Assembly (NCBI GenBank): GCA_037042915.1
Contig: CM073198.1
Coordinates: 930,001 to 994,000, forward strand
DNA length: 64,000 nt
DNA from: Auricularia sp. M13
Lineage: Eukaryota; Basidiomycota; Agaricomycetes; Auriculariales; Auriculariaceae
Reading direction: 5' to 3'
The notes under the pieces are model-generated. The model ran no database searches, was not told the DNA's origin, and was given only the letters and a program-made list of their open reading frames with translations. Numbering within the stretch: the first letter of the stretch is position 1; every line of letters starts with the position of its first letter. Shown here piece after piece: positions 1-64,000 of the stretch. Position numbers and translations under genes: made by a program.

Positions 1-2034
1 TGTCGATGGTCAAAGGACTGGCGGTGTTGACAGTGCGCATGGACGGGATTTCACCAACGCGGCGCGCGCGTTAAACAGTGCCAGCTGTGCGGAGTATACT
101 GTGCCGTTGTCACTCGAATCGAGGCGGAGAACGCTCGACTGCGCGAGGGGAAGATGCAATTGCGCGCTGATGCCGCTCACACCCTCACCGAAGCTCCCAA
201 CGGAACAACGATCACATCGCACGTGCGCATTCTTGCATACAGTATCCATCGTCGCTCTCTTACGGCTCACAATTTCTCGCGTAAGCTATCTATTCTTCTG
301 GCTCGCAGAAGAGTCGCCCGATTTTCACCTACAGCAGATGCGTGGCCCGCCGCCTCCCTCTGCAGCCCAGTGCGCGTCGGTTGACGCATAGAGCGCATGC
401 TTCAACCAGCACAGTCGCGGCTCGACGACGACGGTCAGGCCCGCGCAGGGATGACCAAGTCGTGCATATTGATGCGCAGATCTCGGACGCGTCGTCGGTC
501 TGGTTGCGGGACGGCGAGCGCAGTAAGCGCGGCCCGAGGCCGCAAGACGCCCACATTGCTGCAGCTGCCGTTCGCGCTGAGCAATGGGAGCCCGTGCATC
601 GCGCCGCAGTCACCAGGGCGCGCGCTCGCGCACAATGCGCCCCGCGATCTGCGAAACGAGCACGAGCCCTGCGTCGACGCCGGAGTTCGCAGTACTTGCT
701 GCAGCCACAGACGACGCGGCCGGCTCGGGGCTACCGCCGATGGCGCGCGTCGCCCGTGGCAGCTAGTAGATAGGCGGGTAAATGGAGCGGGCTGACTGGG
801 CAACGCGGGCGCGCTGAGCCGCTCGACCTCATCCTCGAGCGAGCGGCGCGCTGGGAAGGAAAGGGAACGGGAGTGCGCAGCGAGTGCGCGGTGGTCGCGC
901 CCACGAAGATCAGAGAGTCCACGCGCGCGCGATCCCCGTAAACGGGCGGCTGCTGGGCGCACTGGCGGAAGACGACCGACCAACGCGTTACTACTGTGAA
1001 AAATGCAGTCAGCGAGCCGACTAGTCGTAGAAACCAGAGGTACAGGCGCGCCTGACTGGGTACGTGTCCTGCGCGTCGCGTGCGCAGGCCCCGCGCAAAC
1101 GTTACTAGCTGAACCGCAGAATGGTGACCTGCGCCCTTCGTGCACGAGAGCACGGCGTCGCAGCACCCGACGGCCCACGCGACAGTCGCGCGCGCCACAC
1201 AAGACGCAGTCGCAGGAGTCGGACATGGCCTAGCGAACCGCGGCGCGGGCTTAGAAACGAGCGCGCTGGTGTGCGCGAGCGTGCTACCTCCCTGGGCGTA
1301 GATGAGCCTGGCTGCGCGCTGCACGCGTCAGTCGTCGGTGAATGAGAAAGAAAGATAGCGCACCTAACGCCGCCCGATGCACAGGGTAGCTGGCGCCGGC
1401 CGCGCATGGAAAATTACGCAGAGTGGGACCACCGGGCTTTTCGCCGCACGCGCGAACAATCCAGGACGGATCCGGCTCCGCGCGCCGTCGTCGTTGTCCA
1501 CGAAGCCGGGCTGCGCAGCGCTGTCGTCCTTGTACTCCGTGCTACGGAATGGACGGGTTGATGGTGACCAGTCGCGCGCATCGCGGTCGTTTGAACTTCT
1601 GCGGCAGTCGACTTGGCAACGAGGTCGAGTCGCGCGTAGGGTTCGGGGGCGTCGACGTGCTTGCAGCGTCAAGAACGCGTACCAGCCTGCGTATGGCTTG
1701 GTACCGTCCGCCGCCAGATGCGCTCTTGCACGGTGCGCGCACCTGGCACACAGAGCCTTCGGGCCGCACAGCGCCTGCACGAACCATCTGCGCTGTCGCC
1801 ACCGTACGCGAAGCTGGGCAGCGGGCGCGCGCAGCAACGTGGCCGGTCGCGCGCGCAACAGAAGACGGGCGGTAGCCGCAATCGCACGTTGCCTTCGACG
1901 CGGCGTCAGCGGGCTTGATGAGGACGCTTCTGCCCGGCGCGAGGTCGTGCATGGCGCGTACGGGCGTCGAGGTGCTGGATGCGCGGACTGTGAGCGCCAG
2001 GAGTTTGCTGCTGCGGATTGAGCGTGAGTCAACC
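1..2034. other. GC-rich stretch without a recognisable gene
   Basis: Several reading frames of 60-260 codons are open here, but they overlap on both strands, as expected by chance in CpG-rich DNA. None shows a family motif, a convincing intron or a biased composition. A short stretch near 110-170 reads like a coiled coil (pattern IEAENARLREG) but is not sustained. It is probably decayed intergenic or repeat DNA. Confidence 0.5.
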
Positions 2035-2134
2035 NNNNNNNNNNNNNNNNNNNNNNNNNNNNNNNNNNNNNNNNNNNNNNNNNNNNNNNNNNNNNNNNNN
2101 NNNNNNNNNNNNNNNNNNNNNNNNNNNNNNNNNN
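2035..2134. other. Assembly gap (100 N)
   Basis: Exactly 100 undetermined bases. The sequence changes character across the gap, from GC-rich unique DNA on the left to a 28-bp satellite on the right. The two sides may not be truly adjacent. Confidence 0.99.
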
Positions 2135-2336
2135 TGTGCAGACCAGGCAGGAGTTCTTGTGCAGGCCAGGCAGGAAGTCCTGGCCTCTGCGCCTGCCAGG
2201 CAGAAAGTCCTAGCCTGTGAAGGCCAGGCAGGAAGTCCTAGCCTGCGCAGGCCAGGCAGGAAGTCCTAGCCTGCGCAGGCCAGGCAGGAAGTCCTAGCCT
2301 GTGCAGACCAGGCAAGATTTCCTGCCTGGTATGCCT
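2135..2336. repeat. 28-bp satellite array, copy 1
   Basis: About six to seven head-to-tail units of 28 bp built around GGCCAGGCAGGAAGTCCTAG and CCTGYGCA. The array ends in a degenerate unit (CCAGGCAAGATTTCCTGCCTGG, an imperfect palindrome) followed by TATGCCTGGAACCCCCTCTA. The array begins at the assembly gap, so its true length is unknown. The same array and terminal unit recur at 6374-6547. Confidence 0.9.
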
Positions 2337-5300
2337 GGAACCCCCTCTATAACCTAATCCAGGATGGCCGATACTTGAACAATGATGAACGGATGTCCAT
2401 GGTAGAGCAGCAGCAACGGGATCCCGGAGCATGCAAATATCGGAGACACAAGCTGAAGTGAACGAAGCCGGTCTGAAAGCATGCATCCCGGGGGTCCGAT
2501 ATGCAAGAACTGGCCATGGACACAAAGGCAGAACTAAGCGGCAAGCATGGCATCAGATACTCGAACCACAGACCACAGGAAAACCGGTCTATACATACAG
2601 CATATGTACAGTGTTCACTTTTGTAGCAACGATTTTGGCCGAGCCCAAGGTTGTCATGGGCAGGTGCCACTGCAGTCTTGCGTGGTGGTAGTACGAGGGC
2701 AAGGTCATCTCACCGGATCCGTCCGGCATCCTTGGGCCGGATAGCTCCCATATCACACCCGATGTTGCCTGAGGTTCAAACATTGGCTTCTCCGCAGGAG
2801 AAATAAGAAAGCACGGAGATCCATATGAGTTGAGGATTTGCTTCTATCCCTGCCTCGTCTGCTGTCCAACCCTCCCCAATACCCCTATCATTGTGAACCT
2901 AGCCTCACCGAACGAAGCACGGTGACCATCTCTAGTCTCAGTGCGTACATGGTGTCAGATATAGGGTAAGAGCCACCCGGTGAGACCGGAGGTCAGCATA
3001 AGTGCTCGGACCTCAGTCAGCCTTGAGGTATTGATGTTTGGTCAGCACTGCTCTATAGTGAGAGGTGCTGCGGTGCGAAATTTTAAGGGGAGTCGATTTA
3101 AGCCCATATCGTCAACATTCTATATCAATTGTTGCCACTCCTTGCAAACAAATAGGATCGAAGGGTGTTCCGGAAAGACCAACAAGAAAATGTTCAACAT
3201 GATGTCAACAGGTAGGCGCGAAATGAAGGAGCCTGAACCTGAATCAGCGTGAAAAAAGAGAACAGAAGACATTGAGAATAAGACAGCAGAGGTGGACGGC
3301 GCATGGTTTAAGCTTCAAAGTCCGGACAATTTGCACACCAGCAGATCGTCGGAGTCTGAAATGGTTCCAAAGCGACTACTGTGTTTCAGGTTAGCAAACC
3401 CAGGAATTTGAATTCTTCAAGAATTGAATTAATTTATTTTTGGCTTTAAAATAATAAACAATACAGCCCGATATCACTGTCGAGTGTTTTATGAGGTTGA
3501 CGAATACGACGACGATCCGGAGGCCCAGGCCGAAGATGTTTTTGATGAGGACTTACTCGCCACTGGCAAGATGGAGAATGTACCGTATCTGTAGATGTCT
3601 ACTACCTAGACATAGCCGCCAGTCAATGCCAATTTGTCGAGATTATCCTGACCTGTGAGAACTCGAATTTAAGTCCTACCAGTCACCCCGACCCCCACTT
3701 CTCCTCGATGTGCAAGGTCTGCCTCACGCACTATACTGTCAAGGAGCGCTTCTGACCTATGTGGCAATCGTAGAAATCGGTGGCTTGCCCGTTGCCGCCG
3801 CAAAAATCAAGTGCACTGGGGCGGACGCCATGAGAAAGGAGAACGGACGCGATATCTGGGAGCGTGTCAAAACTGCGCCACTCTTGGGATGCCCTGCGAG
3901 TTGTAAGTCACTGCTGATCCAAGCCTCGTCAGACGGTCGAATTCATTAGGTCTGACAGTCCCGGCGTAACTTTCCACCCCCCGCATCGCGACGCCATTCT
4001 GCCTTCCCCCATCGATGTTGGGACCGAGACCGATCAGCCGGAGAAAGGTTGGGACCTAGGTTGGGTATTGGGGACGATGGCGGCCGAGGCAGACAATGCA
4101 CAGTTTGATCACACTAGCTCTTGGGGAGTGAGGTCTGCCGCAGACGTTTCTCCGGGCATTGCAAGCATTTGACATGTCATAATTGCAAGGAACCCATATC
4201 AACACTTCATTTCCCAGTCACCGCGAGCACGTCTCCGATCCGAGCCTACGATTCCCAAGATTGGGAGCCCCGCACAACGCTTCCTCCTTCCTTGGAATTT
4301 CCGACAAGTTATGAACGTACTACTAGTCCTGATGTTAAATGATACACAAGATCATGACCAGGTAGACAGGTTTATGGCGCCGGTGAATGATATTTGATAT
4401 TATATCCAGGGTGCTGAAGAAGTGGATGTGGTTTCTGGGGATGCTCATGGTGGCCTTGTAGCAGGCGGTGTGCTTGATGCCCATGCATAACCTAACCTAA
4501 CCGAATCATTAGAGATGGGAGTCCTTAATGAGAAGCCTCAACATGGAGAATAGTTATGCCAAAGACGTTGTGCCATTGGAAATCATAGGCGCTGTTTGTC
4601 CAAAGGTTTCATTCAATCCAAGATTTGAAAGACACCATGCACTGATCATCCATATTTTACAAATGCCATTACGGACACATCAGTGCATGTAGACTTCTCA
4701 AATCCATTCTGACTCCTGGGAAACACTAGGACTGGAAAGTGGATTGGGGGTAATATAGCACCTGCCATCCTACCATGATACTGGGCCACAGGAGGACTGG
4801 GAGACTCTATACATCCGGCTTGCCTGCAGGTCCCCTCATTCTGTTCCTTCTGATCCTCTTTCAGGTCACATTTCTGAAGGAAATGATATGAGGTATCTCT
4901 TTGAAGCAGGAGGAAGTTGGACCGAATTTTCTCTGTGAAAGATTCACCTTTCAAAGAATGAGGAGCTGACCTAAGGATGGTTTTACATTTGAAACTGCTC
5001 CCCTGAAATGTAGTCATATGGCTAGGTTATATTGCAGCACAGTCAGCAAGGCAGGGTGACAGTAAAACGGACAGTCAGAGGTTGTTCGGTCAACCGATGA
5101 AACTCTTCAATCATGAATGGGGTATTTAAGGCATATTTCGAAATTGAAATTTGACTAATGGGCGGTTGCACATGAGTCTAGATAACACTAACCATTCAGA
5201 TGGAGCAGAGGAGCAGTGTGCACATCCCAAGCCTGCTATTATAGCTGGGTATGAGAAAGATTTGAATATTGAGAGTTTGGCAGATCATAGGGCCAAAGAT

Positions 5301-5390
5301 ATATAGTGTACAGAGAGGTCACAATTGTTGTTGGGCAGGTAACCTGCATATAAGAGCCTGTGATGGACACATTGATGTACATTGAAGGCA
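2337..5390. other. Low-GC block without a recognisable gene
   Basis: Base composition is clearly lower in GC than in the rest of the window. Short open frames (up to about 120 codons) show no family features. Two CCTAACCTAACC-like words occur near 4487-4502. I see no transposon ends. It lies between two arrays of the same satellite and looks like subtelomeric spacer or foreign sequence. Confidence 0.5.
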
Positions 5391-6240
5391 AGTCCAACTT
5401 TTTCATAGCCGGGGTCAACTCCAAGGCCGCTGATGGGGATCAAAAGGGCCCCGCACACAGAGGTCCGACTTTTCATAGCAGCAGTCAACTCCATCAGAGG
5501 GCAGTTGATGGGGGATCAAAAGGGCCCCACACACACAGGTCCGACTTTTTCATAGCCGCAGTCAACTCCATCAGAGGGCAGTTGATGGGGGATCAAAAGG
5601 GCCCCACACACAGAGGTCCGACTTTTTCATAGGCGCAGTCAACTCCATCAGAGTGCAGTTGATGGAGACCGAGGGTGCCGCACACAGAGGTCCGACTTTT
5701 TCATAGGCGCAGTCAACTCCATCAGAGGGCTGTTGATGGACACTGAGGGTGCCGCACACAGAGGTCCGACTTTTTCATAGGGAGACACAAACCCATCAGA
5801 GGGCTGTTGATGGACACTGAGGGTGCCACACACAGAGGTCCGACTTTTTCATAGGAGACACAAACCCATCAGAGGGCAGTTGATGGGGGATCAAAAGGGC
5901 CCCACACACAGAGGTCCGACTTTTTCATAGGCGCAGTCAACTCCATCAGAGGGCTGTTGATGGGGGATCAAAAGGGCCCCACACACAGAGGTCCGACTTT
6001 TTCATAGGCGCAGTCAACTCCATCAGAGTGCAGTTGATGGAGACCGAGGGTGCCGCACACAGAGGTCCGACTTTTTCATAGGCAGACACAAACCCATCAG
6101 AGGGCTGTTGATGGACACTGAGGGTGCCGCACACAGAGGTCCGACTTTTTCATAGGGAGACACAAACGCATCAGAGGGCTGTTGATGGACACCGAGGGTG
6201 CCGCACACAGAGGTCCGACTTTTTTATAGGGAGACTCAGA
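5391..6240. repeat. 74-77 bp minisatellite, about 11 units
   Basis: The word AGGTCCGACTTTTTCATAG recurs starting at about 5461, 5537, 5614, 5688, 5762, 5836, 5912, 5989, 6063, 6137 and 6211, so units are 74, 76 or 77 bp. Two interleaved unit types are visible. One carries GGGGATCAAAAGGGCCCCA (76-77 bp); the other carries GACCGAGGGTGCCGC or GACACTGAGGGTGCC (74 bp). A further split is a middle segment reading GCGCAGTCAACTCCATCAG versus GGAGACACAAACCCATCAG. The long minus-strand open frames across this array are repeat artefacts. Confidence 0.95.
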
Positions 6241-6266
6241 CAATGGCCAGCAGGACAGTGCAAGGT

Positions 6267-6291
6267 TGGTAGGTAGGTAGGTAGATAGGTA
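6267..6291. repeat. GGTA microsatellite
   Basis: Five to six consecutive GGTA units, the last ones interrupted by GATA, just outside the 74-77 bp minisatellite. Confidence 0.85.
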
Positions 6292-6373
6292 CAGGAATTG
6301 TGACCCTATGCAGACAAGTGAACAGGAGATGATACTACCTGGTGCAACTTAGCCATCTGAGGCTGTATGTATG

Positions 6374-6547
6374 GCAGGCAGGATATCCAAGCCTGTGCAG
6401 ACCAGGCAGGAGTTCTTGTGCAGGCCAGGCAGGAAGTCCTGGCCTGCGAAGGCCAGGCAGAAAGTCCTAGCCTGTGAAGGCCAGGCAGGAAGTCCTAGCC
6501 TGTGCAGGCCAGGCAAGATTTCCTGCCTGGTATGCCTGGAACCCCCT
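6374..6547. repeat. 28-bp satellite array, copy 2
   Basis: About five units of the satellite seen at 2135-2336, in the same orientation and ending in the same degenerate palindromic unit and TGCCTGGAACCCCCTCTATA. Here the terminal unit runs straight into CCTAA/CCCTAA repeats. In the first copy it runs into unique sequence after a single CCTAA. Confidence 0.92.
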
Positions 6548-6592
6548 CTATAACCTAACCTAACCTAACCCTAACCCTAACCCTAACCCTTA
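6548..6592. repeat. Interstitial telomere-type tract (CCTAA then CCCTAA)
   Basis: After the satellite the sequence reads about three CCTAA units followed by three to four CCCTAA units, then TTAGCGCTGC. CCCTAA is the reverse complement of TTAGGG, the usual telomere repeat of filamentous fungi. With CCCTAA on the plus strand, the chromosome body would be expected on the right side. About 6.5 kb of further sequence nevertheless lies to the left. The tract is short and internal. Confidence 0.85.
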
Positions 6593-6972
6593 GCGCTGCT
6601 CATCTGCGCGTAATATTCGAGCTACCGTCCTCGGTTATAGCGCGCCTGGAAAAGATTGGCCTCGAGGATCCGGGCAAGCTGGCATTCGTCCACTGGTTCT
6701 CAAAGCTTCGAAATCGTGACGCAGACACCGACATGTTCAAAGTTGCACACGACATGCGCTTTGTTCCTGGCGCTGGCGCAACCCGCGAGCGCGATATCGC
6801 CGTCATTTCAGCTCTCGACATTCGGCGGAGCTGTCAACTGGTTCCTCGACTGCCACGCAATGTCAAGAGAATCCCCCGTCACTTGACATCGGACAATGTT
6901 CTGGAGGAATGGGATGGGGACTTCTGGGTGAACCATTATCATGATAAGCCAATGTATCGATCACTTCTGTAG
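6593..6972 (+). pseudogene. Plavaka-type DNA transposon, transposase C-terminal fragment
   Basis: One open frame runs from the telomere-type tract to a stop at 6970-6972. It contains LAFVHWFSKL, then DTDMFKVAHDM, then LDIRRSCQLVP, then LTSDNVLEEW and FWVNHYHDKPMY. From memory, this order (VEWF, then a D-rich segment, the DIRRSCQL motif, then an asparagine/lysine/tyrosine-rich end) is that of the extreme C-terminus of basidiomycete Plavaka (CACTA-related) transposases. About 125 residues remain of a protein that is usually near 1,000, and the catalytic core is absent. The break lies exactly at the telomere-type repeat. Family assignment is from recall, not alignment. Confidence 0.6.
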
Positions 6973-7336
6973 AATAGTTGCGCTCAGTCGTTCTTGTAAC
7001 TATTTGTTATCCACTAAATGACCAAAATGCACACCAGCGCACAGCACATCCAACGCCATAGCAGGAGAACAGCGTGAACAGATGAACCAGAAGGCATGAG
7101 ATCAGTCTCAAGGTCCCTTGTTCTCGCGTTCATGAACACCACTGGACTGCTCGTGAGCAGTCTGTGAGCACGGAAACGTGTGCACAAGCGAAAACAAACC
7201 CTGTGTTCATGAACACCTGGAATTTTACAGAAGGATTGGTGCGATATCACACAACAACCGCAGTCATGTTCATTAATGAGAAAGAACACAAATGGACCAC
7301 GGTGTGTACCAACTGTCCCAGCGGTGCAGAAAGCCG

Positions 7337-7680
7337 ATGTGATGGGCAAATTTTTGTGATGGACAAATTTTGATGATGGTCAAATTTCGGTGATGGCAGC
7401 GCCTCTGAGGGTTCAGCAAATATACGTGATGGGCAAATTTCGGTGATGGGCAAATTTCGGTGATGGCAGCGCCTCTGTGGGTTCAGCAAATATTCGTGAT
7501 GGGCAAATTTTCGTGATGGACAAATTTCGGTGATGGGCAAATTTCGGTGATGGACAAATTTTGATGATGGACAAATTTCGGTGATGGCAGCGCCTCTGTG
7601 GGTTCAGCAAATATACGTGATGGGCAAATTTCGGTGATGGACAAATTTTCATGATGGGCAAATCTACCTGATGGCAGCAC
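7337..7680. repeat. 17-bp minisatellite with higher-order structure
   Basis: Many copies of GATGGGCAAATTTCGGT and close variants (GATGGACAAATTTTGAT). They are interrupted at about 7395, 7465 and 7586 by a GGCAGCGCCTCTGTGGGTTC spacer that repeats with the flanking units. Amplification therefore happened at two levels. Minus-strand open frames here are artefacts of the repeat. Confidence 0.93.
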
Positions 7681-7732
7681 CTGTGTGCATAGTCACAGAG
7701 CCCATCACAAACATTTGTGCATCACCAAAATT

Positions 7733-7794
7733 TGCTGGTTTGCTGGTTTGCTGGTTTGCTGGTTTGCTGGTTTGCTGGTTTGCTGGTTTGCTGG
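7733..7794. repeat. 8-bp microsatellite (TGCTGGTT)n
   Basis: Nearly eight uninterrupted copies of TGCTGGTT, then TGCTGGCGCTGG. It lies about 50 bp beyond the 17-bp minisatellite. Confidence 0.97.
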
Positions 7795-7799
7795 CGCTG

Positions 7800-10177
7800 G
7801 CTGGAATACACCATTATTTTGGATAATTTCCCCTGAGATGAATATTGATCAGAAAAATCTCGGACCAAATGCAGAAATTTCTTAAGACATTGGGTTATAT
7901 GGAGGATTTTCATTTTGGGTCACAGCGTGCGATACCTCCCCTCAGGAAGCTTTTTTCTTTGATGTCATCAAAGAAAGGCGACATATTAATAGGCCTCGAC
8001 GAGCGCCAGGGACGAAGCGAGACTCGCTTCGGCATGTGCAGATCCCGCAGCAGAGTGCGATCGGATCCGGACACAGTCCCTGCAGCTCCCAGGCATTGTT
8101 TGCATCGGATCGCCACGGTCGGCAGCTCTCAGGTCATATGTGGATGTCTCCGACTTGGTCCCACGAGTCTCATGTTCCGCCTTCGGCACTGCGCAGCGCA
8201 GTCAAAACTCGATCGGCAGAGTTCGTATTCCGACACCGTCCATCGGATCGACGTCCGACACGCAGGGAAGGCTCCGGAAGGTGACCTCGGCAGGGTCTGC
8301 GGTCGCCCATTTCGGATTTTGTCGCATCGGCGGAAATTGCTCGTTGCCATGACAGCGCACAGCTTTGTGAAGGGCACCATCGCGTAGACCTCGGCGAGAG
8401 CTCCCCGGACATATATGGGTGTCTGGGTATCCGGGCCCAGCCGGGGTCGCAAACGGCGACGGGAAGTGCAGCTGATGGGAAGGGGCACTGATGGGAAGCT
8501 CTTCCCATCAGCCTGCCGTGATGGTAAGTCCAAACGATGGACCTCCGTGCAGCGCTCAGTTCTGCCCCTGAAGTCACGGGACGAGAAGATCGATATCCTG
8601 CCTCCGGAGGGAAGGCCTCCGGCACGGGATTTTGATGGTAAGTGCAGTAGATGGCGCTCAGGAAGCAAACGGGATTGATGGTATCAAGCCGGGCGACATA
8701 GTAAGAGGCACGTGAGCCAGCTTCATTCGACAGCCATTCATTCTACAGCTACGCCCCTCGAGCGCGCATACGGGTTCGGCGGAGCACAACCCTCAGCCTC
8801 GATTCCGTCCTCGTCCAAAGGGGACGCTGCTTCGTGGGGACATCGGCTCAAACGAACCGGAACCTCCCTGGCGTCGAGATTAGAGTCGCAGGATACCCCC
8901 AATAGGCGCCAGATGGAATGCCATCGCAGTTCGCAGCGCATGGCTTCCTGTTCCTCAGGCTGCGCTATGTTGGACTGTGAACGCAGAACCTCGCACCGTC
9001 TAATACCTGCAATGACAGCATTTGCGCAATATAAACCGCTTCGAGCCACTTGAGTTCACTGCGTGATGAGCTGTACAGCCAGGGCCCAGGAGGACGTTTG
9101 AGTTCTCTGACTGACTCTGTGTGTGAATTTCGGTCAGCAATGACAGGAGCAAGCAAACCGGGTGTCAGAGGGAGTGTAGCAGATGATGGGAGCAGTGCTG
9201 GTGTGCAGCGTGACTTTGCAACATGCTTTATACTGCCAGGTGGATGCTAATGGTGCGGTATAATCCACTTCGAGGTCCTGGCTAAGTATTTATACACTTT
9301 CTTGCGACCGTTGCATTATCCAGAAAGCGTTGGGTCTTATCATCTGAGGATGGTGTGCGACTCGGGAAGCCAGTGCAACTGCCGCAGACGCGGGATCGGA
9401 CCGCAGGTTCCGGTTCCGCTCGTTTGCATTCGACCACGACGCACGAACGCGCCGCGCTTCTTGCGCATACGCTCTTCGCACTAACGGGGTTCTATATGGC
9501 ACTTCAGCATGACCGCGGGTACGTTTGCGCCAGGTCTTGGCTCGGAGCCGCACCTGACGGCTTTTGAGCAGCTCCGGCGCAACTGGCTCGCTCTGAGCTC
9601 GCCGCTCTCACGCGCGCTGCTTTTGACGCCGTCCAGCTGCTACTTACGGTGTGAGCTGCGATACTGGCGACATTTCTGCTCGCGCTGACACCCTGCTCGC
9701 TCGTAGACTCGACGAACCCGCGGTCTATCCGCACGGATGCTGCACGCCCGCTACCCAGCGCGTGACGTCGAAATCTGCGTCTTACGCTTACACCGTATGT
9801 AGGTTAGCCGTCAGTCTATCCAGGCCAGCGCGATTTAGTGTGCAGCATGTCTGACGGCTCACTTCTAGTCCCATGAGCGCCGCCGCTCGCGCTACAATAC
9901 TGCACAACGCCCCGCGCTTGCAACAGTAAAGAACAGGACGCCGTGCCTGCGCAAAATAGTGAAGCGCGAGAGCAACACCAATGCCGTGGACGCACGATGC
10001 AGTTGGATCGGAACGGTGCACGCGCCCGGGAGAGCTCGCACAGGTCCGTCCCATTCAATCATTGCCCGCTACACACTTTGCTCATCCCGCGCCTGCCCAG
10101 TGATGCTCATCCGACCGCGTCAACCGAGCGGTTAGCACCCGGCCATGCTCGCGGACGAGAGGATACGCGGAGCCATC
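7800..10177. other. Gene-poor, GC-rich stretch
   Basis: Only short, mutually overlapping open frames occur, with no family motif and no convincing exon-intron chain. A local inverted word, GATGGGAAG...CTTCCCATC, occurs near 8475-8512. I see no transposon ends or RNA genes. Confidence 0.45.
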
Positions 10178-11427
10178 GACGTTGGTCTTCCATTGACTGC
10201 GTCGCGGCCCTGCGCACACGGCGTGGTAGGATCGGCTTCGTGTCCCTCGCGCCGTGCTGTGTGAACGCGCGCAGTCGACGCGCGTGTCTCGCTCGCAGAC
10301 CGCGCCGTCATTCCTCTCCAACATCGCGGCATGTTGTCGCTCCACCGCGGCGTCGCGTGCGCGCTCTTTCGAGCTACTCCAAACGGCTCCACTCCCACGC
10401 CCTATAGGACGAGGTGGTTGAAATCGGCACAAGACAGCTGGCCGGCCCAATAGCCGGGAGATTGGCAAGTGAACGTCCACCAATTAGGCACCCCATGAAG
10501 GATCATCTCGGCGCGTGTAGGCTCAAACGCCCACCAGGCGGAAGAGGCAACAGCATCACGAAAGCCGTATACTTTCAGCTTTGTGCCTTTCTGCATTACG
10601 AGACGCGGATTGTATATACTGCAAAGTAGGTGAGTCCTGAGCGGCCCACTTAATACCGCGCCGTCGAGAACGCAATGTCGAGAATATGGGGTAATTGAAT
10701 GTCCTCGAAACCGGAGACAATAGCAGATGATGAGAGCGACAGACTGAGCGATGGTAGCCCCAACGGCAATACCCAGAGACGTTGGTCTTCCATTGACTGC
10801 GTCGCGGCCCTGCGCACACGGCGTGGTAGGATCGGCTTCGTGTCCCTCGCGCCGTGCTGTGTGAACGCGCGCAGTCGACGCGCGTGTCTCGCTCGCAGAC
10901 CGCGCCGTCATTCCTCTCCAACATCGCGGCATGTTGTCGCTCCACCGCGGCGTCGCGTGCGCGCTCTTTCGAGCTACTCCAAACGGCTCCACTCCCACGC
11001 CCTATAGGACGAGGTGGTTGAAATCGGCACAAGACAGCTGGCCGGCCCAATAGCCGGGAGATTGGCAAGTGAACGTCCACCAATTAGGCACCCTATACAT
11101 CGACGAGCAGGCACGTCGGGAAATTCAAAATGGTATCCAACCATGAAGGATCATCTCGGCGCGTGTAGGCTCAAACGCCCACCAGGCGGAAGAGGCAACA
11201 GCATCACGAAAGCCGTATACTTTCAGCTTTGTGCCTTTCTGCATTACGAGACGCGGATTGTATATACTGCAAAGTAGGTGAGTCCTGAGCGGCCCACTTA
11301 ATACCGCGCCGTCGAGAACGCAATGTCGAGAATATGGGGTAATTGAATGTCCTCGAAACCGGAGACAATAGCAGATGATGAGAGCGACAGACTGAGCGAT
11401 GGTAGCCCCAACGGCAATACCCAGAGG
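10178..11427. repeat. Near-perfect direct tandem duplication (600/650 bp)
   Basis: Bases 10178-10777 are repeated from 10778. The first 316 bp (10178-10493 against 10778-11093) are identical by eye. The second copy then has 48 extra bases (11094-11141), after which 10494-10779 matches 11142-11427, again without visible mismatch. The 48-bp difference sits at a CCC|CATGAAGG junction in the short copy. Neither copy contains a recognisable gene. The identity implies a very recent duplication, or an assembly duplication of two alleles that differ by the 48-bp indel. Confidence 0.95.
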
Positions 11428-12600
11428 GGTATTTATACTCTTTCAACATTTCGGATACTGTATGGCAAGAGGTATGTACTGGACACAGATTGTGTTTTTG
11501 TCCTACGACGGTCGCTGCGGGACTCGGACCGGATGTTATTACCCTTCCGCCTTTCTGCTCTTGACCGCCATGTGCGCGGTTCCGTTACCACAACCCAGTC
11601 CCCGCGCGCGACTTCGACCCGCTATATCGTGTGCGCAGGTGCGTCAGCTCACGTCTGCTCGGTGTCTAAGTTGAGCGGAACGCTTTTGAGCAGGACGACG
11701 GCGCTCCTTCGACTGGCGCGTGCCTGCGCCGTCAATGCGTTTCCGCATCAGCTGACGAGTACTCCCTGTGCTCTTGACGACTATACGGCTCGATCTAATT
11801 CTCTGCCTGCCGCGTAGGCTCTTGTCGTCGGTCCAGGCTGCCAGTGTTCACCACATCGACGACAGCAGCACTGAAGGCCGCCATTTGCAGGCGTTCGCGA
11901 AGGTCAACCTCCCGCAACGTACTTTCTCTCGTACTCGATCACTGTGCGGGTCTAACGCTTTGAGTAGCTGAGCCTAGGGCCATTGCGCCCGCCAACGCTG
12001 CCCAGTCACTGCACACACTCACGGTGCCATCCGCGCTGCACGCCACGTTCAGCCTGGCTTCTTCCCGTCAGCCTGCGCGTGCTCGTCCCGAATCCAGCCA
12101 GTGCTCGCATCCTGGATTGCGTCTACTACCCTGCGCACGCGCGGTTGCACGAGGTGCTCGCGGGTCGCGGGTTGCGCTTTCCATCGGATTCCGGCTTGCC
12201 TTGGGCTCGCCCAACTGCGCCAGGGGTCCCAGCGTCGCGCGACCCGCCATATCGATCCCAACAACCCGGTTGCGATCGTTCGCGTAGCGGTGGGGACTTG
12301 TGACACGAAACCTGCGGGGTATTTGCACCCCTTGCAAGACGATTCTGCGTGCGCGGCGCGGTCAGCGAAGCGGGTAGCGGACCGAAAATCCCAACGGCGC
12401 CTTCCGCCTTTCTGCTTTTGACCACAACGCACGCCTTATGCGTGAACCCGCGCGTGCCGTGCGTGGTGTGCGCATACACAGTTTACTCGTGCGTATCTGC
12501 AGGTACGCGCATGCGCTTTGTTCAAGGCTCGAAGCTGATCACGTTCAAGCAGCCACGCTTCCACTGCAGTGCTCCCGCGAGCGCGCCCTTGATGGACTTG
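11428..12600. other. Gene-poor stretch
   Basis: No supported gene. Words such as CTGCTCTTGACCGC and ATGTGCGCG recur loosely here and near 14450, suggesting old degenerate repeats. Confidence 0.4.
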
Positions 12601-12607
12601 AACAGCA

Positions 12608-13430
12608 CAGAACAGTGCGTAATATACAGTTCTTGACGCGTGCGCACAACCTTTTGATGCTCTGCGGTTCCACAGAGCCTGTGTGGATACGGGTCAGTGC
12701 GCGGCGCTTTTAGCTCGCGTTCGCGACGGCAAGACCGCGCGCCCGTCCGATGCCCGGCCGCGATCCGAGTAACGAGGTAAGCTATCCGTTTGCGCCCGCG
12801 CGCGAGCATATACAGTGACTGACCTCGTTTCATCTAGCATTCGACATGCGAGCCGGTCACATTCGAGCACACGCAAGCCGCGCAGCACCCAGGCGGCGCT
12901 TGCTGTCGCGCGCACACGCCCGTCCTTCTCGCGATCGGACGTTGCGCACTACTCGTGCTGTTCCCAGCCGCCCCGCGCTTCAGTTCGCGTGCGCGTGCGC
13001 AACGTTCAGCTTAATGATCAGGGCCGACGCGACAGCGTCCTCCCGCCTTTGGCCTGTTGGAACGCGGGCGAACAACTCCGAGCCGTGCGTGCTATGTAGC
13101 TGCGCCCAACGTTTTGACGCCCTTCTACTTGATGCCAGTCGGTGTGCGGCGCTTTTGGTATCCAGCTCGCGTTCGCGAAGAGGCGTGCCCGTCCGGTGCG
13201 CGGCCGCCGTTCGAGTAACGAGGTGCGCAGTCCGTCTGCGCGCGTGAGCGAGTATAGCCGGGGCTGACCTCGTTTCGTGTAGAAATCGACATGCGAGCCA
13301 GTCATCCCCGCCCAACATCGCGAGTCGCGCAATACCACACCACAACCGACGCTGTACGCAGGACGAAGGTTGCTACCGCGCGCACATGCCTGTCCTTCTC
13401 GCGTCGGATGTTGCACAGCTGCGTTCAGGC
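12608..13430. repeat. Old, diverged tandem duplication (~470-bp unit)
   Basis: Segments around 12612-12960 and 13083-13430 match in order. Shared words include GTGCGCGGCGCTTTT/GTGTGCGGCGCTTTT, CAGCTCGCGTTCGCGA, CGAGTAACGAGGT, CTGACCTCGTTTC, CGACATGCGAGCC, GCGCGCACA and CCGTCCTTCTCGCG. Similarity looks clearly lower than in the 10-11 kb duplication, with several indels. No coding capacity is evident. Confidence 0.7.
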
Positions 13431-14708
13431 GCGATGGATCAGCACCGCTTCGGCCCACGCTGCGGACTCGGAGCCTGTACCGTGCTGCCGTTCAGACGCC
13501 AGTGGAACGCCAGGCACCCTTCTTGTCGACTTGCGATAGCCGTCGTTGGCTCGAGCATTGCGCCGCGATATACCATCTGTGAGCAGCAGAGCAAACGCAC
13601 ACAAGGGGACCGCGTCGGATGACAGAAGGACTGTCTGACTGGCCGGGCTCCGCAGGTGTGCGCCGTTTCTACTCGTTCTATTCTCCCGAAACTCACGCTA
13701 GCGCTGGAACAGCTTGTCGAATTCGTCTGCTGGTGATGCGCCGGTCTCCACAATGCACGCACAACCCGGCGGCGCGCCGTACACGAGCAGAGCGCCGACT
13801 CGACCGTGGCCGCGCCTGCGGCCGCGCGCTACTCTGTCTTCTCGTCTCGAAGATCGCGCCGTCGCGGCCTCGTTGCCTGCGTTATCTCATCGCGCTCGTG
13901 ATGTTGGGATACGATCGCGGCACGCAACTCCCTGCGCGTACGTCTCTATTGCGTCTTTAACTCTCTACCCGACGACGCTGGGACTTCCGCGCAGCGCCTG
14001 CGGTGGTGCAGAGCGATCGCCGTGTGCTTGGTCGGGAAGGCTCCTCTCAAGCCAGCGGCTGTTGTTCTGCAATAGAGCACCGTTCTTTGCTCTTTCAGTG
14101 CGCAAGATCGACAGAGGAACGCCTTGTTGACTTCGGCACTCTTCGTATAGCATGAGTATACACTGTACATTCCCACTGCCGTCCGCGCAGGGACTTACAA
14201 GTGTTTTCTCTCAGCGCCAAATCCAATAACGCGCTCGCAGAGAGCCTTACTGTCTCTCGGCTTGGCCGGCGATGATGGCGACGTTCTTCGCCGTGTCCAC
14301 GAGGTACGAGGGTACTGACTGGCTTGCGTCACAGACCCGATACCAAGCCATTGCGCCGCGTGTACTTTTCCCCAGTGTGAACTCTAATGCTGCTGTCCAG
14401 GAACTACTTTGCCTTCACTGAGCCTTACTGACCCGGGTCAGCTCCGTTTCTCTGCTCTTGACCGCGATGTGCGCGCTGTTGTCCGGTATTGCAGGCCTGC
14501 TGCAGATGAGCGAGACGCTGGCGTCACCTCGCCGCATGCGGCTGGGACGTGCGCTCAGCACGACCAAGCTCTTCTGCGTTGCTCTCACGCCCAAAAGTGT
14601 TGGCTCGCGTTGTCAATTAAGGTTGCCCGGACAGCCGTTAAAGTTCGGCGCCGCTCCTCCCGGGCCCCCCGCTCCTTGCCTTTCTACGTGGTTGAACGTT
14701 CGCGAGGC
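13431..14708. other. Gene-poor stretch before the first F-box gene
   Basis: Nothing supported. Open frames of 60-140 codons on both strands lack family features. Confidence 0.4.
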
Positions 14709-16253
14709 ATGCAGGGCGCTGATACGGTAGACTCGACTCGGAGCTCCTCTCCATCGTGAGCAAACCCGCTCATCGTTCATCGAGTACTGCTAACTGAGCG
14801 CAGTGCGCCTCCTGCTCCACCGTCATGCGGCATTCAGGACCTTCCTCCAGAGATCCTGATCAAGGTGTGGGCGCTGGCCAATCACGTCAAGCAGCTGGAT
14901 CGTTTCATGCGCGTTTGCCGCCACTGGCACGGGCATATCTTCCATTCTCCGACGCTATGGACCAACCTCGACCTCTTATACGCCAAAGACCGCTCTTCGC
15001 GCATCCTTCCGCTGCTCCTACCCCGCTCCGCCCAGCTCCCGCTTACCGTCGCGTGCCTGTGCATCTCGGACTTGTACCATGCCGAGGTCGATGAGCTCTG
15101 CGCGGTTTTGGCACCGCATCTCTACCGCGTCCAACATCTCGCTATCTTGTCTCGGATGCACGAGCAGTACCATCCCGTCCTTGAAGGTCTCTTGTGCGCG
15201 CCTGCGCCGCTCCTGCGCACTCTCGATCTTTCCACTGGCCCAGCAGGTGGACCGGCAATCTCGGGGTTTCCCATGCAGCAAGCGTCGAACGAGGCGTGGT
15301 GGACCTCCATCCAAATCACTGACGATCTATTGGGAGGCGTTCCGGGCCAGCTCCGCACCGTCAACACAGGCTCTCACGTCCTCCCGCGCACCTGCCCGGC
15401 GTTTTCTACGGTCACGTCGCTGCAGATGACCATTGGCAGTTACAACCGGGACTCGCTTCGACATCTTTTCACGGCGTTCCCGCGTCTGCTCTCGCTCAGC
15501 GTTGACAACTGCGCGGACGTTAACTGCATATCGCACATCCCGCCCGGCCACCCGCTGCGGTTTGCGCGCCTGACATCGCGGCACGACGTCAACAACATCT
15601 CGTGGGAAGGAATCGTCGCCTGCGGATTCACGCGGCTGCCCACCCTCCAGCTGCGCAACTTCCACCCGGCGGTCGCTGCCGGCGCTTCGCGCGACCCGGC
15701 CTGGACGGCGCGTTCGCTCTCCCTCGACCTCGGCGTCTCAATCGCCGCAACTTTCGTACCCGCGGCCGAAGCAGACTCGAAGCGCGTGTGCCACATCATC
15801 CTGCACAGCATCCAAATGCTCGCGTCCGCCCATCTCCAGCCTTTCATGCAGAACGTCCGCCACCTCACGCTCAGTCTCGCGGCCTGCGCGCCCGCGCATC
15901 TCATGCCGGACTTGGACCTCCCGCAGGTCTCGACCCTCGCGCTTGTGTGCGGCAGTGGCCACAAAGACGGGCACCGCTGCGGGACGCTCCTGGATCCTGA
16001 GATCTTGCGCCAGTGCGGCAGGCTGACCGCCCCGCGGCTCCGCACCATTCATCTCCTCGCGCGGCAGCCTGGAGGACGCAGCGTGATTCACCCCGCGCAG
16101 CTCGCGCAGTTTCTCGGGCGGCAGAACGGGATTGGCAGCGCCAACGACGTGCGGCCTATTCTCAAGGTCGACGCCCGCATCGCACTCGTTCAAGAACCCG
16201 AGGAACTTGCTGCGCTGAGCCAGCTCATTTCTAAGCTGGAGACTGGTGTCTGA
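14709..16253 (+). CDS. F-box protein, two exons
   Basis: This is a predicted substrate-receptor F-box protein; the family recruits targets to SCF (Skp1-Cullin-F-box) ubiquitin ligases. Exon 1 is 14709-14755 and exon 2 is 14804-16253. The 48-bp intron has a GTGAGC donor, a GCTAACTGA branch site and a GCGCAG acceptor, and the frame is kept, giving 498 residues. The F-box starts near residue 25 (IQDLPPEILIKVWALA, then FMRVCRHWHGHI and PTLWTNLDL). It is followed by a leucine-rich region typical of fungal F-box proteins (repeated SLSLDLGV and LRHLTLSL patterns). The start is the first ATG that keeps exon 1 in frame, and it adds a short Ser/Pro-rich leader. It is not a close paralogue of the other F-box genes in the window. 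The target is unknown. Confidence 0.85.
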
Positions 16254-18180
16254 ATCTCATCCTCGACTATGTAATCTACGCGCGCCTTATTTCTGCACTG
16301 CGAGTCTGTGACGAGACTGAGATGAACTTGAGAGCTTAAAATGTAACTCATCATTTAACTGGTTCTGGTGATGCCCTTGTGACATTCCCGCGGCGCATTC
16401 AGCCGAAACCCTGGCGCCAAAACCGTTGTGGCCAGATAACGGAACGTCCCATTACCATCTACAGCACTATAAAACTGCATCCAAAGCTACAGTACAACTC
16501 CAATGTCCACTGCACTCAAGCCCTAATGCATCTGCAGCCACCACCGCCCGTTCTCATCATCTGCTATCGATTCCTGACACGATTATATCCCACTCAGACT
16601 CGGAATAGGATTCGAAGCCGACAGCAGATCCAATATCCGAAGCTGACAGCAAAACCCACCTAAAATTATGGTTGGATAGCAAACAAAGCACGTACCACTG
16701 ATACAGTAGAACCACCTAACTTCGGCTCGAAATATGTGCGGCGACAGCCATGCGTTCATAAATGACTTATCGGCACTGCCTCGGAGAGATTTTGCAATGA
16801 AGTACAACTGGATGCGCCGAGAGCACGTTCGAAGACGACGTCGCGAACGGGGATCCCAGTATAAAGCAACGGAGGGGAAATGATATTGTCCTCGCGTGGG
16901 TTTGAAAAGCGTGGTAGAAACAAGTTGCAGCAGTCGCGGTATGAAGGTCTGCAGACAGTTTTTCGACACCTGGCTCCAGTCCGCGTACCGCATCACCGAT
17001 GTTGCGCGCGTTGTCACACGCTCGCGTATCCCGAGTAAGTACGTTCAAGACGCCAAATAATAATTATATTGAGCAACGGTCGCAGCGCGCGCGCCGCACA
17101 AAGCAAATTCTGCAGTGCAGTACCGAACGGCTCGAGTCTCGGCCCGGGAGCGCAACTCCTCATCCCCGTGACAACTTGAGCAACAAGTTCGGCGCAGGAA
17201 TCAAGACCGCGAGATGGCAGGACGGCGGGACAGCGACAGCGATGCGGCGCAGACCAGCCTCGTCCGCAGAACCCAGCAAGAAACCACGCAGGCCTGGTCG
17301 GCGATGAATACGACGGCCGCAAAGCCGAGCCGACACCATTTCCCGCGCATCACAGCCAGACGGAGGAGTGGCTACCCGTTCATCGAACGCGCACCATGCC
17401 TACGCTCACAGCCGCTGTTGAACGCAGGTGTAGAGCATACGCCGGGACCAGAGACGCAGCATACCGCATGGGACGGGCGTAGCTGGAAGCCGGTATGTGC
17501 GCGGGGGGCGCATTGAACAGATATGGCCCGTGGGCGATCGAGCGCGGCCGCGCCCCGAGTCGTGAGGATGCGCTGAAATTGTGCCCACTATCCACAGAGA
17601 CTCGAAGATGCTCCTGGATACAGAGCTGAAGCCTTCGCGTGCGCCGATGCGCACTAGTTCCATGAGTCGCCGCGAAAGCCGGCCATACTATATATGCAGA
17701 CTGACTGGCGACGCGCAGAATCGAGGATAAGCCAAAAGGGACGGTAGTAAATACGAAAAGGGGGACCAGGCGGGGAGCGGAAAAGGCCAATTCGTGAGAT
17801 GCGGATTGAGAGAGGGACGTCGCTTTCACGCTCCGTGACCGTCGAGGATGAGCGGGTGTGCCCTGGACAGCGCGCCGATGTGGGTGCGGTTCGCGCGTAA
17901 CACAGATAGCCAAGTGGGTCGCGATGTCCAAGCGCGGCAGAAAAGCGCGCGCACAATGGCGCTGTGTGTCCATCGTGAGCCCGAGCGCATCACGACGGCG
18001 TAGATTTGAACGACGGCATACCGTATGACGGCGAGCGCGAGCGGCGTAGAAGTTCGCCGACGTCAACGACGAGTGTGAAGCTGCGGTGGGGCGGCGCGAG
18101 TTCGAGGCGCTTCCTACACCCAGAAATAAACGGCACATATGACCGTCGGGATTGCGGGAGGGCGCGCACGTTCTGACGTG
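16254..18180. other. Intergenic, no supported gene
   Basis: Up to about 16660 the sequence is AC-rich and of lower GC. From about 17000 it is GC-rich with chance open frames (the longest is a minus-strand frame at 17380-18138 without family motifs). I see nothing I can support. Confidence 0.4.
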
Positions 18181-18189
18181 CTCACCGTA

Positions 18190-18640
18190 CGCTAGCGTGG
18201 CTCCCTAAACCGGGCGAGCGCGCGGGCGCGATTCCGGCAGACGGTCTCGCGCTCGTCCAGCACAGGCGGAGGCGACGAAAAGATCCTGCATCGTCGGAGC
18301 GCGAGTGCGATTTGCCCAGCGTATCGACGGCAGGATTGCGCCATAAGCACGAATAGGCAGCGGGCGCACGCGCGGAAGAGCTTCCGCCAGACGGTGAGCG
18401 GCGGCTCGCGCGCGTTTGACGCGGGCGCAGACGGCGAGATGATATTGCTTTAGCCAAGCGCGAGCGCGACTGGCCAGCTTGCTGACGGTTGCCTTGCGCC
18501 CTAATAGCGGCCTCTAGACAGAGCGGGCCTATGCGCAGGCTGCCGCCAGACCGTGCGCGCTGGCTCGAGCGCGTTTGGTGCGCGCGCCGCCGCCAAACCG
18601 GCAGGGAGCTTCGGGCGCATAGCAGGCCGTCAGCATGAGC
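18190..18640. repeat. Degenerate ~150-160 bp tandem repeat
   Basis: The word CCGSCAGACGG or its variant CCGCCAGACCG occurs near 18234, 18383 and 18543. It is followed each time by related GC-rich text (GAGCGCGTTTGACGCG, GAGCGCGTTTGGTGCG). At least three decayed units are visible. Confidence 0.5.
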
Positions 18641-19128
18641 TACATCGCCGCCAAGGAAACGCACCATAAAGAATGAAATGAACACTTTATTTCAGTACGC
18701 GGCTCAAACGTCAAAAACGCTGAGCAGGGTGCGGCGGCCCATTACAACGACAGCTTCAGGTAGCAAATGAAATAATAATGAATCCAGGCGCACAGATCCA
18801 CAGCGCATAGGCGGGCGGCATTTTCAGAGATAAATGCGCTGAAATTTGGCCTTCTTGTAAGGCGACCGATGCGCGCGTTCGTGACCGCGATGTGGGCGAA
18901 AGCAGAAACGCGGAACGGAGAGCCCCGCCGCCCGTCGGACCGATGCTTCCGCGCCGGGCTTTGCTTCTGACCACGACGCACGGGCTGGCTATTGCGACCT
19001 GTACCCGCATCTGCGCTCATCGATATACCTCGTGCGTCGCTTTTATGCTATGCCCCCATTTGCGGCGCTAGCCTCGTTGGGCTGCGCGGTCCCGCCCACT
19101 TACAGTTACCGCTCTTTGCTCCGCCCGC
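18641..19128. other. Intergenic, no supported gene
   Basis: Only short overlapping open frames occur between the degenerate repeat and the MITE at 19137. Confidence 0.4.
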
Positions 19129-19136
19129 GCGTAGGC

Positions 19137-19631
19137 TAGGATGCTGTTAAAAAGTCGGCGGGACTTTTTAACGAGTTTAAAACACAATGTGTTTAAAACA
19201 GGCTGTTAAAAACAGTGTTAAAAACATATGTGCTATATATAGACTATATGAGCAGCAGCTGGAAGCTGAGACTGACTATATGTCACTTAACTGATGTATT
19301 GCCAGTGAGCAGAGTGCAGAGAGTGCTGATTAATGGCTTGATATGCCTGTCTCAGCGCACGTAGCTGAACCTCACTTACCAACTCAGTGTCTGAGGCATA
19401 TCCCAGCTGCTGAGTAATCATGGAGGGCATTGGAAGACTGAATGAAGTCAAAACATGTGGGAAAACACACAGAGACCTCCCATTGAGTGTTCTCATGCAG
19501 AATCTCAGCTGAAGAATAGGTATATACTGAGTTAAAAACAGGTTTCATGCGGCCACCGGGTGTTTAAAACGTGTTTTTAACAGCCTGTTAAAAACAATGT
19601 TTTTAACTTTACCCTTTTCCACAGCATCCTA
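19137..19631. mobile_element. hAT-type MITE, 495 bp
   Basis: The ends are terminal inverted repeats: TAGGATGCTGT is perfect at both ends, and 16 of 18 bases match if extended to AAAAG. The element is flanked by a perfect 8-bp target duplication, GCGTAGGC, at 19129-19136 and 19632-19639. An 8-bp duplication and TAG-starting ends fit the hAT superfamily. The interior is AT-rich and non-coding. Subterminal zones are packed with GTTTAAAAC- and GTTAAAAAC-type words in both orientations, as hAT transposase-binding repeats often are. No transposase is encoded, so movement would need a helper. A second, longer member of the same style lies at 36795-37461. Confidence 0.9.
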
Positions 19632-19734
19632 GCGTAGGCTGACTGCTTTTCCTGTGAGTGAAAAATCACGAGAGTGATTTTTTTAATTCTATACCATTGT
19701 GCGTCTGGCGGTGCGCATTGCGCATTCGTAGACG

Positions 19735-21160
19735 TTCGGCTTTTTTGAATATGCAGCTCGCACCGTCCGTCAGACCTCCATATGCCTTGATGGTGAACGC
19801 GATGACATGGCACCCGTGCTGAGCGGCATACCTCAGGGATCTTCGGTCTCACCGATCCTGGCTGCCATCTTCTCAAAAACGCTGGCTGACCGCCTCCAGG
19901 CTGCAGCGGGTGACATCCGCAGTGGGCTTGGTGCGCGTACCCGCGCGACAGAGGGCCGGCTCGGGATGTTTGTAGACGACGGCAAGCTTTACTGCTCGTC
20001 TAAGTCGTTCGTCACAAACACCCGACACCTACGCGACCTGTACATTATCACCCAGATATGGGCACGCGAGTATGGGGTGCAGCTCGACGAGGAAAAGCGG
20101 GACCTTGCCCACTACACGGGCAGATTCCGCAAGGTTGGTCGCCGGCCAGTATCGCGCCTCGCCCGGCCGTCTCTCCGACTCCCCAGGAAGGACGGAAATG
20201 GCGAGGATGTACTAGCGCCGAAGACACAGTACAGGTGGTTGGGTATCCCAAACTCCTGTTTAATGCCCACGTGGCCCGCATGGCAGAGCGCGCTGCGAGC
20301 GCTGTGACTGCACTCTCAATGCTGGGCACTACGCGCACTGGACTGTCGCCACACCACCTGCGCATGGTCCACATTGCCTGCACCGAGTCAATCTTGACAT
20401 TTGCATCCACAGTGTGGTTTGCAGTCGGGGAGCGCCACGCATCGCGTGTCGCAAAACTGGAGGTTGTCATGCGCCGCGTAATGCGACACATGCTTGGCGC
20501 GTTCAAGACGACCCCGGCTGATGTCCTCAACCTTGAGGCGTCAATCCCCAATCCCCCCATTGTCCTTGACCCTTGCACTGCGCAACGAACGCGCTGCCAT
20601 CCGCTTCGCGACCTTCCCACGTGAACACCCGATCAGGCAGCGCCTTGGTGGGGACTGGTCGAATGGCGCAGCCGCAGCGTACCCGCCGCCGCTGCGCCCT
20701 CGCACTGCGGGCGGACACACACACCTTCAGCGCATTGCACGGCTGTGTCCAGCGGACGGCGAGCGCGTTGCCTTCGAGACTCACATTTCGGCTGATCGTG
20801 CCGCCGGTGTCGAGGAAGCGAGACGAGCGTCGCAGACGGCAGACTACTGTGTCTTCTCTGATGGTTCTGCCGATGACAGCGATGTAGGCGCGGCCGCGAT
20901 TCTTTTCAGGGACGGGCGAGAGGTCGAGTCTCTGCTCTTTCATCTTGGTCCAATTTCTCAGCACGCAACGTACGAAGCCGAGGCGGTGGGCAGTATCCTT
21001 GGCCTGTATCTACTGAAGAAGCACGTGCTCTCTGCGGACTCACAGATTGGATTGGATAACACGTCGGTCATCAAGGCCTGTCGCCGCGTCCGACCACGCC
21101 CGGGACAGTACCTCATAGATGAGATTCATGCTCGATGGTCGCAACACTTCGCAAACTAAT
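19735..21160 (+). mobile_element. LINE fragment: reverse transcriptase plus RNase H
   Basis: A non-LTR retrotransposon ORF2 relic truncated at the 5' end; no endonuclease is visible. Reverse transcriptase motifs are GIPQGSSVSPILAAIF near 19823 and the catalytic box FVDDG near 19971. They are followed by a LINE-like thumb with MRRVMRHMLGAF. RNase H follows with catalytic-looking FSDGSADD (near 20857), TYEAEAVGSILGLYLL and LDNTSVIKA, i.e. the D-E-D triad. The reading frame changes at least twice (about 20240 and 20565), so the copy is dead. RT followed by RNase H in a fungal LINE suggests the Tad1 group. It begins about 100 bp after the MITE at 19137-19631. Confidence 0.8.
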
Positions 21161-23754
21161 CGACACCGCCGGTGGTAGTCCCCACGTCTCAGCGACACAA
21201 CGAGTCAATACGTGTGCCGAATCTCTCGCAGACGAAACACAAACGGGCCAGAGCAGAGCAATTCTGAGCGCACTCCGCGACACTCCGCGCCCACTGGAAG
21301 CCCAGTAAAGCTCGAATAAAGCATCCGCGAGCACCATTCTGCCTGTGTCTGCGCGAGCAGTATGACTCTGGCGACGCGAGCGCGCGCGAGCCGGAGGGCG
21401 TGCATATGCAAAGCCGAGGCGCGTGAGCTGGCCCCTGGTGCGCCTGGCGACTGCACGGAAACTTCAAGCTAGAGTGCCGAGCCGAGGAATGTCCGACTGC
21501 GCCCTGCCAGCACGGGCTGCAGCGGTGTAGGACAGCGAGGAAGGTCGCGCCCGTCTGTTACGCGCTGCAGAGTGTGTTCAAGTTCCTAATTGAGAGTCTG
21601 GTATACGGCCCAATGTTGATAGTATCCAGAGTGCACCGACAGAGGGTGCAGCGCCCAATACGCGGCAGCAGCGCGGTCCCGTGAAGATCACGCAGCCGGA
21701 GAACAAAGGACGAGCATCCGCGGGAGCCGGAATGAAACAAAATTCAATGCGTGCCGCATGGGAAAAACCAGTAATTGCGCCCCTGTGACGAGATGCAACG
21801 TCGCGGAGCGGGAGCCCGGTCCATACCATAGACAAGCGATGCCATCGTATAGGCGACGAGTGTCGGCGTTTTAAGCGCGCAGAAAAATCATGGCATTCAC
21901 AGTGCCTAATAGCAATTCAGGGTCGAGCCAAAGGTAGAAGCAGTTGAGCGCTGAGCACCAGTGAATTGGGGCACAGATGCAGAACTGTAGCCTGGTAGTT
22001 ATACGGAAACAGTATCCCAAAGCACATACGAGCTCGCGCAGTGCTGGCGCGGTTCAATCGATTTTGCGGACGGCGAGCGCGTCGTGGACGAGAGCAGAAA
22101 GCCGGGTCGGCGATTCGGCGGTTCGGGTCCGAAGTCCGCTGCGTCGTCCACGACGCTGGAATTCACACAGCGACGAGCGCCTTGCTCCGCCCGCTACAGT
22201 ATTGGACGCTAAGATCTTCTCGGAAGGCCACTGTTTAATGGGACAAAATCACATTTCCCAGTTAGCATCCTAGCTCGCTGTGGCTCGAGTCCTGGCTATG
22301 ATATCGGCTCATCCTAGCCACTCATCGCTGAATCGTCCTCTTCGCTCGTTTGGGGCGCTCTTTTACCCCAGATTATCGGCTGCTGCTCTATCACTGCCCA
22401 GCCGCCGCCGCCGCCGCACGAGACACCCCTGACCATCTACGCTCACGCCATGGCCAAAACCCATTGCCGCGCGGGATTACGCCCTGCAACAACTCCTGAT
22501 GGACTTTCAAACGGCCTGCTCGAGCATATTCTGCCTGCTATTTCCGCCCTGATAGCCCTCGACGACGCGGACCCCAGACTATGCTCAAATTTTACGTGTG
22601 CACATGGAACTCCGGCTTGTATACCCGCTGCAACGTTGTCTGTATTACCCTGAGGCTGGCTCTAACTCCTACCGCCCTGTTCAAATGCGCTCGCCCCCCA
22701 TAAGCTCTCATTCTGTCACTGGCAGCCTCTGTTCGCGCACTCTGCTGAATGAACTCGCGCGCCCGCATATGTTCTTCCAGTGCACTCTGTATCTCGCCGA
22801 GCTGGACCAAACGAAGGCTACGAATGCAATGCATCGCTAGAAGTTGCCCTATCTGAGTTCTCGCACATACGCGCAGAGCATCCCGTTCCATTTCATAGAA
22901 TGACGCCGCAGCTGCACAGGTCAATCTGGTCGGACAAAGTTGCACGTGAAGCTGAACCAGAGGCTGGACGAACTTCACAGTCTGACGTGCGCTCGCCAGT
23001 CTTAATCTTCCGTGCTTCTGGCCGCCAATTCCTCGTCGCCGGAAACGGAATTTCACGGATGAACATCATATATCTTGCGGCGCGCAAGACCTGCGCTTTG
23101 TCCGCCACAATCGCGATCTCACGGAGTGCGTTTAGTCCAAGCAATTCTCGCGGAATCGTTCTCCGTACTGCGTCGGCGCATGTGGCCCGCCGACGCCTTT
23201 CCTCTTGCCTGCGCACCGGGCCTTGCGGATAGTATATGGTCTATTTGACTAGCCTGACGAGTCCTTCAAGATTTCCGAGAAGCTTGCCCGCGGGGCGGCG
23301 CGCTTGAGGTATCTGCGTGCTAATGCAGCTGTAATTCGCGCGTAAGCGCAGCCACTCGCCTGATACGACGGTCACGACCACCGTCCTGGCGCTTCCGCTA
23401 GCAGGATCTCTGTGCCGCGGACGCTCGCGATAGATGCTCGCGCGTGCGAGTGCGTTCCTCGCACGCAAGATCGCGTTCTCGCGCGCGAGCCCGGACGGGT
23501 GGCATTGCCGAGCGTCCACGAGGCCATGAGCGCCTGGGTTATCGTCGAGTTCGTCAATATCTAAGTGCACGCGCTGCATTAGCATACCTTTCACCGGGAA
23601 ATTTGAGAATCTTCCGCCTTATGCGGTGCGCTGTGATGGAAAGCACATCGCGATTCGCAACGGCTAACTCCGCAACTTGACCTCTTACGCCCACCATCAC
23701 CGACGTCGGATCCGAAAAAGGACGCACTGCACTGGCAGCTTGTTCGGAGTGGAT
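21161..23754. other. Intergenic, no supported gene
   Basis: GC-rich DNA with many small open frames on both strands. The longest, about 154 codons on the minus strand at 22592-23056, has no family motif. The text just after 21160 may be the decayed 3' end of the LINE. Confidence 0.4.
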
Positions 23755-25293
23755 ATGCTCCCCGTCGAGACCATCCTGCGTATTTTTGCGTATCTCCCGG
23801 ACACGGCCCTTCGTCGAGCGTCTCGTGCGTCACGAACGTTCTATACCTGCGCATACGACGCCGGCCTGTCTATTTCCTACAAAATCTGCATGGACGGTAC
23901 TGACGACCCGTTCTTCGTGGAAACCTTCCAGCAGGTCGTCCAGTATGCAGTGCACAGGAATCTTGCTTTGCGCCTCTCCGTCTACTGTTTTCCGCCTTCC
24001 TTCGTTCGGGACTGGGACCGTCTGCAACCCTCATTTCAGAGAATACGGCGAATGCTCAAAAATGCGATTATATCCGCCATGCCTGTCCTCGTCTACCTCT
24101 CGTTGACTCTAAACAGTAACAATTACTACTTGACGACACCGCTTTCTCATCCCATGCCACGTCTTCGGGAACTGGAGCTCAGCACTTCGATGGGGCCGCA
24201 GGAACGAAGGGCCCGTTTACCTCTGGAGCAATTCACAGGCAAAGCGCCCCTGCTTCGCCAGGTGACCTTGTGGGGCTTCCTTCTCGGGTCCGCGCTGGCT
24301 CCGGCGTTTACGAATGTGACCTCGCTGTACTTCTCCGAGGACATACTCCTTCCTCTTCCCAAGAGCGTTCGTCATCTGGCGACCGATGTGCCCTACGCTC
24401 AGATCTTTCCTAACCTTCGCCGCCTCGAGCTCCGGGCGGGCGCTAGCACTGATCTGCCCGACCGGTTGCGGCTCGATCTCGCCGGTGTGACATTGCAGTC
24501 GCTCTTCATTGACGACTGCATTCCGCTGCCTTTCATTCGGAGGGCGCTTGCGTTCAACAGAATACCCGTCATCCGGTTCCGAGGCCTGCAGATTGCGACT
24601 TGGATCGAACCAGAGAACGATCCCGCGGACTTCGCTCTTCGCCTCGTCGGCAAGGACGAGACCGACAATGAGGTGCTCGCCGTCGTCGTCCCTTCGCACC
24701 GGCGCTGGCGCCGCATCTACGACATTGAGGTCTGGCCCCCAGCGACAATACTCCCGCTCGCCAGCAAGCGCGACGCGCCCGAGCATCTGACCTATCTACG
24801 CATCGACAACGCATTCCTTCACGCATTCCTCGCGTGCAACATCGCCTTCCCGGCGCTGCACCATATCCAGGTCGACCTGCGCCGTCATACGCTGCTGTGG
24901 CCGCCCGACGCCGACTCAGACCCCAACCCGGACCTGCGGTTCCGCCCTGAAGACAAGACCGCGCCGGATTTCAGCAACCCCAGTCTCTATGACGTTCCTT
25001 GCGCGTCGCTGGAGACGCTGACGGTCTTCGCGCTCGCGTCGAGCGCAGCGACTGTGCAATCGCGCGAGGCCGCGTTCCTCGGCCGTGCGCTCGGACAGCT
25101 TGCACGTCCCGGACCGGACAGAGCGGTCCTCGCGCTCGTCGGCGCCGAGTTTGCGCAGCCTGAAGCGAGTGCGCTGCTCGCTCAGACGTTCCGTGCCGTA
25201 CGGCGCACCGCATTTTGCGGGCTGCACTCGACGCATGATCACGATGACGGCCTTTGGCATGACGTCGTTGACGATGTGCACATCGACCATTGA
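23755..25293 (+). CDS. F-box protein (paralogue of the gene at 50938)
   Basis: The protein has 512 residues from the first ATG in an uninterrupted frame. The ATG at 23755 was chosen because it immediately precedes the F-box: LPVETILRIFAYLPDTALRR, then ASRTFYTCAYDAGL. The frame is open further upstream but has no ATG. The rest is a long leucine-rich region. The last third (ATVQSREAAFLGRALGQLAR, then VGAEFAQPEASALLAQTF) matches the gene at 50938-52452 strongly, with the same order of blocks throughout, so the two are diverged duplicates. A presumed SCF substrate receptor, target unknown. The C-terminus carries an extra His/Asp-rich tail (HDHDDG, then DVVDDVHIDH). A decayed copy of its 3' end follows at 25495-25782. 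Confidence 0.88.
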   Translation: MLPVETILRIFAYLPDTALRRASRASRTFYTCAYDAGLSISYKICMDGTDDPFFVETFQQVVQYAVHRNLALRLSVYCFPPSFVRDWDRLQPSFQRIRRMLKNAIISAMPVLVYLSLTLNSNNYYLTTPLSHPMPRLRELELSTSMGPQERRARLPLEQFTGKAPLLRQVTLWGFLLGSALAPAFTNVTSLYFSEDILLPLPKSVRHLATDVPYAQIFPNLRRLELRAGASTDLPDRLRLDLAGVTLQSLFIDDCIPLPFIRRALAFNRIPVIRFRGLQIATWIEPENDPADFALRLVGKDETDNEVLAVVVPSHRRWRRIYDIEVWPPATILPLASKRDAPEHLTYLRIDNAFLHAFLACNIAFPALHHIQVDLRRHTLLWPPDADSDPNPDLRFRPEDKTAPDFSNPSLYDVPCASLETLTVFALASSAATVQSREAAFLGRALGQLARPGPDRAVLALVGAEFAQPEASALLAQTFRAVRRTAFCGLHSTHDHDDGLWHDVVDDVHIDH

Positions 25294-25494
25294 CTGCGTT
25301 GTGTAGAATTATTGTAGAGCCCGCTGCAGGCGGGCTGAGCTCAATCTCCTGGCTATAGGAGTGAGCCGTCTGTATATCCAGTATCCAGCCCAACGGATAG
25401 CTATCAAAGTAGCAATAATGGTGCATTTATCCTCTAGTCTCCCAGGCATTTGGCGTAGACGCTTAATGATGATGATTCGTGACAAGTCATTCCT

Positions 25495-25782
25495 TCCCGC
25501 AGTCCTCGCATGGGACACAGCTTTCGCCCACGACAAGCGTGCCACCGTGCAATCACGCTAGATTGCATTCCTTAGCCATGCACTCGGACAGCACGCGCTA
25601 CCAAACTCTCGGAAGGCAGTGGTCGCGCTTGCTAACATCGATATTGGTTTCGCGCAACCCGAGCGCTGCGTGACCAGACATACATTCTCGGCTGAGAGGC
25701 CAGGGCATTTTAACTCGCGGAAATATGAGTGATGATTGCAATCAGGGGTCATGTTGAGATGCTAGGAGATTTATTCGACCAT
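25495..25782 (+). pseudogene. Decayed 3' fragment of an F-box gene
   Basis: The frame reads ATVQSR, stop, IAFLSHALGQHALPNSRKAV, then ANIDIGFAQPERC. This parallels the C-terminal blocks of the gene just upstream (ATVQSREAAFLGRALGQ, then GAEFAQPEA). The fragment ends near a second copy of the CGACCATTGA stop context at about 25773-25782. It is a truncated tandem copy carrying at least one in-frame stop. Confidence 0.7.
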
Positions 25783-27049
25783 TGACATGGCATCGTGGAA
25801 TTGCTGCACGAAAATCTGGTACTCCCAGTCTTCATGCGTTTGCACATCCGTTACAAAGGAACGCAACACATCTGTGTTCAGGTCTTTTGTTCCGAATGTG
25901 ACACACAAAGCCCTTCGCGCCCTTGCGCACAGGGGCGAAGGACTCTGTAGACTTGCGGCACAGTTAACAGCAGCGGCAGATGACCGCCGCGAGTATTAGA
26001 GAACGTGGGATCCAGCGCACCGACATTCCTAACCCGCGCGACCTCTGTCATCCGCTACTAGTCATAGCGACGCAAGTAAGTTGCGAGCGCAACTTGGAAA
26101 CCCAACACGGTACCAAAAGCTCAAAACCATATAATAAAACTGGAAACTGTAGAACAATGAAAAAAGAGTGTCGAGAAGGTGAAAGGGAGAGAGCATCCAC
26201 TCGTGGATTCAAAGGCTGGTAGCCTTGGATGGTAGGGCGCTACTTTTATCGTGCGGGGTCACGCTGGCTTCCCCACAGCAAAGAAAAGCTGCGCTATAGA
26301 TAGAGCTGCATATGGTTACAATCTGAACTGTATGATCCGAGGGAGTGCGGGAACGGACTCACAGTGAGATCATCAACTCGCGATGCCGCGTAGCAGCATG
26401 CCGGCCTGCATTTTCGCTGTGCGATCGTAGAGCCTGCAGCTCGTTCAGGACGCGATGGGCATCCCGAGCCGCGCGGCGCGACTGCGAATATGCGCACGTC
26501 GGGATTTCTTGACGCTATAGCTGCCGACGCTTGCACGCTTCGGGATGTCTGTCTTGTTGGCTGAATATCGAAGACAAGGGCTTTAAGCTGTGTGTGAGAG
26601 ATATGTTTTACTGTTCCTGTGGGTGCTTACCTCTGGCAGCTGAAATCACAGCCCTCGTGAACGGACTATGAGCAGCGTGTAGCGCACAAGATAATCCGAG
26701 TGCATCCGGCACTTGCTTCTGTCCAATGCCGCTGCGACGGCGCGGAGTTGTCGAATACGGGTACATCCAGCATAGAGTAGGCTGTGTGGACCCCCGACCC
26801 GTATCGCGTTTCTCACCGGCGCGGCATACGCATGCGGACGTTAGCGTCATAGGTTCTGAGACCCCGGGTGCGCATCTGCGCCGCAAACGTGACACGTCGC
26901 CCTTCGTCAAGTCAATTTCCAGCCGAGGAAGAGCGAGAAAGAGGGCGCGCTTCAAGCGAAGCTCGCGCGGGATTGTAGCCACGGCTCGCGCGGACGGAGC
27001 AGGGCAGCATAAACCGTCGGGAATCATGCCGCGCAAATGCCTTCTATAC
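25783..27049. other. Intergenic; right part is duplicated 3' flank
   Basis: No gene seen. Bases 26915-27010, read on the minus strand, match the 3' flank of the plus-strand F-box gene at about 32085-32160 (shared words CCGTGGCTA, AATCCCGCGCGAGCTTCG and CTCGCTCTTCC). This marks one edge of the inverted duplication. Confidence 0.5.
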
Positions 27050-27099
27050 CTAATCCTGGAGCACGACATCATCAAGCTCAATAGCGCACTCGCGCTCGG

Positions 27100-28731
27100 T
27101 CAAAGCAGCCGCAAAGTCCCTGACCGACGTCGCCGGTAGCACGATTTTAGCACCCCTGCCAGCCGTAACCTCCAAAACGGCGAGATTGGGGAAGCTCGGC
27201 CTGTCAGCAGCCGTCCCGGGTCCATCGTGGAGTGCCATAAGATCGCTGATCTCGGGCCGAGTTGGGCTGCAGCACCGGCACCAGCGTCAGCAGACTCGAC
27301 GACGAGCTCAATGTGCTCGACGCCCGGCGCGATGAGACGCTTGCTGAGTAGAGCGCCGCGCAACGCCCAGCCGACCGTCAGCGCGGAGAGATGTCGAGTC
27401 TGCACGTGGTTCCAGAGGAGCGAAAGCGACTGTGCGTTAGTAGTGGCGTCTCCGCGCAGTTCGAGCCAGAAGGAGCGGCCGTGACTGTCTGTGGCCTGCA
27501 GCTCGATAGAACCGAAGCTAGGCAAAAAGCTAAGCTCCACGTCGTCCGAGAGATGGTGCAGCGAGTGGAAGACTGTGTCTGCGTCGAAGGAGTTGCATCG
27601 CAGGGTAAATATACGAAATGCGGACCGGTCGATGATGGGGAGGACGGCTGCCTGCCATGTCCGCGTAATGCGGTCGAGAATGAGGTCCCGCAGACGCGGG
27701 ACGAGCGCGGCCACATCGTCCGGTGGCGCAGGAGGAACGTGGGTCGTGGGATAGTCGCTGAGCTCGGCGTTGAGAAAGACGAGGTTCGGGCAGGAGCGCA
27801 AGCAATGGTAAAACGCGCGCGCGTCCTTAAAGTTGCACCGCAAGCGCTGCAGCTTGCCGAGCGAGCGCGCGTCCGGCGGGCGCGGGATGTCCCACCAAAA
27901 ATCGCCGTAGCCGCGAAACTCGCGCAGCCGCGGGAGCTCGAGGTTCTCGAGCTGCATTGTCGACAAGGGCCAGTAGTACTGCTCGCCTTGCAGGGGCGTC
28001 AAGTGCCGCATCCGCAGGAAGCGCAGAGCATGGAACGCGCCGATGTGCTGTAGAAACTTGATAAAGAACGCGAGGTCGCCGAACATGTAAGTGAGCGATG
28101 CGATCCGGTGCGTGTGCGGCCGCACCACCTCCGCGAGCTGCAGCGCGAGGTCGTGATTGCAGTGCACAGGATAGGCGCGAATACTCATCGTAATACGGGC
28201 GCCCTTGCTGCGCCCGAGCCACGTCGCGACCTTGTGCAGATTGTGGATCGCCTGCGGCTCCTCGTCGTCTTTCCAGAGCAGGGCCTCGTGGCATTCGCAC
28301 GTTCCGACCCCGCAGCGCGACATACGCGAATGGACCGTCGTAAAGAAGTGCACATCTTTCCAGAAAGGCGCGTAGTCCGTCGCAATGACGCGCCAGGCGC
28401 GGCAAACGTGTGTAACGGCGATGAGCCGCCGCTTAGCAAGCCGCGACCAAATGAGGCACCAGATTTCGGGCGGAAGTCGCGCGTGCGGCAGACTGGCGTT
28501 GTGTTCCTGCTTAAATTTCGCCACAGTAGCCGCGCAGCGCTCTGATACGTCGTCACATAGCTCCTCGACAATATCCCTCGGATAACCCGCATTTCAGCCA
28601 CAATCTGCAGTTGCAGGCGCGCAGGATGCTCACTTGGACGACGGGCAGTACTCCTCGTCGGCGAGTTCGTCGTCGAGATCCTCGTACAGCCTGGGCAGCA
28701 GACGCTTCAGCACGGCAGCAGACCGCGACAT
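27100..28731 (-). CDS. F-box protein, paralogue A, with altered C-terminus
   Basis: Two exons: 28731-28634 and 28576-27100, with a 57-bp intron (GTGAGC donor, CTGAAA branch, CCGAG acceptor). The model has 524 residues. Exon 1 encodes MSRSAAVLKRLLPRLYEDL and an acidic end. The F-box is LPPEIWCLIWSRLAKRRLI, then VTHVCRAWRVIATDYAPFW, around residues 65-115. A conserved block ENLELPRLREFRGYGDFWWD follows. It is very close to the gene at 30328 throughout. The tail differs. The last ~45 codons are in another frame from the paralogue, whose ending (RPSFPNLAVLEV, then DFAAALTERECAIEL) is present here but in the neighbouring frame at 27238-27050. A small indel around 27240-27290 therefore replaced the C-terminus, unless it is a sequencing error. 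Presumed SCF receptor. Confidence 0.82.
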
Positions 28732-28844
28732 CAGCGAGAGCAAAGACGCAGCGGCGGAGCTTAAAGCACGAGCCCGGATCTGATGTGATGTGCGGGTCCG
28801 CGGCCCTCCGACTCGCAGCATTACTGTATCCCGTGATCTACACA

Positions 28845-30230
28845 TGATATCCTGTAATAAACTTGATTTTCTCTTAGTATGAGCTACAACTGTGAGTTCC
28901 GAGTTGAACCTGCTGTCAATGACGGCGCTAGAGAAGCTGAATCAAGGTCATCTCTGATCGCGGACATATAGTGTCACACACCGTAAATACTCAGAAGTTT
29001 CTGTGCGGATATCAGGAATACCTCATAGAATTGCCAGTGAGACTTGAAGCCAGGCTGCGGGCTAGAAGCCTGCGTGTGCTTCTCCGACGGTCGCCAGCTC
29101 CAGACCACAGAAGCGCCAATCAGATCAAAAACTGTGCGGTACTTAGTGCTCAGCCTGTGTCTTCGGCGCGGGAAAACTTAGATAACCTGGACGCAGAACA
29201 CGACGCACCCTGACGCACCACGGGCCGCCTGCCACGCCGTCTAGAGGAGGACTAGAATGCGCAGCGTCAGGGTCACAGGCGGCGTGCATACTGTCGGATG
29301 ACCATGCGCACAGCACTATGAGGCGCCGGGTATTCTGCGAGACATCTCCGGAGTCCGCGAAGCTCATAGAATTGAACAGCGCATAGGAAAAGCCAAGATT
29401 CCGAGTCTACGAGCAAAAGTAGAGAAATTGGAAACTGCGCAAGCTTGTGGACATAGTGCTTTCCCCATACGCCGCGCAGCATGTGGCGCTCAGCGCACGA
29501 CGGCTCAGCAGTCGCTCGAGCGCGAGCTGGCAGGCAGCGCGACGGCACTGGATTCAGCAAAAGACACCGCATTCAAGGTCAGAGCACGCGTGGATGCGGG
29601 TAAGCTGACCTCCTACGGTGTCATCATCGGCATGCGCATGGAATTGCGGCCCCGGCGGAGGCAGCAGAGAAGGGCCTGGGGCACGGACGGGAGCCCTACG
29701 GTCGTGCTGCGTGTTGGTTGGTTTCACGCACGCAGATACTTAGCCTGAACAGCTGGGAACCAAGCCTGAGCAACTGGGAACCATGCAAGCGCCTGGCGTG
29801 TTCGGCGCTCCACATTACCGTCGTGCACTGGCTGTCGGGATGCACGCCTGGATACGAACACAGTATTCCAGCCCGGCGCCAAATGCAGGCATGACGAGTA
29901 GTGGTCAATGAAAATGGTGTACAGCAGCGGCCGTGAGCAGAAGACGAGCGGCCAGCAGTCGAGCTCGGAAAGCGAAGCACGTTCACGGTTGAGTAGCGCC
30001 GCCGCTGGACAGTTTTTCAACGGGTTGATAGTAGACTTAATGACACAGTAGCATTCCAGTGTTGCTCCATCCAGCACGCGCGAGGGGGCTGTCGATTGCG
30101 AAGTCTGGGAGACCACAGTGCTCGGAGACGAGCCGTAATAATCATGGATGACGGCGGCGTTAGCGGGCGAGCTTGCACGATCAACGCGTCGAGCCTCGAG
30201 TAGAACGGCAGGTATTTTGAGCCTGCCCCA
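28845..30230. other. Spacer between the divergent F-box genes
   Basis: No gene supported. A Glu/Arg/Ala-rich open frame near 29428-29748 has a coiled-coil-like start but no family match. Because the two F-box genes point away from each other, this region should hold both promoters. Confidence 0.45.
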
Positions 30231-30327
30231 CGCGCGCCGGTTGCGCATGGCGCGTGAGGGTCGAACTGAGCAGAATCAAGCGGCGCGCGCGAGTTCAAGC
30301 TCCGCCGTTGCACTTTTGCTCTCGCCG

Positions 30328-32007
30328 ATGTCGCGGTCCGCTGCCCTGCTGAAGCGTCTGCTGCCCAGCCTCTACCAGGACCTCGAAGCCGAAATGACTG
30401 ATGAGGAGTATTCTCCATCGTCGAAGTGAGCATCCTATGCGGCGAGCGTAAATTTGTGCTGAAATCCAGGTCCGAGGCAAATTGTTGAAGGGCTCTGTGA
30501 AGACGTCTTGAAGCGCTGCGCTGGCGCTGTGGGAAAATTTAAGCGGGAGCACAACGCTAGCCTCCCGCACGCGCGACTTCCGCAGGAGATATGGTGCCTG
30601 ATATGGTCGATGCTTGGTGAACGGCGGCTCATCGCCGTTACGCACGTCTGCCGCTCCTGGCGCGCCATGGCCATCGATTATGCTCCGTTCTGGACCGACG
30701 TGTACTTCTTTACGACTGTCCACGGGCGCATGTCGCGCTGTGGCGTCGGGACGTGCGAATGCCACGACGCGCAGCTCTGGGAGGAGGACGAGGAGCCGCA
30801 GGCGATCCACAATCTGCACAAGGTCGCGACGTGGCTCGGGCGCATCAAAGGCGCCTTTATCACGCTGGAAATACGCACATATCCGCTCTTCTGCAACCAC
30901 GACCTGGCGCTTCAGCTCGCCGAGGTAGTGCGGCCGCACGCGCACCGGATCGCGTCGCTCACCTACACGTTCGGCGACGTCCCATTCTTCGTCAAATTCC
31001 TTCACCAAATAGAGTCTTTCCCAGCGCTACGCTTCCTGCGTATGCGGCACTCGACGCTCCTGGACGGCGAGCAACACCACTGGCCTTTATCGACGTTGCA
31101 GCTCGAGAACCTCGAGCTCCCGCGGCTCCACGAATTTCGCGGCTACGGCGATTTTTGGTGGGACATCCCGAGGCCGCCAGACGCGCGCTCGCTCGACACG
31201 CTGCAGCGCTTGCGCTGCAATTTTGCGGACGCGCGCGCGTTCTACCACTGCTTGCGCGCGTGCCCGAACCTCGTCTTCCTCAATGCTGAGCTCAACGACT
31301 ATCCCACGACGCGCATCCCACCTGCGCCGCCGGAGGACGCAGACGCGCTCGTCCCGCGTCTGCGCGACCTCATTCTCGACCGCATAACGCTGACCTGGCA
31401 AGCAGTTGTGCTCCCCATTATTCACCGTCCCGCGCTTCGGATCTTCACCCTGCGCTGCAATTCCTTCGATGCGGACACTGTATTCTATCCCATGCGCTAT
31501 CTCTCGGACGGCGTGGAGCTCAGCATCCTGAATGAGGGCATGAGCACCGTCGAGCTGAAAGCCACCGACCGGCATTCGCGCTCCTTCTGGCTCGAACTGC
31601 GCGGACTCGGAGCGGACGGCCCCGGGATCGCCTCTCTTTCGCTGCTCTGGAATCACCTGCAGACCCAGCACCTGCGCTCGCTGACGGTTAGCTGGGCGTT
31701 GCGCGCGGCGCTGCTCAGCAAGCGTCTCGTCGCGCCGGGCGTCCAGCGTATCCAGCTCGTCGTCGAGTACGCCGATACTGGTCCTCGTGCTACAGCGCAG
31801 CTCGGGATCTACGAGCTCATGGCACTCCATAATGGGCCCGGAGCGCTAGCGGGGCGGCCCAGCTTTGCCAGTCTTGCCGTCTTGGAAGTTCGAGCTGGCA
31901 GGGGTATGAACATCGTGCTACCGGTGGCGTCGGTCAAGGACTTTGCAGCAGCTTTGACGGATTGCGAGTGCGCTATTGAGGCGTGTGATGTTGTGCTTCA
32001 GGATTAG
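30328..32007 (+). CDS. F-box protein, paralogue B (intact)
   Basis: Two exons: 30328-30425 and 30477-32007, 542 residues. The 51-bp intron starts GTGAGC and must end at CCGAG. The nearer CAG at 30467-30469 would bring in a stop, whereas the CCGAG join keeps the frame and gives the same protein order as the paralogues at 27100 and 43927. Exon 1 is MSRSAALLKRLLPSLYQDLE plus an acidic tail. The F-box is LPQEIWCLIWSMLGERRLI, then VTHVCRSWRAMAIDYAPFW. Leucine-rich blocks follow, and the ending is RPSFASLAVLEVRAGRG, then DFAAALTDCECAIEACDV. Head-to-head with paralogue A, 1.6 kb between the start codons. It is the best-preserved copy and serves as the reference for the other two. Presumed SCF substrate receptor. 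Confidence 0.9.
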
Positions 32008-32084
32008 CGGGCAAAATCGACAATCGCGCACCATTATTTCCGTCTTATGCTGATTATTATTCTCTGCTGCGCTGCCAGTGCTCG

Positions 32085-33216
32085 GCTGCGTGAACCGTGG
32101 CTAGAATCCCGCGCGAGCTTCGGTCAAAGCGCTCGCTCCTCGCTCTTCCCTGCTGTACAGACGTATTTGATTCGTTGACACGCAAACCGAATTGCTACAT
32201 CGCAGCGGGAAAGCGTTCTGATCGAGCTCAAATTCCCACATATCCCACGCGCATGCGGTTCTGCGCTCCATCTTTTTTTATTCAGACAGTCGCTTCGCAC
32301 GTCTTGCGATCTTGCACGCCACTCTTGCAGAGATCTCGCGTCGCTTGCGCTGCAGGGCATTGGGCACATGCTCAAGGTGCGTTCAGACTGCCGGATCAAC
32401 CGAGTGGCGGATTGAAAGAGTGCTTGCGGCAGATATTTCTCCGTCTCGACGAGACGCACTCTTTTTCATCCGAAATCGTACCCCGCAGAGGATGCCTGCT
32501 TCTATGACGAGAGTTGGTGATATTTCTGCTTCTATGTTTGGCTCACAGCGCATAGACACATACGAGATGCGATTGAGCTGCTCGAACGGGCTCGACAGTT
32601 GAATGGTATCTCACTTACGCCGTACGCACGGGCCCAGGACATCCTCGTATATTTCGGCGTCCTCCACGGAGTAAGAGTGCGAATGAAGCAAGGCGTGCGC
32701 TTCATCTAGATGCGCCGATAGCTGCTGCAAAGAGTCGTTCCGACGCTCTTTCCGCCTCTTCAGCTATGTATACAAGTCAGATGAAGTAGTTCACCGCAAA
32801 AGGTAGCTCGACTCTCACCTTGAGAACATTACCGATGCCGTCCAGTCCCAGCGAGACGAGGCCCGTTGGGTCCGCCATGCGCTCAACTGGACCAAGCACG
32901 CACCGCGGGGTACTTTGGGTGTCAGAGGCAAGTCGAGTATCTGCAAAAAGTGGGGTGATAAGCTTGAGAGGAAGAGTGACGGAGTACGCGACCTGTCCGG
33001 AGCTCCGAATATGAAGCAGGGCGGCCGCAATGATAGGAGTACCTTTTCCGGGACCATGTACGATATGCACCGCTAAATGTCCGTTAACACACGGCGCAGC
33101 TACTAGTAAAAGCACGCGTCGATGTGCCTGCTTGGTGAATGCCTTCGTGATTATCAGAAATGAAAACAAATATACATGCTATCTAGATAAAGAATCATGT
33201 TGCAGAACGTCCAAGT
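32085..33216. other. Intergenic between convergent genes
   Basis: The first ~80 bp are the duplicated 3' flank shared with 26915-27010. The remainder shows only short open frames without motifs. Confidence 0.4.
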
Positions 33217-34715
33217 TTACTTTAAACACAGGGGCCGCGAGAAAGACAAGCTATTCTTCGACGCCGTCAAGATCCCGCTCGCCATCGACCAGCGATACAG
33301 AAGCGCGACATCCTGAGCATCAAAGTCACATGCATCGTACGCGCCGTCAAAGTCGCCCTTCCCGCCCTGCCAGTTGGTCTGGCTCACGAGCTTGCAAAGC
33401 ATCGGGCAGATCATCTTATGCGTGATGCCCGCGACGCCCTCTTTCCAATCCACACGCTGGCACTCGCGGCAGCAGTACCGCATCACACTGCAGAATTCGC
33501 ACACCTTGAAGCGTAGGATGCCCGCCTCGGTGAGCTCATGCGCGCGGCAGCGCGCGTTCGCGCAGAAGCGCCCGCAGAACCAGTTGAAGGTGCAGTCGCG
33601 GATGACCTGCGGGCGCGAGGGCAGCGCGCGCGGGATGGTCAAGGGCGAATCGGGGAGCTCGAGGATTACGCGCAGTATATTGATGTATTCCTCGATGATG
33701 ACGCGGTGGCCGAGTAGCGTGCAGTTGGGGTCGGCGAGTTTGTAGGCGGGAAGGTGCGACTCGAGCGTGTCGAGCAGCAGCATCTCGTAGTCGGCGGTAA
33801 AGTCGACGACGTCGTGCGTCTGGCTGTCGTAGCCCGAGACAATACTGCTCAGTAGCTCGAGCACCTGGTCGACGGTCCCGCCCGCGCCGCGGATAGCGCG
33901 CGGCATGCAGCGGCCGGGTGGCATAGTGAATGGGGCGGCGCCGGGCCATGGAACGACCCCAGACGTCGTGGCGTGCAGCACGGCCCAGATTATCCGCTCG
34001 CGAGTGGGGGATGTGAGCAGATACGGTAGGAATACCGGACGCGCGACGTGCAATAGAATCGCGACGACGCCGAACACATGCGGGCACGGCGGCGCGCAAC
34101 ACCAGCTCACGAGCGCCTTGACGCCGGCTTCAACGCCCAATGGAAACAGCTCGTCAAGCGATGTAGGCCAGTGCCCCTTTCGCCTGTAGAATGGTGCTTT
34201 TCCCCAGAACATCGGGTTGTGGATAGGCCGCTTGCCCAGCGCGAGCGCGGACTGCACGACGGTGAAGAGCGCCCAGAGGAAGATGTCGAGCGCGTCCGTG
34301 GAGCTGCACTCGAGTTTGACGCGGTGCACGGTCAAACGGGCGGGACACGCGCGCTGATTCGCTGCCAGACGAGCGCGCAGGTGGATCAGGTCAGCGTCAG
34401 CGTACAGAAGGACCAGCTTCATGCATCGCGCGAAGAATTCTGGGGCCCGGCGCTGGATGGCGGTGACCAGGTAGCTATGATACCTGATGTCGTATGACAG
34501 AATATTGAAACACCAAGGGCAGCAGGACGGTTCGAGCGGATCGGCGGCGGATGCGACGAACTCGGTAGCGCGATCCACGCGAGCCTTACAGCACGAGGCT
34601 AATGCACGATATTAGTATCAACAGCGAAGTTGGAATGGGTCAACGCACAGCAAAGATATCCAGACCCGCAGGTGACGGCCGTCGCAGTAACTTGGATTTG
34701 AATGTCTGTCGACAT
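33217..34715 (-). CDS. MYND zinc-finger protein 1
   Basis: Exons 34715-34649 and 34598-33217, 482 residues. The 50-bp intron (GTGCGT donor, CATTAG acceptor) is phase 1, exactly as in the genes at 45959 and 59313. The N-terminus has CGSGYLC, then EPSCCPWC about 30 residues later. These Cys clusters are shared by the family and might bind metal. The middle has family blocks GKRPI, GHWPTSLDELFP, CCAPPCPHVF and LTSPTRERIIWAVL. The MYND finger is near the C-terminus: CANARC, then VCEFCSVMRYCCRECQRVDW, then HKMIC, which supplies the expected seven Cys and one His. MYND fingers usually bind proline-rich partners. Its exact role is unknown. A TATAAAA box lies about 50 bp upstream of the ATG. Confidence 0.88.
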
Positions 34716-34765
34716 CTGAGATGAGTTATGAATACGAGGAGTGGTGTAGAACAGAGCAGCGCACC

Positions 34766-34772
34766 TTTTATA
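34766..34772 (-). promoter_or_regulatory. TATA box of MYND gene 1
   Basis: TATAAAA (minus strand) about 50 bp upstream of the start codon at 34715, in the context GGATATAAAAGG. Confidence 0.6.
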
Positions 34773-34789
34773 TCCAACCATGGGCAGCT

Positions 34790-35499
34790 GCGACCACCGG
34801 TAGCTAGGTGCAACGGTTACGGTGAACCACGCGCAAAGCGTGATGACGTTTGAAGCGAGGTCGAATACCGCCATTGTTTACAATGAGCATCCATTCGCCA
34901 AGAGTCTGCTCGAGCAGCCATGATTCCGATTCGAACGATGACCTGGAAGCAGACCTTGCAACAGACGGCGTTTCCGGGATGGGTATGTGAGCATTCGACC
35001 ATGTAAAAGTTCAATTTCTACGCCGGCAGCGCGCATGAAACATTGTGGGGGGTGGCATAAAAGCGGGGACAAGTAAGGTCATCGCCGCCGTGGTCGTGGT
35101 GCAGAAGAAAGAAGCGTTGCTTCCGGTTCCGCTCTGCCTCCGCGCACTTCGGCCTTTGTTGAACTTACCTTCAAAGACTCCGTTCAACTCTGAAAATCCA
35201 CGTTCCCATTTTCTCCTCCGAACTCAGACCTGGTCCCAATAACAGAAAAAATAACAGAGAAACGGGAGTCAATCTCGGCGTCCCGCCCGCGAAGCGGCGC
35301 TGGAGAATCAGGCCGCCCATAACTGCGATAGACAGCTGGGATAACGCAGTTCACAAGCGTACTCGAGACACAAGGAGGACGAAGTCGTGTTCAAGCAGAG
35401 AATGAATCATTCGGCACACGAACGACTCGCGCAGAAGTGAGGGTTAGGGCAACACTGATCATTTCCAACTCCAAATCTCGAAGCACCACCGGCAGCACC
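34790..35499. other. Intergenic between MYND gene 1 and the CBM1 gene
   Basis: No gene supported. The minus-strand frames near 34817-35072 are short and without motifs. Confidence 0.4.
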
Positions 35500-36532
35500 T
35501 CACGGCACAGCCGTTGCACCATTATAAAAATGGATAGTCTCGTCCGAGCACCCCGCAGGCGTCATATACCCATACGGGCCCAGATTCACGAAAATGGGCA
35601 CAGCGCCCGTGCCGTCGGGGCACGCGAGCCACGCGGAGTTGTTCGGGCGCGTGATGTTCGCGATCGTCCATTGCAGCGCGTCGCCGCTGAACGCGAACGC
35701 GCCGGCGCTCGCGGGCGCGGGCGTCTTGCTGAACGAGAGACGCAGCTTCATCACGCTCGCGTCGGTGCGCGGCTCGACGGAGCCGTAGAGAAGGCTGCCG
35801 TCGCCGAGCAGTTGGACGAGCTGGCCGTCGACGACGTTGAACTGGCCTGAAAACAATGACTTCAATCTGCCATACAAAATGATACAGTAAGACGAAACTC
35901 ACCGGCAGTGGTGTAGCTGCCGAGCACAGCGCCGCTGGCGGTGTACAGCGGGTTTGACTGCAGGTACTTGTGGAACTGCGGGTCCTCCTGCACTCGAGAA
36001 TCAGAAACGGCGCAACAGTAACTGGCAAAGCACGCACAACAGCGCGGATCCACAGATAATTCGGTTTCAGCGTCGACCCCGGTCCCGCGCCCGCTGGCGA
36101 GGTTGGCGACGAGCCGGACGATGTGCCAGTAGACGTCGGAGCGGCCGTGGTCGACGTAGGTGGAAGAGTTGGTGTCACCGATGTTGCGGCGCCTTGCAAA
36201 CACTGTCATGGCGCGCGATTCAGCATGGCCGCTGCGGAACATTCGAGTGGTAGGATTCCTACCTGCGAGTAATACTGGTTCGAGACTGTGCAAACCCCTG
36301 ATTGCAATTCATGAGCCGCGGTAGTAGAACGATACCGAATCAAGCTCACATCCCGCCGGGCAAGCTACGCAAAGACATTTGTTAGTGGAGGCGCAATCAA
36401 AAGGAGGAATCACAGCGCACTTGTGGGTCCAGTCCATCCAATGCCGCCACATTGACCCCACTGCGGCGCCGTAGCCTGCGCCAAGGACGTCTGCGCGACC
36501 GCGAGTGTAAGAGCGAGTGCGGCAACGATCAT
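35500..36532 (-). CDS. Secreted CBM1 (cellulose-binding) protein, six exons
   Basis: Exons: 36532-36421, 36364-36350, 36297-36263, 36202-36038, 35987-35903 and 35846-35500; 252 residues. All junctions are GT-AG and the frame closes. Residues 1-20 are a signal peptide (IVAALALTLAVAQTSLAQ). Residues 23-58 form a textbook family-1 carbohydrate-binding module: QWGQCGGIGWTGPT, then TCPAGWVCTVSNQYYSQCL. It is encoded across four exons, one only 15 nt long. A Ser/Thr/Pro linker follows. The last ~150 residues (NYLWIRAVEDPQFHKYL, QFNVVDGQLVQLL, TIANITRPNNSAWLACPDG, VNLGPYGYMTPAGCSDETIH) form a domain I have no function for. I recall it only as accompanying CBM1 in basidiomycetes. An extracellular plant-cell-wall binding role is inferred. 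A TATAAG box lies about 46 bp upstream. Confidence 0.87.
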
Positions 36533-36577
36533 GGTGTCGGCCTTTGGGAGGTGCGGCGTTGACGACAGCAAGCCCCG

Positions 36578-36583
36578 CTTATA
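36578..36583 (-). promoter_or_regulatory. TATA-like box of the CBM1 gene
   Basis: TATAAG on the minus strand, about 46 bp upstream of the ATG at 36532. Confidence 0.45.
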
Positions 36584-36794
36584 TCGTATCCAGTGCCAGC
36601 GCAGCTGCGAGCGAGTTAATGCCGGTGCGGGGAAAGATGAAGCACGTACTGATCACGTGGTTAGCCAGCGGTTGGTCGAGCTAAAACGACGGCAGTGTAG
36701 TCGATAAATCCTAATGCGCTCGACGTGGGAAGCACAATCAGAGCATTTGGGCCCGCCATAGCTAGGTGCAATTGAACGGTGTTCGTGTACGCGT

Positions 36795-37461
36795 TAGGGT
36801 TCTGTGTAAAATGCCCGAACTATTCTCAACATGTTTTTTAACCAACCCGTTATTTAACAGGTGTTTAAAACAGTGTTTAAAACACAGCTTATGTAATGCA
36901 TTAGAAACATCGAGACAAGCTTAGAAAAAGCAACCTTCCAGTCAAATTTGCCCAGGTATACCTCCTCATACCCTAGGATATCACGGATACCTGCCAGGTA
37001 TGATTGGCAATGCATGGTACTTGAAACTTTAATGCTTGATGTAATGTTGTAAACTTCTACCTGTGAGAATATAGGTCAGAATGAGCCACTTTATATACTA
37101 GATGTTTAACAACACTCTCAGGTCTGGGCACTGGAAGAATGCTGTTCTCTTGTGAGATCTTGCTAATTAGTTACTTACAGCACTGAGACAGCTCCTGCAG
37201 TTGAATGAATCTTTCACTGATCACCTGTGTGCGATGCGAGATGCAGCTAACTCATATGCTACCAGCAATGGAGGCTGCTGGGATATAGCGGGAAATGGCA
37301 CAAAGACAAAATCCATGCCTCCAACACATGTCTCAGAGGTCCTGCAACTGAACTGTATTTTGTTTTTAAACAGCCAATTTTCGGACGTCTGTTTTAAAAC
37401 AATGTTTTAAACACTGTTTTTTAACCCGTGTTTAAAACGTGGCATTGTACACAGAACCCTA
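36795..37461. mobile_element. hAT-type MITE, 667 bp
   Basis: Terminal inverted repeats start TAGGGTTCTGTGTA and continue for 21 bp with one mismatch. A perfect 8-bp target duplication, GTACGCGT, flanks it at 36787-36794 and 37462-37469. The interior is AT-rich and non-coding, with subterminal clusters of GTTTAAAAC-type palindromes, as in the element at 19137-19631. The two differ in TIR sequence after TAGG, so they are related families or old members of one. The ends are nearly perfect, which suggests fairly recent insertion. Confidence 0.93.
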
Positions 37462-37692
37462 GTACGCGTTGTCGAGCGGCCACGGATCCGGAGCGTGCAA
37501 CGTATCCGGAGAAATACTGCGATTCTGCGACGTTTCTCCGGCCATGCCCATGCATAATTCGGAGTTCGCTATGGAGCCTATGACGAGCGCGGTCTCGAGG
37601 CATTGAACGATTGTTCCTTTTGACTGTGATGGAGGGAACAGACCGGTACAAAGATTAAGGCTCCGATCCGCCTGCTTGCTTATTCCGCTCAC

Positions 37693-38093
37693 ATGCGCAA
37701 GTTAGAGCAACGCTGTGCATTATTTCATTCATCCATCTATGTCTTGACCGCTGGTGCCGATGCAGCGGGTTTGCTGCTGCTGACTGGCCGCGCTATTGAG
37801 CTCGACGGTGCAGAGCTCCGCAATCAGGCGCATAGACTCATAGCCGGTCCGTCGAAATTGCTAAACTCCCGCTGGTTGGGAGACATTGTGCTCATAGGCT
37901 TGGCCAGCCGATTAACTCTCACCGGTCCGCCCATCGGCTCAGCTTTTCTGACGTAGAAGACTCGAAGCAGTCACATTTAAGTATATACCCCTACCACAAC
38001 AAGCCATACATGCTTGGTCCGACCACTCCTGAGTGGAAGAGTATGTAGATCATCAACCCGAGTGTCCGGTTGCCGAGGTCATATGCAGCGAAG
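37693..38093. other. Intergenic with F-box 3' debris
   Basis: The plus-strand frame near 37740-37840 reads VLTAGADAAGLLLLTGRAIE and then LDGAELRNQ. This resembles the C-terminus of the F-box gene at 43927 (VLTATSVREFAAALT, then CAIELAGVELRDQ). It is probably a small relic. The rest holds nothing I recognise. Confidence 0.35.
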
Positions 38094-39605
38094 TTAAACG
38101 AACAGGTCAGGAAACTTCGAAGCGTCAGTACCATCCAAAGTAATGCTGTTTGATTTGCTCACGGCTATGTCGCATCTAACGTCATCCATGTGACACCGCC
38201 CTGTCGACAGCGCCCACCGTCCGGCCAATGCGAGCTTGTCGTCGGGGATGCAGCTTTCCTGCATAAGACGAGCGTATTGGGCGCGCGGTTCGAGGTTGAC
38301 GTCCGCAACGGCCTGCATGGTGGCGAGGACGGGGCACAGGAGCTTGTGTGGGATGAGACCATGCTGCCAGTCACTGCGCTGGCAGCCTTTGCCGCAATAG
38401 CGCATGATTCTGCAGGTTCCGCACGTGGGGAGCCGCGCCTGATTGGCCTCGTCGTAGTCGAGTATGGTGCGCGTGCAGCCTGGGCCCGCGCAGCGCCTGC
38501 TGTAGCTGGAGAGCGCCGAATGGATGACGCCGAGGACCATCCTGGTGCGGGGTTCCTTCTCGACGGTACGCAGGACGACGTCGTCGGACACCAAATCCTT
38601 GGCAAGTGCCGCCTTCTCGGACGCCGGGAAGAGCGACATAACGATAAGTATCCAGTCCGCCTGCAGAGGTCCTGGAGTCCGACACAGGTCCAGAGCCTCG
38701 TTAAACACCTCTCGGACTGCGGCTGCAACCGGAGCCAGAAAGCGTAGGATATCGTCTGGAAGTGCGAATGGCCCGGTGACGATTGTATAGAGAAATTCGG
38801 CAGAAATGTGCAGGGCACTGCCGTCCAAAAGCCAGTCTGCATCCCTAACAGGAGGCGACACCTCATGCAGGATGTCCTCATATTGCTCCCGCATGGACAC
38901 AGAGCCGCCAATCCCGTAAAGGATCATGGAAAGTACGGCCCAAACAAGGGACGCATGATGGTCACCTTCGAGCATGATATCCCAGACCCGGGGGCGAGCG
39001 AGCTGCAGGATGGCATTGAGCACTAACAGCGGGCTGTGGTCGGCAAGGAAAAAGGTTGACATGACAAGTGGCCTGATGGTGCAGGCGGGTCCGAAGGGGA
39101 ACAGCTGGTCGACGTTAGTCGGCCAGGCCCCGTTCGCAGATCGGAAACGCTTCCGCGGGTTATGAGCGCGGTCGAGGACTCCGCGTGTGCTGCCGGTCGA
39201 GGTATCGACGCCATAGAGGCAATTCATCAGACAGAGACACAGCAGGATTCTGAACAGCTCGAGAGGATTGGTGATGTGGTCCTTGCCGCAACGCTTCAGC
39301 AAGGCCTCGTGTCCGCTGCGACGCGAGCAGTTGTCTATGTTGCTCTGCATTCCAGATTTAAGCCGCGCCACTTCGTCCGCACAAAGAGGTACTGCCAGAT
39401 TGCGCATGCATGCGTCCCAGAGGCTATGGTGCTTAGTTTGCAAGTCTGGGATATCGGGCGAATTGACCTGCAGCAGGTACGGAACTGCAAGAAAGCAGAC
39501 GGGACAGAACCGCGGATCTAGACGCCGTTCGTCCCGCAGGCAGTCCTCAAGAAGTCTGAAAAGCGTATGATCCCCGGGGCGGGAATTAGAGGTGTTGCCA
39601 TCCAT
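38094..39605 (-). CDS. MYND zinc-finger protein 2 (divergent, single exon)
   Basis: 503 residues from the ATG at 39605. An in-frame ATG at 39713 would add 36 residues of poor character. The N-terminal Cys pair is RFCPVCFLAVPYLL, equivalent to CCPWC in the other three MYND genes. Family blocks GAWPTNVDQLFPFG and SLVWAVLSMIL are recognisable but more diverged. The MYND finger: CAGPGC, then TCGTCRIMRYCGKGCQRSDW, then HKLLC. Unlike its relatives I see no need for a 5' intron. It is probably an older branch of the same family. Role unknown. Confidence 0.85.
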   Translation of the reverse strand: MDGNTSNSRPGDHTLFRLLEDCLRDERRLDPRFCPVCFLAVPYLLQVNSPDIPDLQTKHHSLWDACMRNLAVPLCADEVARLKSGMQSNIDNCSRRSGHEALLKRCGKDHITNPLELFRILLCLCLMNCLYGVDTSTGSTRGVLDRAHNPRKRFRSANGAWPTNVDQLFPFGPACTIRPLVMSTFFLADHSPLLVLNAILQLARPRVWDIMLEGDHHASLVWAVLSMILYGIGGSVSMREQYEDILHEVSPPVRDADWLLDGSALHISAEFLYTIVTGPFALPDDILRFLAPVAAAVREVFNEALDLCRTPGPLQADWILIVMSLFPASEKAALAKDLVSDDVVLRTVEKEPRTRMVLGVIHSALSSYSRRCAGPGCTRTILDYDEANQARLPTCGTCRIMRYCGKGCQRSDWQHGLIPHKLLCPVLATMQAVADVNLEPRAQYARLMQESCIPDDKLALAGRWALSTGRCHMDDVRCDIAVSKSNSITLDGTDASKFPDLFV

Positions 39606-39713
39606 TGCAGATGACAGTCGGGATCTGGGCCAAAGATTTTTGCACAGCCTTCGGGTTTGTCCGACGTCACTTGCTACTTTGAGGTGTATAATGGTGAATA
39701 GATGACTGTTCAT

Positions 39714-42255
39714 CGTGGGATACCGTCAAGGATGAGATTTTCCCACTAGAGATATGATAGGTCGAGTCTCCTACATAAGTCGCTCCCTACCGAAAGTTGA
39801 CATTTTGACCCATCACATTGATAGTCATGCTGCGCGTCAAAAGCACAGAGGTGCCACTTGGAACTTTGTCAGTTTGACGGGAATCTGGCTCCGCGACTCG
39901 TCCCGCTCTGCCGCCGAGCACGGTGACGATATTCGCCCTGCGGTTCGAGCCAGCGCGTGCACAGCAGACGCCTTGCCGCTTCAGTAATAGAAGTACAGGT
40001 GAATTGCTGCGTCGCGACTATGTACAGCTTCGTCAATATAGCAAAACTACTATTACAATACTTCAATTACACTCAAAAATTCATATACCGTACGCAGCAG
40101 AAAAAACCAAATCTGAAACTCAATTAAAACCTTGGTTACGACGTTCTCGAGCCCGACTGATCATCCCCGAGCACGCCGCCCCCAATTTCCGCCTGCATAG
40201 AAATGAAGCGCGCCAACGGGAGCGAGCGCGGCGAAACGAATGGTGCGCGAAAATCGTCCTCCATTCGCGGCGCGCGGTTGGACGCAGGCGGGCCGTTTCT
40301 GAGTTCCCACACATGATAGTGAGCACCGTAACGCGGGGCAGCAGGCGAACGTCGAGGACGAGCTCGGCGAGGGGAGCATTGACGACGCGCACCGACTTGC
40401 GCGGAAATGAACTTGGCAGCTCGAGTCGGCGCGGCGTCCAAGTGCACGTGTACCCCGCGGCGACCACTGGCAGGACCACGGCGGACCGGCGCTCTTGCAA
40501 CGGGTATGACGTGAGGCGGGGCGATAGTCATACGCAGCGCCGCGATTGCCAGTGGGGAGGACACGCGCGCCGCAGTCGACCTGCCAGTGGCGCAGCGTCC
40601 CAGACCCAGCAGCATCGCGAAGCAGCGGGCGCCGCCGTGCCCGTGGAAATATCGAGCGCGCGCGTGTAGCCTTCGTGCGTGGCCACCAGGTTGCATATGC
40701 GGCTTGATCACCGCTTCGCCTGAGATTCGTCCGAGTCGGTGCAGCGACCAGTAATCTCGAGCTCGAGTGGTTGCTGCGCGGACCTTACTAGCGAGGATGC
40801 AGCTGGCGCGATCTGGGGTGTACGCGACGGCACAGGCTCCCCGTCTTCAGGATACGCTTCTGCAGGCGTGCGCCTCAATACTTACGAGCGATGTCTAGAA
40901 GGCATCCCTCGCACTCATATCACGCACAACGCACTCGCACCAGCCCAAACTCTCGCGCGCAAGGTGTGGGAAACGGTACAGTAAAGCGCGCGGGATTCGA
41001 ACATTCTTTGCGCAAAGCAGGCTGCGCGATAGGCTGCTGGTGATCGTTTGGGATAGCATCAGTGCCGCTAAGGAGTTTCAGCGCAGACGTCGACGTCGAC
41101 GCCGCTGGGGAACGAATTTTGCGCCGCAAGAGAGCACCTGCCGGAGCCGCCGCCCATGCCGCGGTCGACGAGGCAGAGCACAACCACGCCAGCTTCAGCA
41201 GCGAATTGTCGCGCTCAGATCAACTGATCGCAGTGAACGCAGACGGGCAAGGTGCGGCCCAACGACTCGGAGTAAGTACTGTATACGGCGAGATCGATTA
41301 CAATGCTCCTCTCTTGCTTTGTGGTCCGCCGTGATAACTGTAGCAGCTCAGAATACAGACTGACAGCGAGGATTGGGCGAGAATACACAGCGCGAAGCAG
41401 AGTCAATAAATTATAGGCGCAGTGATGAGCGGGCAACGCGCAGAGAGGGAACCCGCGGTGGCAGCGTAGCGGCTGGGTATGGGACACTGGACAGCGGTCC
41501 GATATCGCTCAAACAGCAGACCAAGACGAGCTGCAGTAAAGGGCAGATATAGATGCGCGGATGGACCAGTACGGGAACCAGGCAGTTTGAGGCCCAGACG
41601 ATATCGTATTAGAGCAGAAGTCGGTGTATCAAGTCAATAGATGATAATATAGGACGATTGTTCATCGCGTAGGGCAACAGGACGATGGGGCAAAAAGTGA
41701 TAACGAGCCGGTGAACACTGAACAGAAAAAGTCGTTACGTTGCCCGACATAGCCGCAAGCCTTGGCGTAGATACAGCAGCAAGAGCAAGCTGGCAGAGGT
41801 CCAGCCTGACCAGCAGCAGTTGGCGCGCCGTGCGTGTGCGGCGTGCTCACGGTGGACCGGATGGTGGACGAAAGCCAAGACTGGTTGAGGGCTGTGCTCG
41901 GCAGTTCGCGGCCGAAGATCCGAAGTCCGACTGACACGTTTTCTTCCGCAACCCACGACGCCCCCCGCGCGACGCTCTGGCCTATAGTCATAGGCGCCCC
42001 AGCTGCTCTTTTGTCATGTGTTGGGTGTTTCTGTGTTCGCTGCTGCTTCGAGTTGTAGTCAGCGAATGATCGGTAATGCACTTGCTAGTTCTTTGCAAGT
42101 CGTTATGCTGAATAATTGTGTAGACTCAACACACGTTTTCAACTGCCTTTTCCAGTGGGCGCGTTCGCACAGGCCGTCATCGACATGCACGAGCTACAAT
42201 ACCCAATGCCGAGGGAACGCGCGTCTAGCGGCAATCAAGCTGCACCGCCACTCAG
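39714..42255. other. Intergenic; contains the left arm of an inverted repeat
   Basis: No intact gene. Bases 40195-40480, read on the minus strand, match 43275-43620 on the plus strand (see the repeat entries). The remainder is GC-rich with chance open frames. Confidence 0.4.
40180..40480 (-). repeat. Left arm of inverted repeat flanking the FAXC-like gene
   Basis: Minus-strand words GGTCGCCGCGGGGTACACG, CTCGAGCTGCCAAGTTCATT, CTCGCCGAGCTCGTCCTCGA and GTGTGGGAACTCAGAAA also occur in the same order at 43275-43620 on the plus strand. One translated frame (RKSVRVVNAPLAELVLDVRL) looks like old coding sequence, so both arms may be relics of a duplicated gene. Several indels separate the two arms. 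Confidence 0.7.
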
Positions 42256-42261
42256 CTATCA

Positions 42262-42268
42262 TATAAAA
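42262..42268 (+). promoter_or_regulatory. TATA box of the FAXC-like gene
   Basis: TATAAAA in the context TCATATAAAAGGAG, 49 bp before the ATG at 42317. Confidence 0.65.
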
Positions 42269-42316
42269 GGAGATTCGCAGAGAGCTGAGGATCCCCCGAA
42301 ATTCCAGTCTACAACA

Positions 42317-43105
42317 ATGTCTTCGACGACAGCCACGATCAAGCTGCACGGCTTCGCCAAGCCCTCCCCAAACGTGCCCAGCGCGTCCTTCTTCTGCCAA
42401 AAGCTCGAAACGCACCTCCGCTTCGCCTCCTTCCCACGCTCAAACTACACGCTCGTCCCCGCGCTGCCCTTCCGCCAGCCCAAGGGAAAACTACCCTGCA
42501 TCACGCTGTCCGCGCCGGGCAAACCCGCGACGTTCCTCGAAGACTCGCACTTCATCATCCGCACCCTCACGCGCGACGGCGTCCTCGCCGACCCCGACGC
42601 CGCGCTCGGTCTCACAGCCGCACAGCGCGCCGAGACGCGCGCGTGGCAGGCGTGGACCGAGGAGATCGTCTACGCCGCCGTGGTGTGCACGCGCTGGCTG
42701 CGCCCGGCCAACTACGCGCGCACCGTCAACGCCCTACCCCTCCCCTGGCCCGCCCGCGCGCTGCTCGGCTGGGTCCTCCGGCGCCGCATCGCCGGCCGCC
42801 TGCGCGCCGCCGGCCTCGGGATGCACTCCGACGCGGAGATCGACGTGCTGCTCCTCGAGTGGGTCGACGGCCTCGATGCGCGGCTTGCCGACGGCCGCCA
42901 GTGGTTCCATGCCGGCGACGCGCCGAGCAGCGCGGATGTCATACTGGGCAGCTTGTTGATGAACTGCGCCGGAGAGAGCAATAACCCCGAGTTTAATGCT
43001 ATGTGGATGCAGCGCGAACGTATCCGGGCGTATGCTGAGCGCTGTACGAAGCAGTGGTTCCCGGAGTACGAGGGCGTACTGGCGCTGCTCAGGAAGGATG
43101 CTTGA
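42317..43105 (+). CDS. FAXC/metaxin-like glutathione-S-transferase-fold protein
   Basis: 262 residues. The start is the ATG 49 bp after a TATA box; the frame is open further upstream, but that part reads as 5' leader. The N-terminal thioredoxin-like half has the family pattern SFFCQKLETHLRF, then RQPKGKLPCITL and TFLEDSHFIIRTL. The C-terminal helical half has EEIVYAAVVCTRWL, then GLGMHSDAEIDVLLLEWVDG, GRQWFHAGDAPSSADVILG. This layout matches the failed-axon-connections (FAXC) group of GST-fold proteins in length and motif order. The group is widespread in fungi, with poorly known biochemistry. No classical GST catalytic Ser/Tyr is obvious. The gene sits between two arms of an inverted repeat. 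Confidence 0.87.
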   Translation: MSSTTATIKLHGFAKPSPNVPSASFFCQKLETHLRFASFPRSNYTLVPALPFRQPKGKLPCITLSAPGKPATFLEDSHFIIRTLTRDGVLADPDAALGLTAAQRAETRAWQAWTEEIVYAAVVCTRWLRPANYARTVNALPLPWPARALLGWVLRRRIAGRLRAAGLGMHSDAEIDVLLLEWVDGLDARLADGRQWFHAGDAPSSADVILGSLLMNCAGESNNPEFNAMWMQRERIRAYAERCTKQWFPEYEGVLALLRKDA

Positions 43106-43274
43106 TGGGAGGAGGGCATTGTGTATCACTGAGTCGGTCCGATTATATTGCTTGTAATTTTCCAAACTCGAACAAATTAACGTTCATTTGCTTTTTACTC
43201 AGAAGAATGACTAGAATAGTGGAGAGTTGAATGGTCACAACCCAGCCGAATATAGTATACCCGCCGGGAGTTTC

Positions 43275-43620
43275 GCCTGCACGCGGTCCTGGTCGCCGCG
43301 GGGTACACGCTCTGCCTCGTGCACTTCGACGCCGCGCCGACTCGAGCTGCCAAGTTCATTTCCGCGGAAGTCGGTGCGCGTCGTCAGTGCTCCCCTCGCC
43401 GAGCTCGTCCTCGACGTTCACCTGCTGCGCTGGCCCGGGCTGCCGTTCTTCCGGCCCGGTGCTCACGATCATATGTGGGAACTCAGAAATGGCCCGGTGC
43501 TACCCAACGCGCGCCACGAATGGAGGACGATTGTCGCGCCGCAGCTGCGCACCATTCTTTTCGCCGCGCTGGCTGGCGCCGCTCCCGTTGGCGCGCTTCG
43601 TTTGAGAGCGGTAAAGCGGA
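43275..43620 (+). repeat. Right arm of inverted repeat flanking the FAXC-like gene
   Basis: Inverted counterpart of 40180-40480, about 170 bp beyond the FAXC-like stop codon. It contains some extra sequence relative to the left arm (for example around 43425-43460 and 43540-43550). Confidence 0.7.
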
Positions 43621-43926
43621 AACGGCTGTAGTCAAATCTTCGCCAATGAACACGATATGACGAGCCGTTTTGTCCTCTACGTGAAAGCCTCAACGTCAGA
43701 TTACAGAATCTTGATCACTACCGAAGAATGGTGCTGCCGAGACGGAAAGGTAGCTGCAAAAGCTTGGTGTCACAATGGCAGGGTTGAGAGATGCCGCGCA
43801 AGCGTCCCAACTTCTAAGATACGTTTTACTTTGAGTCAGAACCGCGTATAATGCCTCGTTCGACATCGCAAGGATTCCAACGAGTTGCCTGACAGTCTCA
43901 CTACACCACCTGGCCGAAGACTAAAC

Positions 43927-45832
43927 TTACACTTGGTCCCGAAGCTCAACACCGGCGAGCTCGATCGCGCACTCCCTGTCGGTCAGAGCAGCCGCGAATT
44001 CTCTGACGGACGTGGCTGTTAAAACAACGCCGCTAGTCGACGACGTGATCTCCAATGCCACGAGATTCGGAAAGCTCGGCCGTCCCTAGGGTAGCGTGAG
44101 TATATATTGTTTTATATATACGTGTATATACCGCGTATATATACACGTATATATACAATTATATACTGGGCCCCTGAAAACTGCCAGTATATAAACCACA
44201 ACTACAATGCTTCGAGGGGGCTCTGGAGGTGAAAATTGCGTCAGCAAAATGGTCGACAGCGGCCCGTATTGCAGCCACTCCCTTGCCGTCGCCTGGACCT
44301 GCACCCTGCCTGCACCGGCCCGTCCCGCTACCGGCGCGCCGTCGAGTGCAATCAGGTCGTCGTTCCCGAGCCGTAGACCCATGACGGCGAGCTGGATGCG
44401 GGACACGCCCGGGGCGGCAATACGACTGTCCAGAAGCATCCCACGCAGCACCCAACTCAGCTTCAGCGTGCACAAATGTTGTGCGGGAAGGAGGGTCCAG
44501 ACATGCCAAAGCGCGATGAGAGCGGGCTGCGCGTCGACCATGTCATTGATGAATTCGATGCACCGCGATTTAGAATACTCGTCTTTCGCTTCGAGCTTGA
44601 CGGGGTCGTTCCGCGACAGGCCGCCCATGATGCTGAGATCCACGCCGCCTTCAAGATGATGCAGAGACTCAAATATCGTCTTGGCGTCATATTCGCTGTA
44701 CTGCAGAGCAAGACTCCTGAGCGCGGAGCGTCGCATAATGGGCCGCACAGCCGGCTCCCAGAGAGGCGTCATGAGGTCCATTACGAGCTCCCGTAGGCGC
44801 GGAGCGAGCGTCGCCTCGTCCAGCGGCACGGGGGGGGGCGGGTGGGCTGCCGAATGGTCGTCCAGCTCAGCATTCAGGACGAGGAGATCAGGGCACGCGC
44901 GCAGGCAGTCGTAGAACGATCGCGCATCCGAAAAGTTGCAAAAGAGGTGCTCTAAAGCACCTAGTGATCGAGCTTCCGGTGAATGGGGGATGTCCCACCA
45001 GAAGGAGCCATAGCCTTGGAACTCGCGAAGCCGTGGGACCTCGAGATGCTCGAGCTCCAGCTTGGCCATGGGCCAGGTGTTGTGCTCGTCTTCTAGATAA
45101 GTAATTCGCTGCATGTGCAGAACGTCCAAAGAGGGGAAGTCTTTGATCTCCTGCATGAAATCGACGAAAAATGAAACGTCGCCGAAAACGCAGACGAGAG
45201 ATGCAATCCGAGCTGCGTGCGGCTTCACGAGCTCGGCCAGTTCGGTCGCCAGGCGGTGTTCGGAGAAGACGGGATAGATGCAGACCTGCATCGAGATGGG
45301 AGCGCCTTTGCTGCGCGCAAGAAACGTCTCGACTTTGTCCAGATTATGCATCGGCCCTGGTGTATCGCCCTCCCACTGCTCCCAGGCGATGGCCTCCTGA
45401 CAATCGCACAGCCCGTCGTCGCAGCTCGAGCCACGCTCATGCACCGTAGTGAAGAAGCGCACGTTTTTCCAGAAGGGAGCGTAGTCGAGGGCAATGGCGC
45501 GCCAGGCGTGACAGACGTGGGTGGCCTCGATGAGATCCTGCGCGGGAACCAGGGACCAAACGTGGCACCAAATCTCCGGAGGAAGTCTCGCATGCGGGAG
45601 TCCAGCGTTGTGCGCCTTCTTGACTTTCGCCACAGCGGCAGCGCACTGCTCCATGACGCTGTCGCAGAGCTTTTCGACGGTATCACTCGGAATATCGGTT
45701 CAGGCACTTAAGCTCGCACGTTGGGCTTCTAGCTGCTCACTTCGTCAGATACTCGCCGTCCGCGCGTTCGTCTTTCAGGTCCTCGTGGATTATGGTCAAT
45801 AAATGTTGCAGCAGCGCAGAACACCGCGACAT
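43927..45832 (-). CDS. F-box protein, paralogue C, with a 240-bp insertion near the 3' end
   Basis: Exon 1 is 45832-45741 and exon 2 starts at 45685. The 55-bp intron again has a GTGAGC donor and CCGAG acceptor. The F-box is LPPEIWCHVWSLVPAQDLI, then THVCHAWRAIALDYAPFW. Blocks run parallel to paralogues A and B as far as LIALDGAPVAG. There the frame enters foreign text (44326-44087) and stops at TAG (44088-44086). The family ending (GRPSFPNLVALE, then VREFAAALTDRECAIEL) continues in the same frame right after that TAG, to a stop at 43929-43927. If 44331-44086 is spliced out (donor GTAGCG, acceptor CCCTAG), the protein is 534 residues with the normal C-terminus. If not, it ends with a novel Ile/Tyr-rich tail. 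Splicing is not proven. Presumed SCF receptor. Confidence 0.78.
44080..44326. mobile_element. 240-bp insertion with 7-bp direct repeats inside paralogue C
   Basis: CCGTCCC occurs at 44080-44086 and 44320-44326, exactly 240 bp apart. The uninterrupted paralogues show that only one copy belongs to the gene. The insert is a multiple of three and adds an in-frame TAG that can act as a splice acceptor. I find no terminal inverted repeats. It contains a strong hairpin at 44113-44155. It could be a small transposon, an introner-like insertion or filler DNA. Confidence 0.65.
44113..44155. repeat. AT-rich perfect hairpin
   Basis: 18-bp arms (44113-44130 and 44138-44155; core TATATACGTGTATATA) with a 7-nt loop, CCGCGTA. 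It lies inside the 240-bp insert, with further TATATA runs on both sides. Confidence 0.85.
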
Positions 45833-45958
45833 CGTCAAGAGCAAAACGCGGCTGCGGAGCTCGAACCTTGACGTGCGTAAGTTCCCGGCCGTCGCGATTG
45901 CCAACTATTGTAAATCTCATTCATAGCATCATAAAGCATATTGTATGGCACGCAGAAT

Positions 45959-47474
45959 TCAAAGTGCATGAGGCAAGGAGAGCGTAAGCATCGACGCAGG
46001 CAAAATCCCACTCGCGAGCGCCCAACGATGCAAAAGATCTTCATCAAGCTCGTCAAAGTCGCAGTCGTCATAGGCAGTACTAAACGACACCCCAACGCTA
46101 CTATATGACGACGCGAGCAGGAGCTTGCGCAACAGCGGACACACCATTCTGTGCGAGATCCCACCGCGGCCGACAGTCCAGTCCGCATGCTGGCATTCGC
46201 GGCTGCAGTACCGCATCAGCCGGCAGAATTCGCAGATCTTGAAGCGCACGATGCGCTGCTCGCTCAGCTCGTGTGCATCGCACTCCGCGTTGGCGCAGAA
46301 ACGCGCCCAGTACCAGCGGAAGGTGCAGTTGCGGATGATCACAGGGCGCGGCGGCGGCGCCGTACTTGCTGCGAAGGGCGAGTCGCGCATGCCGAGCAGC
46401 GCGCGCAGCATGTTGACCGTCTCGATGAGCATGTCGCCGTGCGCCGTGGCGCCGCTGTCAGTGGGCGCGGCATAACCATATATGGGCATGTGCGGCTCGA
46501 GCGTGCGGAGGAGCAGCCGCTCGTGCCCCGCGACGAACGCGAGCGCCTCGCGCGTGCGGCAGCCGTAGCCGTCGCGGACGGTGTTGAACAGCTCCAGCAC
46601 GCCGTCGATGGTGACTATGGCGCCGCGGAGAGAGCGCGGGGCGGGGTAGCCGGGCGGGAGGCCGCTGACGAGCGGGACGCCGCCGTGCCAGGAGAGAGAT
46701 ACCGGACTGGCGGCTTGCAGGACGGCCCAGAGGAGCTTCTCGCGCGTGGGGGAAGCGAGGATATAGGGCAGCACGACGGCGCGCGCGACGAGCAGCACGG
46801 TGGCGAGCAGGCGGAACGGGTGCGGGGTGGGCGGCGCGGTGCACCAGCGCACGAGCGCGTCGACGCTCGCCTCTACGCCGCCTGGGCACAGGTCAGTGAC
46901 TCCCGTCGGCCAGTTTCCGCGCCGATTGTAGAACGGCGGCCTGCGCCAGTACTCAGGTGAATCGATGGGTCGTTTACCAGATGACAGCCCGGCGAGCACG
47001 ATCTCGAAGAGCGACCAGAGGTACATATCGAGCGCGTCAGTCAGATTGCAGCCTGTGGATTCCGGCAGTCTACGGCGATGCATCGTCGCGCGGTCCGGGC
47101 AGCTGCGCTGGTTGGCAGCTAGACACTCGCGCAGCCTGGGAACGTTCGTATCCGCGTCCGAATAGAGCACGATCAGACGCATGCATGTCGCGAAGAACTC
47201 GGGGATAGCGCGCTGGAGTGCGGCGACGGTTGCGGGTTTGCGGCCAACCTCGTATGCTAGCAGACTGAGGCACCATGGGCAGCATTCCGGCTGTGTGGGG
47301 TCGTCGCGGACGCCCTCTACGAAGGCTGTAGCTCGCGCAACAAACTCGCGACGAGTAAAGTCTAATGCCACAAGTTAGCGCTGTTCTGTATAGCGGCAAG
47401 CAAGAGAACGCACGGTATAAGCAGCCGCATGCGCAATCTGACCGCGTAGAGGTAGCAGAAGCCTGAGCGTTCAT
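45959..47474 (-). CDS. MYND zinc-finger protein 3
   Basis: Exons 47474-47414 and 47361-45959, 487 residues. The 52-bp intron has a GTGCGT donor, GCTAACTT branch and CATTAG acceptor, phase 1. Exon 1 ends CACGCLY, matching the short Cys-rich first exon of the relatives. Exon 2 has PECCPWCLSLLAYEV, GKRPI, GNWPTGVTDLCPGG, CTAPPTPHPF and LASPTREKLLWAVL. The MYND finger: CANAEC, then ICEFCRLMRYCSRECQHADW, then HRMVC. Full-length and the closest relative of the gene at 33217. A role in protein-protein contact is assumed from the domain; the target is unknown. Confidence 0.88.
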
Positions 47475-47599
47475 GTGTCCAGACGTCGGCAGGTTCGAGG
47501 GGAACGATGCGCAGACCAGAATCCATTTGTACGATTCGAAACACATAACCACAGGCGTGACATGAAGCACGAAGCGTCGTCAACGTGCACCTGAAGCAG

Positions 47600-50500
47600 T
47601 CCAAGCGGAGGAGACACTGGCACCTGAAGCGCTACGGAAGCGTGAAGCGGTTGATAGCATGATGGAGAGAGCATAGGATAAAGCCTATTGTGCCAGCGAT
47701 TGTGTATGTCGTGGTTGTACGTGCTGTGTACCGCGCGAAGGGCTCGATGCTCGAAAGATTTGCAGACCGACGCTCAGGTGCACGGCTCTGAACGCTCCAG
47801 ACCTTGAATCAGAAATTGGAGGATACTTTGACGCATTGAATCTCCCGTGGCATGATATGGGAGCGCGAACGAGGATAAAGCGCAGTCAGACTTGACGACG
47901 GTCATGGTTCAGAAGAGAGAAGCAAAAGTTGCCGATTGTACACCGCCGCGGAACGAGCTCAGGCTCAGCTTGAGAATTGATGGCAAAGCCCCACATGCGA
48001 GCATCCTAAGCTGCGCCTAGGCTCCCGCTTAAGCCTGAGTGATTTATGTGCTGCAGCAGCGGAACCGAGTTTGCCGTTTTCCAGCCCGGCTTCAGCGCGA
48101 ACCTAAGCCCAGCTTGTGCGTGCACCGCCACCACCCGCCGGGCCACACAACGCATCAGCCGCAACCGCCGACTTGATGCACTTGAGCTTCCAGTTTTTCT
48201 TGCGCTGGAGAGACAAAATGTATAATGGGGAACACCAAATATATTATCAAAGTAAAATTACAATGAGTATCTACTATCGAAATAATCTGGAACTAGGCAG
48301 AAATGGGTGCTTACCATTGATGCTAGTCAGCCAGATACCATGGGAGAGCCACAGAGCCCAAGCCAGTGAGACAGAGCCAGGGCAGAGAACCAGAGAGTTC
48401 AAGAATCAGAGCCAGAGAACGAGAGATCGGAGCCCAAAGATCGGAGCCCAAAGATCAGAGTGTCTCAAAAAGTGTGTACGCCCTATCGGGCTCTCTCGAG
48501 GTCAATCGACCCCGATCCGGTCGTCTGGCAGCTCATAGTCCAGATCTGGGAAGCAAAGCCCCGACCGATTCACCTTTGGCATGATCGGCCGGATCGGGCC
48601 AGACAGCCCGATCTACTCAGATTTGGCTCGGTCAACGTCGACCTGGCTGGAGGCCAACGTATAAGAAAATACTCTCATCACTTGCCCGCTCTCAGGCTCT
48701 TGATCTTTTACTACTATCTACTATTTTGTATCACAACCTGTTACTAATACGAACTATTACTATTCTATCACTTTATTATCTGAAATACTACAGTCGTGGA
48801 TTTTGTACTAGAGCGTATTGGAACCCGTAGCCTAGTTATTTCATCCACTGCGCTTGTGTGGAGTCGCGCGCAATAGACAACTGAGCTAATGTGGAGACTG
48901 TCCAGAGTGGAGCTTCCGGAATCATATCCTGCTCCACACCACCTCGGAGCAGCTGCCAACTCGTCGGCGTCCAACTGCATCGAGCCACAGCCAGCGCCGC
49001 CTATTGAACACTGGTACTGGAGGCTCGCAGCTGATTGGACTAGAGTCTTCCGCGACGATGCGGCGAGCTCAGCACTAGCAGGCGTACCGTCGAAGGCTGA
49101 CAGCTATAAACGCACAGATGATGACCACACGGCGGCGCTCTACCAGTGCGCATCCACGGCCGTCATGAACGGCAAGAGGTCTAACATCTTAATCAGGTGT
49201 TGCTGGCACTGGATGTGAATCCGGGATGGAGATCGTGCACTACTGGACCGTCACCGCGGTAAGTCACGATTGGGAGCCTCGACTGCCGCGGAAAAGTGGC
49301 ATCCTAGTCGGCGAGTCTACAAAGTCGTTGAGAACGCTAGCTGATGCTTATGGCGCTGCGCGCAGTTTCAGGTGTCGACGCGCGTCGGTCAGCGATTCCG
49401 ATGCGTGATGATTAGTAGGTGCGGCCTCCCCATCACTCTTCGGAGATCGACATCCTCTTCCTCGACCTCGTAGTGACGTCTCCCGTTGTCGGCGCGCTTG
49501 GGGAATCGAAAAGTCAATCCGTTGTCGACCGCAGGTAGTTAAGAGAGGTATGTGCTGAATGGACTGTGTACACTACGCTCGATCACAACGACGGTATCTA
49601 GGGCTGTCTATATGGTTGAAATACAGAAACATGATCACTTGCTGTTTACTCACCGCAGACATGATCTTGCCCAAACGAGCCAGATCTTGCCAGACCTGAC
49701 CCTTGCTGGTGCAAGATCTGGCCAGATCTGGTTATCTGGCTTTGTCTGGCCCGATCAGCCTCTCGCACTTTTTGAGACAAGCCCAAAGACCAAAGACCAG
49801 AGACCAGACCAGAGACCAGAGTTAGCCCAGCCCAAAGCAAGTGCAAGCTAGAGACAGCTGAGGGCTGTAATGAACAGAAGTTAGCGGTGAGTGATACAGC
49901 ATGCGATGGGAATGTGTCGATGGTGAATGACGCACTTGAGGCTTCCACAGTGCTTGCGACGGCAGAACACGACGGGATTGCAGGCCCTACCATCGCGCCG
50001 ACGCGCTTGTTAGTAACCAGTGCACCTGTAAGCGGCACACTTGTCAGCTGGAGAAAGTGCATGAGGGGAAGGCTGAAGTCAGAGTGAGAGCGCACAATAA
50101 CATTCGCGGACGCGACGGCGGTGCCCTTTGGGGCGACACTTGGCAGCAGCGCACGAGGCGGTGGTAACAGCTGCGCACAGTCGGCTGCGGGTGTTGCGGC
50201 AAATGGCGACAGCTGAACGGATGGGCATCTGGACGGCGGTATGAGCGGGAGGGACTTGGGAAAAAAGACGACGAGGCCGACAAACAGAGCCAAACCAACC
50301 TACGCATGCGGCTGCGCAGAGGACTTGACCTTGAAGCGGAGCTGCCGCAATGCGCGCAGGAAAACGGAGCCTGAGCGCTGCATCGGCGAGATGAGCGCAA
50401 GTGGCGCCGCGGCGCCGACTCAGGCTCAGCTCAAGTTCTGGTTGCAGCCGGGCCGGCATTGATCAACTCAAGCGCAGCATGGGCTCAGCTTCGGCCTGAA

Positions 50501-50937
50501 TTGAGATGACAAAACATGCCAGATAGAAAACCGTCATCCTCAGATCATCTTCGAGTGAGTCCATGGCCGTGTATCCGACGTTTCTGGACTGATTCCGGAT
50601 CACGGAGTTATCGGTCACACAAAGCGACAGTCGACCTGCGTAACATTTCCGTCTTGGGTGTAGCGCCAATAACTGTGTTTCCTTTCGAATGAATATTTGA
50701 AAACCTTGAAGATGAGTGCTATGAATACGTTTGTATTTCTGGACCGCGCTTAGTCCTGCAACTTCACGCCGCAAATTTCGATGAGAAGTGCACAAATGGT
50801 TCTGCGGAGAGGACTTGAGGTCACTGTGAATCAAGTTAAGTGGTATAGGATGAACTGGCAGGGGACCAGATCGATTTCTAATCTAAATCGAACCAAGTCC
50901 GAAACTCCGCTCCTCCTCTTCGACCGGATACGCTGCC
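47600..50937. other. Gene-poor interval with repeats
   Basis: No supported gene. Two related, oppositely oriented segments lie at about 48340-48640 and 49640-49850. Both are rich in AGACCAGAGACC/GATCGGAGCCCAAAGATC words and share CACTTTTTGAGACA and GCCCGATC. An AT-rich stretch lies between them (48690-48800). Elsewhere only chance open frames occur. Confidence 0.4.
48340..49850. repeat. Probable inverted pair of AGACC/CCAGA-rich repeats
   Basis: Near 49766 the plus strand reads CTCGCACTTTTTGAGACAAG, followed by CCCAAAGACCAAAGACCAG. Near 48470 the minus strand reads CACACTTTTTGAGACACTC, followed by a CTTTGGGCTC-rich text. The two are about 1.2 kb apart in opposite orientation, with partial matches only. 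They could be the edges of a degraded element. Confidence 0.4.
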
Positions 50938-52452
50938 ATGGCCGAAGTCAGCGCCCGGCGGATAACAAGTCTCCCGGCTGAATGCTTAACACATATTCTT
51001 CGCTATCTTCCCACCGCGAGTCTTCGTCAAACCGCTAGCGTTTCGCGCCGATTCTATGCCTGCGCGTGGGATGCTGGTCTTGTCATACCTCGGCGGCTCT
51101 CGTCCAGCGACCCGAAGCGCATCCAGAGACAGCTCGCCGACTTTAACGCGCTAGTCGAGCACGCTCTTCCCAAGAATCTTCCCTTAAGCCTGACTTTCTA
51201 CTGGTTCCCCCCGCTGCAACATAAGGCCGACGGTGACTATCCTCGCATGCGCCATATTCTGCGCGCAATCACAGGCGCGCTGCCTCTTCTAGTCAAGCTG
51301 TGGGTCAGCGCAATCAACATCGAGCAGGTGGTTGCGATTCTTTGTCGCCCGATGCCGCGTCTTCGCGATTTGACACTCATGCGCGCGTATCACTTCGACA
51401 GGGATCCATTTCCCGTCCCACATGATCTACTCGCTGGCGATGCGCCATTGCTCCGCAAGCTCAAGCTCAGTGACGCGGCTCTTCCAGCTCCACCGCTGCT
51501 CGCATTCTCGCATGTTACCTCGCTCCATTTCTCCTACTACTTTGCGCCGCTCCAGCTCGCATTTGCGCATTATTTTCCCAATCTTCAAGACCTTACTCTC
51601 AATGCGCGTTGCGTCCGGGACCCCGCACTGAATGACTTCGACCTCTCCGGGTTGGCATTACAGTCGCTCACCGCGCATGCCATGTTGATGCCAGCCATCC
51701 AGCGCGCCGTATCACTAGACACAATTCGCCTTTTCTCCTGCGAATACCATGGCTTCGACATCGACTGGGCGGAGCACAGCTCGAAGGCCGTCGACGGCGT
51801 GGATTTCTCGCTCCGTCTCTTCCTCCAGAGCGGGGAAAACAGCCAGCTCACCATCGTCCTCGTTCCGGCGCACCGCTGTTGGCGGCGGATCTACGCGATC
51901 CGCGACTGGTATTCCGACACGCTCCCACCGCTCGCAGACAAACCCGGCGGACGCGCGCGGCTGACCTATCTGCGTCTTGAGAATTCCTTTCTCAACTGCT
52001 TTCTCTCCTGCGACGCGGAGTTTCCCGCTCTTCAGAGAGTCCAGATCGACTTCAGTGTCAACTCCGTAGAGCACGCGCTGGTCTGGCCGCCCGACAGCGT
52101 GCGCGGCGCGTTTGCTGCCAGTGCAGGCTTCCGCCCGGAACACAGGTCCGCGCCGACGTTTGACGGCACGCAGAGCCCGTACGACGTGCCGTGCCCCGCG
52201 CTGCGGGAGCTCGCGCTCTTTGCGGTCAACTACTCGGAGAGCATCGTCGTGCAGGCGCGCGAGGTCGCGTTTCTCGGCCGCGCGCTCGGCCAACTTCATC
52301 GTGCGCAGCGTGAAAAGGCTGCCCTCGTGCTCGTTGGCATAGAGTTTGCGGTGCCAGAGGCGCGCGAGCTGCTTGGGTTGGCGTTTTCCGCTGTGCGGCT
52401 GGACGCGTTTGCAGAGCGGGGCTCGACGGAGGACCGCGACGACGGGCTGTAG
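50938..52452 (+). CDS. F-box protein (paralogue of the gene at 23755)
   Basis: 504 residues, single exon, start in a good context (GCCATGG). The F-box is at residues 10-45: SLPAECLTHILRYLPTASLR, then VSRRFYACAWDAGL. The body is leucine-rich. The end has VQAREVAFLGRALGQLHRAQ, then VGIEFAVPEARELLGLAFSA and EDRDDG, matching the gene at 23755-25293 block by block at moderate identity. The two are about 27 kb apart in the same orientation. A presumed SCF substrate receptor with unknown target. Confidence 0.9.
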   Translation: MAEVSARRITSLPAECLTHILRYLPTASLRQTASVSRRFYACAWDAGLVIPRRLSSSDPKRIQRQLADFNALVEHALPKNLPLSLTFYWFPPLQHKADGDYPRMRHILRAITGALPLLVKLWVSAINIEQVVAILCRPMPRLRDLTLMRAYHFDRDPFPVPHDLLAGDAPLLRKLKLSDAALPAPPLLAFSHVTSLHFSYYFAPLQLAFAHYFPNLQDLTLNARCVRDPALNDFDLSGLALQSLTAHAMLMPAIQRAVSLDTIRLFSCEYHGFDIDWAEHSSKAVDGVDFSLRLFLQSGENSQLTIVLVPAHRCWRRIYAIRDWYSDTLPPLADKPGGRARLTYLRLENSFLNCFLSCDAEFPALQRVQIDFSVNSVEHALVWPPDSVRGAFAASAGFRPEHRSAPTFDGTQSPYDVPCPALRELALFAVNYSESIVVQAREVAFLGRALGQLHRAQREKAALVLVGIEFAVPEARELLGLAFSAVRLDAFAERGSTEDRDDGL

Positions 52453-53715
52453 GGCGACTCGACTCTCTACGAGGATTAAAGCATGGCCTTAAATCATCGC
52501 TTTTTGGCGGTACTCCGGACGCGTCTGCATCTCGCTCAACCGATGCCGCATTCTCCGCTGCTTCGACCTGGCTACTCTAGCTTCATGAAAACTTGTGAGT
52601 GGGGCTGTCCAGATGGCTTTTGGAGTTTTTCTGCGTTAATATGTTATGAGAAGGACGTTGTACTTTACCTGTAGTATTGCTCGTGTATCGATGATTTCCT
52701 ATATTGATATACTTTAGATGCGAATATCCCAGCTCTCTGGTCTATCTCACCTTCGCATTCACTTTTCATCTCCGTGGGGTATGCGCACGCCCCATGAGAT
52801 CGACGACAGCGTGGACGTGCAAAGTCCGCTTGCTTCTTCCTTCCGGGCCTCACAATTTTCGCCACAACCTTGCAGTTGCACAGTAGGTCCTGTCGCTGCG
52901 ACCTTTATCTTCATATCTATTACTTGCATGCTTCGTACACACCGCGGCGCTCGGCGGTGCTTGCGCTGTGGACTGGCTGTCTGGATCTTCTCCCGACGTT
53001 CGATGGATATGAGAAGCCGCACCACTGGATTCAAGTATCGGCCAGTGCTCTAATTCCTGCCGCATCTGCACATCTTAATTCATACACACCTGGCTAACGA
53101 CCTTCATACGCCGGGCTCTCGACACCAACCTTCGTCTCCGCTTCATTCTGGCACCGTTTCTTTTCCATGCGGGCACGAATTCTCAAATCTCAATAACTTG
53201 TCTGCACTGTTTCGCGCACTACCGCCACCGTTTCCCTTATAGCTTTGGTACAACCAGTCTAGACTCGCGTCCTCAGGGTCTAGATCATTAGCTTCGATTC
53301 GCTTTCCTTTTCTCTGCACCGGTACCCTCTGCAACTCCGGATCGAGCGGCATCTCAACCTGCGGGGAGAAATGGGCGCCAGGTACCAACAGCTTCAGCGC
53401 TCATGTAGATGTGGGCGACCCTGACTTGCTGTGCTGCTCGAATTGGGAGGAATGGCTTACAGTATTCCCCAGAGATTTTTATGAACGCGCGGGGCGGTAA
53501 CTGCAGTACTTTCGCGCCCGCCCTGCCTCACTCCCTACATAAAGTCTATCTGCGTCTTGTGGAAGGTGCAGGAGCTCGCGTGGCGTACGCATCAACCGAC
53601 GGCGATCACAGCGACATGCCGAGGCCAGCGCCGGAAGGAAACAAGCGCGCTTGCTTGCGTTCTTCTGCACCGTCACAATGCGGCCGGCCTTCTCTCCGGC
53701 TCTGACTCTGACTTC
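52453..53715. other. Intergenic, one doubtful small frame
   Basis: A minus-strand frame at 53143-53388 (81 codons; contains LDPEDASLDWLYQSYKG) has a protein-like composition and would be divergent from the SIKE-like gene. It has no family match, and I do not call it a gene. Nothing else is supported. Confidence 0.3.
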
Positions 53716-55126
53716 ATGGCGCACTTCCAGGACGCCGCGCCGCTGTTTCCTCCTCAGCAGCAGCAAGAGCAACCGCAGGCGCAGAGGGAGGAGGACGACG
53801 AGCTCGCGCGCGTGTGGGCGGTCGTGAGCGACCTCGGCGAGCAGCTCGCGCGCAACCGGGCGCTCGCGGCCAGCTTGCAGTCCCAGGCGGGGCACATTAA
53901 GGTGCGCCTATGTCTGGCCTTTCACGTTCATGTAGCTGTGCTGACGCTTGCTGCAGAGCCAGGCCTTCCACGCGCAGTCGGGCTTTCCTTTGCGGCGGTT
54001 CAACGCGGACCTTCCAAAAGGTGCGCTCCTAGCTCCCCCATCCGTACGAGTCAGTGCTTATTTTGCGTCCAGAGGTGTACGAGGAGGAGCTGGCGCGTCT
54101 GACGCGCGTGATGCAGGCGGAGAACAAGCAGCTGGCGGGCGAGAACAAGCAGCTGTCGGTGCTCGTGCGCGAGTACGAGGCGACGCTCGAGGCCGTCATG
54201 GCCAAGTTCCGCCAGGCAGCGGTACGCTACGTCTTGCTTCTTGCCCGTTGCTGGAGCGCTCGCTGATTGCTGCCACGCAGATGAAGTCCCAGGAACGCGA
54301 GCTCGACCTTGCGCGCTCGTTCGAGCGGGCGCTGCTCCAGCGCGACGACAGACTGCACGCGCAGGCGCTCGACGCGGCCACGTCGACTGACGCGCTCATC
54401 GCGCGTCTGTCGGCGCTGTTGCGCGCAGCCATAAGGGTGAACAACGGCGAGCCCGAGCCTGGAGGTGAGTCCGTGACGCCATAAAATGTCGTGCTGTGAG
54501 CTGACATAGCGCCACGCAGAGCTCGAAGACGCCGACGAACAAAGCGAAGGTCGCGATGGTGACTGGGCGCTCGACCGCGATTGCGAACTCGCCCGGCTGG
54601 AGCGCGAAAATGCTGAGCTGCGGAGGATGCTCGGGGCGCCAGTGCCAGATTATCCGTACGACATGCCGCCGCCTGCGTTCCGGTAAGCCTCTACCTCCAA
54701 TGCTGTACCCGATTCCACGTCCATATTCGCATCACTCCCTCCACATTCCCCTAACAAGTTGACCGGGCACCTGCTGTCCTGCAGAGAGCGCCTCTGGACG
54801 TCTACTTCAGTGTCGTGGTGTGCGCGGCGCATTCTCGCAGTCATCACCGCCATCGAGCACACCTGATTCCCCTCCCCCCACTCTCCCTCCCACTCTCCCA
54901 ACATCTACCTATCCCCAGCCTCCCAAACTAACGCACCCCCTCCAGAGCACCGCCAATGCCCACGCGCCGTTTCCCGCCGCGCGCCTCGGGCCTCGGCGTG
55001 TACACGCAGTCGCTCGGGCCCGGGATGGGCATCGGCATGCAGCAAGCGAGCCCCGGCGCGGGCGAGTGGAGCCCCAGCGTCGGGCGCGAGGGCATGTGGC
55101 GCGAGCGCGAGGCGCTCTTGGGGTGA
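53716..55126 (+). CDS. SIKE/FGFR1OP2-like coiled-coil protein, six exons
   Basis: Exons: 53716-53901, 53957-54020, 54073-54221, 54281-54464, 54520-54682 and 54946-55126; 308 residues, all junctions GT-AG with the frame kept. The first introns are 52-59 bp. The last is 263 bp with a CTAAC branch site; the nearer acceptor at 54784 would give a poor short ending. Key blocks: SQAFHAQSGFPLRRFN, MQAENKQLAGENKQLSVLV, YEATLEAVMAKFRQAA, IARLSALLRAAIRV and ELARLERENAELRRMLG. The order (QEN-rich coil, E.AL..VM.K.R, then a ...LRAAI... helix and a final LE.EN..LR.ML) follows the SIKE/FGFR1OP2 family, adaptors of the STRIPAK phosphatase complex that in fungi governs fusion, development and septation. The Gly/Met-rich tail is lineage-specific. 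Assignment is by motif order only. Confidence 0.75.
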
Positions 55127-55990
55127 GCTGCCGCATGCAGAGTTTGTATGATACTCTTGTCTTCTTTCTGTCCGCGCGTTGTACTTTCTGAAATCAAAAG
55201 CGGCTCTACGCCGAATCCCCGTCATACTTGAGCTCAGGGATGGCGAGTCTGATTTCGTTCCAGCCGCTCGTACAATCGCGTTGTATACAGAGTTTCTTCA
55301 TGCGACCCGTATGCTGTATCTCCCCTTCAGTGCACTGAATAAGGCGATGGGACTGCTGTATCCCATGCTTCGAACCTGCCGTGCGGACCGTGGCACATAC
55401 TTCGTCGACACCATACACATAGCAAAACTACAGCACTCGACGTACTCCAAACACTACAGCAGCTCGAAACCATTCCAAAGCTCAAGCGGTATACTCTATC
55501 TAACCTGCGGCATCAGCCGCATCCGAGTCTGCTTGCTGGAACGGCTGCCGAGCCCAATCGTCCACTCCATCCTCTTGCCGCGCGTCGGCAACGGCGGCAT
55601 GACCTTGAATGCGCGGGCGACAGCCTTAAACGTTGACAGCGCGAGATGCGGGCCAGCGCCAGAGCGCGAGCGCGTCGACCGTACGTTCCACTCCCATCGG
55701 CGGCCAACGCTACTGAGACGAGACGGGCCAGTGTTCACTGCGCCTGTGAAAGTACTTGGCGCCGTCGAAATCGTCGTGTGGAGGGAGCGGGCGCCGGCCC
55801 TCCGCCAGGCCGGCAATAACTGTGCTGCACTGGTAGCGCGTCGAGGAGGCCGCCCCGCACATCCAGGTCGGTGTAGTCGAGGACCCAAACGCTGGGTAGC
55901 TTGCGATGGCTGCGGTGTGATGCGGCGCTCATATGGGGTCCGTCAGAGCTCATATGAAGACTTTCTATGCAGTAGTGCTGTGTGCTTACT
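55127..55990. other. Long open frame of doubtful meaning
   Basis: The plus-strand frame 55179-56042 is open for 287 codons but has an Arg/Cys-rich, unconvincing composition. In another frame, LDVLQTLQQLETIPKLKRYT (near 55438) looks like a leucine-rich repeat, so this is more likely a decayed F-box gene. I do not call a gene. Confidence 0.3.
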
Positions 55991-55994
55991 TGTA

Positions 55995-56260
55995 TTACGT
56001 AGACGCTGCGCTTCAGCGTGCCACATTGAAGCGCGACAATGACCCCATTGTGGGACGGCCACAAATACAATATTAACTAAACATCAGCCATAGGCCGCCA
56101 ACACCAGCTGCCTCTAAAGAAAATAAAAACTAGCTGCCATCGGCATGCCGTTGGAAACGGCGGCGGGCATTGTCATGCTTTTGGCCGTTCAGACAAAAGA
56201 GGTTGGACGGGATTATAATTTCAAACGCCGCTAGATCCGTGTTCAACCTCGTCCGCTCCC
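55995..56260 (+). repeat. Inverted dispersed repeat, left arm
   Basis: Shares, in order, GCTGCGCTTCAGCG, TTGAAGCGCGACAAT, CATTGTGGGAC, ACATCAGCC, GACAAAAGAGGTTG, ATTATAA and CAAACGCCGCTAGATCCGTG with the minus strand of 58990-59255. Internal spacing differs by indels. Together the arms bracket the membrane-protein gene and the F-box pseudogene. Confidence 0.75.
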
Positions 56261-56504
56261 ACGCCGCTCGCGGCTATGGCAGTCCCAACAGCTCGATCCG
56301 ATTCATCTACCCACTTTGCCTGTGGCATGGAGTTGCTTCTGAAATGCGAACTTGCCCGGAAAATATACGGGATGCGGGAACAATTACCGAGCGTGGTGCG
56401 TGGTTGTTTATTGTTGTCCCATTGTCCGTCAGCGCGGGGCTTCAAATCCCTCGCGCATCTTGCTCCCGCTTCTCATCCATCCACCGTATCCGTGCGCGTC
56501 TAAC

Positions 56505-58009
56505 ATGCCTACCAGCCTCAGTTCTGCACATCAGCTCCCGCGCTGCGACTCCTACGCCGATCCGAACGCCCCCCACGAATACTACTATCGCTACTTCTAT
56601 CCGCCGGCATCGAACGCGATTGCAAGTCCGCGCTCGGTGGTTGACGCGCTGCTCGACTGGATCCTGTCCCGTTCGCCCGACGCGTATACTGCTCCGACTG
56701 CCGCTGAAGCCGATTGCATCGTCGTCCGGCCTCGACGCACGACTGCAACGCAATCGCTGCTCTCTAGGCGCCTGAACTACTGCATACTCGCGTTCTTCGT
56801 CTCCCTCGTGCTCTCCACGCTCTACTTTCGGTCTATTGCCAAGCGTCGTGCCCCCCGCCGCCGGCGATCGACTGGACGCACGGCACAACAGCCCGCTTCG
56901 CCGCTATACGCGATATGGACCGCTGTATACTCAGCACTGATGTCCATCTGGGTGCGCATTCTTTCCAGCCCACCCGCCCATCACTCACTGACCAGCAATA
57001 GACGTTTCTACTACACGGCGCACAGCCAACCCCAACACCACGCACAATCGAGGTGTCCATTGACCAGGACACCTGGCTGCGGCGCTTCACCAGCGTTTCT
57101 TCCCGCTCCAGCGCATCCGCCAAGACCGCGGCTAGCGTCCGTCTGCCGCCCGACTGGCACGACTGGTTCAAGCGCTCGCCGCCGCGCCCGCTCAGTCCGT
57201 GCACCACGCCTCTGAGTCTGTCCCGCACCACGCAGCCCAGTCCTTCTCGTCCTACCACGCCGAGTCCGCTGCGCCCTCCTCCGCCGAGTCCACTGCGCCC
57301 TTCACCATCTGGTTCGTCGCGCCCAACGCCTACGCCTCTTAGCCCGTCAAAGACGCAACGTCGCGCAGCGTTGCGGCCCAAGGCCAATCGCGATCGGTCC
57401 AACTCGTCCAGCGGAGCAAGCAGTGACGAGGCGCGGCTCCGGCTCAAGCTGCGCCCTGTTGCGCGTCGCCCGTCTGCACTCGAGGAGGATGCGCTGGCTT
57501 CGTCGACGGGTTTCGTCATGGTTCCTGTGAGCTCATTTATTTGGCGTTCTTCAGCATCTACTGACATCTTGCAGTCGGTCACCGAATCCGTGTCACTCGA
57601 CGAGCTGTCTTCCTCGGCTTTGCAACCCGAGCTTGCGCCGCGCGCGGTGGATCAGGTGAGCAACGCATTGCTCGGCTTAGCTCTGCTACCAATTCTGATT
57701 CGTCCTCCTCAGTGCTCGACGCCATCAGAGGATGAATTCGACTACGAGCTCTTCAAAGCAGCGTGCATCCCGCTTCCCGACATTGCTGAAGACCTGCTCC
57801 CGCACATCGCGGAAGACCAGCTCGCGCTCCCAGTACCGCTCGAAAACGCCGTCGACCTGCCGCTTCAAGATGCCGACGATGCCAGCGAGCCCGAGCCCGA
57901 CGCCGACGCCCCGGGCGCGCAGAAGAAGAAAACACGGCGCAGCGGGCGCAAGTGGAAGCGGCGCCGGGCGAACGCTGCCGCCGCCGCCGCTGCTGCTGCT
58001 CTCGACTGA
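56505..58009 (+). CDS. Unrecognised membrane protein, four exons
   Basis: Exons: 56505-56951, 57002-57526, 57575-57655 and 57713-58009; 449 residues. Intron 1 (50 bp, GTGCGC donor, CTGAC branch, AATAG acceptor) is needed to avoid a stop. Introns 2 (48 bp) and 3 (57 bp) have good GTGAGC/CAG signals but contain no stop and are multiples of three, so retention is possible. A tyrosine-rich N-terminus (HEYYYRYFYPP) precedes a transmembrane helix near residues 88-107 (ILAFFVSLVLSTLYF) followed by RRAPRRRR, implying a positive cytosolic side. A second hydrophobic stretch is near 140. Then come a Ser/Pro-rich region and an acidic segment, with a very basic end (KKKTRRSGRKWKRRR) and an Ala run. I do not recognise the family. 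The gene lies between inverted repeats. Confidence 0.7.
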
Positions 58010-58229
58010 GTAGCTGCGGTCCCATCTGAGTGAGTAGCAGTGGCCGCGCTGGAGTGGTACCGTTATTCGAGAGCGCGGATACCGCGCGTGCTGTATATCC
58101 ACTACGGTAAAGTACCTGTTTCTCTGTTTCTCTCTGACGTTTTTATAGCTACAGTAGGTTGCTCGTTGCTTGTACTTAGTTGCTTAACGACACGGACACT
58201 ATTCTTCCCTGCAACCAGTATCTCGCATT

Positions 58230-58844
58230 TCACTGCGAGGGAGAGTCGAGTTGATCACATGGCACGGCAACGACGTTGGCAAAAGATGTAACCACGACTC
58301 CGCACAGGTAGCGAAGCGTCTGTGCGCGCGGATACAGCCAGTCAGACAGGCCCGTTCCGTGCGCGGCGCTGGCGCACTCAAGCGCCACGCTGAGCGGCTG
58401 CAGCACATCTACGCCAATGCCGGGAAGACAGGTGTTGCGCAGGCACGGGAGCTCAGCGATAGCTAGCATAAGTCTGGGCACATCTTCATCGCCGATATTT
58501 GCGATGTGCTCCAGAGCGACGGTTTCGGCGCTTTTGGTGCGGCGCAAAATGTCGATGAGCAGGCTGGCGAATTGTAGGTCCTCGGGATCAACGTTTGATC
58601 GCAAGATGATCTCATACGTAGGAATCAGTTCATTGAGTTAAACCAAGTGCGCGACCAGGACGCCGTTGAGCTCTAACGCGTCGTGAAACGCCTCTAGTGC
58701 GGAGAAACGGCGGATATGGACGCGTCTGTACAGTCGGGGCCCGGCAACCAGACGCATGCAGCGGGATATACGGTAGAGGACGAGTAGAGTCGGTGTATGC
58801 GCATGGCTGAGCACCTCGTATAGAATGTCGTCGTTGAGAATCAT
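58230..58844 (-). pseudogene. Small F-box gene with one in-frame stop
   Basis: From the ATG at 58844 the frame starts directly with an F-box: NDDILYEVLSHAHTPTLLVL, then SRCMRLVAGPRLYRRV. It is followed by a short leucine-rich part (AHTP.., VPRLMLAIAELPCLRN, LQPLSVALECA). A single TAA at 58638-58640 interrupts an otherwise continuous frame of 205 codons that ends at 58230. No splice signals around the stop would remove it. Either the copy is recently dead, or only the 68-residue F-box part is made. It is about half the length of other F-box genes in the window. Confidence 0.65.
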
Positions 58845-58989
58845 CGAAGCGAGAAAAGCAGATTAAGCTTTCGGGACGCCTAGGTAAGTAGGCAGCGCGC
58901 GCGCAGTTCGAGACATCCTGTGATCGTGCAAGCATGTCCCAATCGAATTGCATCCAAGATCAGAGCGTAAGCTTGAACATCGTCAACCA

Positions 58990-59255
58990 GTCCAGCGAAC
59001 TTGAACACGGATCTAGCGGCGTTTGAACTTATAATTCCGTTCAACCTCTTTTGTTCGGACGGCCATGACCACGACAATGCGCGCCGAAAACTTGCCCAGA
59101 ACAGTATCTTCTGCCGCAGACCCATAGCAATACTTGCTGTCTACTTCGTGGTCGGCGCCGGCCACGGCTGATGTTACTTTTTTATTGTGGTTGTCCCACA
59201 ATGAGGCTATTGTCGCGCTTCAGTGTGGTCCGCTGAAGCGCAGCTTCACATATAA
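58990..59255 (-). repeat. Inverted dispersed repeat, right arm
   Basis: Counterpart of 55995-56260. The most conserved core is the stretch with CAAACGCCGCTAGATCCGTG. It ends close to the TATA region of MYND gene 4. Confidence 0.75.
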
Positions 59256-59256
59256 G
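59251..59256 (+). promoter_or_regulatory. TATA-like box of MYND gene 4
   Basis: TATAAG, about 57 bp before the ATG at 59313. It adjoins or overlaps the edge of the inverted repeat, so the repeat may have supplied promoter sequence. Confidence 0.45.
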
Positions 59257-59312
59257 TTGGTACGCAGCGCTTTTGCATAGCAACTCCAGATACAAACTCA
59301 TACAGACCTAAG

Positions 59313-60731
59313 ATGAGCGTTGCATCGCAGCGCGCCCAGCATGCTCATTGCCCCAGCGGATGCGGAAGTGTCTTCCTCGGTAAGCTACAATACAAAGTGT
59401 TCATACTGCACGACTGACGCCAAATAGAGTACACGGGCAAGGACATCCTGCTGCACGTCGACGCATTCATCGCCTCGGTCGCGAACTGGCCCAACCCGAC
59501 CTGCTGCCCTCGCTGCTTTCTGATTCTAGTCTACGAGCTCAGCGGAAGCTGCTCGCCCGAATGCCGCATGCTCAACATCCTGAAAACCCAGCGCCACGAA
59601 TTCTGGATGTCATGTCTGCACCTGATCGTGCAGCTCACGGAAGTGCACATCCCCTCATTCCGACAACGACTCATAGCGAATCAGTGCCAATGTCCTCGCC
59701 GCACGCTGCACGAGCACGCTGATATGGGCGTTGATACAGATATGGGCGTCTTCGACGGCTTCCTCGACGCGCTGTCCAGCGCGCTCATCTGCGGGCTGAC
59801 GGAGGGCAAACGCCCGCTCCAGCCGCGCGACGACTCCGACGGCGCCAAGTACTTCCATAAACGCGGCGGGCACTGGCCCGTCAACCCGCAGCAGCTCTTC
59901 CCATCAGGCGTTGAGCGCACGGTCGACGCCCTAGTGCACTGGTGCTGCGCGCCCGTGACGTCTGCGCACCTCGCGCTGCTGTCGACGTTCCTCACTGTGG
60001 CCCGTGCGTTGGTCATACCGCGGCTGCTGGGGTCGCCCACGCGCGATCGGCTAGCGTGGGCCCTCGTGCACGTCCTCACCCCGCCCAACATCGCAGTATT
60101 CTGGCCCTCGTCACCACCACCATTCTCTCCACCACCCAGCGCCGCACTCCGAGGAAACGCGCATATGGTGCGCGCAGCCCTGCACTTCCTCACGCTCCTC
60201 CGCGACGACTTCAACGCGCGCGCCGACGAGGTGACGCGCTTCCTCGCCGGGTTCGAACCCCAATTCCTCGTCGCGCTGCAGGGTGCAGACGAGCCCATCG
60301 CGCAGGACTACATCAGCCTGCTTCAGGGCGGAGGGAGCGGGGAGGGGGAGGCGGATGTGGTGCTGACGATCCACGAATACCTCCTGCGGCGCAAAGCCAG
60401 CCGTCTCTGCGCCAACGCAACCTGCGGCGCGTCGGAGCTCAACGCACTTTCTGGCACTCCCAGGTTGTTCCAGCAATGCGGCAACTGCAAGCTCGCGCGG
60501 TACTGCTCGCGCGCGTGCCAGCAGCGCGACTGGCGCCTTGCGCACCGCACCGTGTGTCCCATCCTGTGCCGGCTCCTGCGCGTGGCGGATCCGTTCCTCG
60601 AGGCGGCGGATTTTCGGAGGGCGTTTGAGGGGTGTGCGTTGGATGCGCGGGATGTGGATGTTTTGAGGCGGTGTGCGTTGGCGAGCGGGTTGATGCCGCA
60701 GGTGAGGTACGGGAATGGGGGTGGGGTGTGA
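59313..60731 (+). CDS. MYND zinc-finger protein 4
   Basis: Exons 59313-59379 and 59428-60731, 456 residues. The 48-bp intron (GTAAGC donor, CTGACGCC branch, AATAG acceptor) is phase 1 at the family position. Exon 1 ends HCPSGCGSVFLE. Exon 2 starts YTGKDILLHVDAFI and has PTCCPRCFLILVYEL, GKRPL, GHWPVNPQQLFPSG, CCAPVTSAHL and LGSPTRDRLAWALV. The MYND finger: CANATC, then QCGNCKLARYCSRACQQRDW, then HRTVC. The C-terminus is short and Gly-rich. Same family as the genes at 33217 and 45959, opposite orientation. Function unknown beyond the expected protein-binding role of the finger. Confidence 0.9.
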
Positions 60732-61010
60732 GGGCGGTGCGACGCTTTCGCGGGGACTGCTTGTTATGTCTGTGTTGAGTCTATGTGTAGATTCCTCACA
60801 TGTGTACATCTGCACCTCGTTTTCTACATATGTACAACATGACCGTGATATTGTCCTCGATGTACGCACTCCTTCTGACTGTGTTCTTTGCGACTCAACG
60901 CGGCAAACATCAAGCAACGGTATTGGTGGTACGCAGCCAATCACACCATTGAAAGGCGATGCTGAGGCATGGAGCACGTTCTAGCCCAGATTTGCGATGT
61001 CCATCGACAG
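60732..61010. other. Intergenic
   Basis: Nothing recognised between MYND gene 4 and the retroelement. Confidence 0.4.
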
Positions 61011-61019
61011 CCACCGTTT

Positions 61020-64000
61020 TGTGAGGCAAAAAATAGAGGTCTTTAGATCCGCTACCTGGCGGATATCCGCAAGGAGTGGCACCGCTTGCATGAGCAGAAC
61101 AAACCGGTTTTCAACATCGGCGTCATTGTTGAAGAGCGCATGCGCAACGCCGATTGGGCTATTGTCCGCAAACACATGGTGTCTGAGACCGCCGCGGCCA
61201 GCAGAGTGAGTGGTCCATCCGACTTAATCTACTCCCTATGGCTGACGGCTTGGATTTCCCCTCACCCTTCTCCCATGCTCTTTGTTGTTATGGTGATGCT
61301 CGCACTCAATGTGCGCTCGCATTCAATGTGCGTTCACACTCAACGTGTGCACGGGCTTGTTTTCCCGCCGCACCGCATGTGCGATTGCTGTTTGCACCCG
61401 CGACACCTTCGCGATGATTTTTTGCTCCGCTCGGGACACCTTCACGTTGCCCTCCGCCCGCTTTGCCCATGTGCCGTTCAGACCGGCCAGCAACCATCCC
61501 CACCCGTCGAGCGCCGCTCAGAGCACCGCGGCTACCGCTCCAGGTCCCGCTCGGCTTCACCAGAGCGCCGGCGAGCGGGCTCATCATCCCGCGCGTCACG
61601 CGGGACCAGATACGACGCACGCGATGATTGCCGGTCGTTGGGCCAGTATTTTCGCGACGACGCTCGCTCATCCAGCCGTGGGGCCTGCGTCGTCTGCCTC
61701 GGCCGTCACCAGCACGACGTCCGTCGCTGCAACGGCCCGACCTTCCACGGCAGCGCCCAGCCCACGTTCTGCTTTCGCACGGGCGCGCGGTTCGATCAGC
61801 TGCTCGCCCGCATCACGGGCGACCTCATCTGCCTCCACTTCAACCTCGAGCGCGGTTGCCAAGACCGTTCCGGGAGCGGCACTCGTCCTCACGGGGCTCA
61901 CAAGTGCTCCGGTTGCGGCAAGGCCGATCACGGCGCTCAGCGCTGCGCTCTCGCGTCGTCAGCGTGAACCGTGCACACCCCTTGTCGCAGACGAGTGGGA
62001 TTCTCTGCTGCACTCGTCTGGACTCATTCAGACGTATCGATTTATTCCTTCAGGCATCCGCTTTGGTTTCTCTCTGGGCATTTCTCCCATTCATCGTACC
62101 TTCACACCACCTAATAGTGCAACTATTGCTGCTCATGCTGCACACTTTGAGGCCATTGTTGCCAAGGAGTTTGAGCGTGGCCGCTACCTCGGCCCATACA
62201 CGATGGCCGAGGTCGAAGCTCTCATTGGCCCATTTCAATCGTCCCCTCTCTCACTTGTACCAAAACCTCATAAGCCTGAGGCACTCAGGCTCGTTCAGAA
62301 TCTATCCTTCCCCTACTCCCCTCAGGATGGTATCTCCTCAATCAACTCCTCCATTGACTCAACTCTTTTTCCTTGTACTTGGGGCTCTTTCTCTGTCATC
62401 TCACTCATCATCTCCATGCTCCCGCCGGGCTCACAGGCAGCCTGCCGCGATATTAGCGACGCGTTCCGCACCATTCCCCTGCACCCTTCACAGTGGAATG
62501 GGTGTGTGTTGCGCCTGTCCAACGAGCAGGATCTTTATGCCGTGGACACTTGCGCAATGTTTGGCTCGAGTTCATGCCCAGGAGTACACGGCCATGTTGC
62601 AGACGCTGGAGCGGATCTCATGCGCTGGACTGGTATCGGCCCGCTTGCAAAATGGGTCGATGACCACTGCTTCTTCCGTATCCTCCGCATACACCTGGAC
62701 GAGTTCAATGCTCGGCGCCGCTCAGCGCGTGCGCGGATTTCTGGCCAACAGCACGTGCGAGGCCGCATCTGGTTCGCAGGAGGTACACTCCCTGACGATA
62801 CGGTGGAAGAGTTTGTCGAGGATTTTACCTTTCCCATCGTTGATCTCTCGTCTGCCTCGCCGCGTTCGGAGGAGGACGCTCGCTACACGTACTGTTTTTC
62901 AGACATCGACGCCTTCTCACAGCGCGTGGGGTATGTCTGGAATGCAGAGAAGGACCTCCCTTTCGCTGCCTCAACAGTCTATGCGGGTTTCGAATGGGAT
63001 CTCGACGCCCGCAGGGTTGCACTCCCGACCGCAAAACGCGAGAAGTATCTTTCGGCTCTCGCCCAATTCTGCTGTTCGCGGCGTCATGTCCTCAGCGAGG
63101 TTGAGAAGCTCTATGGGAAGCTGCTGCACGCCTGCTCAGTCATCCCTGTGGGACGCGCTTACCTCACACACTTGGAGGGCTTCCTTTCCCTCGCACACCA
63201 TAGTCCTCATGTACCACGCACGCCGCACCGCGACACACCCGAGGACCTCGAGTGGTGGAGACGACGCTTGTCAGACCCCGCAAAGTGCCAACGATCCATC
63301 CCTGTGCCCGTCGCTGTCCGCGACCTCAATGCTTTCTCAGATGCCAGCTCTGGCTTTGGTGTCGCCATCGTCATCGGCGGCTACTGGCGGGCATGGCGCC
63401 TCGTTGGTGCCTGGAAGACCCAGGGTCGAGACATTCAATGGGCAGAGGCTGTTGGCTTCGAGCTCCTCATCCGCGCTGTCACGGCTGCTTGTCCCGAGCG
63501 CTGCAGTTTCAAAGCCTTCGGCGATAATCAAGCAGTCGTTGAGGGATGGCACAAGTTCTCAAGCCACAACACTGCCGTCAATCGCGTGTTCCGCCGACTA
63601 CATGAACATCTTGATGAGACACAGTTCTCAGTCTATTCGAGGTCAGTATGCGCTGCGCTCGGCACGTGTTGCTTACCTTGCTTTCCTTAGATACGTCGAA
63701 GGTGTCTCAAATCCAGCTGACGCCCCGTCCCGTGGCCGATACCCACCGCGCTCCCGCCTACTCCCTCCCATTGAACTCCCCGCCGACCTCAGACCCTTCC
63801 TCGCGGACACAGACACCACGGACTGCTGCACTGTTCCCAGTGGTGCAGATGGGCGCAAGTCATTTGACCCTGTCGAGCTCAAACGGCGCGCCGAGTTCAA
63901 CATCGCGCCTGAACGCACCGCTGACGCCTGGCTCAATGATGAGCGCTTCTGGCAGCCATTCCACCCTGCGGACGGCTGAGATACCGGTACGATTTGCACC
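61020..64000 (+). mobile_element. DIRS/Ngaro-like retroelement (fossil), runs off the window
   Basis: Parts in order are a Gag-like region with Arg/Ser-rich text, a zinc-knuckle cluster (about 61690-61960; CVVCLGRHQHDVRRC and CSGCGKADHGAQRC), a reverse transcriptase (about 62000-62900; RDISDAFRTIPLHPSQW and KWVDDH) and an RNase H-like part (about 63300-63620; FSDASSGFG). From recall, this order and these motifs match a retroelement common in mushroom genomes that I place with the tyrosine-recombinase (DIRS/Ngaro) group. The recombinase itself would lie beyond the window. The left limit is uncertain and no terminal repeats are seen. The coding part looks well preserved, with perhaps one or two breaks, and hence young. 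Confidence 0.65.

Follow-up and report, generated by a model that had tools for sequence, protein, structure and literature searches.

Introners that derive from DNA transposons can recruit their splice sites from the element together with its target site, and the fungal introner families so far described, chiefly from ascomycetes, are reported to lack inverted ends and target-site duplications (PMC9860276). Splicing of a transposon out of an exon is reported for the maize Ds1 elements in titles cited in PMC3260210 and in PMC5432752 itself. Ac/Ds elements carry the end TTTCATCCCTA and are accompanied by 8-bp duplications (PMC3260210); duplications of this length are also made by fungal Zisupton and by an element of the Dileera lineage (PMC12730594). 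Here we analyse an insert in a fungal F-box-like gene that a preliminary description had proposed to be an insertion domesticated as an intron.

The gene lies on the minus strand of the window, by which we mean the whole 64,000-nucleotide stretch of DNA analysed. Its conceptual model begins with an ATG at 45832 and runs through a predicted 55-nt intron into a long exon (Table 1). The F-box-like domain PF12937 matches the product with 34.3 bits against a curated cut-off of 24.3, sufficient to count the gene as F-box-like, while PF00646 scores 19.0 bits, under its cut-off of 20.5. The last exon is interrupted by a 240-bp insert (44326-44087) flanked by the direct repeat GGGACGG, which is found at 44326-44320 and again at 44086-44080, as the preliminary description had it. 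Beyond the insert the sequence continues as GRPSFPNLVALEITSSTSGVVLTATSVREFAAALTDRECAIELAGVELRDQV with its frame open; the old tail, GRPSFPNLVALE...RDQV, restarts in frame at 44085 and stays open to its own stop.

Table 1. Features of the interrupted F-box-like gene and of its insert (window coordinates)
Feature	Position	Strand	Remark
Exon 1, MSRCSALLQHL...	45741..45832	-	In-phase splice to exon 2; conserved in the paralogue L014
Intron 1 (predicted, 55 nt, GTGAGC...CCGAG)	45686..45740	-	Conserved with L014
Exon 2 up to the insert, with F-box-like domain PF12937 (E 2.1e-8)	44327..45685	-	Pfam
Left copy of target-site duplication, GGGACGG (7/8 bp; eighth base G, not C)	44320..44326	-	
Truncated right part of a non-autonomous DNA transposon with terminal inverted repeats; 95% identity to the corresponding 230 bp of the complete C11 element	44087..44319	-	
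AT-rich imperfect palindrome in the insert, matching its reverse complement at 84%	44103..44165	.	
Right terminal inverted repeat TCACGCTACCCTA	44087..44099	-	
In-frame stop TAG (TA, transposon end; G, target site)	44086..44088	-	
Right copy of target-site duplication GGGACGGC	44079..44086	-	
Original C-terminal tail, displaced, GRPSFPNL...RDQV (52 residues and stop, frame still open)	43927..44085	-	Sequence reading

A search of the same genome for the gene family gave 89 matches (92 of 227 candidates scored), and besides the gene itself three close family members are among the matches listed, one outside the window and two within it. The closest paralogue among them, L014 (C6:1206111-1207466, outside the window), shares 82% protein identity with the gene and, at the DNA level, 87% identity upstream of the insertion site and 81% downstream; it carries no insert. 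The two members in the window show 52% identity. In one of these, L016 (from window position 30472), the site is uninterrupted and reads straight on as LMALHNGPGALAGRPSF. Because L014 and L016 are both insert-free, the insert is derived, and the site before insertion would be expected to have read GTAGCGGGACGGCC. In the other, L015 on the minus strand, the conserved C-terminal tail is out of frame, and the sequence just upstream (window 27225-27264) differs in length from L016 by 5 nt; unless the frame is corrected by an unrecognised intron, this member would have lost the same tail independently.

The preliminary description had called for a genome search for further copies of the insert, and this search located its source. 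It gave two long matches, one at the insert and one at C11:1851557-1851792, the latter with 94% identity over 236 bp; the remaining two hits come from an AT-rich palindrome at these two loci that aligns to the other strand. On C11 the element is complete: it measures 526 bp, is bounded by 13-bp terminal inverted repeats (TAGGGTAGCGTGA on one side, TCACGCTACCCTA on the opposite one) and is immediately flanked on either side by CCCCTGGC, a target-site duplication of 8 bp without mismatch. This copy is overlapped by no open frame that reaches 150 aa. The insert corresponds to the right 230-233 bp of this element, and over the right 230 bp the two copies differ at 12 positions without gaps (95% identity; JC distance 0.054). 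A solitary 55-bp left end of the 526-bp element, 95% identical, was found on C3 (L008:1501-1555; G000:C3:4254923-4254977), with no further element match beside it. The family as counted therefore comprises one full copy (C11), one right part (window) and one left end (C3), numbers that are lower bounds. The AT-rich palindrome lies near the right end of the element in both copies that have it (window 44103-44165; C11:1851573-1851635), and in the predicted RNA fold that of the window insert forms a long hairpin. At up to one mismatch the terminal repeat occurs 33 times in the genome and its reversed control 88 times, both lower bounds. A third exact match to the terminal repeat, on C9, was treated as chance, as homology to the element does not extend past the 13-16 end bases there; its surroundings resemble, by eye, a retroelement polyprotein.

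The sequence shows directly 230 bp shared with a complete copy on C11 that has its two ends and an exact duplication, paralogues free of the insert, and a stop formed where insert and target meet. The earlier reading of the locus as an insertion with target-site repeats is thus upheld, and the C11 copy adds that the inserted DNA is a transposon fragment. An origin of the repeats by chance was rejected, since on C11 an intact copy ends identically on the right and lies between perfect 8-bp repeats. The 7-bp repeats are seven of the eight base pairs of the target-site duplication, GGGACGGC, the last base of the left copy being different. The window copy lacks the left terminal repeat and some 290 bp, and two or three bases (GCC, the changed base counted in) lie between the left duplication and the homologous part. 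Very probably, what landed in the last exon was a small cut-and-paste DNA transposon, non-autonomous and hAT-like, of which a truncated copy is left as a scar in a transcript that is mostly unspliced.

In the history that we propose, insertion of the full element would have been followed by loss or alteration of its left half, of its left terminal repeat and of the final base of the duplication on that side, possibly when a gap left by excision was incompletely repaired. Replacement of a terminal base by its complement is a usual mark of hAT excision. The one-sidedness of the copy, with its left terminal repeat absent, would also fit filler DNA copied from a C11-like copy during the repair of a break, the 7-bp repeats having arisen by chance, but the right edge coincides exactly with the transposon end and the flanking repeat fits seven of the eight positions of the element's duplication, so that we regard this origin as very unlikely. 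As to age, dS between the gene and its paralogue L014 is 0.27, and the distance of 0.054 between the element copies therefore makes the insertion young relative to the paralogue split. Its age would not exceed roughly one fifth of that of the split, if rates are alike and if the element copies parted no later than the insertion.

Two traits of hAT elements are present. The 8-bp target-site duplication flanks the C11 copy on both sides and is matched at seven of eight base pairs by the window copy, and the short terminal inverted repeats of the C11 element are of the (C/T)AGGG...CCCTA type. The 5' end of Ac is CAGGG, and the TAGGG...CCCTA termini of the element resemble the Ac/Ds end. A domain search returned 21 matches to the hAT dimerisation domain in the genome, and at 20 hAT-domain loci, scanned over about 1.5 kb on each side, no paired ends and hence no transposase bearing these ends were found; among sequences starting with TA or CA the scan yielded only two single matches at up to three mismatches. 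We call the element hAT-like, its assignment to the superfamily being made only from its ends and the length of its duplication. It is short, has terminal inverted repeats and contains no long open frame (526 bp; none of 150 aa or more), as miniature inverted-repeat elements do, but it lacks their high copy number, with one full copy and two fragments as lower bounds and with fewer terminal-repeat matches than the reversed control gave. A 3.75-kb stretch on C8 (L068:132-3882; G000:C8:1228731-1232481) has TAGGGTAGCGTCA inverted at its two sides and long GC-rich inverted repeats that run on into C/G runs, and includes a fragmentary reading frame with the CxC1 cysteine cluster associated with KDZ transposases (E 1.4e-6). 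This stretch was not taken as an autonomous partner, because its inverted repeat continues outside TAGGG.

The consequences for the protein depend on splicing. The preliminary description called the insert frame-preserving, which holds in that the tail is in frame at 44085; the insert ends in a stop, however, and the unspliced protein is not preserved. Any insert has a one-in-three chance of keeping the frame. Read without splicing, the conceptual product has 563 residues, about 79 of them encoded by the insert and replacing the 52-residue tail. Most likely the mRNA is not spliced at the insert, and the protein would end at the junction TAG with an insert-encoded tail; the F-box-like gene would then be a variant in its tail or else a pseudogene in the making. 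It is highly improbable that the extension of 79 codons has been domesticated as a coding tail under selection. Its frame is open through the insert, whereas of 5000 sequences resampled from it by a first-order Markov model 2.2% are open over 80 codons in this frame; at the position of a TAC in the window copy, moreover, the C11 copy carries a stop in the frame. Against these points, the gene is one picked from many, the insert-encoded stretch has no Pfam match, and the codons that differ from C11 mostly change the amino acid; at the TAC/TAG site either state may be ancestral. We take the frame to be open by luck, at about the 2% level, and do not read it as selected.

Excision of the insert as a 246-nt intron, from GTAGCG at 44331 to CCCTAG at 44086, would bring the tail back minus two codons. 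Both motifs are present where the preliminary description placed them, the acceptor TAG at 44086 consisting of the element's terminal TA and the target's first G. Since the same TAG stops translation in frame, the tail can be restored only if it is spliced away. The donor is in phase with the acceptor, and after splicing the frame would stay open as far as the original stop, although the claim that this splice restores the normal C-terminus stands only in part: the tail is regained in frame, but in silico the junction reads LDGAP-GRPSF, two codons (V and A) short of the empty site LDGAPVAGRPSF. About 10 nt before the acceptor lies CTCAC, a single five-base match that is branch-like by the fungal consensus. 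The displaced tail, moreover, is intact, and dN/dS against L014 is 0.39 downstream of the site (52 codons) and 0.34 upstream, with no clear relaxation. Such a value would fit splicing but says little for so recent an insertion, the youth of the insertion relative to the paralogue split leaving a test of tail constraint with little power. Nor, with the tail of L015 out of frame, is there a sign that the tail must be restored.

The proposed donor itself is poor. Among the 84 GTs from 45685 to 43927, those of the insert counted, CCG/GTAGCG at 44330..44331 (-) comes 49th with a score of -5.20, and each of ten reference donors scores higher (-2.31 to 4.78, leave-one-out). These ten come from introns predicted from sequence, namely chaperonin exon pairs, intron 1 of the F-box-like gene and one gene on C11 taken by eye for a P450. 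The chaperonin set comprised nine exon pairs in four loci, a fifth locus, L063, being left out because its two matches share one open frame. Six of the nine gave a clear best intron, of 46, 50, 53, 56, 59 and 59 nt (one with two equal solutions); a pair in L065, 7 nt apart, had no intron-like solution, the first pair of L066 was dropped as ambiguous (candidates of 65-128 nt), and the first pair of L067 gave no candidate under the rule, two donors being read from it by eye. Small and derived from sequence as it is, this reference set serves only to lower the claim of an intron. At 246 nt, the implied intron would be about four times as long as those clearly placed, and intron 1 has 55 nt. Twelve in-phase GT donors lie within 366 nt of the acceptor, so that one near the site is to be expected anyway. 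Neither of the two other copies of the element is a known intron.

The best in-phase donors lie elsewhere, at 44451 in the old exon (-2.21) and at 44304 within the insert (-2.30), a little above the weakest reference donor (-2.31). An intron mostly within the insert, from AGG/GTGCAG at 44304 or CAG/GTCCAG at 44298 to 44086, would be in phase and add a few insert-encoded residues to the protein, with donors (-2.30 and -2.36) better than GTAGCG and, at 44304, level with the weakest reference; these donors still fall below nine or all of the ten, the introns would measure 213-219 nt against the 46-59 nt of those clearly placed, and we judge this solution extremely unlikely. The 246-nt intron, in favour of which the known recruitment of splice sites by DNA-transposon introners also speaks (PMC9860276), we hold to be unlikely. 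With a donor of this rank, an intron of this length, few copies of the element and the tail of L015 out of frame, the proposed domestication finds little reason in the sequence. That a low-copy, datable, hAT-like element with inverted ends should have supplied the 3' splice site of a newborn intron in this basidiomycete-like fungus, by the element's terminal TA and the first G of the target duplication, seems improbable.

The locus is a clear example, datable in rough terms, of an F-box family member interrupted by a small transposon, and it warns that an in-frame insert with short repeats may be the scar of a transposon. Were splicing to prove true, it would document the birth of an intron from a DNA transposon in a fungus, with an insert-free paralogue and a related full-length element in the same genome.

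Set beside non-autonomous hAT elements of the maize Ds type and of fungi, the element agrees in its short terminal inverted repeats ending in CCCTA, in the 8-bp duplication of its intact copy and in the C11 copy's lack of an open frame of 150 aa or more; it differs in that a transposase partner was not found in the 20 loci scanned and that the copy in the gene has no left end. Like introners that have terminal inverted repeats and duplications, it forms an AG from the element end together with the target site, but introners are families of many similar intronic copies, and here one full copy and two fragments were counted, as lower bounds (PMC9860276). As with maize Ds1, an element of hAT type sits within an exon and might provide splice sites; Ds1 is reported to supply donors and acceptors near its own ends (PMC5432752), whereas the donor proposed here belongs to the old exon and donor scores are low. 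The idea of an intron from an insertion thus has real precedent in introners and Ds1, and for this locus the comparison favours an ordinary transposon insertion.
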